From assembly GCA_963965975.1 (NCBI GenBank), contig OZ014419.1, positions 6,156,150 through 6,220,149 on the forward strand: DNA of 64,000 bases. Direction: 5' to 3'. The notes beneath the pieces were generated by a model that saw only the letters and a list, made by a program, of their open reading frames with translations, was not told the DNA's origin and searched no databases. This document shows, piece by piece, positions 1 through 64,000 of the stretch. This DNA is from Xestospongia bergquistia. Lineage: Eukaryota; Porifera; Demospongiae; Haplosclerida; Petrosiidae. The position numbers and the translations under genes are program-made. Each line of letters begins with the position of its first letter. Within the stretch, counting starts at the first letter, position 1.

Positions 1-229
1 AGAACCAACACGAGTGAATAACTTGGATATCCATGCTGTGCCAAGTTTTGTTAACAATGGTCCAAGTATTGTTGTGTCTTCTTCTACAGGATTACTATAT
101 CATTACAGGAAAAAACTTACTACTGATTGTAAGAACCGCACACTAACATATGACCCTTATATGTTAAAATATGAAACAGTTTTACTGGAACGTTTGAATA
201 AGAGAAAGAAATTTCTGGAAAACTGTTGA
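1..229 (+). CDS. C-terminal exon of a probable GT92-family glycosyltransferase (partial)
   Basis: The frame is open from the window edge to a stop at 227-229, so only the last 75 or so residues are visible. The tail contains RVNNLDIHAV, then LLYHYRKK, then a cysteine followed by YDPYMLKYETVLLERLNKR. An 'H-Y-R' motif, a cysteine and a 'D..M.KYE..L..R.N' helix are what I recall from the C-terminus of glycosyltransferase family 92 (DUF23) enzymes, which are Golgi membrane proteins that galactosylate glycans. The catalytic DxD region lies off the window, so the family call rests on the tail alone. The next gene (filamin) is convergent. Confidence 0.45.
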   Translation, partial: EPTRVNNLDIHAVPSFVNNGPSIVVSSSTGLLYHYRKKLTTDCKNRTLTYDPYMLKYETVLLERLNKRKKFLENC

Positions 230-767
230 TACACCGACTTCTTTGTTAGCTATATTATATTTATTGATGAACAATGTGTACATCAAACTTCCAATTAAAT
301 TTTCCATATATGATATACAATTATTGTATGACAATAATTATATATTTTCAATTTATGATACATATATGCTCCTATAAAATTATATATATATATATATATG
401 TCATAATTTAATGACATGCAAATTGTATTTTGTTTAATACTTTTTTTAATTTTTAAAGATGCAATAGTAAAAATTGAAATGAAATATTTGTAATTTCTGA
501 TGATTTATTAAAAGTAAACGGGGACTGACTGATGAATTGTTATGACATTCTACATTTAAAATTAATATCAGTGAACCTAACAGTTATAATTTGACTTGTT
601 TATAACTAGTTAATAGATAGAATTCATTGTAATAGGAGAATCTGCAGTAAAAAAAGAAAAAAAACATGAAAGATTGTAATTATTAAATAGATATTTGACT
701 TCACTATATTTTACACACTCTACTTATTGACAGTGACTACGTTCAACAATAGATTGGCTTACTTGAT
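230..767. other. Convergent intergenic spacer
   Basis: AT-rich spacer between the 3' ends of the GT92-like gene and filamin, with an (AT)n run near 383-401. I see no coding exon or structured RNA here. Confidence 0.6.
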
Positions 768-3700
768 TTAGGAAATCAATATCTCAGAACTTGATTCACC
801 CTCAGGTTTTTCTTTGTCATGAATACCATTAGTCAAATCTGCTGCTTCTTTTTCACCTTGCTCTTTCTCCTCTATATCATCTGTTTGCTTATGGATCTCA
901 ACTTTGAAAGGACTACCTGGAATATGTTCTTCTGACCATGTTATATCAATGGAGTATTTTCCTGCATATTTAGGATCATAACGAACCAGAATGATACGGT
1001 CATCATCAGGATGACGTCTCATGTTGATCCTAAATGCTCCCTTTGGTCCATGAACTCGTACTGACAGAGTACCAGTACCAGCATTGGCAGTTTCCACTGT
1101 AAAGTTACCTTCCTGTCCAATGTAACCATCTTCAAGACCAGGTCCGTATGCCTTCACATTGTAGGGTTTGGGCGGTTCTGATACTTTGATTTTGAATGGG
1201 GACTCATTGATGTTATCTCCATTGAGAGTTACCTTGACAAGATACTTGCCTGCAGTGGTAGGTTCTAGAGTACATGTATAAGATCCATCGTATTCTTTCT
1301 CCACCATACCGGTAATACTGGATTGACGAGATTTAGCCGATACTGCTATATCACCTTCCTCGTTCATATCTTCAATTGCTATAACCTTAAATGTAATTGG
1401 TGTTTCAAGGTAGGCCTCAGTGGGTGGGTCGACTACTTTCAAATTGGTAGCATGAAGAGGCACGTAACATTTCATATTAAAGGGACTCTCTGGGATCTCT
1501 TCATTACTCCACTTAATTGAAATCTTGTAGTTGCCAGATCTTGTGGGTATGTAGGTGACTTCGTGTTCTCCATGACCAAGATCTGAGGTGTGGGCTACAA
1601 TTTCTGTTCCATCATCAGAGGCAATTTTAACCATCAGTTCTCCATCACCAGCTCCTTCAGTGAAAACAGAGAATTTTCCTTCTTTGTCAACTTGTGAGAG
1701 TGTTAATCCTTCTCCTTCAGCTCGACAGACTGCAGCATCTGTTTGATCAGCAAAGAGGAGTTTAAATGGAGAACCATCAATGTGGTTGCCATCATATTTG
1801 ATAACCAACTGGTATTCAGAACCCTCTCCAAGATCAAAATGAACTTTGAACTTGTGCTCTTCTAGTTCATCAATAACAACAGATTGACGCTCATCTGAAT
1901 TTGGATTATCAACATGAGCTGTGAGCTTTCCCTTGCCAGCATTTTCTGTGGATATCAAAAACACAACGTGATCTTCACCTTCATCAGTCTGCTCAACATC
2001 GTTACTGATCATATAACATTTGGAAGCATCTCCTCTCTCATTAAATGTAACATTAAAGGGGCTGTCCATTATATGATTACCACCAAACAATACAGATAAT
2101 TCGTGGTTTCCTTGCTCTTCTGGTAAGATCTCAACTTGATATGTATCACTACCAAGATTGGATACTTTGATATGAGCAGCACTTAGCGGTTTGATATTAA
2201 CCTCAAGTTCACCATCCCCAATTTCGCTACAGTGGAGCTTAAATCGATGTGGGACACCAACTCGGAAGTTATCTAAATCCAAATCGAGACCAGTTATGAT
2301 TTTCTTCTTCCTCTGCTTGAATGTTAGTGTATAAGGACTCGCATCAATAGCTTGGTCATCCCAGAGAATGTCAACATGATACTGACCTGGAACAGATGGT
2401 GAGAACTCACAGGTATAGGTTCCATCATTGTTATCAAAAATCTTAACGTCAGCTTTACCTGGACCTCGAGCTGTGATATTCAGGGTACCAGGACCAGCAT
2501 CAAGAGTGGAGATTCGAAATTGGCATGGCTTTCCGAAACGTTGTGTCTTTTCAAACAGAGGTTTATCTTCAAGGACAACAAAACATTTTGATGGATCAGA
2601 CTTGTATTCTTTGACTGTGACTCGGTATGGACTACCGGGAAGTGGATTTTCATCTTTGCTAACATGAATAAGGTAGTCTCCTGGAACATCAGGGGTAAAT
2701 GAGACTGAGAAGGCACCGTACTTATCACCACCAACACTTGGTTTGACTGATGATGCATCAGGAGGGCCATCAACTTCTACTTTAAGATCATCAGGTGAAA
2801 CTTCGTCTAGATCAGTAGGAAGCAGAAGAGTAAATGGTCGTTTTGCATCAACAATGGCAGGATTCTCGATCTGACTAGGTGATTTGCTAGGCTCAAATCC
2901 TCCTAAACCAACAACCTTGACAGGGAAAGGAGAACCAGCAATAGGGTCACCTTTGTGAAGGACTTCCAGTTGGTAATCATCGGGAAAAGAAGGAGCAAAA
3001 TGAGCTCGATAGAGACCTTCTTCTTCATCTAGTCTTTGCAATTTGAAGTCTGCATTATAAATATTACGTCCAGTAGCACTAGCTGTGATAGTTGATATTG
3101 AAGAACCAGGTGTTAACTTAAAGTAAACATTAACTGATTTAGAGACTTCGAGCAGATTGAGATTGGAGGCAAGAGTATGGCTAATCTCTGGTGGTTTCTC
3201 TATGACATCAATTTTAAAGGGGCTACCTGGAATAGGTTTATTATCAAAGAGGGCATCAAAAGTATGAATTCCTGTGGTTATAGGAATATATTCACCAATA
3301 TAAGTGCTATCTCCATTGTCCATAATCTTAAAATCAGGTTTATCTTTGCCTTTCTTACGAATATTAGCTTTAAGAACTAATTCAGCTTCACCAGCATCAA
3401 CAGTATTAATAGAAAATTTAATGGGCTCATGAACAAAGGCAACATCAGATGGGTCAATATCAACTTTGACTTTACTGGGATCTGGTGGATTAGCATATCG
3501 TAGACGGTATGGACTACCAGCAACATCAGTTCCACGAAGATGTACATGGACATTATAGAAACCTGGTTGGGATGGCTGGAAAGTCAACCTGAACTGTCCT
3601 TTACCATCTTTAGCAATCTTAACTTTTGTTCTTTGGTTGGTGCCATCAAGTATAGCATAAGCTTCAAGGTCTTTAGGCTTACAGTCAGCTGTTAACTTCA

Positions 3701-6700
3701 GATGCACAGGATTGTTGTAAGGATATACCTTTTTACCAGTAATAGCAGAACCACTGACAACTTTAAATACAAGTGGACAACCAGGTATGAGATCACTGCC
3801 CCAATGGAGATTAACACGATGTTCTCCAGGTCCCGTGGGTGTGTATGAAATATGATAAATACCAGGTTGTTTCTCATCTTCGGTAACTTGAACATTTGAA
3901 GGGTTGTCCCCACTTGGTCCAGATGTTGTCACATTTAGGGATCCTTTTCCAGCAGCTGTAGCATCAACGCCAAAGTTTAATGGTTTATCAATGATGGGAT
4001 AAAAGGAGAGTTGTTCAAGGCCAAATATGACACATTTAGAGGCATCAACTGGAATAGAGTAGTGAACAATGATTGGTGAATTAGGAGCAGGTTTGTCACC
4101 ATATTCCAATGACAGGACATAGCGATCTGGTTTGGTTGGATTGAAGTAGATACCATAATCTCCTTTACCTTTTTTAGTTACACTAATATGAGCTGGCCCA
4201 TTCTTATCACCAACAGCAGTGGCTTTGAGTTCCTTTTCTTCTCTATCATCAACTTTTGGTTCAGCTTCAGGGATGTTTTCAGGAGCAGGATCTTCAAAGT
4301 CAATATCTAATGGATTACCGATCAGCATGTACATTTCTGTAGGTGTTGATTCCTGAGGTCTGACATCTTCCCAGTCTGATGGAAACTCTAGTCCTGCCTC
4401 AACATTTGATAACAGCACCATGTCAGCAACTTCTCGTATAGGATGAACAGGAATAGTAAGAGGAGAACGAGGGACAGATTGTCCCTCAAAGGAAATAGAC
4501 AGCTTATAGTTGTCTTCATTTGATGGAATAAAAGTCAACTTGTACTTGGCTTGGTCAACCTCTGTGATTGATACTGGTACAGGTCCTGTTGATTCACCAG
4601 TACAAGTTGCAGCAAGTTTACCGGGTCCGGCATGGGAGCAGTCTACCATTGTATCAACAGGTTGTTCAGCCATTGAATACACAGGATCATCAACAATGAC
4701 ACGATCGGCATGAATTTTTGGGACTAAATCAATTTTGAATGGAGAACCGGGAACATCTTTATCGCTCCAAAGTAAAGACAGATGATAAATATCTTCACGA
4801 ATGGGTGTTATTATGCATCTGTACTTTTCCACATCTGGATCTGGCTTGTCTAACTCCACAGGAAGATTTGCAGAATTCTCTGCTCGGCAGTAAGATTTAA
4901 GATGACCCACACCAGCTTCAGTAGCATCAACACGGAAAATTGCTCTGACTGAAGTTGCAAAACTGTCTGGTTTGGTGACAATGATCTTTGAAGCATCTGG
5001 TGGAATGATGTTGACTTTAAATGGAGAACCAGGGACATGTTCATCAGACCAAAAGACACTAACAGTTAAAAGGTCAGGCTGAGGAGCTTCTAAATTGAGA
5101 TCATAAAGTTTAGGTTCTTTTTCTGAAATTTTTACTGGCACATTACCAATGCGTCGTCCGTGACAAGAGGCAGAGAGCTCACCAGCACCTGCATCATTCA
5201 CGTCAGCAGTGAGGCTGACAGGAAGTTGTCCTACTTCGTACACAGGACCCTTTATGATGACATTTTCAGGACGAGGTTTATCAACAACGTTGATAATGAA
5301 AGAAGAGCCAGGTACAGGGTCACCACCCCAAAGAATATTCACTTTGTATTCATCAGGTGTAGCAGTATTTACTGCCACAGTATAGTGCCTATCACCATGG
5401 TCTTCAATCTCAACACCAGGCTTGTGGCCAGTGTAAACACCAATACAGGTTGCTATCAAATCACCTTCATTGGCACCAGCTGCATTTATCACATATTTGT
5501 GAGGTGTGTCAACAACAAAAACACCGAGTCTACCAGGAACTGGTTCAGAGACTATCACATCATCAGCACCACTACCAGCTCCGACAAACAACTGAACAGG
5601 AGCATTTGGAATCTCTTCTCCGTCAAAGTAAATATCAATGGCATGTGATCCAGCTTCTTCTGGTACGAAATGAATTAAGTAAGTACCATCACCTTGATCT
5701 TTGATGTCAACATTTGTTTGTCCTTTAGGTCCATGCAGCTTTGCAGTTACTTCACCTTCGCCAGCAAACTGAGCTGATACTCTAAAACTAACAGGTTGGT
5801 TGATAGTGTAGCTACCTTCTTTAATAGCAGCTGCATTTACATGGCATTTAGTAGGATCATTGACTAAGAATTTGAATGGAGAATCGTGGATAGGTTTGTC
5901 TGCAAAGAGAACGTCAATAGACAGGACGCCAACTTCAAAAGGAGAGAATGATAGACCATAACTGTTTGAGTCAACTGAATGCAACATGACTTTTTGAGGC
6001 AAGGATGGACCACGACCAGACGTTTTCAACTCCCCATCACCTGCACCATGAGTATCAACAATGAAACTGGCTTCTTTAGATGCTCTAAGATACCCAATTG
6101 GTAGATCTCTAGCTCGACATTTGCTAGAATCAGCAGGAACAACAGGAGACACATGAAATGGACTACCAGTGATAGGTATATTTTCCCATTTTACTTCAAT
6201 AGTGTGATCACCTTTATCCGTGGGAGTGTAAGAACATATATACTCATTGATAGTATCCTCACGAATCTGAACGGGGACTGCACCATTAGGTCCTACGATG
6301 TTTACTGATACAGTGCTCTGACCAGCATTGTGGGTTTTAATCCGGAATGTGGCTGGCTGGTCAATAGTGGCACCAGTCAAACCAGATCCAGATGCAACAC
6401 ATCTCTTAGGATCAATGACACGAGCAGTAAAGGGGCTATTGTTGATATGGTTACCTGCCCATAATGCTGCGATTGTATGAGGACCAGCTTCAACGGGTGT
6501 ATATTTGACTGCATAGATACGATCATTTGTTTCTGAAATCTCAGTACCAATGTTACCAGTTGGACCTCGTATTTCTAATTGTAGTTGACCAGCTCCACCG
6601 TTAATACAATTGACTGTGAACTCAGCTTTCTCTCCCACAATACATTTCTCTATTCCTTGACCACTGGCAAAGCACCCAGCTGAATTTGAAGGCTCAATGT

Positions 6701-9174
6701 GATGTAAAGTAAATGGAGAACCTCGAATGTGCTCTTTGTTGACTAAGATCTCAACTGTATAAGTACCTGGTTTCTGAGGAGTGTAGCGTACGGCAGTACT
6801 GTTAGCAACAGGATCATTCTTTTGGTAGTCAACTTTGGAACCATCAGGAGCAGTAATGTTAATATCAAGTGGTGCCCAGTCAGGAATACGACCACGTATC
6901 ACAAAATTGGTCTCCTTGAATGCTTTGTCTCCTTTGATACCTGGTCCTGCAGCTGTTATTCCAGCCAATATATTGCTATCAGTGGACGGAGTTACATGTT
7001 GGAAATAAGTCAAGTAAGTCATCATTGTTAGCGGATCAAGAGTGGGATCAACAAACTGCTCTGGAGTAATAATTTTGGGTACTCCGAGACGTTCAGCATA
7101 ATCCATGCTTTTTTCAGCATTGCCCAGAGGGTCATCTGGAGTCATTTCCTCATAGTCGGGAAATTGCCCACCAGAGACTACATCTGTGAGACAGCCCAAT
7201 GCCATGCCGTCTTTCCAATTAGACGTGAAGTTGGTGATGTTGTATGAAGGGATTTTAGATTGTATCCACTCCAAGAGGGCATTCTTTCCAACAGATTCTT
7301 GATTACAATAGTAACCAACATATGTGATAACTGACAATTCGTCTGGATGATCAACACAAAGATTTTCTGGTTGAATGATCTACAGAATAGTAGGAAAAAA
7401 ATAAACAAATGACATATATCAGACAAATATTTACTAATAGAAATAAACAGTAACTTACCTGTGGGATTCCAAAATGCTCTTCAGCAAGGTTCATAGCATT
7501 TCTAGTATTTTCTAGGCGATCTGCAGGATCCAAAGTAGCATAGTTGGGAATAAGACCTGGTTTCATTTTGTCTACAAGTGCAGATACTCTACGGCCATCA
7601 TTCCAATCTGTAGTAAAGTTAGAAGCTCCTATATCAGGCAAAGTGGCCCGTATCCATCCTAACAGTAGCTTCTTAGCTGATGGAGAAGCCTGCTTTTTAG
7701 TTTTCTTCCTTTCCAATGGAGCAGCTGATGCTCCTTCTGAGGGTGCTGGCTCCTCCTCAACAGGAACCCCAATACCCAATTGATATCGTTGGATAAGGGT
7801 CCAAATAAGACCAAGCATTAGCTTTCCATTATGTTCAATGACATCTCCTGGACCTGCAAGGACAGAGAAAACAAAAATGAAGGTGGACAGAGAAGTATGT
7901 TCAATGTGAGGTTATAGTAATAGTAAAGATTACAGTAACTTCAAAATATACTATAGTAACCCTTATGAGGTATGTGGCTTCTCACATTCCATACACTACC
8001 ATGTTAAAGCTGCCAAGGCTTAATTATAGCATTCTGTTAGAATGTCAGAACAAAAACAAGTTCTGTTAATATAGAGTCAGAATACTTAGATTTTCCACAG
8101 TTGTGGTCAGCAAGAATGTGTCTAATTATTATCATGCAAACAAAGTCACAATTTAAGCTTAATTACCAGGAATCCCCTCACAACATTCTTCAGCCAATTA
8201 TCCAAACTGTAGGTATCAGTATGAAACATGAAATACTTTAACACTTGATACTATTCTGCTTACCAATAGAGTCAAACCACAAACCCAGACAAATGTAGGA
8301 ATGTAAGTCTACTCCTAATTACACAATCATACAATGCATACCAATCTAATTTAGTTGCTGAACAAACTATTTAGTATTTTTAGTAACAGCTATTTATAGA
8401 ACAAAGGATCACACACTACAATAACTGGTAACAGAGTAGTTATTCATTAACTCATTCATCCATTAATTGTAGCATATTTTAGAAGCCATTCACTCATCAT
8501 ATAATGCCTTCAAATCTATATGGCACAGGAGTTGTTGTTGATGTTTGCATAACACATTGTACTTTCCACACACACAATCATAATGTGATGTTCTAGTACC
8601 ACAGACGTTTCCTTAATTCACAGGCTTTGGAACAAGGTGTTATACATATTGCATTTTGTCATTACTTAGTGTAAAGTAATTGTGTTCGTTATACTTGGAA
8701 TTCCATAATTAATTTTAGTTGCCATTTTTCAAATATAGTCTATCAACATCTATCTTAATAAAATGTTAATTCTTACCAATATTGACAAGCTCAATCTTTT
8801 CAACATTCTTCATAAAATCGAATGCTCTGGCCAAATTCTCTGTTTTTTGAACTTGGAGTCTAGGATTTTTCTTGTACCTAGAAAATTACCGACACAATTT
8901 AGATAGAAGACCAGTTACAGTACTACAATCACAAAAATGAGAGCTCAATTGTTGACACAAGGACTTACTTTAATTTGTCTCTGTTGTGGTGCGCTAACAC
9001 TTCCAACAACTTGCTCAACGTGACTCCATCATCGAAGGTCGTATAAAGATCTTCAACTTTCGCACCGGTGTCCTTTAACCGATCATTACACCAGTTTGTA
9101 AATGTGCTTTTCTGGACTTTAATCCATTCCTTCTCGCTCTCGCTGCTAACACGTTCGCGAGCTTCTTCTGCCAT
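768..9174 (-). CDS. Filamin with three N-terminal CH domains (jitterbug-like)
   Basis: Actin cross-linking cytoskeletal scaffold of about 2,437 aa in four exons: 8969-9174, 8777-8877, 7459-7853 and 768-7379. The frame is continuous across all junctions. CH1 (about residues 16-130) opens with KSTFTNWCNDRL. CH2 (about 155-260) contains LLLGWIRATLPDI and NFTTDWNDGR. CH3 (about 266-375) contains ALLEWIQSKIP and NFTSNWKDGMALG. The rest, about 385-2405, is some 21 filamin-type Ig repeats, each ending in a G/xSPF-like strand such as VPGSPFKVNI or IPGSPFKVEI; the acidic tail ends EGESSSEILIS. Ordinary filamins have two CH domains; Drosophila Jitterbug is the known three-CH filamin. No canonical hinge or obvious separate dimerisation repeat was identified. 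All repeats lie in one 6.6-kb exon, unlike the intron-rich neighbours. Confidence 0.93.
7854..8776 (-). other. Filamin intron 2
   Basis: A 923-bp AT-rich intron with a GTAAGA donor at 8776 and a TGCAG acceptor at 7854. I see no gene or repeat array inside it. Confidence 0.7.
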
Positions 9175-9337
9175 TGCTTCTTTACAGACTGAATGCCGGG
9201 CAGGGCTCGTGTTTACATTTTATTACTTGCCGCAGGTATTCCAAACACCCAATTAATTCAAAATTTAAAACGTAATAATTAATATTTTCTCATCTCAAGC
9301 AAGTTAATGAAAAATACACAAAATTTATATATATATT

Positions 9338-12300
9338 TTAATAACTAGTTTGAGTATTTTCATTATTGACATTGTCACTACTTTTATTCTCACCCCTTGA
9401 AGTATTGTTATCGTCAAGATTAGCATTTCGAGTCCAGCGACTTTGCCCTCGAGTCCACCTTCGTGTCACTTTACGTTCATATTCTTCTCTCTCATACATT
9501 GGTACACCAGACCTCCCTCGTACCCCTTGATTATTAGTCATATAATGAGGCTGAGAATAATTAGCTACTTTGTTGATTGTGGTTTGTTCACTATAGTATA
9601 CCAGCGACCCTCGTCTGTGCTGAGGAATAAATGAGTCAGCATTCTCAGCACTTAATTGATTTGTATTTTGAGGAACAAAATGACGACGATGACCAAATGA
9701 GCCTTCTCCTTCTCTTTCAGAAAGTTTCTAAAAAAATACAGATACTATAAATTATATTATTGGTATGTAATAATACTTTACAAGTTGAAGTGTTTGTGAT
9801 TAGAAGGATTTATTAATACAGCTAGGAGATGAGTGGTATGTGAAAATTTGGCTGAATTTAAAGGACCTTGTTGCTCGATAGTACCATAGGATATATCCTG
9901 CAGGTGGTACATCACTTCTATATGTTATTAGAACATAACGAGGTGTTTAATTGTCAAAGAGTTTATACACTGAATAAAAATAGTGAATATATTACTTGAA
10001 TTTAAATAGGAAACATTTATAACAGAGAACTCTTAAATGGTATGTATATATATGATAGAGAATATATAACCTACCCTCTTATATGTTACATTTAAGGCAG
10101 AATATATATCACTTTAAATGGTACATGTGTATACACATATGATAGTATTGTGTACATTCTATTAAACTGTATATACCTTCTAAAGTATTATTAGTATTAA
10201 TATGCAAAGTTTAAACATGCAAATTATGCTGATTAAACCATCATTCCAAGTTCAATGAGAACTACCACATCAAAAGGGACATATGCCAACATTACTAGTT
10301 CTTCATTAGAAGGAAACAAACATATACCAAGAAATGTTTAAGGATAATCTCTTTTATAGTTTGATATCCTGTCATGACTGTAGTCGTTAATAGAGTTATT
10401 TATAAACATTGAAGTCATATAATTATTATAGTTAATGTAATAATGTTTTCATAAATCAGGATATTGTATAACATGTCTTAAGACTCACACCCACTCGTTT
10501 AACGAAGAGACTCATATTTAAGATAAAAAGGATTATAATTGAACCATATGTTATGTATTAAGTTATTATTACCTCACAATCTTCAAACTGAACTGTATTA
10601 CATAAATGACTAGCAAGTCATATGTCAAACATGTAGTTGATACATTTTTATCAATTGGCCAGAAACTTAGTGTTCAGTGATTAATCTTCCCTTACAAATT
10701 AGACTACGACATCTACTGATATCAATCTGTTATGGTTTCTATAATAATTTCAGTCAGCATAAAGCATCCATTTCTTTGTTTACATACTCTATCACTTCAG
10801 TACAAAATACATCATATAACTAGTTCATATTCCCATCAATTTAAATGCTCAAATAATTTGTAAAGTGGCTCAATATATTTAAATTTGTATGAGTAGCAAA
10901 CAGTAAAACTATACTAGATATAAAATCAATCATGCCCCCATCATTGTACCAGTAAATTTATTAGATTTGACTACTACCAATAACTTTATTCATCAATAGT
11001 CCTACACATAACAATACAAAGAAATGGACACAGCCCAGTTACTACCACTTGGACCAAAAAATTGCTACCTATACAAACATACTTTCCTAATAGACTATCA
11101 AATACATATATTATTACTACTAGTTGTACATTATATTATATAGAGGAGTTTACTTGATTACAGGTAGTTCCAATAATTATAACACAAAACTTCTAGGAAT
11201 GTTTTGAGTGGGCTCTGTTGTGAATAGTTTGGTTTACTGCTAAAATTGCTAGGTTTCTAATAGCTGGAACTATAGGTCTGCTAGGATTCAGTCATTACAT
11301 TATTATGACATCATTGCAATGTCAACTGAGTAAGCTAAGAAATTCTAGAAGAATGTACACAGTATCTTCAACCCCTCTCCATTTTCTGATACATAAAATA
11401 TTATATTTGTCAGATATCAAGTAATAACAAAAGTTAATTATTAAATATTTGACATCAACCTCTTGACTTTCAAATTCTTACACTATCATCTATTCAATAA
11501 TTATATATTATAAATAAATTGCACTTCAAAATTCCATTACAACTATGACAATATAGATACCATCACATAAAAATTATAATCTTTACTAAAATGTGACAAA
11601 GTCACAGTACAATGTATCCAGGCAACTGGCAGTCAGACATCAAAAGGTAATTCCAGGAACTCAATTACTACCAGCAGACTAACCACAGTAATCTGATAAT
11701 AGGGTTTTAGATGAGTAGGTATGTCAAAACATAACAGTCCACACATAATAGTAGCAGTTATAGTAATAGTTCATTTGTATAACAATTTCACACAAAATCA
11801 AGCAGTTTCAAAGTAGACTCAATTTATTTAATGGTGCCATGTCTTGCTGTTACCATAGTGACTACAACTTACATTTACAACACACACAAAGTAGTAGTTA
11901 CTATAAGATTAGTTTATTTGAATAACAATTTCACACAAATCAAGCAGTTTCAAGTAAACTCAATCTACTTAATTGTGCAATGTGGTGTTGCTGTTACCAT
12001 AGCAACTGATCATAGTGACTACAACTTACATTCATAATCACTCTTTGGTCATTGGGTTTAAGAAGGTTCCATGCTCTGTCAACTGCATGTGGTTTGGTCT
12101 TCTCAGTCTCCTCCATATACCTAGTTAATAGCAATAATAACAGGGACAAATTAAAGGGACTCAACATATAGATATTACTTACTAAGTATTATGTAACTGA
12201 GATTATTAGATGTGGGTTGATCCAGGGAGGAATAGGGTGGCTAACCCTATAATGTACTATTAATTGATAGCAATGCCAATAATGTGCCATTAAAAATGCC

Positions 12301-15300
12301 AACTTAAACACACTCCCTCCAATCTTTTCTGGATCATCTCGTGTGTTAAAATAATCCTTATGCATTTTGTTGGTATATTAAAGAGCTACAAACTGTCTCC
12401 ATTACTATGAAGTATGTTTTGATGTATGTCAAAGTTTCATACTTGTCTTACTAAAATAGACAGTGTCAAGTTTTTGTATAAACTTTCAATTCTACAAAAT
12501 ATATACATACTAGTAATACAAAAAATAGTTGTAAAGCTACTAATGATAAAATCCTATAACAATACAATGTGCATTCTTACAAGGCAATAAACACATTAAG
12601 GAGATATGTGTCATCACTACACAAACATGTTACTATACACATTTCAATCTAACTAACTATCAATATTTCCTACATACTCACTCTAAAATATAGTGAAAAG
12701 TATGCAAATAGTTGAAATAACTTTATAATTAGAAGCTATAATTTCAACAGTTTGTACATATGTATGATCCACTGTCAAATTATCCTGTAGTTTTCCTACA
12801 TTTTACTCATGCCTACTTAATAACTTAGAATATATAGAGTAAAAAATCAATTGTTGTATGTCCATATTATTTTAATATAATGTAATTAACTAACAGTCCA
12901 CCTTCCATTATTCAAAATATCAACAGTGCATGACCAATAAGGTAGACTATACAACATAACCATTTCCTAGCATATAGTTACACTACAAACATTTCAGAAA
13001 AGTTTGTCCAAAAACAAACAGTTACAATTAATACATTACAACCTTGTTGTAGTAATTATAATACAATTGCGTGCAGATAATAATGGTAAGTATTACAAAA
13101 GCTAAATTAATAACAAGTTAGTTATATAATTAATAAAAACAAAAGATACTAGACATTTTAAAATAGAAGAAATACATGTTCATCCACCCACTCACTTAAT
13201 TAATGCCTGATAGACTTTAAATGAAGCCCAAGCATCTGCACACGCGTACGAAATTTGAGCTTCCTTTAATTGAGCACTTTCCCAGTTACTGTTGCATTGT
13301 CTTTTTGAGAGTCGGTGACCCAAAAAGATTCCAACAAGGCCACGGAGACTAAGTTGTTGTAGACCTAGTTGAGTAGCTAATAGAAAGGTATCTTGAATAT
13401 TGTAGGTTTCTAAGAGATAATGTTTTAAGAGTTGTATGGCATCGTTGGTAGATGCATGACCAACCTATGAATGAGAAAAACATAATCTCTCTCTCTCTCT
13501 CTCTCATCATACTTTTAATATACTAGGTGACATTAAAATATTAGTCAAAGTTGAGGACAGCCATGTTGTTCGTCTTCCACCCATATTCCATTTTCTTATT
13601 CTCCAAAGTACACACACATTCTCTGTAGCTAATTGTATAAGACATGGAGGTTGATGAAAATTGGGATTATGATCAGGCTGAGTCTCAGTATCAAAACCTA
13701 AAACATCTAGAATGAAATATTAGAAACTTGTAATTACAGCATAAAGATACATCACACTGCAATAAAATAATACTGAACATAATAACAACGATTATGTATC
13801 ATGTCCACAAACCTATGGTCCAGTCAATGGACGTTGTCTAGTGTTTATTAAAAAAGCATGTAAGACCTTTTTTAGCATGTCAAGGTACTAATTTAACAAA
13901 ATTATCACAAATTCTGGTAAATAATAAATTTGATATTCAATTATCAATATCTATACAAAAAGTTATACAACATAATTGTTTTGTTATATAATTTTTTATA
14001 AGACAGTTTGTTATTCCCAATATAACAATACTATTTATGACATACTAGTATATTTGAAGGCAAACATTATGACATACTAGTATATTTGAAGGCGAACATT
14101 ATGACATACTGGTATATTTGAAGGCGAACATTATGACATACTGGTATATTTGAAGGCGAACATTATGACATAATGGTATATTTGAAGGCGAACATTATGA
14201 CATACTGGTATATTTGAAGGCAAACATTATGACATACTGGTATATTTGAAGGCGAACATTTAATTATAGCATTGTATGTAAGTACATGTAAAAATTAACA
14301 CTGAGAAGGACATTCCTAACACACTATTGGTCATGACAGAGTTTGTTTCCACAATATTATTAATTTCCATTGTTATGACGTAATTAACAAAATTCCATCG
14401 ATATTAAGTTGTACAGAAAAATAACTCCTAATTATTAATGATGTACACATAGCAACAGCTGAAAAAATCTACAGGAAATCTAATAATAATGTAATATTAA
14501 CAGAATTAAATAAAATTGTACTTTGATAATAGACTAGGTCCACATAATGGTAATATATTATACATAATTATATAATTATAAATATCATGTATATAATCTT
14601 AATCATTATAACTACATCCAACAAATAGACATTACAGATAATTTACACGTAGTGAAATACACATCTACATTACAAAAGTTTAAAGGTGTTTTAGGAGAAT
14701 TAAGAGTACAATCTATTTGGGTTCATTCCATAATGTTGTCAACTCCTATAATATCCATTCCATAATGTTAACTCCCATAATATCCATTCTATAATATTAA
14801 CTCCTATTAATGTCTATATATCAAAATGTCAATGCATATCATAGCAGGAATCAATTTTTACTGGAACCTAATTTTATGAGTGTTGATTATGTAACTAATG
14901 TTAGTTCAATGAATGTACATTATACAAGAGATAGAGGAGGGTTCATGTAGACTGAGTCTAATTAGTCTTGAGTGCTTAATATGATGACTATACTATATAT
15001 ATTATATTACAAATTTCATTGAAAGAATTGGCTAAGCAGTACCTATAACCAATATGAATTAGTAACATTGCCAGAATCTAATTTAGTCAGACCCTGACTT
15101 TCCTAGAGCATTGGAAATACACTGATCTCATTGTTGCATTTGGTTGGCTAAGGAACTAAGTTTGACCAGCCAAGACTATAACTTCTTAGTAGCCATACTA
15201 TTTCCTACAACATTGGAGTATGCTGATGTACATGCAACTGTTATAGTCAGTTAAGGAACTAAGTTTGGTCAGCCAAGACTATAACTTCTTAGTAGCCATA

Positions 15301-16704
15301 CTATTTCCTACAACATTGGAGTATGCTGATGTACATGCAACTGTTATAGTCAGTTAACGAACTAAGTTTGGTCAGCCAAGACTATAACTTCTTAGTAGCC
15401 ATACTATTTCCTACAACATTGGAGTATGCTGATGTACATGCAACTGTTATAGTCAGTTGAGGAACTAAGTTTGACCAGCCAAGACTATAACTTCTTAGTA
15501 GCCATACTATTTCCTACAACATTGGAGTATGCTGATGTACATGCAACTGTTATAGTCAGTTGAGGAACTAAGTTTGACCAGCCAAGACTATAACTTCTTA
15601 GTAGCCATACTATTTCCTACAACATTGGAGTATGCTGATGTACATGCAACTGTTATAGTCAGTTGAGGAACTAAGTTTGACCAGCCAAGACTATAACTTC
15701 TTAGTAGCCATACTATTTCCTACAACATTGGAGTATGCTGATGTACATGCAACTGTTATAGTCAGTTGAGGAACTAAGTTTGACCAGCCAAGACTATAAC
15801 TTCTTAGTAGCCATACTATTTCCTACAACATTGGAGTATGCTGATGTACATGCAACTGTTATAGTCAGTTGAGGAACTAAGTTTGGTCAGCCAAGACTAT
15901 AACTTCTTAGTAGCCATACTATTTCCTACAACATTGGAGTATGCTGATGTACATGCAACTGTTATAGTCAGTTAACGAACTAAGTTTGGTCAGCCAAGAC
16001 TATAACTTCTTAGTAGCCATACTATTTCCTACAACATTGGAGTATGCTGATGTACATGCAACTGTTATAGTCAGTTAACGAACTAAGTTTGGTCAACCAA
16101 GACTATAACTTCTTAGTAGCCATACTATTTCCTACAACATTGGAGTATGCTGATGTACATGCAACTGTTATAGTCAGTTAACGAACTAAGTTTGGTCAAC
16201 CAAGACTATAACTTCTTAGTAGCCATACTATTTCCTACAACATTGGAGTATGCTGATGTACATTCAACTGTTATAGTCAGTCGAGGAACTAATTTTGGTC
16301 AGCCAAGACTACAATTTACCTTTATTTACAAATAAATACACTAAACTTGTATTTGATAATATTTTGATTCATTGACATTTTGGGAGTTAACATACTGGTA
16401 CTATTTCATCTATTTTACTGACCAGCTTGACAAAGTTCATTAATTTCTTTCTGATATTTCTCTTCATCTTGGGTCCCGCGTATTAAGCATATCGTACCAG
16501 GAAACTTTAATTGAGGTAACTCCTTAATATCGTCATCAGTAATCTCAAGATGAGGGGGAGATGAAGAAAGGGTTAACTTGCGTATCCACGTCACATTATT
16601 AAGCTCCTTTATACCAAACCTAGATATTTGATATAAATAAAAACAACAAACTATCATTTATAAAATGACCTTCTAGCATAGTATCTCAGCCTACACATGG
16701 CCAT
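9338..16704 (-). CDS. DEDDy 3'-5' exonuclease (RNase D/WRN-exonuclease-like) with basic disordered tail
   Basis: Six exons (16670-16704, 16423-16619, 13513-13706, 13196-13464, 12030-12120, 9338-9727) join in frame to about 391 aa. The exonuclease fold spans about residues 75-235. Motif I is VLGFDTETQ (D83, E85), motif II is KVGHASTND (D150), and motif III is ISYACADAW (Y215, D219), so all four metal-binding acids and the tyrosine are present. FLGHRLSKRQ and SNWE are typical of WRN-like or RNase D-like nucleases, including bacterial ones. The family removes nucleotides from DNA or RNA 3' ends with two metal ions. The last 130 residues are low-complexity and rich in R, S, N and Q (YERKVTRRWTRGQSRWTRN), suggesting nucleic-acid binding. 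There is no helicase domain. The start is set by a 35-nt first exon whose donor (GTCATT) is weak. The gene is divergent from myosin VII. Confidence 0.82.
9728..12029 (-). other. Exonuclease intron 5
   Basis: AT-rich 2.3-kb intron. It contains a diverged direct duplication (about 11745-11880 versus 11885-12030) that includes a copy of the adjacent exon's splice donor. I find no other coding signal. Confidence 0.7.
11745..12030. repeat. Diverged tandem duplication carrying a splice donor
   Basis: Two copies share CAATTTCACACAAA, TCAAGCAGTTTCAA, GCTGTTACCATAG and GTGACTACAACTTACATT. The right copy overlaps the real donor at 12024-12029; the left copy has the same donor sequence with no exon behind it. 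Confidence 0.75.
12121..13195 (-). other. Exonuclease intron 4
   Basis: 1.07-kb AT-rich intron with no array or gene that I can recognise. Confidence 0.65.
14039..14261. repeat. 32-bp minisatellite, 7 copies
   Basis: The unit contains CATACTGGTATATTTGAAGG followed by CGAACATTATGA and repeats every 32 bp. Copies differ at single sites (CTAG/CTGG, CAAAC/CGAAC). Confidence 0.95.
14727..14815. repeat. Short degenerate repeat, about 30 bp, 3 copies
   Basis: CCATTCCATAATGTT and AACTCC..TAATATCCATTC recur about every 30 bp with small length changes. Confidence 0.7.
15130..16315. repeat. 103-bp satellite, about 11 copies plus partial ends
   Basis: The landmark GTAGCCATAC occurs every 103 bp (15189, 15292, 15395, 15498 and so on to 16219). 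Copies are nearly identical; variants fall in blocks, with CAGTTAACGAAC in one set and CAGTTGAGGAAC in another, and TTGACCAGCC versus TTGGTCAGCC. This indicates recent expansion by unequal exchange of multi-unit segments. Confidence 0.95.
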
Positions 16705-16890
16705 TGTGAAATTCCACCACGTGGGTAGTTGACTATAATTATAAGTGGGCGTGTCATACTATGAATATTGTTGTCATTATCTGATGATGGGGTAACGCCC
16801 ATTAATACAAACGGTCGTGAAGTCTGCAGAGAAATAGAGAAAGGTGCTTCTACTGTACACGTCTTACTCTAGCTCCATCAACTTGTCGCC
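16705..16890. promoter_or_regulatory. Divergent promoter gap between exonuclease and myosin VII
   Basis: Only 186 bp separate the two start codons on opposite strands, so both transcripts must start here. It includes CCACGTGG (E-box-like palindrome) near 16718-16725. No TATA box is clear. Confidence 0.55.
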
Positions 16891-19800
16891 ATGTTGTTGC
16901 AGAAAGTAAGTACAAAAGTTTGCAAACTATTGAAAATAAAAGCTGCTGTTAATTTTATGACACATAAAGATATTGTTCTGTGCCCCACCCAAAAATTTAG
17001 TGTAATTATTATCCCTTAGTATTAAGGTTATTCTGTACAGTAGAATGGAAGGTATATTGAATGATACCACTCTACTGCACTATTAGCTATATATACTACA
17101 AGTGATGTATCATTTGTGATCTCTCTGTTGTAGGGTGACCGTGTTTGGCTGGACAACACAAAAGGTGGAGAATTTGAAGTGCCCATCGGTGCTGTAGTGG
17201 AATTCTCAGATGGGGGTCAGATCAAATTAATTGATGACGAAGGAGATGTATGTATAATAACTAAGTAATGCTAAAGGAATTGATGGAGTAGTTATTAGCA
17301 ACTAAGAGCAAAGAACTGTATTAAAAGCATGTACTATAGTAACTAGCAAAATAGAGCAATTACCAGTAACTACACTGTACTTTATATAATGTGGTATTAG
17401 TCATTGCATTCAGTACAAAATAAACAGCCCTTCATTAGTAAATACTAATAACTGATTATTATTTAGGGCTGTAAATCAATTTATAATAGCAAAATAAATA
17501 AATTAATTAATTGTGATATTAAAAATAGTAGCACTATAGAACTTCTGACCTACACCACTGTACTCCTTGATCTGTCTAATCAGCTAATCATGTCCTTCTA
17601 GTCATAGCATTAGTTATTATTAGGGCTATACAATTGTTTACAGATACTGGCTCCATGAACTTAGTTCCTAGATAACTCCCATAAGGGTGAGGCTGTGTAC
17701 AGTTCAGCTAACCTCACTGACAATATTCATGACTCTTTGTGTGTGTGTGTTGCATCTCCTGAATAATATTAATTTTTTTTGATCTAAATTGGATGTAAAT
17801 TAATTCATATTTGAGATAATATAATTGCTACATAACCAAGAAACATGATATGTACTTATCTAAATCACAGAGTTAACATTTCATTAAGGTGTAATCAACA
17901 TTACTAATTAGAAGGTCAATCCCTAATCAAATTACTTGTAGGATGAAGGTTAAATGACTGTTGTACTTTCTTATTAGGAACACTGGATTGATCCCAGACG
18001 TGATAAGAATCGTATCAAAGTTATGCATCAAACAAGTGTTGAAGGTGTTGAAGATATGATACAGTTAGGTGATCTCACTGAATCAGGCATCATCCATAAC
18101 GTTCAGATGAGATACAATGATAAAAAGATCTATGTAAGTTATACTTGCATAGCTTCATTATGTGATTACATATACATGTACATGCATGTCTATATCTAGT
18201 TATGTATTCATCGCATAATGTAATGTTTTCATTCTTCAGTAAATGATAATGTCTGATTATAAATTCCCACTGGATTAATCTAGTCACTCCTACTTTTTTT
18301 ACCCAATAGACCTACACTGGATCAATTTTGGTTGCCATCAATCCTTACAAAGTCCTTCCAATCTATGATCAGGAACACATCTTACGTTATACTAACAAAC
18401 GAATTGGTGAAGAGTCGCCTCATATCTTTGCCATTGCAGACAATGCCTATCACTTTATGGTACGAGAAGCCCATGACCAGTGTATAGTAATTACGTGAGT
18501 TCCATATAATTCTTTGCTGGCATTATTAACATTCTATTTTAGTGGTGAGAGTGGAGCAGGTAAAACAGAATCAACCAAACTGATACTTCAATTCTTAGCT
18601 CATGTGAGTGGACAGCATTCTTGGATTGAACAGCAAATTTTGGATACTAATCCTATTTTAGAAAGTAAGTCAACTGTAACTAATATGATTATCATTCTCT
18701 CTCTCTCTCTCTCTTTCTCTTTCTCTCTCTATCTCCCTCTCTAACTCTCTCTCTCTAGCATTTGGTAATGCTCGTACTGGACGTAATGACAATTCCAGTC
18801 GTTTTGGTAAATACATTGATGTTCATTTTGATAGCAATGGCCACATTCAAGGAGCAAAAATCCAGCAATACCTATTGGAGAAGTCTCGTATTGTTAATCA
18901 GGTGAAGATTCTCAATTGAATATACTTGTTATGTTATGAAGAAACCAGAAATACAAATATGCTTTATGTATAAAATTTTCCTTCATTATTTTTATAGTTA
19001 CAAGGAGAGAGGAACTATCATATCTTTTATCGTCTCCTTGCTGGAATGAAAGAATCAGATCTTGAAAAACTTGGTCTTGTCAAGGATCCTTGGCGTTACA
19101 ATTATTTGACAAAGGTATTGTTACTAAACTGTTAGTCCACCAGACATTTGTATGTAAACACACACTCTCTCCTCAGGGTGACACAGTAGACATTGGTGTC
19201 TCTGATATGGTTGATGAAGAAGAGTTTAGAATTACTCGAGGAGCAATGACAGTCTGTCAGTTTTCAGAAGCTGAACAGTGGCAAGTTTGGGAAATTGTTG
19301 CAACTGTCATGAAGTTGGGAAACATTGACTTTCAAGAGATTGAGAAACAAAATCTTCCTGTATCTTACATAGGCAATAAAGATGTGTGCAGAAATGTAGC
19401 CGAGGCATTGAAGGTATGTAGGACATTAGTCTCAGTCTCATACTAGCAAATACCAGAATGAGGATTAGTCTATTATTAACTCATATCATAACATTTATGT
19501 AGGTCCCTGTTGACAAGCTAGAGAAGGCACTTTGCACTCGTTCTACTATAACACATGGAGAAAGTATTATCAGTCCTATAGCTGCTAATGTTGCTTGCAA
19601 TGTACGAGATGCTTTTGTTAAAGGTATATATGGTCGTATGTTCATCTGGATTGTGCAGAAAATCAACAAAGCTATTTATAAGGAGTCAGTAAGTTAAATG
19701 ATATACTGAGATTGCACCACACTATCATTATACTGAAATAGGAGAGCAAATCTCGCAGGCATATCTCTATTGGAGTATTGGACATTTTTGGGTTTGAAGC

Positions 19801-22800
19801 ATTTGGAAAGAACAGTTTTGAGCAAATGTGTATTAATTATTGCAATGAGAATCTCCAACAGTTCTTTGTCAGACACATCTTTAAACTGGAACAACTTGAA
19901 TATGACAAGGAAAAAATAAACTGGTAAGAAAGAAGTATTAAATGATGACATTGCTAAGTGAAGCACTACTTAAAATCAAATAATTTTAATAATGTAATAA
20001 TTTTATAAATATTAATATTCCTTCTTTGTGTTTATTAGGTCTCGAATCGAGTTTAAAGACAACCAAGAGATCTTGGATCTCATTGGACAAAAACCTCTTA
20101 ATATTATTTCACTTATTGATGAAGAGAGTCGTTTCCCTAAGGTATGCATTATTTTTCAATATGCAGAACAAACACTATATCTTTCTTTCAATATAGGGTA
20201 CAGATTTAAGTATGTTAGACAAATTGAACAAACAACATAGCAAACATGCTCACTATATTAAACCAAAATCTCAAGCTGCACAAGAATTTGGTATAGTTCA
20301 TTTTGCTGGTATTGTCTACTATGCTGCTGATGGTTTTCTGGAGAAGAACAGAGACACATTTTCAGCTGACCTTTTTGATTTGCTACACCTTAGCCGATCT
20401 AAATTTTTACTCGAGCTATTTACTGGTGAAAGAGCTATGGTAAGCCTTACATCATTGTTTTGAATTATTCATTTTAATGTGTTCATTAGTCAACTGAGAC
20501 TCGAAAAAAGGCCCCTACACTTGGTCTCCAGTTTAAACAATCTCTTGATGCTCTTATGAAAACTTTAGAAGCTTGTCAGCCATTCTTTGTTCGTTGCATC
20601 AAACCTAATGAAACTAAAAGTCCTTTAACAATAGAACGAGAATTGTGTATTCGCCAGTTACGATATTCTGGCATGATGGAGACAATTCGCATCAGAAGAG
20701 CTGGATATCCCATCCGTCATCTTTTCCATGTAAACTCTCCCCCCCCCCTCTCTCTCTCTCTCTCTCAGTCCCTCCCTCCCTCTCTCTCTCTCTCATTCAT
20801 TTGTGTGATTGGTTTTTTTTTCTGCAGCATTTTATTGATCGTTATCAATATCTGATACCACAATTGCTGACTAATTATCCTGATTTGAAAACAGCTTGCA
20901 AAGTGATTTGCAAAAGGGTCCTTGGAGAGAGCTCTGATTACCAGATTGGACTGACTAAAATCTTCTTAAAGGTAAAGACTGACATACATATTTGTCTTAC
21001 TTTGATATATCTAACACAGGACCAAGATGATCAAAAACTTGAAGAAGTTCGTGAATTTCAACTCACTCGCCGTGTCATCATTATACAAAAGACATTTAGG
21101 TAAAAGACATCAGCATGTAATAGTTTAATTGCTATATCTATATTATACTTTCTTATTATCTAATTAACTAGGGGTTACCTTGTTCGAAAGGAGTTCAAAA
21201 TGTTAAAGAGAGCAGCTCTCATAGTTCAGAAAAACTGGCGTCGTCTACAAGTGTCTCGTGAGTATCGCAAAATGAGACGAGGTTTCATACGACTTCAAGC
21301 AACCTTTCGTGGAAGAAAAGTTTGGAAGTGGTATATCAAGACACACCAAAGGATTGTTAGATTTCAGGTAAGTAGTGAACCCCTATTATCAAATGGTCAA
21401 TCATTAGTCCCTAATTTAGAGGCGTTGTAAAGGCTGGGTAGTCAGATATAATTATCACAGACGTCTTAATAAAATTATTAAGCTTCAATCTTTGTTCAGA
21501 ATGATCTTGGCCAAAAACATTGCAGCCAAAAAAAGAATTGAGGTAATCAACAACTACACAAATAACTTTATATATTTGTATTCTAAACACACTATTTATT
21601 GTATCACAGAAAAAACGTCGAGAAGAAGCAGAGCGTATTCGTAGAGAGGAAGAAGAAAGGTTAAAAAGAGAAATGGAAGAAGAAGAAGCACGAAAACAAG
21701 CAGAGATACGTTACAGAGTATGATCAATAACTAGCCAAAATGACAGGGTAACATTCTATATTCATTATATTAGGAACGTCTAGCACAAATGGAGAAGGAA
21801 GAGCGTGAAGAAGAGGAAAGAAAACGTCTTGAAACTCAAAAGAAAATACAGGAGGCTCAACGAAAAGAAGAAGAGGCCAAAAATAGAAAGGACAGACCAT
21901 TAGAAGATTCAGAAGTAGTTGATGAGATTTTTGATTTCCTTGGAGACAAAGACACTGATAAATCTTCAAAACAGTAAATATTTTTTTGTAATTAAAGCAT
22001 ATCATGATCAAATTGTAAAGCATTAACAGTACAAATTTTATTGACAATACCACAATTTTACTGTCATTTTGCTTATTTTGTATATAGAATGGAAAATGCC
22101 GAATTTATAGGAGGAGAGTTTGATTTACCAGATGAAGAGGATGAGGACATTTCTGAGTACAAATTTCCCAAATTTGCTGCTACTTACTTTCAAGGCAATG
22201 CTACTCCATCCTGGTTGAAGAAGAAGATTAAACACCCATTACTAGCATTGAAACATGAGATTGATCAACTAGTAAGTCAATGTTGAATTAATATTAGTAT
22301 TGTTTCCCTTATGTAATGAATCACAAATAAAATAATTTCGTTCATGATATATTACAATTTTATTTTCTAGCTTGCTTTGGATATTTGGATCATGATACTA
22401 CGATTTATGGGTGACCTACGTGACCCAGTACCACAAGAGGAGCCAAAGGAAGCAGCATCAACTGGCCTTCGCAAGAAACTAAGTGGTACATTTGGTCGTA
22501 AATCAAAACCTGGTTTAAACAAACTTGAGAAAGAGTTTCAAGAAACAGTAGATGGTGAAGAAGATGATGATGAACACGGACAAGTAAATATATACATTTT
22601 TAACTGGCTTCATTCTTGTTCAAATTATTAGAGTCGTGGAGATGAGAGGCGTAAAGAAAGTCTCCGTCGGCGTCTAGTCTCCATGACTTTGAAAAAAATC
22701 ACTAAAGTGCCGCAAGAAGTTATGAACACAAGTCAAGATGGCAATAGTGTTTTAGAGTCCTCAAAAGCTTTGCTTCGCCCAACAACTAATCTTGAAAAAC

Positions 22801-25800
22801 TGCATTTTATTATTGGGTTTGGTATTCTACGTCCAGAACTGAGAGATGAAATCTATTGTCAGATATGTAAACAGCTCACTCAAAATCCAAATAAGTCCTC
22901 TCATGCTCGAGGCTGGGTCTTGCTGTCTCTCTGTGTTGGTTGTTTTGCTCCAAGTAGCAGAGTAAGACAAACTATGAACCTCATTAATCTTGCATTCATT
23001 CTGAGTTTCTTTTAATTAGCTCATTAAGTATCTACGATGTTTTATTAGTGAGGGACCTCCTGGTTATGCTCCATATTGTGAAGAGAGACTACGTAGAACA
23101 CTAAAGAATGGAGCACGTCAACAACCTCCATCATGGCTAGAACTACAGGTACATAGTCCTTGTATAAAACCATTTAAAACATTGACTTGCCTGTCCATCA
23201 ATCCATCCATCACAATAAATATATTTGCCTTTCATTTAATATAGGCTACCAAATCCAAGAAGCCGCTAATGCTACCTATAACTTTTATGGATGGCAGTAC
23301 TAAGGCTCTTCTTGCTGACAGTGCTACTACAGCTAAAGAACTGTGTTCACAACTTGCTCAAAGAATCGGCATGAAAGATCCATTTGGATTCTCTTTATAC
23401 ATTGCCTTGTTTGATAAGGTGTTTGTTGAATTACTTATGAGTTATATAGTTGATGTCCAATTGATATTGAATGAATTCAGATAAACAAAAAATTGATGAC
23501 TTAACAAATGAATAGATGATTTAGAGGATATATCTATTTTCTTGTTTAGGTCTCTAGTTTAGGTAGTGAAGGTGACCACATTATGGATGCTATTTCACAA
23601 TGTGAGCAATATGCTAAAGAAATGGGAGCTCAGGAGAGGAGTGCCCCATGGAGGTTGTTCTTCCGTAAAGAAATATTCTCTCCATGGCATGACCCAACTG
23701 AGGATCCTGTGGGAACAAACCTCATTTATCAACAAATTATACGAGGAATTAAGTTTGGAGAGTATCGCTGCGAAAAGGTAAATGCCAGTTTTGAAAGTTC
23801 TATATATTGCAAATCGTATCAGGGTGACAATATTAAAGTATTCTTTTTAATACTTTAAAATTGAGTCAAAATGATGTCAATATCTCCATCACTTTTATAG
23901 AATGAAGACTTGGCCTCTTTAGCTGCCCAGCAATATTATATTGAGTTTGGTACAGATCTTATTTCCGAAAGGCTCAGTGGACTGCTACCTCAATATATAC
24001 CAGACTCATGTCTTGCTGGTAGTGGAATGAAAGAACGCTGGCTAAGCATGATTGTTAAAGCTTTCAAAGAAGTTAGTTCATACACAATACAAGCCAAAGA
24101 AGTGGTTATAAATATCACCTCTATTTTTTGTTAGGCACCTTATGTTTGTAACCAAATTGATCGTAACAAAGTCAAGGAAGGTCTGGTTATGTTTTCTAAA
24201 TACAAGTGGCCACTTCTATTCTCCAAATTCTTTGAAGCTTATCGTTTTTCTGGACCCACATTACCTCAGAATGATGTAATTATTGCTGTTAATTGGACTG
24301 GAGTATATTTTGTGGATGATCAAGAACATGTACTACTTGAAACGTCCTTCCCTGAAATTACAAATGTCACTTCAAGCAGGTAAACTTTGGAACCTTGTCT
24401 ATGGACTCATTCCCAGGCAGTCTGTAGAATGAGTCTTAGACATTGTAATTTACAGAGAGAAAAATAGAGAATAACTTAACTCCATGTAGAGACACAATAA
24501 TAATAGAACCTTTAACCCTAGGAGCTGTTCTATTGTTGTGATCATATTAATGTATTTGTTCAATAGAACTGCAACTGGACAGAGTTTTACTATAACAACA
24601 GTCAAAGGTGAAGAGTACACATTTACTTCTGTTAATGGAGAAGAGATTTGTCAATTGGTCAACTACTTCTTAGATGGATTGCGTAAGAGATCCAAATATG
24701 TCATTGCAATGATGGATTACCAGAGCCCAGGTCAGTGAACATTTGTATTTGCACAGTACAGGACATGGGCCCAAATTTTATATTGCTTTTCTTTATTGTA
24801 ATACTTTTATTTCTCAGGTGAGGGCAGTCAGTTCTTGAGTTTCAGGAAAGGTGATCTTATTGTACTGATGGCTGATGAAGGTGAAGATATTATGCACTCT
24901 GGTTGGTGCTATGGTGTTTGTCAGAGAACTGGAAAAGAAGGTGACTTCCCAGCAGAATGTGTTTATGTCTTGCCAACACTCACCAAACCACCTCATGAAG
25001 TCTTGGTAAGTGAAACATAGTTAGCCATTAAACTACAAGTCTTATCTCCTGACATCATGACTGGTGTATTTTAATACAAGTTTGTTTTAATATTACATGC
25101 ATGTCTCGTTTATCTATTATATATTAAAGTACTCACTAAAATTCACTAAAACTAGTATTATGCATAAATGTATTATCTACAAAGTATGAATAGAATTGAG
25201 AAGTTATAAGTGTTAAATAGCTCATTGTCATTTCCTCTCTTTCTCTGTCTCTTAAATAGGCTCTATTTGTTCACCAATCACAACAAGAAGTAGAGCGTAT
25301 TATTGCCACTACTCAGTCTGCACTAGATAATGATGATAACAGTCAGAGTGGTCCTCCATATACACTAGAGGAATTTTCTTTAGATCACTTCCGAGTTCCT
25401 AAGTCCCGTACTCTCTCCGGATCAATACGAGGAACCCTACGCAAGAAATCTCCCAGTAACTTGTGGTCATTTTCACGAGATCCAATCAAAAAGCCTTTAT
25501 TGAAAAGACTTGGAGGGCAATCAGAAGAAATACAGCAAAAAGCATGTCTGTCTTTTCTTGATATCCAAATCATGTAGTACATTCTAACATTCAAACTTGT
25601 AATAACTTACACTATATGTTATTGTCCTTGACTTCTATTCACCTATTCTTAAGTATATGGGTGACTATCCATCTAGAAAACAGCGTCTGAGTACAGAACT
25701 AACTGACCAAGTCTTTGAACATGCACTTAGCAACGTGAGTTAATTAATATTTACTAGTACAATGCATTCATTAGCTATTGTTCATAGGATATCTTGAGGG

Positions 25801-27706
25801 ATGAGATCTACTGTCAAATTATTAAACAACTTACCTTCAATAAGCAAAGGTATACTACTGTAATGAGGAACAAAATATTTAAGATTTTCATTGACTGTGT
25901 GCCAGTACAAGTTGTGATTGTAGTGTCTTTACTTTGAGTGAATTTTTTAGGGAAAGTGAGGAACGAGGATGGGAATTGTTGTGGCTAGCGACAGGTCTCT
26001 TCCCTTGCAGTCAAATGCTACAGAAAGAGGTGAATAAGTTTCTGAGATCACGTGCTCAACGATGGCCCATCGCTACAGATGTTCTACAACGATTGTGTAA
26101 ATCTGCACAGTAAGTATTGTCACCAACTCATCAACTCTTTCATTTGTTATCCGTTTATCCAGTTCTGGCGCTCGACGTTATCCACCTCATTTGGTCGAAG
26201 TAGATGCTATACAAAATAAGACTACTCAAATATTCCATAAAGTCTTCTTCCCTGATGATTCTAGCCAAGTAAGATTACTGTGCTTTCGTTACATCTCAAA
26301 ATACACTTTTGTAGGCTTTTGAGGTCGATTCCAGTACAAGGTCGCGTGATTTCTGTGGTACAATAGCAGAACGTTTGGGCTTGAAATTTAAAGAGGGTTT
26401 TAGTTTGTTTGTAAAAATTGGAGATAAAGTTATCAGTGTTCCTGAAGCAGATTTTTTCTTTGATTTTGTCCGTCATCTTACAGAATGGTTGAAGAGAGCT
26501 CGCCAAAGCAAAGACAGTCAGTGCTGACAATTCATTCATCAATTCATCTTACCTGTTTTATATACTGGTGACCTATTTATTCTTTTCTCTAGTTGGTACT
26601 AATTTGAATTATAAAGTTTTCTTTATGAAGAAACTTTGGGTTAACACTGCCATTGGAAAAGACAAAAAAGCAGATGTTATCTTCCATTACCACCAAGTAT
26701 GCTGTCTTAGTAATAGTGTTATTATTAAATATCTTAACTACAGGAGTTACCAAAATATCTTAGGGGATATCATAATTGTACTCGTGATGATGCAGCTTTG
26801 TTAGCCTCTTATGTTTATCGTGTCAAGTTTGGTGATGCAAGATCTCACTTTGGAGAGATTCCGTGAGATATCTCTCTCTCTCTCTCTCACACACACACAC
26901 TTAGTACTATACATTTATATCTACATCTCTTACAGACAAATGCTGAGGGAATTAGTCCCACATGATATGCTACGAGAATTTCATCCTGAAGACTGGAAAA
27001 GGGTACGTACAAATTTGCAGTAAATCTAACTCATCTTGTTTTAGGCAATTGTTGCTAATTTCTCACGACATCATGCTAAAAGTTCAGAAGAGGCTAAGAT
27101 AAGTTTCTTGAAATATGTCAGTCGATGGCAAACATTTGGATCTGCTTTCTTTGAAGTCCGGGTAAGCTTAAAATGATGATATGACAAAGATCAAGATACT
27201 GTGCAAAAGAAAAAGACCACAAGACTTTATTATTCTTTCTACTTCTTTAGCAATCAACAGAGCCACGATTACCAGATGTGTTACTGATTGGTCTCAATAA
27301 GAATGGTGTGATGCTCATTGATCCTGGCAACAAGGTATATCACAATAACTATATGTAATTTTATGCGTTTCTTTTTATTACCTTATTAGGAAATTCTTGC
27401 CGTTCATCCTTTTACAATGATCTCCAACTGGAGCTGTGGATCCAACTATTTCCACATGACTATTGGAAGTTTGATACGAGGAAGTCGTCTCCTTTGTGAA
27501 ACCACACTGGTAAGTACAATAAAAGACTAATTTTATTTTATAAGTGGAGAAAGAAAGAATTTTCATACATAAATAATCATTCCTTTCTTTTACTTTAGGG
27601 TTACAAAATGGATGATCTTTTAACTTCCTACATTTCTCTTGTACTAGCTAATATAAACAAAAAACAACCAACGTCTGCCCCACGTGGTTTAGGAGGGAGA
27701 CGCTAG
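16891..27706 (+). CDS. MYO7A: Unconventional myosin VII (motor-IQ-SAH-MyTH4-FERM-SH3-MyTH4-FERM)
   Basis: Actin-based motor of about 2,180 aa in 42 exons; human MYO7A is about 2,215 aa. The motor spans about residues 60-735: P-loop [10 protein letters not shown], switch [11 protein letters not shown], relay DIFGFE. Five IQ motifs follow ([13 protein letters not shown] through KLQSLFR). A charged single-alpha-helix-like stretch (about 860-960, [14 protein letters not shown]) precedes MyTH4-1/FERM-1. The SH3 (about 1577-1640, [32 protein letters not shown]) precedes MyTH4-2 (KYLRG-type; [21 protein letters not shown]) and FERM-2. Myosin VII acts in stereocilia, filopodia and adhesion. First exons: 16891-16905, 17134-17247, 17978-18133, 18310-18494, 18543-18664, 18759-18901. 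Last exons: 27045-27161, 27251-27334, 27390-27509, 27599-27706. One junction, near 25542-25653, has no in-phase GT donor (see findings). MYO7A versus MYO7B orthology cannot be set here. Confidence 0.95.
17248..17977 (+). other. Myosin VII intron 2
   Basis: 730-bp intron, the longest in the gene; AT-rich, nothing further recognised. Confidence 0.7.
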
Positions 27707-29372
27707 AGGATCATTTTTAAAAACTTGCATTATATATTATTTAATTTATCACATTATGTGTTATTATAAAAGCTAGCTTATTAAACTTCTTTCATAAAGT
27801 AACATATTACATTACATAGTTAATTACTTATTCTCTTTTTGGCTGTATTTGTTTGTAACTAAACTGAGCTGTTTGTAATTGTTTCACATCTTTTTCAAAC
27901 TATTAATTGACCATTAAGTAGGCTTATTATTATTCTGTTAATACCACAATAACTAAAACTAAAAGGCTTTAAAGATTACTTTTATACAGAAACATATAAC
28001 TTTGTATGAGGTATCTGGTTTTAAAGGTCTTATTTCAAGCACTTTAATGAATAAAGTAGTCATTTTATAGAGCTTAAAAGTAACCTCTCATTTTATTTAC
28101 TGTGATATAATCACTTAATAAAACATAATAAGCAAAGGTCATAATCAGATGAGACCTGTATATTCTAAGTGTAGTCAACTTAAGTTCCTGCTTGGGCAAC
28201 CTTTTTATCCTGTTTCTTAAAGAGATCATATTTGGTTTGTCTTCTGTTAGTAAAAAAGGTCTTAATTATACTTTATGCTGAAGTATGCATACTATATCAT
28301 TATTAATCAATCATTATAAATTATATATAGTATTGTTGTATAGTAATCTGAGTACACTCTATAATAATAGAGAAAAATAGACATTGTGAGCATGGAGGAA
28401 CCACGAAGGCTTTACTATATCCACAAATAAGTATTCCTTCTGAACTCATCATTGTAAAATAATCTTTACTTCTTGTGTAAATGTAGGTAACATAAAAAGT
28501 ACAAAAATTCCTCCCAAAAACATTTTACTGATAGTTTTCTTCTGCTTTGAACTTTTGCTATTTATTTTTTCATTGTTTAACTTACTTTGTATTTTATGGC
28601 TTTATTCATCTATAATGAGTGTTTAAACTTTGTCATTTTATTTCTTTGAATATATCATTAACATATATCTGCTTTTCTTTTTACTCACTCTTCATAATTA
28701 TAATAACATTAGCAATAACTTTAATAATTGATCTAAAATTCATCATTTATTTCATCTCAGTGTTATAATTATTCCCTTCTTTATTCCAACATACATCAAT
28801 TTATGGTTTTTGGTTCATGATTAATGTTCAACATTAACACAATATGAAGGGATTACTGAACACACCCATCACCCATATAATTAAATAATTAAATAACTTG
28901 CTCATGCAGGCTGGCGTCATTAAAATGGTTGTTATATTTTCCTTATAAGGAATTGTTACTATAAGACTTTATATTTCTATTATAGAAGTCACTTATAATA
29001 AATAAAATCTAATAGTCTACCTTCTGAAGAACCCCACCTATTTTGTAGATCATTTTGACAACTGGAAGTACATAAATAAGTTGTTAAATTTACATTGCGA
29101 TAGAGAATAAAAATATTCATGCATTGACTTAACGTCAGACTAGTCTCGCGTAGCCAGCCCCTCCCTCTCGGGAAGGGAGGGGCTGGCTACGCGAGACTAA
29201 CGTCAACTACGTTGTACGCAAAAGATTCTAATTATATTCTCGTTTCCAGAGGCCCACTCGCTTTTTAACCGATTGGGATTTTGAGCACGAGACTAGCAAT
29301 AGATATTTGTACAATCAAGTTAGCTATTAGCCAATCAAATTCGTTTCCGATTACTAGCAGCACTACCTGATT
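27707..29372. other. Intergenic spacer, 1.7 kb
   Basis: Largest gap between genes in the window. It is strongly AT-rich with no ORF or RNA gene that I recognise, apart from the GC-rich foldback at 29137-29196. Confidence 0.65.
29137..29196. repeat. GC-rich perfect foldback (MITE-like)
   Basis: Two 25-bp arms starting AGTCTCGCGTAGCCAGCC pair perfectly around a 7-bp spacer. TAACGTCA occurs just outside both ends. Related sequence occurs at about 46552-46614 and 55345-55390. Confidence 0.85.
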
Positions 29373-32300
29373 ATGGCCATTAATCTTGCCTGTACTACGC
29401 CAACAGTGAGGTGCACACTTCAACTTGAAGGAGTTCCACAACGAAAAGATATCAAACAAGCTCTTGAAGTGTATGACATAGAAGTCGAACGAGTAAAACG
29501 TTTAAAAGATTCGCTGAGAAGCACCATTTTAGTAACTATAAAAGCTAGTGATGAGAGTGAGTATGTACATAATAATATCTGTGCACTCGATAAAATATTG
29601 TGTTCCCACTTTATTTTATTATGTAGTTATATGATGCTTTGTGCCTTATTGTCTAGGTATAGGTAATGCTATTACTATTATATGTAGTAAAACAATATAT
29701 CATGTACTCTATTGTCAGAATTTTTGAATCATTAAAATCTAATAATAGATCCATTTTATTTTAGATCTTCGAAGACTTAAACACCAATTTCCCCTCGTCA
29801 TTGATGATTGCAATGTAAACTACACCAATGAGTGGTATCATAGTTTGGACACACCCTGTTTTATTGTTTCACATGATCTACCTTATAGCTTGAATAGAGA
29901 CAGTTTGGAAATATATTTAGATTGCAACAAAATAAAGATAAAAGCAATCAATGAAGATGATGATGGAAGTACTATCACTGTGGAGTTAGATGACTCTGCA
30001 GGTAAAGAATATACCTAAACATAATAATTTGGCTATTAAATTTGTTTTTATGTAATTGTACATGTATACATGTATTTTGTATAAGATTATTGGTTGTCTG
30101 TAGGTAAACTAATGGATGGTAGGGATCTTGTCTGTTCTTGTTTGTAAAGATTAAATTTTGTATTCTGTACTCTCCAGTTTAGCTAGATGATAGGTGTAAT
30201 ACAATTTCTTATACTAAGAGCCTTGATAACTTTATAATTTCCATATTGATTGGAACTTTATAATGGATCAAATCATATTATAGTCATAGATTTCTGTTAA
30301 CAGATCTTCCATATTTGGTAACAAAGACTCATACTATAAAAGGCCAAACTGTTGTCTTCACAGAAAGACCCACTTCAGACTTGATCTCTAGTCCCTCAGA
30401 TTCAGTGAACATTTATTCATGTACAGAGGATAATGAAAATATTGGACCAATCTCTCTTGGGACTCCAGATGCTTTGAAGATTACTGGAATGCATATACAT
30501 CTAAATGAAGATACAGTTAAGAGTGCTCTAAGGACTTGTTTTAGTCAAAAACCTTATGATTTACAAATTAAGCATTGTGTTGTGGAAGGGGACACTGCCT
30601 ATTTGACCTTTACAGATGAACAAGGTTAATTCACTCTTTATCATATATAATATATGTATTTATAACATAACATTTATAAAAACTTGGCATTCTAATTTCT
30701 ATAATATTTTGAAGTAACATCCATAAAAGTCCTCTATAAATTTGCCAACATAATTATTAAAAATTAATATCAAAGTTAGAGAAATTCACCAAAATTAGAA
30801 TACTGTTATAAAATTTTTGTAATAATCTAATTTTGTGAATTCCTCTAACTTCAGCTAGCCCCCAACAGCAGATACAAACTTTAGGATATGAGATAGTCTT
30901 ATTAGAGATTATTTTCAAATCTATTGAGGTCTGTCTCATATCTGAAACATCCAGTGTATTTTCAGTATGATTCCTTCTAAAAACACAACTTACCGTCTTG
31001 AGACGAACATTGTTATCTAGTATGATCTATAGTCAATTTTGTGAAGTGTCTAATTTAATTGTAATTAATTATTTTGAATAATGAATATTCTAATTTACTT
31101 ACAACCTTAAAATTACTATAAGAAGTCTAATTTGCCAAACTTTTAGAAGTTTTATAGTATATAACTTGCCATACCAATTATTGAAGTGACCCATAACTAA
31201 AATAGGATTAGAGGTCACTTCCTTTGGCATAATGATAGTGCTTTAGTTGCATTTATTGACATTATAAACATAGTTTACAGTCTTAGTAAGCATCATCTCT
31301 GAATTAGATATCTAATTAATCAAATTTTTAGAAACTCTATTTAAAATTAATGATCATGTTATTGGTAACATCTACAGCTACCTTGTATGTTCTTATTATT
31401 TATATTATTTACATTATTTATATTATTTATCAGTCTCTTTTTTAACTAATGGTGTTTATAATATCTAGGAGTGACAAAGGTAATGATTCAGCCACCACCT
31501 CGACTCTGGGGACTTCCTATTGTATGTACATCAGTACCAATAACTGATGTACCTGCCTTCCAAACTCCTCCAAGAACATTTGAAAACCAAAACTGTAAGG
31601 ACTAAATAGATAGAGTATTCAATACAACATAATCATGGTTAGTCTTGTCCCCAGACCTACACACAAACTGAAATAGATATGGTAGATATTCCTTAGCTAG
31701 GACACCAATCAAGTTACCAGATATTTTTCACATGTATGTAAATCTGGGAATGAGACTATGATAACATGTCTCCTGTGTCACAACATTGAATGTTGTTTAA
31801 TAATACAGAGCTATGTGTTATGAAAGCTTTACACAGGTGGTTATATAAACTACATTTATTGCAGCCACCCCATACTTCAATGAATATTATTAAAAACATG
31901 CCCACCTATTGCTAATTGGAGGACAATCAACAATCTAAGAGTATTCTGGTAATGAATACATTCTACAGATAAATTGTTTATTTCTAGACAATGAATAGTA
32001 ATAGTTTAGTAATAGGTTAGTGAATAGTAATGATTTCAGGAAGGGATTTAGGGAGGTGCAATAACAATTAATATTGTAATTGATTTAAGGAAGTAGACAC
32101 TGACAAGAATCTTCTATGATTGTTTAGATACAGTTATAATAAAGCCTGGAAACCTTAATTTTTGTGTGAAAACAAAGTCTATTTTGACAAGTGACCACAC
32201 TGTCTGTACTTTTATAATACTTTCATTATCCTTCTATTAAACCAAATATACTGATACTGATATACTGAAAAATCATTCCAGAAATTGTGTCGATGTGTGC

Positions 32301-35300
32301 AGTGTAAATTGATAGACATACTACACATGGTCCAGAACAATCTTAGCAAGATTTGCATGCAAAACTTCTCTTTACCTTGCTGTACTTATTTTATATCCTT
32401 TCCTTTTTTAGCTCACTCTAATGAAGTTGAGGAGAAGTTTCCAGTAGAAAATGGAAAATGGCAGGTGATAATGAAACAACAACATAGCAAGTATGAAAAA
32501 CTCCAACAATTAGCACGCAAAAAGAAAGTGATTTTGCTTTTGAAAGAGCCAATGAAAGATTCTTATAGTGACAAAATTGTCATTACTCTTAAAGGTGAAG
32601 TTAGATCACTTGACAACATTAAAGGAAGGTTAGAAGAGTTGTTTGATGAGGTTTTAATGAAGACGATCTCACTACAACCTGACCCTGGTCAGTATCAAAT
32701 CATCAGGGAAAACATTGATGCAAAATGTCGAGAATTGGAGTCCACTCACAAAATAGCTATCAAGTATAAGTTTGTGGAGGCAAACTCAACCACTTGGGGT
32801 GACCCTCAAATATCAAAACATTACTCAAATGTTCCATGTTGTCTTATTGAAGCAACATCTCGTGATGGATTGCATGTCACTGTCTACAGTGGAGACTTTA
32901 ACAAGAATGACTGTGATGCCCCTGTAATTTTTATCCCTGATAACGAGATCACAATGACACAGCCAACTGGCTATGAGCATGAAGTACACTCTGGTATGAA
33001 AACAGTCATTTCTTCTAATGGTAATCAGACGTGTTACCATGTTTCGTTGCCTCATTTAACAGATGCTTCGAGACCGCTTGATGTTATGACGAGGGCTCTA
33101 GAACAGTTCTTTAATCATGTCGTCTGTAATGGTAATAAAGAAATCATTATTGCTCCTCCTCCAGTTAACTATCCAGTTGCTGATTTCGCTCAAGCTGTTC
33201 TGAATGTATTAGCAAGTCAATTTGTGCATAGTAATCTTTCTGTCACGATCTTCATTAAAGATACCAAACATAAGCATGTCTTTCTAGAGAAGATGAAAGA
33301 GTTAGGCTATAGTTTTTTCAGTGAGCCGACCACTCTTGTCAACACAACTCAACCTTTACAAAAACATGGAAGTACTAGTAATCTAACGGAGGTTGTCCAA
33401 ATCTCTAAGGGAAATATTTTAGATTTAGAGGTTAGTGTTATTGCAATAGCACCAACACGTTTATATGATGATTATGTAATATGAGTACAGGGGATATATT
33501 TATTACTATATTCTCTGTGACATTTCACCACAGTTAGTATCAGGCAGGACTGGCTATTTAGGAATGGTTTGGGTTGTCCAATGAAATAGATTTGCAAAGA
33601 GCACTGAATATATTTACCCAAAAATGAACAGGTTCTCTCATTTCTTTGTATATACCTAATACTAAATCATCCCTACATTGCTTCCATTTTCAAAGAAAAT
33701 TTTAATGTATGAATCATATCCAATTAGTTAATGCCAGTATCATATCACCATATTCATAGATAATAGAATAGGATTACTATAATTAAAATGGACGAGATAG
33801 CATAACTACACTTGTACATAAATTTATATGGTTGTTTGGGAGGTGTTACAACTTGAGTTTCTTTGTTGATTGTGACAGATTTATATAATGCATATAGAGC
33901 TCTGAATTGTGATATATAGTATGTGTATATATACTAATATATTTTGGTATATACATGCTAAGATTCCTTCTGATATGTTGTGCAAGATCTTGCAAATGTA
34001 AAGTAAAGGAAGTGTCTGTGCACTCTTACAATTTTATCAATTTCTTTTGACCTTTTAGGTTGATGTTATTGTCAATTCTGTCACCTTAACCTTTGATTTA
34101 TCTCCTCAATTAACAAAGATTTGTGGCCAAAAGCTCCTAGATGAAGTTCAAACACACATTAGCACCTTAGGAAAGCTTGAACCTGGTCAAATAGTAGTAA
34201 CATCTGCTTATAATACTAGAGCTAAAGCTATTTATCATGTAGCTCTACCAAAATATGATGATGCAGATTCCATGAGGGTAAGTGGAAATGAGTAAATTTA
34301 TGTATATAGCATATTTGTTGACCAGTTTCAAGGAATTTACTGACTTACTGCATGGTACAGTTGAAACAACTAATAAATGAATTTTTTTCTATACGATACT
34401 ATACTCTGTCTGATTTAAATTTGATGACAGTTTTGAGGAATTTCTATAATACTGATATGAATAAAGTCATCAACCTACTTTAATGGCATGGTCTCATTTG
34501 TAGGTTGTATTGAACTCTCAGTTTCTCACAGTTTTTTCCTTCTTAGTCTCTCCTACTTTGCTCTTTAAGACATTTACCACTATTTCTAAAATTTATTTGC
34601 TTTTAGTGAACACTTATGTGATCATTAGTTAGTAATTTTATGTGACATGTTATGTGGTAGAATACAGTTGACTTAATGCTTTACATGGAATTTCTACTTT
34701 ATGATAATCCTCAGTAGCTAGCACTCTAGCCATTTTAATGTTAAAGTTTAGGAGTTGTAAGACTTACTTAATAGTATAAACCATTTCTTAGGCTTTTCTA
34801 GCTAATACATAGCTTGAGTTATAACACATGACTTAATTGTTAACCTAAAAATAAACAAGTATACCTCTGGACCACTGGTATCTCGATTTTGTTCCTTTTA
34901 TTATCATATACTGATATGTATGTATATGTAACCTTCAGTTGATTTTTCTTTTTTATAGCATTTTAAAGAAGCTATTCAGAACATTCTTAAAAAAATCAAA
35001 GCTAAGGGCATCCAATCTATCGCTATCCCCTGTCTTGGGGCTGCTAACCTTGGTTACCTAACACGTGAGACTACTCCAGTAGTTTTTGACGAAGTAGTGT
35101 CATTTCATGTCAATAATCCAGGCATCATTACATGTTTTCACTTTGTTGTTGACCAAGATAGTGACTTCAAAGTTCTTAGCAATGAATTTAGGAAAAAGAT
35201 AAAGCGACCACCTCGTTCAGAAATGCTTACCGTCCTTCCACGAAAAGTGCCTTTAAAGAAAAATGAAGTCACTTTCAAAATTTATGGCCTTGAGCAAGAG

Positions 35301-37664
35301 ACAATCGACTGTGTTGAGAAAGAACTAAGAGCATTGATCCCTGAAGAGCATACCCTTAATGTTCGTATTTTAAGTCAACTGGCTGCATATCTGCCTTCCA
35401 GGGGTATTGTAACTAAAATTCTTAAAAAGAAAACATTTCAGGAGCTTACACAAGATGCAATTAAGGCCACTGAACTTATGCTACTTAAAGCCTGGTCATG
35501 TCAGCAAGAGCTTAGAATACTTGTTACTGGAAAAACAGGCCAGGGAAAATCTACACTTATCAATGGTATCCTTGGAGCTCAAGTTGCTGCTGAAGGAGCT
35601 GGTGCCAAACGGTGTACTGCAGAAGTTACAGAATATTCTGTGACTATTCAAGATGTTCCTGTAACAGTGTTTGACTCTCCTGGTCTTCAAGATGGGACAG
35701 TAAATGAGGAGGAATACATTCAAGACATGAAAGACAAGTGTAAACATCTCAGTTTAGTTCTTTACTGTACTAAGATGACTAATACTCGTCTGACTGATGC
35801 TGATAAGAATGCAATGCAAAAGCTCACAAAGGCATTTGGAGAAGAGTTCTGGAATTATGCAGTGTTTGTTCTTACATTTGCTAACAAGGAAGATTGTTTT
35901 AGGAAAGATGACAGAGATATTGACACTGCCTCTGATTTGGATGGTCATGATAAAATGTTGCTCAAACAGAGATTTGAACATCGACTGAAGTTATGGAAGG
36001 AGGAACTAAAAGATTTTCTGGTGTCTGTCGTAGGCGTAAGTCCGAGTATTGCTGAAGAAATTCCTGTGGTACCTACTGGAGACTACAGAAAAACTGCTGT
36101 GAATTTCCAGCCTTTGAGCCTTCCTGATCGAGACAATTGGTTTATCTGGTTTTGGGATGCCTGTTGTTTAAGAGTAAAGGACACAAAGCTATTTCTTCAG
36201 GTTAACTATAATCGTATGGTAGCAGTTAAAGATAAAACACAGGTGAGACAAAAGTAATATATGTGTTATAATATTGTTTTTTTTCTTTATTATTTAGAAC
36301 TTGTATGGAATCAAGAAACCCACACCAGCAACACAGGTTTGCTTAATGACCTTTTATTGTAAAACTTATAGCACAGTAACAAAACCACATTTCTATTAGC
36401 TATAGTGTCCTTTATGCATTGTACAACAATAAATACAGAGATAATAAATGTTTTGAAGAGGCTGATATCACAGTAAAACACTGATGTGTTGAAGATTGGA
36501 AAATTGATAAAAAGTTTTGAACAAATATAGAATGAAGTCAACTAGAAGCTTTGAAACATGATTACATATAGTGCTATCAAATATTCATACAAAATAATCA
36601 TGAGATGTGACAACTGAAACAAAAACATCTCAACTAGACCAAAGTAAGAATGGTATCAATGACAATCCCTAAATAGAAGCCTCAAAGGAAGGGCAATTGA
36701 CAAATTGTCATGATAGTAAATTAGTAACAATGACAGTGTAGCAATACTGGTTTAATATCTTAGTGTATAACCAATATGTAGAGATTTTCATACTACATTT
36801 TACACTACCCCTTTGACACAGTATGTCATGCTGTTTGCTCAGGCTATTATTGTTATGAACCATAATTTAAAAGTAAATAATAACATCTAAATTATTAGGA
36901 TTGTCTTTATTTGTCTATGTTGTTAGGAAGAGCCTGGTAATAGTTCAACATCACCTCTGCTACCACCATTTGAGTCAGAAGAACCCATTCCTTTTCTACC
37001 ACCATTTGAGTCAGAAGAACCCACTCCTTTTCTACCACCATTTGAGTCAGAAGAACCCACTCCTTTTCTACCACCAATTGAGTTGGGAGAACCCACTCCC
37101 TCTCTACTGCCAATTGCGTTGGAAGAACCCACTCTTTCACTATCACCAATTGAGTCAGAAGAATCTACTCCTTCTCTACCACCAATAAATGACACAGAAG
37201 ATGATGAGATCAATAAAGGTGTAACAGGTAAAGAAAGTAATATTAAAAGCAAAAGAGATGATGACAAAGAAAGTGGTATCACTGTGGAGAGCAAAGACAG
37301 TATGGAAGTTGAACAAGTCATCAAAAATGGGAAAGAAGTTCAGATGGAGAGAGAAGGAAATACAAAATTAGATACTACAAAACAAGATGATAATAATATA
37401 AGTAAAGATAACACTGCTAGTAAACTTAATGTTCCTACTAGATCTACTCAGATAGAAGATACAAAAGAAGAGCCTTTGGAACCTGAGCAAGATCACCATC
37501 CTTCTAATCAGGAGATTCCTATTGATGATGAACGTGCGAGAACAATATTGGGAAGAATACTTGGAAGAATTATTGGTAAAAAAGCTGCTTCTTATGTTGA
37601 TGAAGTTATAAGGTATATTGGTGAGCCTGGAAGGTGGTTTCTTAGACTGATAAAGAAGAAATGA
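29373..37664 (+). CDS. PARP14-like macro-domain protein fused to an AIG1/GIMAP-type GTPase
   Basis: Nine exons join in frame to about 1,388 aa: 29373-29556, 29765-30001, 30304-30624, 31469-31594, 32412-33430, 34059-34277, 34959-36242, 36298-36336, 36927-37664. The N-terminal part (about 1-290) has RRM-like segments (VRCTLQLEGVPQ, LKITGMHIHLNEDTVKSALR) as in PARP14-type proteins. Two macro-like domains follow: about 436-590 (GLHVTVYSGDFNKNDCDAPV) and about 615-770 (GNILDLEVDVIVNS, IPCLGAANLGYL). A P-loop GTPase (about 890-1100) has G1 TGKTGQGKST, G3 DSPGLQD and TFANKED as the likely G4/NKxD region, resembling AIG1/GIMAP. Seven 12-residue repeats (LPPFESEEPTPF) precede an acidic linker and a cationic helical end. 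No WWE or PARP catalytic domain is present. The family context is ADP-ribose signalling and immune GTPases; the actual role is unknown. Confidence 0.85.
30625..32411 (+). other. Introns 3-4 of the macro-AIG1 gene
   Basis: Two AT-rich introns (30625-31468 and 31595-32411) flank a 126-nt exon. The ORF continuing upstream of 32412 is intronic: TTTTTTAG at 32404-32411 is the acceptor. No embedded gene was seen. Confidence 0.65.
33431..34958 (+). other. Introns 5-6 of the macro-AIG1 gene
   Basis: Introns 33431-34058 and 34278-34958 split the second macro-like domain. The frame stays open briefly past the donor at 33431 but loses homology. Nothing else recognised. Confidence 0.65.
36337..36926 (+). 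other. Intron 8 of the macro-AIG1 gene
   Basis: 590-bp intron before the repeat-bearing last exon; AT-rich, no other feature seen. Confidence 0.6.
36960..37195 (+). repeat. 36-bp coding tandem repeat, 7 units
   Basis: Each unit encodes LPPFESEEPTPF or a variant (LPPIELGEPTPS, LSPIESEESTPS). The first three units are nearly identical in DNA and later ones decay, so expansion is recent at the 5' side. Confidence 0.9.
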
Positions 37665-37888
37665 ATGATACATTATTATTAATGTAATACAGTTAGAACA
37701 GTTGATACATGTATCTCTAGTGACATTTGTTTTGCTTACAATTGTTGTTGCACTAACTCTTATACTATGTGAGCATTTTTTCCAACGTTCAAAAATAACT
37801 TTTAAAATAACCGATTTTCAACGTGTTTAGAGTCGATTACGGGTTTCCGTTTATGTCCGTTAACTGATTCTACAGCTTGAGAGACAGT

Positions 37889-39694
37889 ATGTCCAGCTCT
37901 CACCAGCTTTTTATTGGTCGTTTACCTCTTGGTTGTCGTTCTAAAGACTTGGAAGATATTTTCTATCGATATGGCAAGATGAATCGCTGTGATGTGAAAC
38001 AAGGTAATTCACTTTTGTGTGTCACGTGCTCTTATGTTCTTTTCAAATTATCCTATTGTTTCACCAAAGGAATGAAAATGGGTAAGTCTGTTAGAGCTCC
38101 TCAATTAGATATTATTATTCCATTGCAGCTTATGGCTTTATTGAGTATGAAGACAAACGAGATGCTGAGGTATATCATTTTATTTGTCCATTCACCACTG
38201 TTATGTGTCCATTTGTTCATTGATACTTAAAGGGAAGCTACCACTAAGTACTGGCTTTGCACTCTAAGCCACACCCACTACTTACCCATCTTACCATATC
38301 CTTATTCTGTGATACAAGCAGTTCATCTAACTTGTAAATGTTTTGTCATGTAAAACTGGTTTGACCAGTTTAACCAGTTTGACCAGACATGAGTGCTACC
38401 TCTTCCACTACTATCTCCAGATGTTGCCACTCGACCATCATGCTCCCATTAGCCTAAACCACACCCACTTTTATTGCCCTACACATGATAAGTGATACTC
38501 ACTAACCAACAGTATGTAGACACTATTAACTATTGATTATACTGTAATCAGTTAGTATTGTTAACGTGGTACTTGTAATAATATTGTTAGTAGGCTATTC
38601 AAATGCACAAGTTAATGTTTATATGGAATTTATAACATCTATAAAGTTTATGCTAAGATTTGTATGCCACAGGTCTATTGTTACAAATCTAGTTGATTGC
38701 TATAGTTTAATAAAGTGTTTAGACATTTAATATTAACATATATTTATCTTCAAAGGATGCATTGCAGAATGAACATGGTACAGAGATATTAGGATCACGT
38801 ATTATTGTAGAATGGTCTCATGGCAATAAAGACAAGGTGAGAAGATGAACAATGATATGGTGTGATTGTCATTATATATCTGCTTGTCTCCTAAAATGGA
38901 TATACTCGTCTTTTAAATAGTTCTCTCTTTATCCCTGTAGCCTAAAAGAGATCGAGATGGTGGACGAGATTATGGTGAGTCATTTGGCATTTTACTTGTG
39001 TCATGTGACTATGTCCCTAGGTTATGGTCGAGGTGGAAGAAATAGAAATAACAGGGATTACCGAGATCATCATGATGATAAGTAAAGTGAAAGTAATTTA
39101 GTTTCATTTAAGTATTTTATTTATATCTAGAGGCAGAAGTCCAGAACGACGTAGTCCTAGGTACAGGTAAGTAGATTGACTCTTTGATAATAATTATTAA
39201 TTTTAATAATTCTTATAGAGATAAAAGTCCCCGCTATGATGAGCGACGTAGTCCAGGTTATAGGTAAGTAGATATCATTACTGAATTTTAATTGTTTATA
39301 AACTAGAGACAGGAGCCCATACTATGATGAGCGACGTAGTCCAGGTTATAGGAAGTGAGTATATTTATGGTTTTGATAACAGTTAATACTACTATAGAGA
39401 CAGGAGCCCATACTATGATGAGCGACGTAGTCCAGGTTACAGGTATGTGAATATACTAGTATAGTTGGATACATAGTCTTTAAGAATGGATTATAAGGTA
39501 ATGAAGATTCCTAGATTTGGGTGGACACTCTCTTAGTGACAGTATAGTTAATGGCTTTGATATGTTTATAAATATGATTGTCATTCACAAGTTTGTGTAA
39601 AGTTTTCTGACTACTATTGTATAGTGCAATGTTTATTTGTTTGTGTTTTTATAGAGATGATGGCCGGGGAAGACATCGTGGTCATGAATATTGA
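37889..39694 (+). CDS. SR-family splicing factor, single RRM, with duplicated SR exons
   Basis: Ten exons join to about 181 aa: 37889-38003, 38129-38169, 38756-38836, 38941-38974, 39021-39081, 39131-39166, 39219-39263, 39307-39354, 39398-39442, 39655-39694. The RRM (residues 6-75) has RNP2 LFIGRLPLG and RNP1-like AYGFIEYEDKRDAE, closest in pattern to the first RRM of SRSF4/5/6. The second RRM of those proteins is absent. A glycine/arginine linker (RDGGRDYGYGRGGRNRNN) leads to repeats of RSPYYDERRSPGYR, ending GRGRHRGHEY. SR proteins bind exonic enhancers and recruit spliceosome parts in the nucleus. Three consecutive 45-48-nt exons encode nearly the same 15 residues, giving in-frame exon duplication. 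Confidence 0.9.
38170..38755 (+). other. SR-gene intron 2
   Basis: 586-bp intron; contains a small repeat of CCAGTTTGACCAG near 38357-38390. No coding content seen. Confidence 0.6.
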
Positions 39695-39917
39695 ATTGAG
39701 TTATCTCTGTCTATGACATATTGGTTTTCTTTACTCTTGTACCTTCTTTAAACATTACACATAACAAAAAATACAAATAATCTTAAACTGTAAAAATTGT
39801 CATGTATGTAGATACTAAAATACATTGACATGAACACTTTATACAAAACTTAAAAAATTAACGTGACTTTTGTAGTACCATACAAAATTCACTCAAATAA
39901 GGTAGTTTGTCTCTCTT

Positions 39918-42900
39918 TTATATCCAAGAAGCAAATTGAAATTGTGTAAATCCAATATCAAGTGTCAATATTAGACCGATTATGAACACAAACCCAAACA
40001 CTAACGAGGGATACATTGGGATGAATGCCAATTTAGTCTAATGGAGAGAACATAACTACTAATCAACTATAATATACTAAATAAACTCTGAAAGTTTGTG
40101 CTATAACATTGACACACACACACTAACCAGGAAAATAAACACGCAATGTTTATAATAACTAGCTATGTATTCAAGCAAATCAAAAGTACACAAAAATACT
40201 TAAAATTATTGGCAGGCTGTCCTATTATATTGTATTTATTATTTATATCAAGGGAAGCCCAGTACTATTGCTTTCCAATGAGTCCAGCTGTACCTTGTAA
40301 TTGGTTGCATTAGTATACAGAACAAAGGAGTCGAGAACAAGTTGGGGCGTGTCTGAGTAGACAAAAGGACGAGCTCCAATCTCCAGGCCAAGTTTCCTTA
40401 ACCCATTGCATTCAGCTGTTAATCTTGTTGACTAAAGTATTATATAATTTGTAGTTATAACAACTAGTTAGATAGCACTGACTTGTATGAGCAAAAACAA
40501 TGTTGCTGATAGCCATTGTATTATATTAAGTATTCCAACAACAATACCAAAATGTTCATTAGCTGTCACATTCATTAGATCTCGATAAGCTAAATAGAAT
40601 TAAGATATAAAATAATAAAGCTACTTTGACTCACAGAAGACAACACCCTGAATGAAGATGAAGAGTATGAGACTAGTCACATTGGCCAGTTTACCATTGA
40701 GAACTCTTAAATATTCGTTGACATGAAAAATCTCCTATAATGAGGAAAGAAGTAAAATAAATAAAAAAGATGACAGATCATACCTTTACTGCATAGCCTA
40801 GCAAGAATGCTTTAGTACGAACTTTTTCTTTAAGATTTCTGATAAAAAAATGTAGAAGCTGACATTGAGTGACATAGTTGATAACTACAGCAATATATAA
40901 TAAATCAAAGAACAAGAAACCAAAGAAAGATAGAGCAACTAGACAGTCATGAAGACTCCTGTAACTTTTATTTGATATGTTAAAACTATAAAAGAGAGAA
41001 AAGAATGTAATAATATTATAATTTACAAGCAGCTTTTTATAAAGTATATATTTTTTGCATTTTTAAAAAAGGTAAAAAAATTTTATAGTTGTGTTACAAT
41101 TGCTACAGCATTTTACTGAAAAAAATAAATTCATATATTTGAGATACTAATGAATAATTTATGAGGTTTTTTGGCAAAATAACAATATTATTTGTACATG
41201 TGAGATCACATGACTTTGTTAACACAACACCAATAGAAAGATAGTTAGAGTGAGAACATGAAATAGTCTGTTTTTACACAAATAGATACATAATTTTAAT
41301 ACATAATATTACATCTATTGTATTTAATATATTCATCAGCTGCTTGCTACTTCAGTACTTACACACGAGATGAAGGGTTGTCATAATCTCTCAAGAACCA
41401 TCCAATGTAAGTATTACTTTTCTCAAGTTTTAATGCAAATATTCGGAAGACACTTGTCATGGTTGAAAAACCTACCCACACCACACCCATTGTTAAAAAT
41501 GTTCTATAATATAATGAAATCATTGAGTTAGTTTGCTAATGAAATAAATTAACTTACAACAGAACTAGAACTAAATGTTTCTGTGAGTTTCGTACAAGTT
41601 TTGTATTATAGCTGAGAAAGACCTAAAAGAATTTACAATGACAATAATATCTCTCTATCACTAACAGTACTGAAGATACAAGGACTAACTGTTTGCATGA
41701 GTCTTGATAGATGTTCCTTTTCACTAAAACGGAATATATAAAAAGCCCAAAGATAAGCGACAAGTATTAAGAAATCGCCCAAAACAGTACCAGATATTAC
41801 ATTGTCTCGACATGACAATACGTAATATGATTCATTATCAAAAGAACGTGGAGGCGTGGCCTGTGCATATGGAAATAAATGGAGGCAATGGGTTAAAAAT
41901 TTATCATACTTTAGTTCTTGAAAAACAAGAGACAATCTGACTTATTGAAGTAAACACCAACATTAAGAAGATAAATGTAGGATAGATGACATTACAAACT
42001 CTTTTATACCAAGGAGTATCATCAACATGTTGAGACCGGAAACTACGCCAACCAATCTGGAGTAAATGGATAAATAAATAACTTGATGGATAAATGAATA
42101 GATGGATGGGTTAATGAATGTACGGATAGATTAAAGGATAAATGGACAGATAACATACCACTTTCAAAAAGGCATTATACGGTTTCAATACATACTTAGT
42201 ACACATTGTTAATGCTTTTGCTGTAGACATATCATTACTATTCCCAAGAGCCTGCAATGTAAACATGAAACAATAGTATACGACTCTAATACAATACAAA
42301 CAAACATACAACTAATAACAACTACTATCTAAAAGAAATCTGATTGGTCTATGAGTTACTGCACTTCAAAGGAGAATACTATAAGTTGAGTGTGTTTGTA
42401 AAATGTCAGCATTTATTTGGCAAATCATTTTGGCTACTGAGATATAGCATATGCCAGAAAATCTACGCGTATTTATTACCATAAGTGTTATGTAAATCAT
42501 TTAGTAATTATAATATCAAACTCATTTCACTGATAATGTATTGGTAGTTGGTACATATAAATTAAGGACAGGGGCTAACCACTCATCCATTCCCTGAATC
42601 AGCCCTTGGAGTCACACCCACCTCAACAGAGACAAATCCATCTTCATCCTCTTCTATCATAGACATTGAGAAACGCCCATCGATGATATTCTCAGACTGA
42701 TTGTCTGCAGTCCCTAAAATCATATTGAAACCTTCTCGTTCATATTGAGCTTGTATTTCACCTGGTAAGAGAAGATTATTATTATTATAGTTACAAAACA
42801 TTAAGCTTACTAGTGCAAGGGTTATCCCTTTCTATGGCACTGTAGTTTGTTCTATCCATGGATGATAGCCGTAAGGGAGCTACTGAATATGGTCGATTGG

Positions 42901-43203
42901 GTTGACTACGTGGGTACTTGTTTGTACCTAGATCATGTGACTATCATGCCGCACAATATAATGGTCTCTACCTGTCCATGTGGTTCTTCGTCGTCTATTT
43001 GAATTAATTTGTTGATGCTTGGAGGGAGGATCTTCTATGATTTCGTAACTGTCTAATTTTGTTACAGCCCCTGCTGACTCATCATGATGATCACTGGCAA
43101 TATCTGTCATTTCTTGGGTATCACGACGAGTGCTAGAACTAGCATGAACAGGATCTGAACCTGATCGAAGAAGAGGTTTCTTTCGTGAAGATGGCGAATT
43201 CAT
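39918..43203 (-). CDS. Seven-TM membrane protein, gustatory-receptor-like (tentative)
   Basis: Thirteen exons join in frame to about 590 aa: 42972-43203, 42811-42927, 42622-42761, 42159-42251, 41910-42056, 41690-41860, 41558-41622, 41363-41503, 40784-40985, 40635-40734, 40483-40589, 40294-40431, 39918-40037. About 200 residues of basic and acidic disordered N-terminus (MNSPSSRKKPLLRSGSDP) precede seven hydrophobic segments: VIYPTFIFLMLVF, VLGDFLILVAYLWAF, LVLVLLTFLTMGVVW, VALSFFGFLFFDLLYI, VTSLILFIFIQGVVF, FGIVVGILNIIQWLSATLF and VFGFVFIIGLILTL. A long loop between TM6 and TM7 contains ARPFVYSDTPQLVLDSF, and the last TM ends GFTQFQF. A cytosolic N-terminus, a long TM6-TM7 loop and a terminal Q-F after TM7 recall insect gustatory receptors and their GRL relatives. 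I cannot run a profile search, so the family is tentative; gene structure is firmer. Confidence 0.7.
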
Positions 43204-43204
43204 T

Positions 43205-43560
43205 GCTGTTAGAACTTAAGTGAGAGAGAGAGAAAGAGTACATATGAGTGTGTGTGCATGTGTGAAAGAGAGAACAAATTTATCATGTAATACCAGTATT
43301 TTAGGATATTGTTGATGCAAAATATTATATAAATTTATTTATATATATATTGTATACAAAGATTCGAGGTTAACAGTCCTTTCCTCTGTACCTTTGTTGT
43401 CTTTACCACGAACACAATTGAAAACAATAGTATAAAAGTTCAATACAATAGCAGTGAGATCGATTAAGTCGTCAACAAGTGGATTATAACAAAAACTTAC
43501 CGTCTCGCCTTTACTTCTCCTGCGTGGGCGTAACAAATAGCCACACCTCTAATTTCTAAA
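43205..43560 (-). other. Probable 5' UTR exon and intron of the seven-TM gene
   Basis: A donor (GTAAGT) at 43495-43500 and an acceptor CTAACAG ending at 43206 suggest a noncoding first exon at about 43501-43560 spliced just before the ATG. A GA-rich microsatellite (CT on the gene strand) lies next to the acceptor. Confidence 0.45.
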
Positions 43561-43662
43561 TAATAATGATTTATGGCTAAAATGATTCACACACGGCAAA
43601 AGAAAAAAATTTGATTATTGTAATTTTGTCATGATAATAACTGAAAAGTGGTGATAGAAAAT

Positions 43663-44874
43663 CTACTCCTTTTCTGCAGAACTGGTAGAATGTGTAGTTT
43701 TTACATCCCAATTAAAAACTAAATACAGGACCATCCAAACAATCAAGAAGATGAAACCAAACATGGTTGCAAAGCTGAAGAACTAGAGAGAGAGAGAGAG
43801 AGAGAGTTTCAATAACTCATACAAATTACACTTACAGCTGCAGCTCCTAAGGCATCAGTAACTGTTCTTAAAAAGTCATCAAATCCAGTTCCAGTACCAA
43901 TAAACTGCCTCAAATATTCAGCACCAACAGCCATACTAACAGCTCCAGCAAAGAGTCCTATGGCAACTATTGCACTCACAACAATGTCCTAATGAATGTA
44001 ACAATGACCAGACAAAGTGGAATATAGACTACACTTACCACTATGAGAACAATTTGGCGATAAACGGTCATGAACACAAAATTAAGGAACCGACATAGAA
44101 TAAACACAATTTCATAGATAAAAGAAACCACACCAATAAAAATGGTCCAACCAGCAGCAGCTTTAGCATTAGAAACCCTTGAAACATTCTTGATATTACC
44201 AGCCTCATCTTCAGCTACAGATGAAGCTATGAACATTATTAAGACGAGAACCTATATAGTAATATAAACAATGAACTAGTAAAATTCAAAGGCAAAATTG
44301 TCAAATGATATATATTAAACAAATGGGTCAAGTCATTGATTGAGTACATTTACAAATTGATATATTAATATCTACAAAACTATAATTAGCGAGACAAAAA
44401 AAGTAATATAGTACATTATAAAGTAACAATGCTGACACACACTCTCCATGAGGTGATTAAGGAAGTAATCACATGTACATTACATAAAGGAGTACCATTA
44501 GGTAACACATTTATAGTACTTGTTAAGTTAAAGTAGTACATATATAGCTGTGACTGTCAACATAATATACTGACCCAACCCCTAAACACTATACCTCAAT
44601 GCTCACATAGCAAAATTTTAATATATTGTTATTCAAGCAGTCAAAATCATATATTTACTTTGTTAACCAAACACAAATACAATTAAATATCTATATATAC
44701 ATACATATATATATATATATTATATATATTTACCAATACAATCACTCGAGCTATGATTTCAACAATACCCTGCCAAAACCTAATAAATCCTAATGATGGA
44801 TGGGGTATGAATACTGATGCAATACCAACGGCACGAGTTGCTCCGCTAGAACCACCTTTTTCTTCATCAGACAT
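43663..44874 (-). CDS. Four-TM MARVEL-like (synaptogyrin-like) protein, copy 1
   Basis: Four exons (44734-44874, 44039-44251, 43836-43988, 43663-43782) give 208 aa. Start MSDEEKGGSS is followed by HPSLGFIRFWQGI and TM1 (VIVLVLVLIMFIASS), a short loop, TM2 (GWTIFIGVVSFIYEIVF), TM3 (VVSAIVAIGLFAGAV), and TM4 (FFSFATMFGFIFLIVW); both ends are cytosolic. The 'HPSL..I' start, four TMs and FFSF before TM4 resemble synaptogyrin/MARVEL proteins of vesicle membranes. Exon lengths 2-4 are identical to those of the neighbouring paralogue at 45576-46850. Subfamily is uncertain. Confidence 0.75.
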
Positions 44875-45575
44875 TCTGAATTTATAGTCTTTTCGAGTTC
44901 CAAATCTAATCCAGTTAGAAGATAAACCTAATTAATCTAAAAATTTAATAATCTAAACACGCGTGACGTCATACACGCCTCCGTTTGACACGCCTCATAT
45001 TAATTAATTTTAAATATTGCGACCGTTACTGACTATATCGATAATTTCTCTCAATGTATTATTGGAAAAATATGCGTATTTTTTATTAATGAAATAGTTT
45101 AGTAACAGTGTCTTATCACTAATCGTCAAATCTTAAATCATAAATACCCAACTGCTTTGTCTAGTTTTAGAAGAAATTTGACAAGTCTCTATTTCAACTT
45201 TCAAGATCGTCTGCTATTGAAATATTATTAAAACAATCCTGAACAAAAGTCAAAAATTATACATAAAATAATGTTAAGATCCAATTGCAAATTTTGGCCC
45301 TTAACATAAAATGCTATCCATTATAAAGACATCAAATTATATAGTATATACATAGTGGACTTCCAGATAGCAAGTCCATTTGTAAAACTTGCATTATTTT
45401 CATTGAGTCATTGTTTTGTTTTAGCAAAGATGAGCAAAAGGAATTTTGGTAGTGGGGTACCATATTGTTACTAATTAAAACTAAAAAAATAATTAGCAAG
45501 GCTGAAAATAATAACTACAATAATCATTCTTAATAATACAATAACAAGTAGCAGTAGTATAGTTTATTCCTTTTA
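44875..45575. other. Spacer between MARVEL-like paralogues
   Basis: About 700 bp, AT-rich, between tandem same-strand copies. It should hold the promoter of copy 1 and the 3' UTR of copy 2. No other feature seen. Confidence 0.6.
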
Positions 45576-45696
45576 CTATGGTGATGAATCTGAAGGAGAA
45601 GAACTAGCTCCTTTTAAATCCCATTTAAAGACAAGGTATAGAATTACCCAAACAATTAGGAAAATAAAACCAAACATAGATGCAAAGCTAAAGAAC

Positions 45697-45744
<48 letters not shown>

Positions 45745-46850
45745 AATAGCTCATACAAAATACACTTACAGCTGCAGCTCCTAACGCATTAGTAACTGTT
45801 GTTAAAAAGTCATCAAATCCAGTTCCAGTACCAATAAACTGCCGCAGATATTCAGCACCAACAGCAAGACTAACAGCCCCAGCAAAGAGTCCTAAAGCAA
45901 CTACTGCATTGAAAATAATGTCCTAGTAGGAACATGGAGACAAAATGACCTGATGATATGCAACTATTCATTACACTTACCACAATGAGATAAATTACTC
46001 GGTAAGTAATACTGAATCCAAAGTTCAGGAACCGACATGCAATAAAAAAAACCTCATAAATAAAAGCAATGACACCAAGGAAAATGGTCCAGCCAGCAGC
46101 AGCTTTAGCATTAGAAACCTTTGGAACATCAGTGATATTAGCAGCCTCATCTTCAGCCACAGATGAAGCTATGAACATTACCACTAGGAGAATCTACATA
46201 GTGACAACAGATAAGTAATAGTTGAATAGCTATATCCATATTGCTTTTGAGAAATACATATTGAATGGTGCTTAATAATTACTTAATTTAAATGTTTTAA
46301 TGCAGACATTTAGATGGTTTATGCAAACTAGTAGTTTTCAACTTATTAACATGATAAGAGAATAGACTGATATATTCAAACATCACATAATGTTACATTA
46401 GACTGAATCAACCATAGATATATTATGTAGGAAACGTATAATGTGTGTTTGAGAACTGGAGCCCCACCTCGCTTAGACTAACATTAAACAACAAATTTTT
46501 GATCTAATCAGATGACAATGTCAGATTACTTCAAGTTAGTGTTGGTAATTACGAGAGCCCTCGCGTAACCAGCCCCACCCTCCCTAAAGGTCTCGAGGAG
46601 CTGGCTACACGAATTATAGCATAAATATCTATAACCAGATTAAATACAAATACTTTAATCTTGTATCTATTCTATCATAAACACAAGCGTTATTATTATA
46701 ACTTACCAATACAATCCCTCGAACTATCATTTCAGCGATACCTTGCCTAAACTTAACAATTTCCAGTGACGGATGAGGTGTTATTATTACTACAATAGTA
46801 CTAGAAACTTTACCTCCGCCGCTGGATTCACCACCTCCTTCGTCAGACAT
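45576..46850 (-). CDS. Four-TM MARVEL-like (synaptogyrin-like) protein, copy 2
   Basis: Four exons (46707-46850, 45981-46193, 45770-45922, 45576-45695) give 209 aa. It is a paralogue of the gene at 43663: both share AVGAEYLRQFIGTGTGFDDF, the same TM layout, and exons 2-4 of 213, 153 and 120 nt. The N-terminus (MSDEGGGESSGGG) and the C-tail (KGASSSPSDSSP) differ most. An in-frame ATG lies upstream at 46931, but paralogy to MSDEEKGG supports the start at 46850. Likely a vesicle or plasma-membrane tetraspanning protein. Intron 1 is 513 bp, AT-rich, and includes a degenerate foldback near 46552-46614. Confidence 0.75.
46552..46614. repeat. Degenerate copy of the GC-rich foldback
   Basis: CCTCGCGTAACCAGCCCCACCC and GAGGAGCTGGCTACACG form imperfect arms that match the 29137 element with several changes. 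Confidence 0.7.
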
Positions 46851-47047
46851 TCTGAACTTTAAGCTGATTTCAAGCAAACTAGTTAGAAGGGCGTATTCTC
46901 TATTGTACGCGCTTACGCTAGCATTATTCATTGATCGAGATTACGTGCTCATAATTATTAAATGCCACACCCACATCACAACAAATACCATGCTGAGTTA
47001 ATCTCTTTTTGATTTGTGTAGTAACTTTGCAAAGAGAAAAGACTTTA
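46851..47047. promoter_or_regulatory. Divergent promoter gap (MARVEL-like copy 2 / myotubularin)
   Basis: 197 bp separate opposite-strand start codons. No clear core motif was seen. Confidence 0.45.
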
Positions 47048-49111
47048 ATGAGTATGGATATCACCATTCTTCCTTTAAAACTAAGAGTTGAAGGTCAGCG
47101 AATTAGCTGTGGTTATATATAGATATAAAATCACTTTATTTAATAGTTTTCATTATTAATTTCCATGTTTTTATTTACTCTATTCCTCAGTGCTACGAGC
47201 TAGGAACCTTGTGGCAGCTGATACTAATGGACGTTCAGACCCCTACTGCATAGTAACTGTAGGCCAGACTAGTACTCGTACAAGTGTACTGCCTTCTACA
47301 CTCAATCCTGAATGGATGCAATCCATGGTCTTCTTTAGTAAAGATCTAGAGCCATTTGCATTAGTACAAGGTATGACTTATTGACTAGTCCTATTCTCAG
47401 ATCTACTTTCTTTCTGGGGATGAGATAGTCTCAGTACCAGACATTTTGCTAAGGAGAGGATAAGCAAAACATCAGTTACTGAGACTAGGAATGAGACTAC
47501 TAAATGCAAAATGAAATCATTTTAGTTTTGTAGTCTTTTTCCTTTCTTTAATACTCGTACTCTTCTCTCTTCTAGAGACTTGTAATGACTCTAAATTTCG
47601 TATTCTTCTATTTGGTTATATTGTGGTTGAAATATGGGATTATGATGTTGGTAACCCTGATGATTTCTTGGGTAAAGTGATTCTACCACTATCTTCCTTC
47701 CCTCTCTGTCCATCTCATGTAAGATAGCATATGTAATTAATATGTAATGAGTTATTGTTATTGTGTTTTGATATCAACATATATGTAATGTTATGACATT
47801 AAATTGATTACATTTATAGTAATAGTTCTTATTCTGAATACTTAGCTAAGCAAAACTTCCCATGATAAAGATAACATGTTTGACCTGGGTTAATATACTT
47901 TGTTGAAGCAATTGCTTTTATAAACATACCACTATCAGATGTACCAGTATCCAGTATTCTATGAATCAATGTAAACCTCATAGTATCTTACAGGTTATGT
48001 TACCTCTAGTCCCAGTATTTGTATCATTATAGTAAGTTATATAATGACAAACCCTAGTATATGGAACTCTATAATGACATCTTAATAGTTTTGTATAATT
48101 TATAGATGGCAGAGACATCAGAGGAGGTGTGGTATTCATTGTCTCGTCAAAGTTCTAAAGGGGAAGTGAAAGGTGAACTTCAACTGAAGATACAGTTGGA
48201 AGCTATTGAGGATAATATAGTTAGTTCACATGTAATAGACAAATTGACAAAGTTTGCTCTTGTTATTCCAGACACTAGCAAATAATGATGTAAATAAAGA
48301 TCTTGTAACTGTGACAAAATGCTTAGGCTTTCAAGTCCCTGTTCAGCTAGGCAATTCACAGATAATAGACTATCCAGGTATGAAATAGAAGGACAGACAA
48401 GCTGATGAACACACAGACAGTAGAAATGATAGGATAGGTAGTCACAGACAATGAGCCAGATGTCTTTATTATAGGTAGTACTGAAGTTGTAGAGATAGCC
48501 TTCTCTAAAGTATATATTGAACTCAGTATTTATCGTTCAGAAGCATTGGTTCTTCTCACAAACTACAGGTAACAACTCTAATTGCCCCACCTCTCACATG
48601 ACAATCACATGACAGGTTAATTATACTATCTGTGGGTGACTTGAAAGGCACAAGGATACATTCCTTAGCAACATCACCACTAGCATCTGCTAACATAAGT
48701 ACGGTAAGTATTGGTATATTCAATACATTGAGTGCAGTAAGTAACTCTTGCTGTTGTAGGACCTCAGTATGTGGATTGCATTAAATAACATTGAACATGT
48801 TGAACATGGCACTGGGAATACAGTAAGTGCTTCTCAATGATTTATACATCTGGTCTGTTTTCTGTATATAGTGATCAATGGTTTTCTATTCTTCTATCCA
48901 GGTGGTTCGTCGACAGGTGTCTGGAGCAGCTGAGAATGTTGAGAGCTATTCTATAACTATTTATTGTCATGATTGTCGTGAAGTTCGACTGGTTTTTGTC
49001 ATTGATTCAGATCAGAGTGGTATCACTGTGTTGAGACCTGAAGAGGATAAGCCTATTTTGCCAAAGAAATTGCTTAAAGTTGGTCACTAATATTATGCAA
49101 ATAAGAGGAGG

Positions 49112-49160
<49 letters not shown>

Positions 49161-50508
49161 GCGAGTTTCTGAACAGGCCTCATATATTGAGAGACAAGTT
49201 AAATTGAAGAAGAATTTGATGAAATTAAAGCGTGTTTTACCATATAAGGCAAAAGTCAAGAAAGTAATCCATTTACACGCCAAAATTATCTAATTATATT
49301 GTATCAAGGACAAAGCCACTTCACTTAACAGTCGTCGTCGTAGTGATGCATTTTGTGTTGATAAGGATCCTGCTAGTGATAGTGGTAATCTAATGGATGA
49401 GTTTGAATACATTGGACCTGATACCATAGTGGTATGATATCATGCTATCATATTATATTGTTAATATCTTTGTCTCTAGTCTTCCTCTAAACTTAGTATG
49501 CATATATCTAATAGTGATGATGATTTGACTAGCTTAGCAGATGATGAAGAACTTCTTATACCACTTAGTCAAGGTATGAATCAATGATAGGTATCCTAGG
49601 TCACTGTGGTAGGTACTGATGTTCACTAGTCTAGAGTTTACTAATGGTAGCTATTCTAGGTCACTGTGGTAGGTACTGATGTTCACTAGTCTAAAGTTTA
49701 CTAATGGTAGCTATCCTAAGTCACTGTTGTAAGTACTAATGTTCACTAGTCTAGACCTTATTAATGATAGCTATTCTAGGTCGCTGTTATACTTTCACAA
49801 GTCTAGAATTATCTCATATTATTTATAGTTGATTGTCTAGCAGTAGTTTATGATGAGGAAGAAGATGATACAGAGATACCATTGGACCAATTCAAGAGAC
49901 CAGATATATCAGTATGTTAGACCTGCTAGTACACACAGATAATGTGTAATGACTTCCTCTACAGGTTCTTGAAGCTGCTTACCAAGGCCTTACTTTACCA
50001 ACACCAACAAAAGCTCTTGTATCTAGTTTATTGTCAAGACTTGATAATTTGGTTAATAATATAGTTTACCATCCTCCTGCTTATAATATTGCAGGGTGAG
50101 AAAGAGAGAGAGAGAGAGAGAGAGAGGTGACAGAGATAGAGTTGTTGTGTTCTTCTCTCTCAAGGTCTGACTTACAACCAATCAATGACTGGAATGTGGA
50201 GAAGTTAGTTCACAAAGATATGTGTAGATTGATGGTAAATCAGAAGATATTAATTTAGTTCTGTAATAAACTGTTCTCTAGAATGAGAAATGGAGAGAAT
50301 GTAAACTAAATGCTGACAACTACACTATCTGTCCTTCATATCCTCCTTACCTCTATGTACCAACTGATGCAAGTGTAAGTAGCTAGTTATATGTGTCTTT
50401 GTCTCATCTCTTGCCCTCTTCTCTCTTGTAGGATGAGCTAATAACAGAAGTAGCCAAATTTAGAAGCAAAGTATGCAGACAACAAAGATTTTACTGTCAT
50501 GCTGCCTT

Positions 50509-50539
<31 letters not shown>

Positions 50540-53500
50540 GTCTCTCTCTCTCTCTCTGTCTCTCTCTCTCTCTGTCTCTCTCTCTCTCTCTGTCTCTCTC
50601 TCTCTCTCTCTGTGTCTCTCTCTCCTCTTCTCTCTCTCTCTTAGGGTCGAATACCATCTTTAGTTTGGATGGACAGTGTTACTGGTACATTTCTATTGAG
50701 GAGTGCTCAACCACTTCCAGGCTTAGCTGATAAAGTATGACATTATATTATTATTAATCTACCATACAATTTTGTAGCATTCGCATGAAGATGAAACACT
50801 TATAAAGTATGCTATGGTTACATGTCCCAGTGAAAGTGGTCTGACAATATTTGATGCACGTTCTTCATCAGCTGCTACTGGAAACCGAATAATGGTTTGT
50901 TAATATATATCTTCTATCTATAGTTCTATCTCTCACATTATATCTTCTATCAATAGTTCTATCTCTCACATTATATCTTCTATCAATAGTTCTATCTCTC
51001 ACATTATATCTTCTATCAATAGTTCTATCTCTCACATTATATCTTCTATCAATAGTTCTATCTCTCACATTATATCTTCTATCAATAGTTCTATCTCTCA
51101 CATTATATCTTCTATCAATAGTTCTATCTCTCACATTATATCTTCTATCTATAGTTCTATCTCTCACATTATATCTTCTATCTATAGTTCTATCTCTCAC
51201 ATTATATCTTCTATCAATAGTTCTATCTCTCACATTATATCTTCTATCAATAGTTCTATCTCTCACATTATATCTTCTATCAATAGTTCTATCTCTCACA
51301 TTTTATCGTCAATCATGTATCCTCCATCAATGCTAACATTAATCATAATTTCTCAATTTTAATGTTAAATTTAACCATGTGTCCATAAGTCTTCCATGCA
51401 TGCATTGATCCTTTATATGTGTCCATTTTTTAGGGTAAAGGAACAGAGGATGTCTCACGTTACAATGGATGCAAACTTATGTATTTAGACATTCCTAATA
51501 TACATACTGTCAGAGATAGCTATGATGGAGTTAAGACATTAGCTTTATCCACCAATAGTTCAAAATGGCTCTCAACTCTTGAAAACACACAATGGCTGCA
51601 GTATATTAGCTTAATATTGAGAGTAAGATATTAATGGCTACCTAAACTCAATGAAATAACATCATGTATGTTCATTTATAGTTGATATAATGTATTTATT
51701 TATTTAAGTCTTCTGTAGTTGGTAAGTTAAAGTATTGTTAATTCCTTGTTGTTTTTATTATTAATTTTTATGATATTTATTAGTTGGTGTTTTTGATGAT
51801 AATCAGTTATTATAATACCAAATACTGTCTATTTTTGTTTGCTTTTATTATTATAGGGTAGTTCTATTATAGCACGATATATTAAACTGCAGAATGGTAA
51901 CGCTTTGGTCCACTGCAGTGATGGATGGGATCGTACTGCTCAACTTACCTCACTAGCACAACTCATGATGGATCCTCACTATAGAACTATTGATGGTTTT
52001 ATAGTAAGAGATAAGGTATTCACTGATGAAATTATACTCTCTTTTCTCTCTCTAAGACTCTCATTTCTAAAGAATGGTTAGCTTATGGACACAAGTTTCA
52101 TGAGAGACTAGGAGAACCACTTCATCCAAATGAACGTTCTCCAATATTTTTTCAATTCCTCGACTGTGTTCATCAGGTTTCACTTATCCCTCATATACCA
52201 ATATCTTACTAACTCTCACTCTATAGATAATGAACCAATATCCAAATGCCTTTGAATTTAAGATGTCCCTTCTTCTGTTCATAGCAGAACAGCTGAACAC
52301 TGCATGGTAGGAGCTAATGAATACATCAAATGACATTATGTTAACATTAGGTTTGGTACCTTTCTCTACAATTGTCATCGTGAAAGAATTGAGAACAGTA
52401 TTTTTACTGATACACTACCAATATCGACTCATATCACTGCTATGAAAGATAACTACCTCAACCATAGATACAAGGAGACCAAAGAAGTAAGCCAAATGAC
52501 ATCTAGCTATTATTATGTGTGAGTCTTTCTTAGCTGTTGACACCATCCTGGACTATTCGTCGTTTGAGACTTTGGGAGGAATATTTTTTGACATGGGATG
52601 GTACATCCATTGCACAAGTTACTCCGATGGAATTTGACATTGGTGGACCTACAACAAATCCTGAAGGAAACATTGCATTTAGTCAAGTAAAATATGACTC
52701 TACCATACTTTTATGTATCGTAATAATGGAATAGTACTTGTTAATCAGCTTACATTAGTGAAACCTCTTTGTAGCTAATATCAATTATAATTGGTTGTTA
52801 CAAACTAGCCTTAGTATGGGGATGTCCTCAATATGAAGTTATTAAAGTATTAGTATGGGGATGTCCTCAATATGAAATTATTAAAGTATTAGTATGGTAA
52901 TGTCCTCAATATAAAGTTATTAAAGTGTTAGTATAGTAATAAATCAAGAATCATAATACAGAGAATATCCAACAGTGGTTTCACTGTAGATATATAACTT
53001 AGTATTTTAATTCATTTATTCTTAATATAGTAGTGCATTGTGTTAACAGTTCATTTATCATTTAGTTTCCAGCAGATCATATCAGTTCTGAGACCGTAGT
53101 CTGGGTATCTGATGACAAAGCTAAAGTATGTTTACTATGTCATCAAAAGTTTGCCATACACAGAAGAAAAGTAAGTCAAAATATACTTATTAATCTCATT
53201 GTGTACTTCACTTTCTCCATGTGTGTAGCATCATTGTAGGTAAGTATCTCTCTCTCTCCCATTGCTGTCTGAACTGATGTTCTTTGATGTAGGAATTGTG
53301 GTCATATATTTTGTGCTGATTGTTCTCATAACAAAGCTGTACTTCCTTCACTGGGTTATTTAGAGCCAGTACGAGTGTGTGATGAATGTTTCAGACTATT
53401 ATCGTCAACTCAGATCTCACCTCATAACATCCAAGAGTACAGTGATGTAAGTACATGTGCAGTTATTATAGTTATATAGAGTACAGTGATATAAGTACAT

Positions 53501-53882
53501 GTGCAGTTATTATAGTTATGTAGAGTACAGTGATATAAGTACATGTGCAGTTATTATAGTTATGTAGAGTACAGTGATATAAGTACATGTGCAGTTATTA
53601 TAGTTATGTAGAGTACAGTGATATAAGTACATGTGCAGTTATTATAGTTATATAGAGTACAGTGATATAAGTACATGTGCAGTTATTATAGTTATATAGA
53701 GTACAGTGATATAAGTACATGCGCAGTTATTATAGTTATATATTTAATTGTTTGTACTATTTATTTTAGCAGTATTAGGTGAGGAGTATAATTTAGTTAA
53801 TACACAATATCAGGAATATCTTTGCTCTTCTCTCTCTTTCTTTTTTTAGGATGATTTTCAAGTTCTAGAACAAAAAAAGTAA
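47048..53882 (+). CDS. Myotubularin-family phosphoinositide 3-phosphatase with N-terminal C2 and C-terminal FYVE
   Basis: Twenty-nine exons join in frame to about 1,026 aa. Residues 1-160 form a C2 domain ([42 protein letters not shown]) that keeps acidic residues at Ca-binding loop positions. A PH-GRAM-like region follows (about 195-320, including LLTNYRLIIL). The phosphatase domain contains the active loop HCSDGWDRT with C734 and R740, so it should be catalytically active on PI3P/PI(3,5)P2. An acidic linker ([14 protein letters not shown]) lies inside. The FYVE finger (about 935-1005) has WVSDDKA, RRKHHCRNCG and the cysteine pairs needed for zinc. MTMR3/MTMR4 share PH-GRAM-phosphatase-FYVE, but I know of no C2 in them. 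Exon 27 (53229-53239) is an 11-nt microexon. Acts at endosomal membranes. Confidence 0.92.
47719..48105 (+). other. Myotubularin intron 3
   Basis: 387-bp AT-rich intron within the C2 domain; nothing else seen. Confidence 0.6.
49586..49800. repeat. About 60-bp tandem repeat, 3-4 copies, intronic
   Basis: Units contain TAGGTACTGATGTTCACTAG, TTTACTAATG and TAGCTATTCTAGGTC, spaced about 60 bp. Confidence 0.85.
50512..50644. repeat. CT/CTGT microsatellite as a polypyrimidine tract
   Basis: About 130 bp of interrupted (CT)n and CTGTCT that ends in the acceptor TTAG at 50641-50644. Confidence 0.9.
50905..51303. repeat. 33-bp minisatellite, about 12 copies, intronic
   Basis: The unit contains TATCTTCTATCAATAGTTCT and ATCTCTCACAT. 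Three copies carry CTATAG in place of CAATAG. The 33-bp period leaves the minus strand open, giving a spurious repetitive ORF. Confidence 0.95.
52808..52935. repeat. About 39-bp tandem repeat, 3 copies, intronic
   Basis: TTAGTATGGGGATGTCCTCA and AATATGAAGTTATTAAAG recur in myotubularin intron 25 (52687-53065). Confidence 0.85.
53435..53738. repeat. 44-bp tandem repeat spanning an exon-intron junction
   Basis: The unit GAGTACAGTGAT followed by ATAAGTACATGTGCAG begins inside exon 28. The true donor reads GAT|GTAAGT; the six or so downstream copies read GATATAAGT. Confidence 0.92.
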
Positions 53883-54002
53883 TTAACATACCAAATAACC
53901 ACAATGTCCAGTCTACTCCTTTATTTATCTAATATTATGATTGTTTTTATTACATTTATAAATAACATTATATAAATTTATGTAGTACATACAATATTCT
54001 TA

Positions 54003-55693
54003 TTATCTGAAAGATTTTGTGATATTTCTAATAAATTGTCGTATTCGTGGCCGGCATTTTATTAAAAAGTCATGACCCCACTGATAATAGGATCTATTAC
54101 AAAGTGAGAAATAATAAGTCAACAAGATTTAACAATTTAACATAAAAAGTTTAGTTTCTCTAGAGTAAATTATTTCTAGAAATACAACAGAACCTAATAA
54201 TCCTGCTAATAAACCTCAACTTTAAAATTATTTTCAAACACTTCAGATTTACTGACTCAAACTTACAAGCCAAAGACCACACCTCCTAAATGAGCTGCAT
54301 GATCAAAGATCTTCCATCCTCGAATTAACCCTATTACATCCAGTGCAATAATAGATGATAGACCCTAATTAAATATTGATATATATTAATTGAGGGGCAA
54401 GCTATTCATTACCATGTATGCTGGTATAGGTATAAATGGAAGGAAAATGATATAGAGAGTTGCCTCAGGATGATGTAACACAACTAGACTAGCAATAGCC
54501 AACAGAGCACCAGACTATAATAAAAGGAGGAGAACCTTTTAATTATGAAATTAATTCTGGCAAGGTGGAATTTGTTGAAACCTTTAATATAAGACAGTTA
54601 TTAGTATTGAGATACAAGGTGCTCTAAAGATTTAATTAACTTGAGAGGGTGATATTGTTAAGTGGCTCAAATCATTTGATTTAAAAAAGTTTGTTTTAAA
54701 CGTTAATAAACTATTAATATTATATTGAACTTACTGCCCCTAGTGATGGCAATGAGGAAAACCCTCTCATTAATTTACTATAATGACCAACCATAGCAGC
54801 AAATGTGCCTAATTAAATATGGAATACACAATATATACATGTACATGTACTCATATACCAGCTGTTATGTAAAATGGCCAACTAACTTCTCGTCCAACAA
54901 TAGCTAAAATAAATGAATTAACAAGAGTTAATGAGATAGGTGTGGCTTCTTACCAATGAATGGTGGTATAAAACTCCATAAAACAAACATGTTGATTAAA
55001 AAATGCCACACCTCCATGTGACTAAACGAGCAGAGTAACAAGGAAGACGTAGCACCTGATATAATGAATCACAATTCATTATATTAATTTAGAACACAAA
55101 CTGTTAGTAGGTGATGAGAGAAAATATCGTAACATAACAGAATGAAGACGTCTAACTCTCCATGTTAAGAAGACACATGTATTTATTGCTAGTAGAGCTA
55201 AAGATAATGTGAGTATGTCATACTATAAATTATGATAACTAACTAACTGTAGAAAAATTTGTCTTGATAATACTGGTATTGCCACCATTGTTTGATCTAA
55301 TTAAGAGGAAATTATAAAATTAATATTGTTTAGATCCCTGCAGAAGACTAGTCTTGCATGCCACACACATTCCAAGCCGTGCGAGACTAGAAGGTTACCT
55401 TCTTAATCCAAGTGCTTCGGTCACTAGGTTCAGACAAACTGTCAAGATTTTTCTGTATTATTTTATGTTTTCTGCTGTCATATATAAAGATACTAACTGT
55501 ATAAGAACTACATCCAACCTATCACAAATAACGCAGTAAGACACAGTTAACTATTGAGTGCTCTCACAAATAAAGTAAAGGCTGCAGGCCGCCAAAGTTG
55601 GCTGGAAAATTTTCTAGGAGCTGTCCGTGACAGAGAACGAATTGATGTTAAGTAACAGCAAGAAAATCTATTGGCAGTCCTCAGACACAACAT
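54003..55693 (-). CDS. PARL: PARL-type mitochondrial rhomboid protease
   Basis: Ten exons (55568-55693, 55399-55518, 55248-55296, 55102-55197, 54954-55055, 54859-54903, 54735-54808, 54413-54514, 54267-54364, 54003-54093) give 300 aa. The basic N-terminus (MLCLRTANRFSCCYLTSIRS) looks like a mitochondrial presequence. The membrane core carries the rhomboid features FSHMEVWHFLINMFVLWSF, the serine motif SLGASGALLA and the histidine motif FDHAAHLGG, so the Ser-His dyad is intact. FDHAAHLGG is particularly PARL-like. PARL cleaves inner-membrane proteins such as PINK1 and PGAM5. Exons match PARL in order with no gaps; length is a little short of human (379 aa), mostly at the N-terminus. Its 5' end lies 115 bp from the sulfotransferase 3' end. 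Confidence 0.93.
55345..55390. repeat. Foldback repeat filling a PARL intron
   Basis: GACTAGTCTTGCATGCC and CCGTGCGAGACTAG form imperfect inverted arms inside the 102-bp intron 55297-55398, related to the 29137 element. Confidence 0.6.
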
Positions 55694-55808
55694 AATACTT
55701 CTGAGGATATCCCTGTCTATAATTAAAGTAATTAAATTCAATAACTTTTAATTTTCTATTTAGTGATAGTTTAGTTATTATAATTATGGTGCTATTTATT
55801 CAATGGTG

Positions 55809-57689
55809 CTATTCTTTCCACAAGTATTTATCACTGTTTAATAGACTTGACAGGATAGCATTAAATGGCTTGAAAAATTTTCGTAATAGAATTCGAGTCT
55901 GAGGAAGCATTTGCAGTTCACGGTCATGACGATAGTCGAAATGAGTTTGTGTATTTTGACTTCTTTGTAGTCTCTGACTCAAAAAGGTATAGTTTAGTTT
56001 TGGTTGAGGTACATCCAAGAAATCCCATATCTTTTGAGTAGTCTGAAATGGAGATTGGAAAAACTCTTCAGATGTAACAAAAAAGAAACTTCTACGAGGG
56101 AACAGACTAAACCATTTCATTATATGAACATAATACACTGCAAAACCCAAGGGCACATGACCACAAGGAAAACTGTTAGGATGTTTATCTTGGACTAGTG
56201 CTTGTTCTAGGACACATTTTTCAGTGGGATTTGTCTGAGAGCATTTGCGAAAATCAGTCACTCTGTCTAAAACTATTGCATGAAAGACATAAGGACCACG
56301 ACGAGCTTGTACTTTTGTTAAGTTGTAATCTCTATAGACTTTACTAGAACAACGAAACCAAAACGTGGAATATAGGAACTCAATTGGATTGCGAAGTATA
56401 ATAACAAACTGTGGTTTTGGAATAGTAATGGAAAGTAATGTTGGTATTAGACACATGTCTTCATAATCTTCCTCATAACCAATGTTAGACCATCTTGCAA
56501 GTAGATTAGGACTCGAGTCCAATAGGAGAATATCATCATGAGGATGTGTTTGCATTGCTTTATAGTTATATTGTAGGAGATATTTAACAAAATAATCTAT
56601 ATTAGCTTTGAATGGATATCTGTTTGGATGAATGAATGGAGGGGTCCACCATCTTGGTTCTTTAGATAGTCCATGATGAATTTTTGGATGTATTGTAAGA
56701 GTATCATCTAAAGCTGTTGATCCCGACTTTGGAAACCCAGCTAAAAAGACTCTTGGAATACATATTCTAGTTGAATATAATCCTTCATTATTCATAACAC
56801 CTGTCCCTTCTTTTAGCATTCGATGATAGTAGTGTCTAGGATCTAAGAAATCTGTGCTTGAGCTGACATCAATGTAGAATGATTGGTCACCTATACTACC
56901 ACTAAGGATACCATCACTTCCTAAGCTTGCTAGGAAGGTACTGTTCCAACAAACACTCCTGTGTCCTTGTTCCAACTTATTTGGTATAACTGACTGTAGC
57001 ATGTTGACAGCATTTTCAACATCTGCTTTTGTTTTGATCCAGAATGTTCTATTATGCAGCATATCATCAATATTGAGAGAATGAAAACAACGTCTAAGTT
57101 TACTTTCAATATCAGATACTGAACGTATATAGATGTTGTAGTCATCTATAATTAAGAAATGTAAGTAAATATTTAGTATTTGTATGTTAATATTCTAATT
57201 GCATGTTTTATACAGTCATTGTTGTTGTAAACATTTGTATAGTTAATAGTTTTCCATAAATTCCTAGGTTAATGATGTTGGAGACATTGAGTCATTGAAA
57301 TTGACATCACACCTGAAAGATTATCAAGTAACATGTAACACTAGTGAAATTTAAGCAAATTACTAGAACTAATGTTATGATAGTGTGTTTGTGTCTTTCT
57401 TATAAGTTACAGGTACAATGCTGAATTGTCATAAGCACAATTTAAAATAAAATAAAACGAACAGTGAAAATATAATAATGGGTAGTTAGTTTAAATTAGT
57501 ACTGACTTTAAACTGACCAGAATGATGAAGGTTGCCATGTTGAAGTTTGATTTGTTTTGTACTAATGAGCTGCTTATCAATACACTGACATGAAAATATA
57601 CCAAATAAATAGGAACCTGGGGCTAATATCAGGAGGAGACACACAGCCAACCACACCAAGTTTTGGAAGAGTAAAGGTGACCGGAACAT
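55809..57689 (-). CDS. Type II membrane carbohydrate sulfotransferase (CHST15-like)
   Basis: Two exons (57518-57689 and 55809-57145) give about 502 aa. A signal anchor (LVWLAVCLLLILAPGSYLF) follows a short cytosolic end, as in Golgi type II enzymes. The PAPS 5'-phosphosulfate loop is VFLAGFPKSGSTAL, followed by IHPKI and KEPRWW; the 3'-phosphate motif is FVIILRNPIEFLYSTFWF. The KEP.WW signature is what I recall from GalNAc4S-6-sulfotransferase (CHST15) and relatives, which sulfate chondroitin-type glycans. Substrate cannot be assigned from sequence. The start is the first ATG ahead of the anchor; the single intron is 372 bp, AT-rich. Confidence 0.85.
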
Positions 57690-58006
57690 TTCTAGCAGAC
57701 AGTGTTGTTGCTATATCTATCTTATTGTAGTAAATGTGCAGAGTAGTATTATTACTAGATATATATTGCATGCTGTGAACATTACCTCTGTTTAAGTGTG
57801 AAACTAACATAATGTATTGTGATGAATAGAGTGGTTTTGTATAATTATACCAACTTTTATTGATCTACTTATTTTCATTGAAGTATACGGAGGTAACACG
57901 GAATACATACACGGAGTTCACGCTTCTTTGAGCTGACTGAAATACTCAGCCTCTGCCTTTCATTTTAATGGACGATAATTTATAAAGATAAGTCACTATA
58001 TCTATT
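57690..58006. promoter_or_regulatory. Divergent promoter gap (sulfotransferase / RANBP2)
   Basis: 317 bp between opposite-strand start codons. No clear core motifs were recognised. Confidence 0.45.
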
Positions 58007-61000
58007 ATGAGTTGGTCAAAAGAAGTTGTCACTCGTCACATAGCATCTATTGAATCTAGAGCTGCAAGCCATGAGGAGGTGGGTGTGGTCATTAATTTGT
58101 CTCTTTTACTTTCGTATATAGCGCAAGCTACAAGGCTACACATTAGCCAAGCTATGTAAGAAGGCACAATTATATAGTGAGGCTATCTGGTGAGTTTAGA
58201 AAAAGACACATGGCTTGACTTGTCCACCCACGCATCATTAACTTTGACATTTGATTTTAATAACTGTCTTTCTGTTAGGTATTTAACACAATATTTAACC
58301 CTCAGAGGAGACGATTACAAAGCACACAGACTGTTAGCTGAAGTCTATAAGGAACATGATGAGCCTGGTAAAGCATTAGCTGCTTATAAAAGGTAAAGTC
58401 ATGTGATAGTCATGTGACTCTCAACTTCATGTTAATTTCTGTGATAGGTCCCTGTATTTTAAGAAGAATCAACCTGATGTCATTATTGCTGGTAAGTTAG
58501 AAGAAGGACCTTTAATTATGTGACTTAATTAATAGTTGGTGAGTTGTATTGCTCTTTACCTGAAGTATCTAATGATGAATTGAGAGTGAGTGACACTATT
58601 GTGATGACATCATAGTGACATCATTTCATTTGTAATAGGATTGGATGGAAACTGTATCTGAAGTTGACTCAAATCATCCAATATTGTCAAAGTTAAAGGT
58701 TTGTACATGTAGTTAGTTGACTAATTACTCATTACTATTTTTCTAGGGGAAGGTTTTCCTCAGCAGTAAGGTTTTTGATACTTCGTTGGCAGAAGAAATG
58801 ATATCAGATACAGTTAGGTTGAAAAGTGTATGTGTATTTTTGATTCTCTCTCTCTCCCTCCCTCCCTCTCTCTCCCTCCCTCCCTCTCTCTCTCCCTTCC
58901 TCCCTCCCCCCCCCTCTCTCTCTCTCTCCCTCTCTAGACTAGTCTTTCTGAAGATCCATCTTTACTCATTAACTTAATAAACAGATATCTCACACATGGT
59001 AATGACACAATATTTAGTTATTATTTATTTAATTTGATGAATACAGATAATTTGAATGAGGCTTATATGTATTGTCGTCGTGTCCAATATATGGGTCACT
59101 ATCGTCATAATATTAATTGGATGAGGAAGACCCTTGATGTTCATGAGGTAATTACAATAAATAATTATATCACTATAATGATGTGTCTTATAGAGATATT
59201 TGGCTTACATCAAATCAACAAGTGAGTGATTGTACTCTGATATATATAGTATGTGTTTGGTTCCTAGGTGGTGGTGATATCACGAGAGTTTTGTTGACAA
59301 TGATCTCACTTTTGGAAATATTGTGTGATCTTTTTGAGCTTGAGATGAGACAAGTGATACAAACACGATCAGGAGTTTTGATTTTGTTAGATTTATTGAT
59401 CAAGTTAGTATATAGTTAGAATTCAATGTACTCTATTGCTCTTTCTCTCTCGCTCACTTAAGATTTGACAGTGTTTTACACACTGCACTATCCTATGGCA
59501 TTTATGCACCATCTGAAAGAATTCAAACCTTCTTGTTTGAACTTAAAGGACAGTTTTATTACTTAGCATCTCAATATCTAATGGGAAAAGCTTCAGAGAA
59601 GGTAATCAGATGGGAGTGGCCTCTAGAGCAACTAACCAATTAGTTTTCTTTTCAGTTACAATGTTGGCAGGTGGGAGTGGCTTGTATTGTAGCATCACTT
59701 TTTGTCCCGCCTATTAATTTGTCTTCGTTCAAGCATTTACCTCAATCGGATTTGGCAGACATGGAACCATGGCGACAGAGAAATTGGGCACGCATCTCTG
59801 TCTGCTGTATGTCCATTACAATAGATATGCATCCATTTTTATAGCTACGAATCATTTAGTTCACCAATTACAACTTGTTATAAAATTAAAAGGAGAAGAT
59901 GAAATCATTAAGTGTATTCATGAGTGCTCCTCTGATACTGGACGCTTATTAGCAACTCAAGTCTTGTTTACTGATAATCAGGTGACTATCACATGATATG
60001 TTACTGACACATTATTTCTTATTTTATTAGTTTGGTAACAGAGGATATGATTTGAAGACATCATTTATGGTTTTAGATACGACCTTGTTACAGATCACAC
60101 CTGCCATTGTATCTCAATACATAAAACAAACAAATGACTTTGATTCTGGTAACTGTTAGATACTATGTTTAGTAGTAAATCATTTCTTCTCTGTAGAATA
60201 TGTTCAACAATATATTGATGTGTTACCAGCTATTGTTTGGTATTGTCTTGTACATAAAGCTCTCTATAACAAAATTCCTTGTAAGGACGACATTGTTACT
60301 TGATTGAATACATATGCATGTAATGTGACTTACAGGAGGCGTGTCATCATAATTCATAGAGTGCTATACAATTTTTTATTATGTTTTTTTCTTTACTAAA
60401 GATGATGACTGGGTTATTCTTCTATTTCCATCACTACCTCAGACCACACCCCTCATAACAAGAGGTGATACCGATACTTTATGCTTGTGTGATATAGAGG
60501 TGAGTGGGTGGAGCAAGTGGGTGTGGCTTCTAGTTTTCTTTCTACTTTAGGCTTTTCTAGTATTAGCGATGAATTATTACACACAATCATGTAATGAAGA
60601 GTTGGCAGTTCACTTAATAAAAGAAGGATTTTCATGGCCAATGGTGACATTACCTCAACACCTTATTACCTTATATGGTGATGTGAGGAGATTGATGTCT
60701 TCTAACTTGAGGTAAGTATTATTAAAATTTAATACTATTATAATTATAATATATTTTATAACTGATCCCAAAGAAGTAGACTGTCTTATTAGTATACCTG
60801 ATAACATGTGATCTATTGTTGTATATTTGACTGAACATCTATTACTGCTATTATAGGCTGTGATAAATGTATCTTTAACCTTTTGTTCATTCTACTTGTC
60901 TACAATGAATGAAAGAGAATGATAGCTTTAGTAAATAGCCTTACTATTATGTATGATTCTTTTGTCTTCACTTACCACTATTTTCTGTATTAGTTTGACT

Positions 61001-61302
61001 GAAGGATTGTTAGCAAAGAAAAATGTCTCCCTATTTTTGTCAGAAGTCAGAGGACATGCTCCATTGAAATTAAACCATCAACAGCTTCAAGCATTAGCAA
61101 GACACTTCAAACAGAGAGTAAGACCATTACAATATGAAATATGAAATGTTATATTGCATGGACATATGCATGGGTGGATCAATGGATGGACTGTTATTAT
61201 TTAGACTGATAATGTTTATCTTTTAGACTGTTTTGTTTCTTCCAGGCTGAAGTCATTGTATCTACTAATTCTGAGGAAACTGCTTTTGTTAATAGAAAAA
61301 CT

Positions 61303-61340
<38 letters not shown>

Positions 61341-64000
61341 CTTGTGTATTGTATGTACTTATTTACAGGTATTTTTGGACTGGAGTGCAAATTATTGGTC
61401 GCTGTTGTTAAATGAGTGTTCTAGATCCCCTCAGCGTCTGTCACTCACACCTGTACGGTCACGTTCTCGTACTCCATTAAGGGGCGTGTCCCATACACCC
61501 CCACATAGGCAAGAGACACCATTGGGACTATTCTCTCCTCAATATACCAAAAATGGTGAGCTTGAAGAAAACACTAGAACCAATTTGTATTTGAGCTGTT
61601 AAAACAACTATTTAGATAGCTGTTGCTGAGAAATTTGAGATACACAACAATGACAACATGTAGTTGTAAAAAAATGCTACTTTTACCTAATGGTATTCAC
61701 TTACACATAGTTTTAAGATATTGTGATAACAATTTTAGTGGATATAAAATGATTTAGTGTTGTGTGACATACATTTTTAATGGCAGCAATATTTCTAATA
61801 TATTTCATTAAAAATTACTGGGTTTTTTTCAATTTTTAATATTTATTTTATAGTCAGTCGTGTTTTTCCAAGTGATGAGGACAAAGAAGAAGCACTCATG
61901 GCATTAGGTAATGCATCACTTTATCAACATGACACTCAACAAGCTTTGGCATATTATCAACAAATATCTACTGCACAATCATCGTGGAATCAATCCCAGG
62001 TAATGAAATCTCTCTATGTTAAAGATCCCCCTATAATAAGGACTCATTACTAAAAGACTGGATGTGTTATCTTGTGTAATAGATATATGTGATGTTATCA
62101 CAATCTGATGATGTTGATATGAAAGCATTGATGTTAGAGAAGGCTTTGGCTGCCATTAAGAGTGCTGTAAAGAGATCTGCTGACTCAGATGATGAGGTAA
62201 TGAATGGATGGATAAATAATTGACGAGTCAGACAAAAGGAGGTTTCATATATTGTTCTTTATTTTTTATTATAGGTCTTAATACAAAAGATATGTAAAGA
62301 ACGTAATAGGATTCAAGCACTACTTGATTCAGCCATCAAGTCCATGCCTTTGGAAAAAGGCACGCCTACTATGACATCACTATCGTTAATGAGCCATCCT
62401 GAGACATCAACACCTGTAGCGGGTAACATGAAAGAAACCACACCCACTAAAAGGGTAAGTTTTAATTTTTATCATTGCATGTACATGTAATTGATGTTTT
62501 AGGATATTCTCTCTCCTGAAACAAGTGACAAAGAAAAAATTGCCTCCATGGAAAAAAAGATGAAATATTTATCAGTAAATTTGTTACAAATTTTTTAACT
62601 TGTTTATATAACTGGTTTTTTTTTCAGGAACAAGTGATGGAATTGAAACACTTACAATCTACACAGAGTCAGGGGTCATCTCCACAAGGTCAAAGGTCAC
62701 AAACATGGGGCTCACCTTCAGGTTAATAGCAAAGTACTATGAATACTTATATTAATTAATTAATTAATTAGGTAATCAGTTCAGGAGTCCTCCTCAATTT
62801 AATCCGTCTGAAAGATATATTAGACAACCACTGTTTTTTTCACCTCAAAGCGCCATTCCTGTTCAGCCATTTCAGCCACGCCCATTAACCCACATGCCCC
62901 CAAGTGGCAATGCACAAGTTATGATACAAACTCCTTATGCACCAAGACAAACTCCACCCTCACATCCAATATCCCAAGTAACTCCACCTACTTATCCAAT
63001 AACTGGTTTAGCTCCACCCAGTCACCCAACTTCTAATCTAGCTCCATCAACTGTTCCATTATTCCATTTTGGTACCCCATATCCACCTAAATCATTTATT
63101 TTTACACAACAACCTATGAGAGCTCCATATGAAGCGAGACCACAAGTCCCTTCTAGCATGCCTCCAGTATCTAGCCCATTATCGCCAGATGATGGACCGC
63201 CTTTGAGAAAACAAGCTCCATCTGCTTTGTTTTCACCAACAAATGATGAAAATTACCAGGGGTTTACTCTTGACAAAACTGTTGCTACAACTCATACCTC
63301 TGTTGCTAAATTGCCTGGTAATTTCCGGGGGTTTTCAATGGGATCAGCTACCATTAAACCATTGTCTGGAGTTCCTCAATTGGGAGGAGTACCATCTACA
63401 ACTAGTCACCCTCTCTTTCAATCAGGAAGCATGCCAGTACCTACTGTACTGGGAGCCCCTCTTCAGCCTCACTCAGGAGGTGTGCCACTGTTCAATCTGC
63501 CTACTAGTTCAGGAGTCCCTTTTCAGCCTCAATCAGGAAGTGTTCCACCGTTTATTCCGCCTACTAGTTCAGGAGCTCCACTTCATCCTCAATCTGGAGG
63601 CATAATACTGTTCAATCCACCTACTAATTCAGGAGCCCCACTTCATCCTCAATTAGGAAGTGTTCCACCATTTATTCTGCCTACTAGTTCAGGAGCTCCA
63701 CTTAATCTTCAATCAGGAGGTGAACCATCACTAGGAGCTCCAACTGGTCAACCTCATCCACAATTAGGAGGATTGACATCACATACTCCAGCCACTGTGT
63801 CAGGGACCTCAACTCATCATATTCAATTAGGAGGTGTGTCAGTATTTACTCCATCTACTAGTACACTTCGTCCTCACTTGGGAGGTGTGTCATCTTTCAC
63901 TCAATCTGCTATGTTAGGAACTCCAATTGGTCCATCCCATTCTCAGTTAGGACACCTCAGAGGACCTTCTCCACCCATTGATCAATCTGGGTTTCCACCA
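58007..64000 (+). CDS. RANBP2: RANBP2/Nup358 nucleoporin, N-terminal part (truncated by window)
   Basis: Twenty-seven exons seen give the first 1,304 residues, still open at the edge; the last visible exon starts at 62772. The start MSWSKEVVTRHIASIESRA and the TPR that follows (LAKLCKKAQLYSEAIWYLTQ, KAHRLLAEVYKEHDEPGKAL) match the N-terminal TPR domain of RANBP2, which sits on the cytoplasmic face of the nuclear pore. An alpha-helical region follows (to about residue 700), then a helical segment with ALAYYQQISTAQSSWNQSQ. After that comes a long low-complexity region of proline, glycine, serine and glutamine with about 20-residue repeats (SGVPFQPQSGSVPPF). Ran-binding domains and the zinc-finger or cyclophilin parts would be downstream and are not seen. 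Exon 20 ends in a (GT)n microsatellite. Confidence 0.88.
58843..58937. repeat. CT/CCT microsatellite polypyrimidine tract in RANBP2
   Basis: About 95 bp of C/T repeats end in the acceptor CTAG at 58934-58937. Confidence 0.9.
61307..61338. repeat. (GT)n microsatellite at a splice donor
   Basis: About 15 GT units begin directly at the end of RANBP2 exon 20 (61308), so the donor is inside the repeat. Confidence 0.9.
63440..63722 (+). repeat. Degenerate coding repeat, about 60 bp, in RANBP2
   Basis: CCTACTAGTTCAGGAG recurs about every 60 bp with CATCCTCAATC; it encodes PTSSGxPxxPQSGxxPPF-like units of about 20 residues. Confidence 0.85.

Follow-up and report, generated by a model that had tools for sequence, protein, structure and literature searches.

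A sponge gene joining PARP14-like macro domains to an AIG1/Toc34-type GTPase

The locus described here raises the question of how macro domains of the PARP14 type came to share a polypeptide with an AIG1/Toc34-type GTPase, and what such a protein might do. The gene lies at 29373..37664 of the 64,000-nucleotide stretch of Xestospongia bergquistia DNA that was analysed (the window), on the + strand, as do all features given below. It has nine exons, with the ATG at 29373 and the stop at 37662-37664, exactly where the earlier note had placed its ends. All eight introns are bounded by GT..AG, and the spliced coding sequence of 4167 bases runs through 1388 codons to a single, terminal stop, bearing out the frame continuity claimed over nine exons and giving a product of 1388 aa. 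For exons 5 (32412-33430) and 6 (34059-34277) we use the canonical boundaries; a boundary one base to the right gives the identical product. Exon 7 (34959..36242), an open frame of 432 codons, encodes the C-terminal half of a macro domain, a KH-like linker and the GTPase, and the fusion is therefore independent of how the exons are joined. An AlphaFold model of this exon, made without an alignment, had a mean pLDDT of 39, too low for use. We ruled out a pseudogene, as no exon breaks the frame and dN/dS stays under 1. Analysis of the sequence thus confirms that the macro-GTPase architecture is real and built of known parts; its mechanism we infer.

The better preserved of the two macro domains, macro domain 2 (residues 625-788; 33416-33430, 34059-34277 and 34959-35216 when spliced), is detected in both Pfam and the PDB. 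The Pfam Macro match covers residues 644-742 (E 1.5e-15, 57.6 bits against a cut-off of 22). The best PDB match is the second stretch of PARP14 entry 3vfq (E 2.1e-17), followed by 5o2d, 3q71 and the PARP9 entry 5ail; the second stretch of 3vfq, 5o2d and 3q71 we take to be PARP14 MD2. Judged by these matches, macro domain 2 is nearest to PARP14 macrodomain 2 and is of the predicted reader type, not of the MD1 hydrolase type. The accessible text of one study assigns a reader role to PARP14 MD2 and MD3 and an eraser role to MD1 (PMC10499325). The phosphate loop, GAANLGY, is present at 35037-35057. At the position usually held by the adenine-contacting Asp, the domain has KGN; its first loop is shortened, and a second fused gene in the same genome lacks the GAANLGY loop, suggesting that ADP-ribose may be bound weakly, or no longer bound in that second copy. 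Macro domain 2 is followed by the KH-like linker (residues 788-832, 35214..35348), which recurs in two other genes of the genome. Over 47 aa it is 47% identical to that of the PARP14-like gene L036/L052 (E 3.5e-7), and over 32 aa 56% identical to that of L038, a macro-macro-linker gene (E 1.2e-5).

The genome contains relatives of both parts of the protein. In the PARP14-like gene L036/L052, whose macro domain is 64% identical to macro domain 2, the macro and linker are followed by a second macro domain, a WWE domain (E 1.1e-7) and a partial PARP match (3.3e-7), the last of these in the open frame that follows. A match of L036 to KH_PARP14_8 is below threshold and located elsewhere than the shared linker. 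Because the macro and linker of L036 continue into WWE-PARP, the GTPase occupies the WWE-PARP position, and the earlier description of a GTPase in place of the PARP domain holds. Pfam detects neither WWE nor PARP in the window protein, and for both domains none of the 43 genome matches listed lies in the window; with neither domain present, we rejected a canonical PARP14. The second gene with the same domain order (L039) lies on contig C13. Its counterpart of exon 7, at 8478-9713, is a single piece that aligns with residues 700-1127 of the window protein at 58% identity. By sequence, the predicted breakpoint is between the KH-like linker and approximately 35463, where the GTPase domain begins.

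For exon 7, dN/dS between the window and C13 copies is 0.33 overall, with 0.22 in the GTPase, 0.50 in the macro half and 0.53 in the linker. These values are rough because dS is 0.8-1.0; a ratio near 0.5 in the macro and linker indicates moderate constraint only. The higher ratios there speak for the strongest competing explanation, in which the macro domain and linker are a decaying relic and the protein is a GTPase-family member with an N-terminal arm that binds proteins or nucleic acids and does not recognise ADP-ribose. The degenerate state of macro domain 1, the loss of the phosphate loop on C13 and the long end branches of both fused macro domains in the macro tree (0.45 and 0.86, versus 0.03-0.09 in L036/L038) are all consistent with decay. 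However, the window macro domain 2 retains GAANLGY and scores well above its Pfam cut-off, the nine exons are all open, and dN/dS is below 1 in every part measured. We consider a relic unlikely, although it is the most probable of the alternatives.

The N-terminal region is less well defined. Exons 1-4 (29373-29556, 29765-30001, 30304-30624 and 31469-31594) encode residues 1-290, which had been described as RRM-like segments. A match to RRM_PARP14_3 at residues 97-157 (E 0.0032) points in that direction, but its 18.0 bits are below the Pfam cut-off of 24 and no RRM is found among the PDB matches, so the assignment stands as a sub-threshold likeness. The first part of exon 5 (32412..32830, residues 290-429) is shared with L038 (41% identity, E 1.7e-10) and with the C13 fused copy (37.5%, E 6.3e-15). 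Macro domain 1 (residues 430-605, 32831..33358) has no macro match in Pfam, NCBIfam or the PDB. Only profile comparison brings it out, with an hhalign probability of 97% and an hmmsearch E of 1.7e-6 against a frame of this genome that bears a macro domain; its one strong match is the C13 fused copy. Thus, of the two macro-like domains originally reported, the second is clear and the first is degenerate. A PARP14-like front of this kind, its RRM match being weak and its linker KH-like, could also belong to a protein that acts mainly on nucleic acids: the front would bind foreign RNA, the GTPase would set a response threshold in the manner of an NLR-like sensor, and macro domain 2 would be autoregulatory only. 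In the accessible portions of two studies, conflict systems are said to use septin/GIMAP-like GTPases as switches or effectors (PMC8195603, PMC7159879). The front, however, rests below threshold for RRM, and the Pfam list contains no death-fold or repeat domain; we regard an RNA sensor of this kind as improbable, more so than a relic.

The GTPase domain (35463..36242) matches Pfam AIG1 at residues 887-1011 (E 6.5e-20, 71.8 bits against a cut-off of 27), over positions 1-127 only of the 212 in the profile; AIG1 and macro are therefore both supported above curated Pfam cut-offs. In the PDB, its matches include Toc33 and GIMAP4, with nearly equal scores for plant Toc33/34 (45.7 bits) and GIMAP (44.9 bits). 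The P-loop GKTGQGKST (35529-35555), DSPG (35673-35684), R979 (35787-35789) and TFAN at the G4 position (35874-35885) are the recognisable motifs, and GKTGQGKS, DSPG, the Arg and TFAN are invariant in all nine aligned copies. The AIG1 part of the original AIG1/GIMAP-like label is sound; the GIMAP part is not specific, the domain being equally close to Toc33/34 and having TFAN as G4. Between G3 and G4, a conserved box with an Arg, TRLTDADK, aligns with GRYTEEEH of GIMAP4. R979 aligns with position 130 of the Toc33 chain, which is Arg in 3bb4 and Ala in 2j3e and 3def; the latter two are presumably designed mutants. We predict from this alignment that R979 is a dimer arginine finger of the Toc34/GIMAP type. 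In the accessible text of the respective studies, stable Toc34 dimers need the corresponding Arg (PMC12973003) and arginine fingers are also stated for AIG1/GIMAP proteins (PMC11238149). The same Toc34 source describes dimers that are favoured by GDP and loosened under GTP-like conditions (PMC12973003), which counts against a simple GTP-driven dimer.

Exon 9 (36927..37664) contains an acidic, Pro-rich 36-bp repeat (36960-37186), a low-complexity linker and a conserved tail (residues 1340-1388, 37515-37661) homologous to the tails of stand-alone GTPases. The last ~34 residues are amphipathic: in 17 of the 36 tail windows the moment is above 0.45, a level exceeded by only 2.4% of the 18-residue windows in the whole protein. 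No segment of the protein reaches transmembrane-grade hydropathy; the 19-residue maximum, 1.56, is at residue 1055 and not at the C-terminus. The tail is possibly membrane-seeking. The stand-alone GTPases form a tandem family, 62-72% identical to the window GTPase, and have this tail in common. The genome also contains a tandem cluster of C1 peptidases, considered as a place to look for silicatein, a sponge marker; the one stretch of it that was read carries CGSCWAF and is cathepsin-like. A pattern search based on an alignment of nine of the 14 copies in the GTPase tree gave 68 matches in prokaryotic and 107 in viral contigs, none confirmed as a relative; as the contigs searched were prokaryotic and viral, this result says little on animals.

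Did the fusion occur once? The two fused genes group together in the macro tree (61/86) and in the GTPase tree (85/82). The latter uses 14 of the 20 rows of a first tree, which had long branches. Those 20 rows were sampled from part of the genome's AIG1 stretches and excluded any shorter than ~150 residues, such as L051 (the C1 row) and C13:4720063, a partial GTPase. The window macro domain is closer to L036 and L038 (64% and 60%) than to the C13 fused copy (45%), and with modest tree support a single fusion event does not appear firmly supported. The one strong match of macro domain 1, which lies in the C13 gene, favours a single event. The same GTPase exists in stand-alone copies and the exons were joined from genomic sequence, but a misjoining of adjacent macro and GTPase genes across introns is ruled out to the point of being barely conceivable, since one exon and one open frame hold the macro half, linker and GTPase and the fused exon is repeated on C13. 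A GTPase-only transcript from inside intron 6 may be an alternative product.

We propose that the gene is a chimera of a PARP14-like front, binding nucleic acid and ADP-ribose, and a GTPase-plus-tail gene of the local paraseptin (AIG1/Toc34-like) family, and that it was most likely duplicated afterwards. Macro domain 2, as a non-hydrolysing reader of the PARP14-MD2/PARP9-MD2 type, would dock on mono-ADP-ribosylated targets produced by the genome's own PARP14-like enzymes. Clustering or GTP loading would then pair the G domains through their arginine fingers, with the basic, amphipathic tail anchoring the assembly to a membrane. With the GTPase in place of WWE-PARP, a module that writes ADP-ribose would have been swapped for one that assembles on it. 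The sequence itself shows the fusion, the presence of relatives of each parent in the genome, main G motifs left intact, a reader-type macro domain, a conserved tail and dN/dS below 1; from these we infer ADP-ribose binding, GTP-dependent dimerisation, membrane contact and a role in defence, along with the idea in the earlier note that ADP-ribose sensing could be coupled to a GTP-driven oligomer. For the chimeric origin together with an ADP-ribose-directed scaffold function, we judge the chances to be about even.

Intracellular immunity draws on both PARP14-family proteins and GIMAP/IRG GTPases, two arms that have mostly been investigated separately. Since relatives of each parent occur in the same genome, this natural chimera allows a connection between ADP-ribose marking and GTPase assembly to be tested; in it, a writer domain has given way to an assembly domain at a breakpoint that can be traced. 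The fusion suggests a new route from ADP-ribose signalling to protein assembly, and it leads to the prediction that the fused GTPase acts in a single pathway with PARP14-type enzymes. A bolder and rather unlikely proposal is that the protein represents a new class of cell-autonomous defence: an ADP-ribose-gated paraseptin GTPase that reads PARP14-marked surfaces and polymerises on membranes, combining the PARP9/PARP14 reader and IRG/GIMAP coat roles in one chain that arose by writer-for-GTPase exchange at the macro-WWE linker.

Literature searches, with few subscription papers within reach, found no architecture combining macro and AIG1/GIMAP domains in the titles and text read, in agreement with the earlier view that no family with this order has been described. 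For the 19 AIG architectures reported from Biomphalaria, the accessible text names death-domain, kinase, ARM and Hint partners, macro not being among them (PMC7053062). In the oyster C. virginica, TRADD-N proteins carry either C-terminal PARP14-like modules (KH, RRM, macro, ART) or AIG-GTPases; the toolbox is the same, but the two sets are separate, and the accessible text describes no macro-AIG chain (PMC8195603). The window GTPase differs from IRG GTPases in matching a small portion of the IIGP profile, positions 33-118 of 375, at 29.4 bits against a cut-off of 24. Toc34/Toc33, a paraseptin, gives the G domain its best match in both the PDB and NCBIfam and shares the aligned Arg finger; unlike Toc34/Toc159, the window protein is far under the NCBIfam cut-off (TIGR00991, 51.6 bits versus 421.55) and has an amphipathic tail instead of a C-terminal transmembrane anchor. 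With GIMAP/IAN proteins it shares the AIG1 domain, the conserved box with Arg and membership of a tandem family, but its G4 motif is TFAN in all nine aligned copies, where that of GIMAP/IAN is TRxD, and it has a macro front. With PARP14/PARP9 (the BAL family) and invertebrate PARP14-like genes it shares the macro domains and the MD2 reader type, and with the genome's own PARP14-like gene the linker; for an RRM/KH-like front there is the sub-threshold RRM match and the likeness of the linker to that of L036. It departs from PARP14/PARP9 in its degenerate macro domain 1, from L036/L038 in lacking their second macro domain, and from PARP14/PARP9 again in carrying a GTPase and tail instead of WWE and ART.

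The gene at 29373-37664 on the forward strand joins a macro domain to an AIG1-type GTPase. The earlier note had its place and extent right, with nine exons and GT..AG introns, and the spliced product (4167 bases) has 1388 residues and one stop. In a profile search of the translated product both claimed domains pass the curated Pfam cut-offs, Macro at residues 644-742 (E 1.5e-15, 57.6 bits) and AIG1 at residues 887-1011 (E 6.5e-20, 71.8 bits). The fusion is carried by one exon, 34959-36242, a single open frame of 432 codons running from within the macro domain through a linker into the GTPase. Because all three parts sit in this exon, the fusion is independent of splice prediction. Two other proposed features stood in part. 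The second of the two macro-like domains (residues 625-788) is the Pfam match, and the degenerate first (macro 1, residues 430-605) is visible by profile comparison only (hhalign probability 97%). The RRM-like segments gave a sub-threshold Pfam match, and the PDB search of the product returned no RRM. We conclude that the macro-AIG1 architecture is real, well supported and made from known parts.

The best PDB matches to the second macro domain are PARP14 (3vfq, E 2.1e-17, chiefly over the second stretch; 5o2d; 3q71) and PARP9 (5ail); we take 5o2d and 3q71 to be macrodomain 2. Its nearest relatives in the genome are in a PARP14-like gene (L036/L052; contig C13, 2.65 Mb; 64% over 159 positions) and in L038, with macro, macro and linker (C13, 2.00 Mb; 60%); apart from these two and the fused copy on C13, no macro locus exceeds about 37% identity in stretches of at least 40 residues. 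After the shared macro domain, L036 encodes in one frame a second macro domain, a sub-threshold KH match and a WWE domain (Macro E 5.6e-20, WWE E 1.1e-7), and the next open frame on the same strand has a partial PARP match (E 3.3e-7, positions 10-70 of 199). No WWE or PARP lies near L038 among the stretches listed in the genome searches; this close relative of L036 (C13:1.996 Mb) may itself be truncated or have a different C-terminus. Using blastp against the 759 open frames of the loci examined, residues 788-832 match the pre-WWE segment of L036 (47% over 47, E 3.5e-7) and the corresponding L038 segment (56% over 32, E 1.2e-5). The region ahead of the macro domains also matches L038 (blastp, 41%, E 1.7e-10). 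Together, the macro, linker and pre-macro matches make the front half PARP14-like as far as about residue 832. Excerpts of PMC4245714 describe six PARP14-like proteins in Amphimedon; all have a macrodomain, and some also have WWE or RRM.

The exchange of the writer, the PARP catalytic domain, for a GTPase is traceable. Stand-alone GTPase genes at C13:4692-4720 kb and C2:5756-5825 kb include full or nearly full copies 62-72% identical to the GTPase of the window. The tail encoded by the last exon of these genes follows the pattern R..G, then P..WF..L.K, which all eight aligned tails retain, and is homologous to the tail of the window product (E 4e-11 to 3e-4; the fused copy on C13 is among the matches). 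Judging from the GTPase identity and the shared tail, GTPase, linker and tail seem to have been acquired as one unit. The breakpoint lies between residue 832 and about 871 (35349-35463). The spacer from GTPase to tail, acidic and proline-rich, is a 36-base coding tandem repeat of 6.3 copies (36960-37186). Similar segments in C2:5752000-5829999 (L044-L046), each with one GTPase of this family and other common open frames, look like recent segmental duplications. A separate AIG1 cluster at C7:1494998-1515570, with longer domain matches (to profile positions 2-206), is distant from this family.

A tblastn search of the product against the loci examined found one further gene with the same domain order, on C13 (L039 4811-9713 and L043 964-1119). 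Its identity to the window product is 37% over residues 296-589, 54% over 628-694, 58% over the unbroken match 700-1127 and 39% over the tail, 1334-1386. The paralogue set combines family searches with the loci examined. Among at least 52 AIG1 and at least 43 Macro stretches listed in the 146-Mb genome, lower bounds from exon-by-exon searches that degenerate domains escape, AIG1-Macro pairs with starts at most 5 kb apart occur only in the two fused genes and at a short AIG1 fragment adjoining the C13 gene. In a codon comparison of exon 7 (34959-36242), dN/dS is 0.50 in the macro half, 0.53 in the linker, 0.22 in the GTPase and 0.33 overall (409 codons), values that are rough because dS is 0.8-1.0; constraint is greatest in the GTPase. 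The C13 GTPase is 74% identical to that of the window, and the second macro domain of the C13 copy has lost the GAANLGY phosphate loop (L039 8478-9713), so that ADP-ribose binding may be unequal between the copies.

A single fusion is favoured by macro 1, whose sole strong blastp match is the fused C13 gene (40%, E 9.5e-30), with the runner-up at E 0.04. The two fused GTPases group together (85/82) in a tree of 14 copies, built after six more remote rows of an initial tree were dropped, a grouping that is not decisive. One fusion followed by duplication is weakened by the macro tree: the two fused genes, L036/L052 and L038 form one clade (100/100), within which support for grouping the fused macro domains is only 61/86 and their end branches are the longest. 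The C13 fused macro domain is 45% identical to that of the window and 51% to L036/L052 and L038. The reading of a PARP14-like front half joined to a GTPase is unaffected.

In human PARP14, according to excerpts of PMC10499325, MD2 and MD3 are readers and MD1 is an eraser of ADP-ribose. Since the window macro domain is of MD2 type, this analogy predicts ADP-ribose binding rather than hydrolysis. In the PDB, plant Toc33 (45.7 bits) and GIMAP4 (44.9 bits) are about equally good matches to the G domain, whose NCBIfam Toc34/Toc86 match is far below cut-off. GKTGQGKS, the switch-region Thr, DSPG, R979 and TFAN are invariant in all nine aligned copies, taken from the 14 of the GTPase tree. R979, a putative Arg finger, aligns with Toc33 chain position 130, occupied by Arg in 3bb4 and by Ala in both 2j3e and 3def. 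Excerpts describe the corresponding Arg of Toc34 as needed for stable dimers, which GDP favours (PMC12973003), and report R-fingers for AIG1/GIMAP as paraseptins (PMC11238149). AlphaFold, run without an alignment, gave no usable model. The tail end is strongly amphipathic, and no transmembrane stretch was found, 19-residue hydropathy staying below 1.6, the usual transmembrane limit, throughout the product. Amphipathic helices also occur in septins, as excerpted from PMC11238149. Our best inference is an ADP-ribose-directed GTPase scaffold on membranes: ADP-ribose would direct the macro domain, and the GTPase part would form the scaffold.

A near-perfect hairpin (29141-29199) precedes the start codon by about 170 bp. 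With at most one mismatch allowed, the genome contains 126 occurrences of its 21-base arm (69 on the plus and 57 on the minus strand; reversed-pattern control, 0). Among 100 of these listed, several form inverted pairs with about 300-1000 bases between them, the arrangement expected of the ends of a MITE-like element, and others are adjacent pairs like 29141-29199. A long minisatellite at 50868-51362 is probably not a gene, although several of its frames on either strand are free of stops and would give a repeat peptide, for example on the minus strand.

No macro-AIG1 chain was found in our searches of the open-access literature, the scope within which we call it undescribed. As excerpted, PMC7053062 and PMC11229196 report GIMAP/IAN genes as not found in the sponge Amphimedon and present in the sponge D. 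avara. The nearest proteins found in these searches, in excerpts of PMC8195603, are oyster TRADD-N proteins, which carry either PARP14-like or AIG-GTPase modules.
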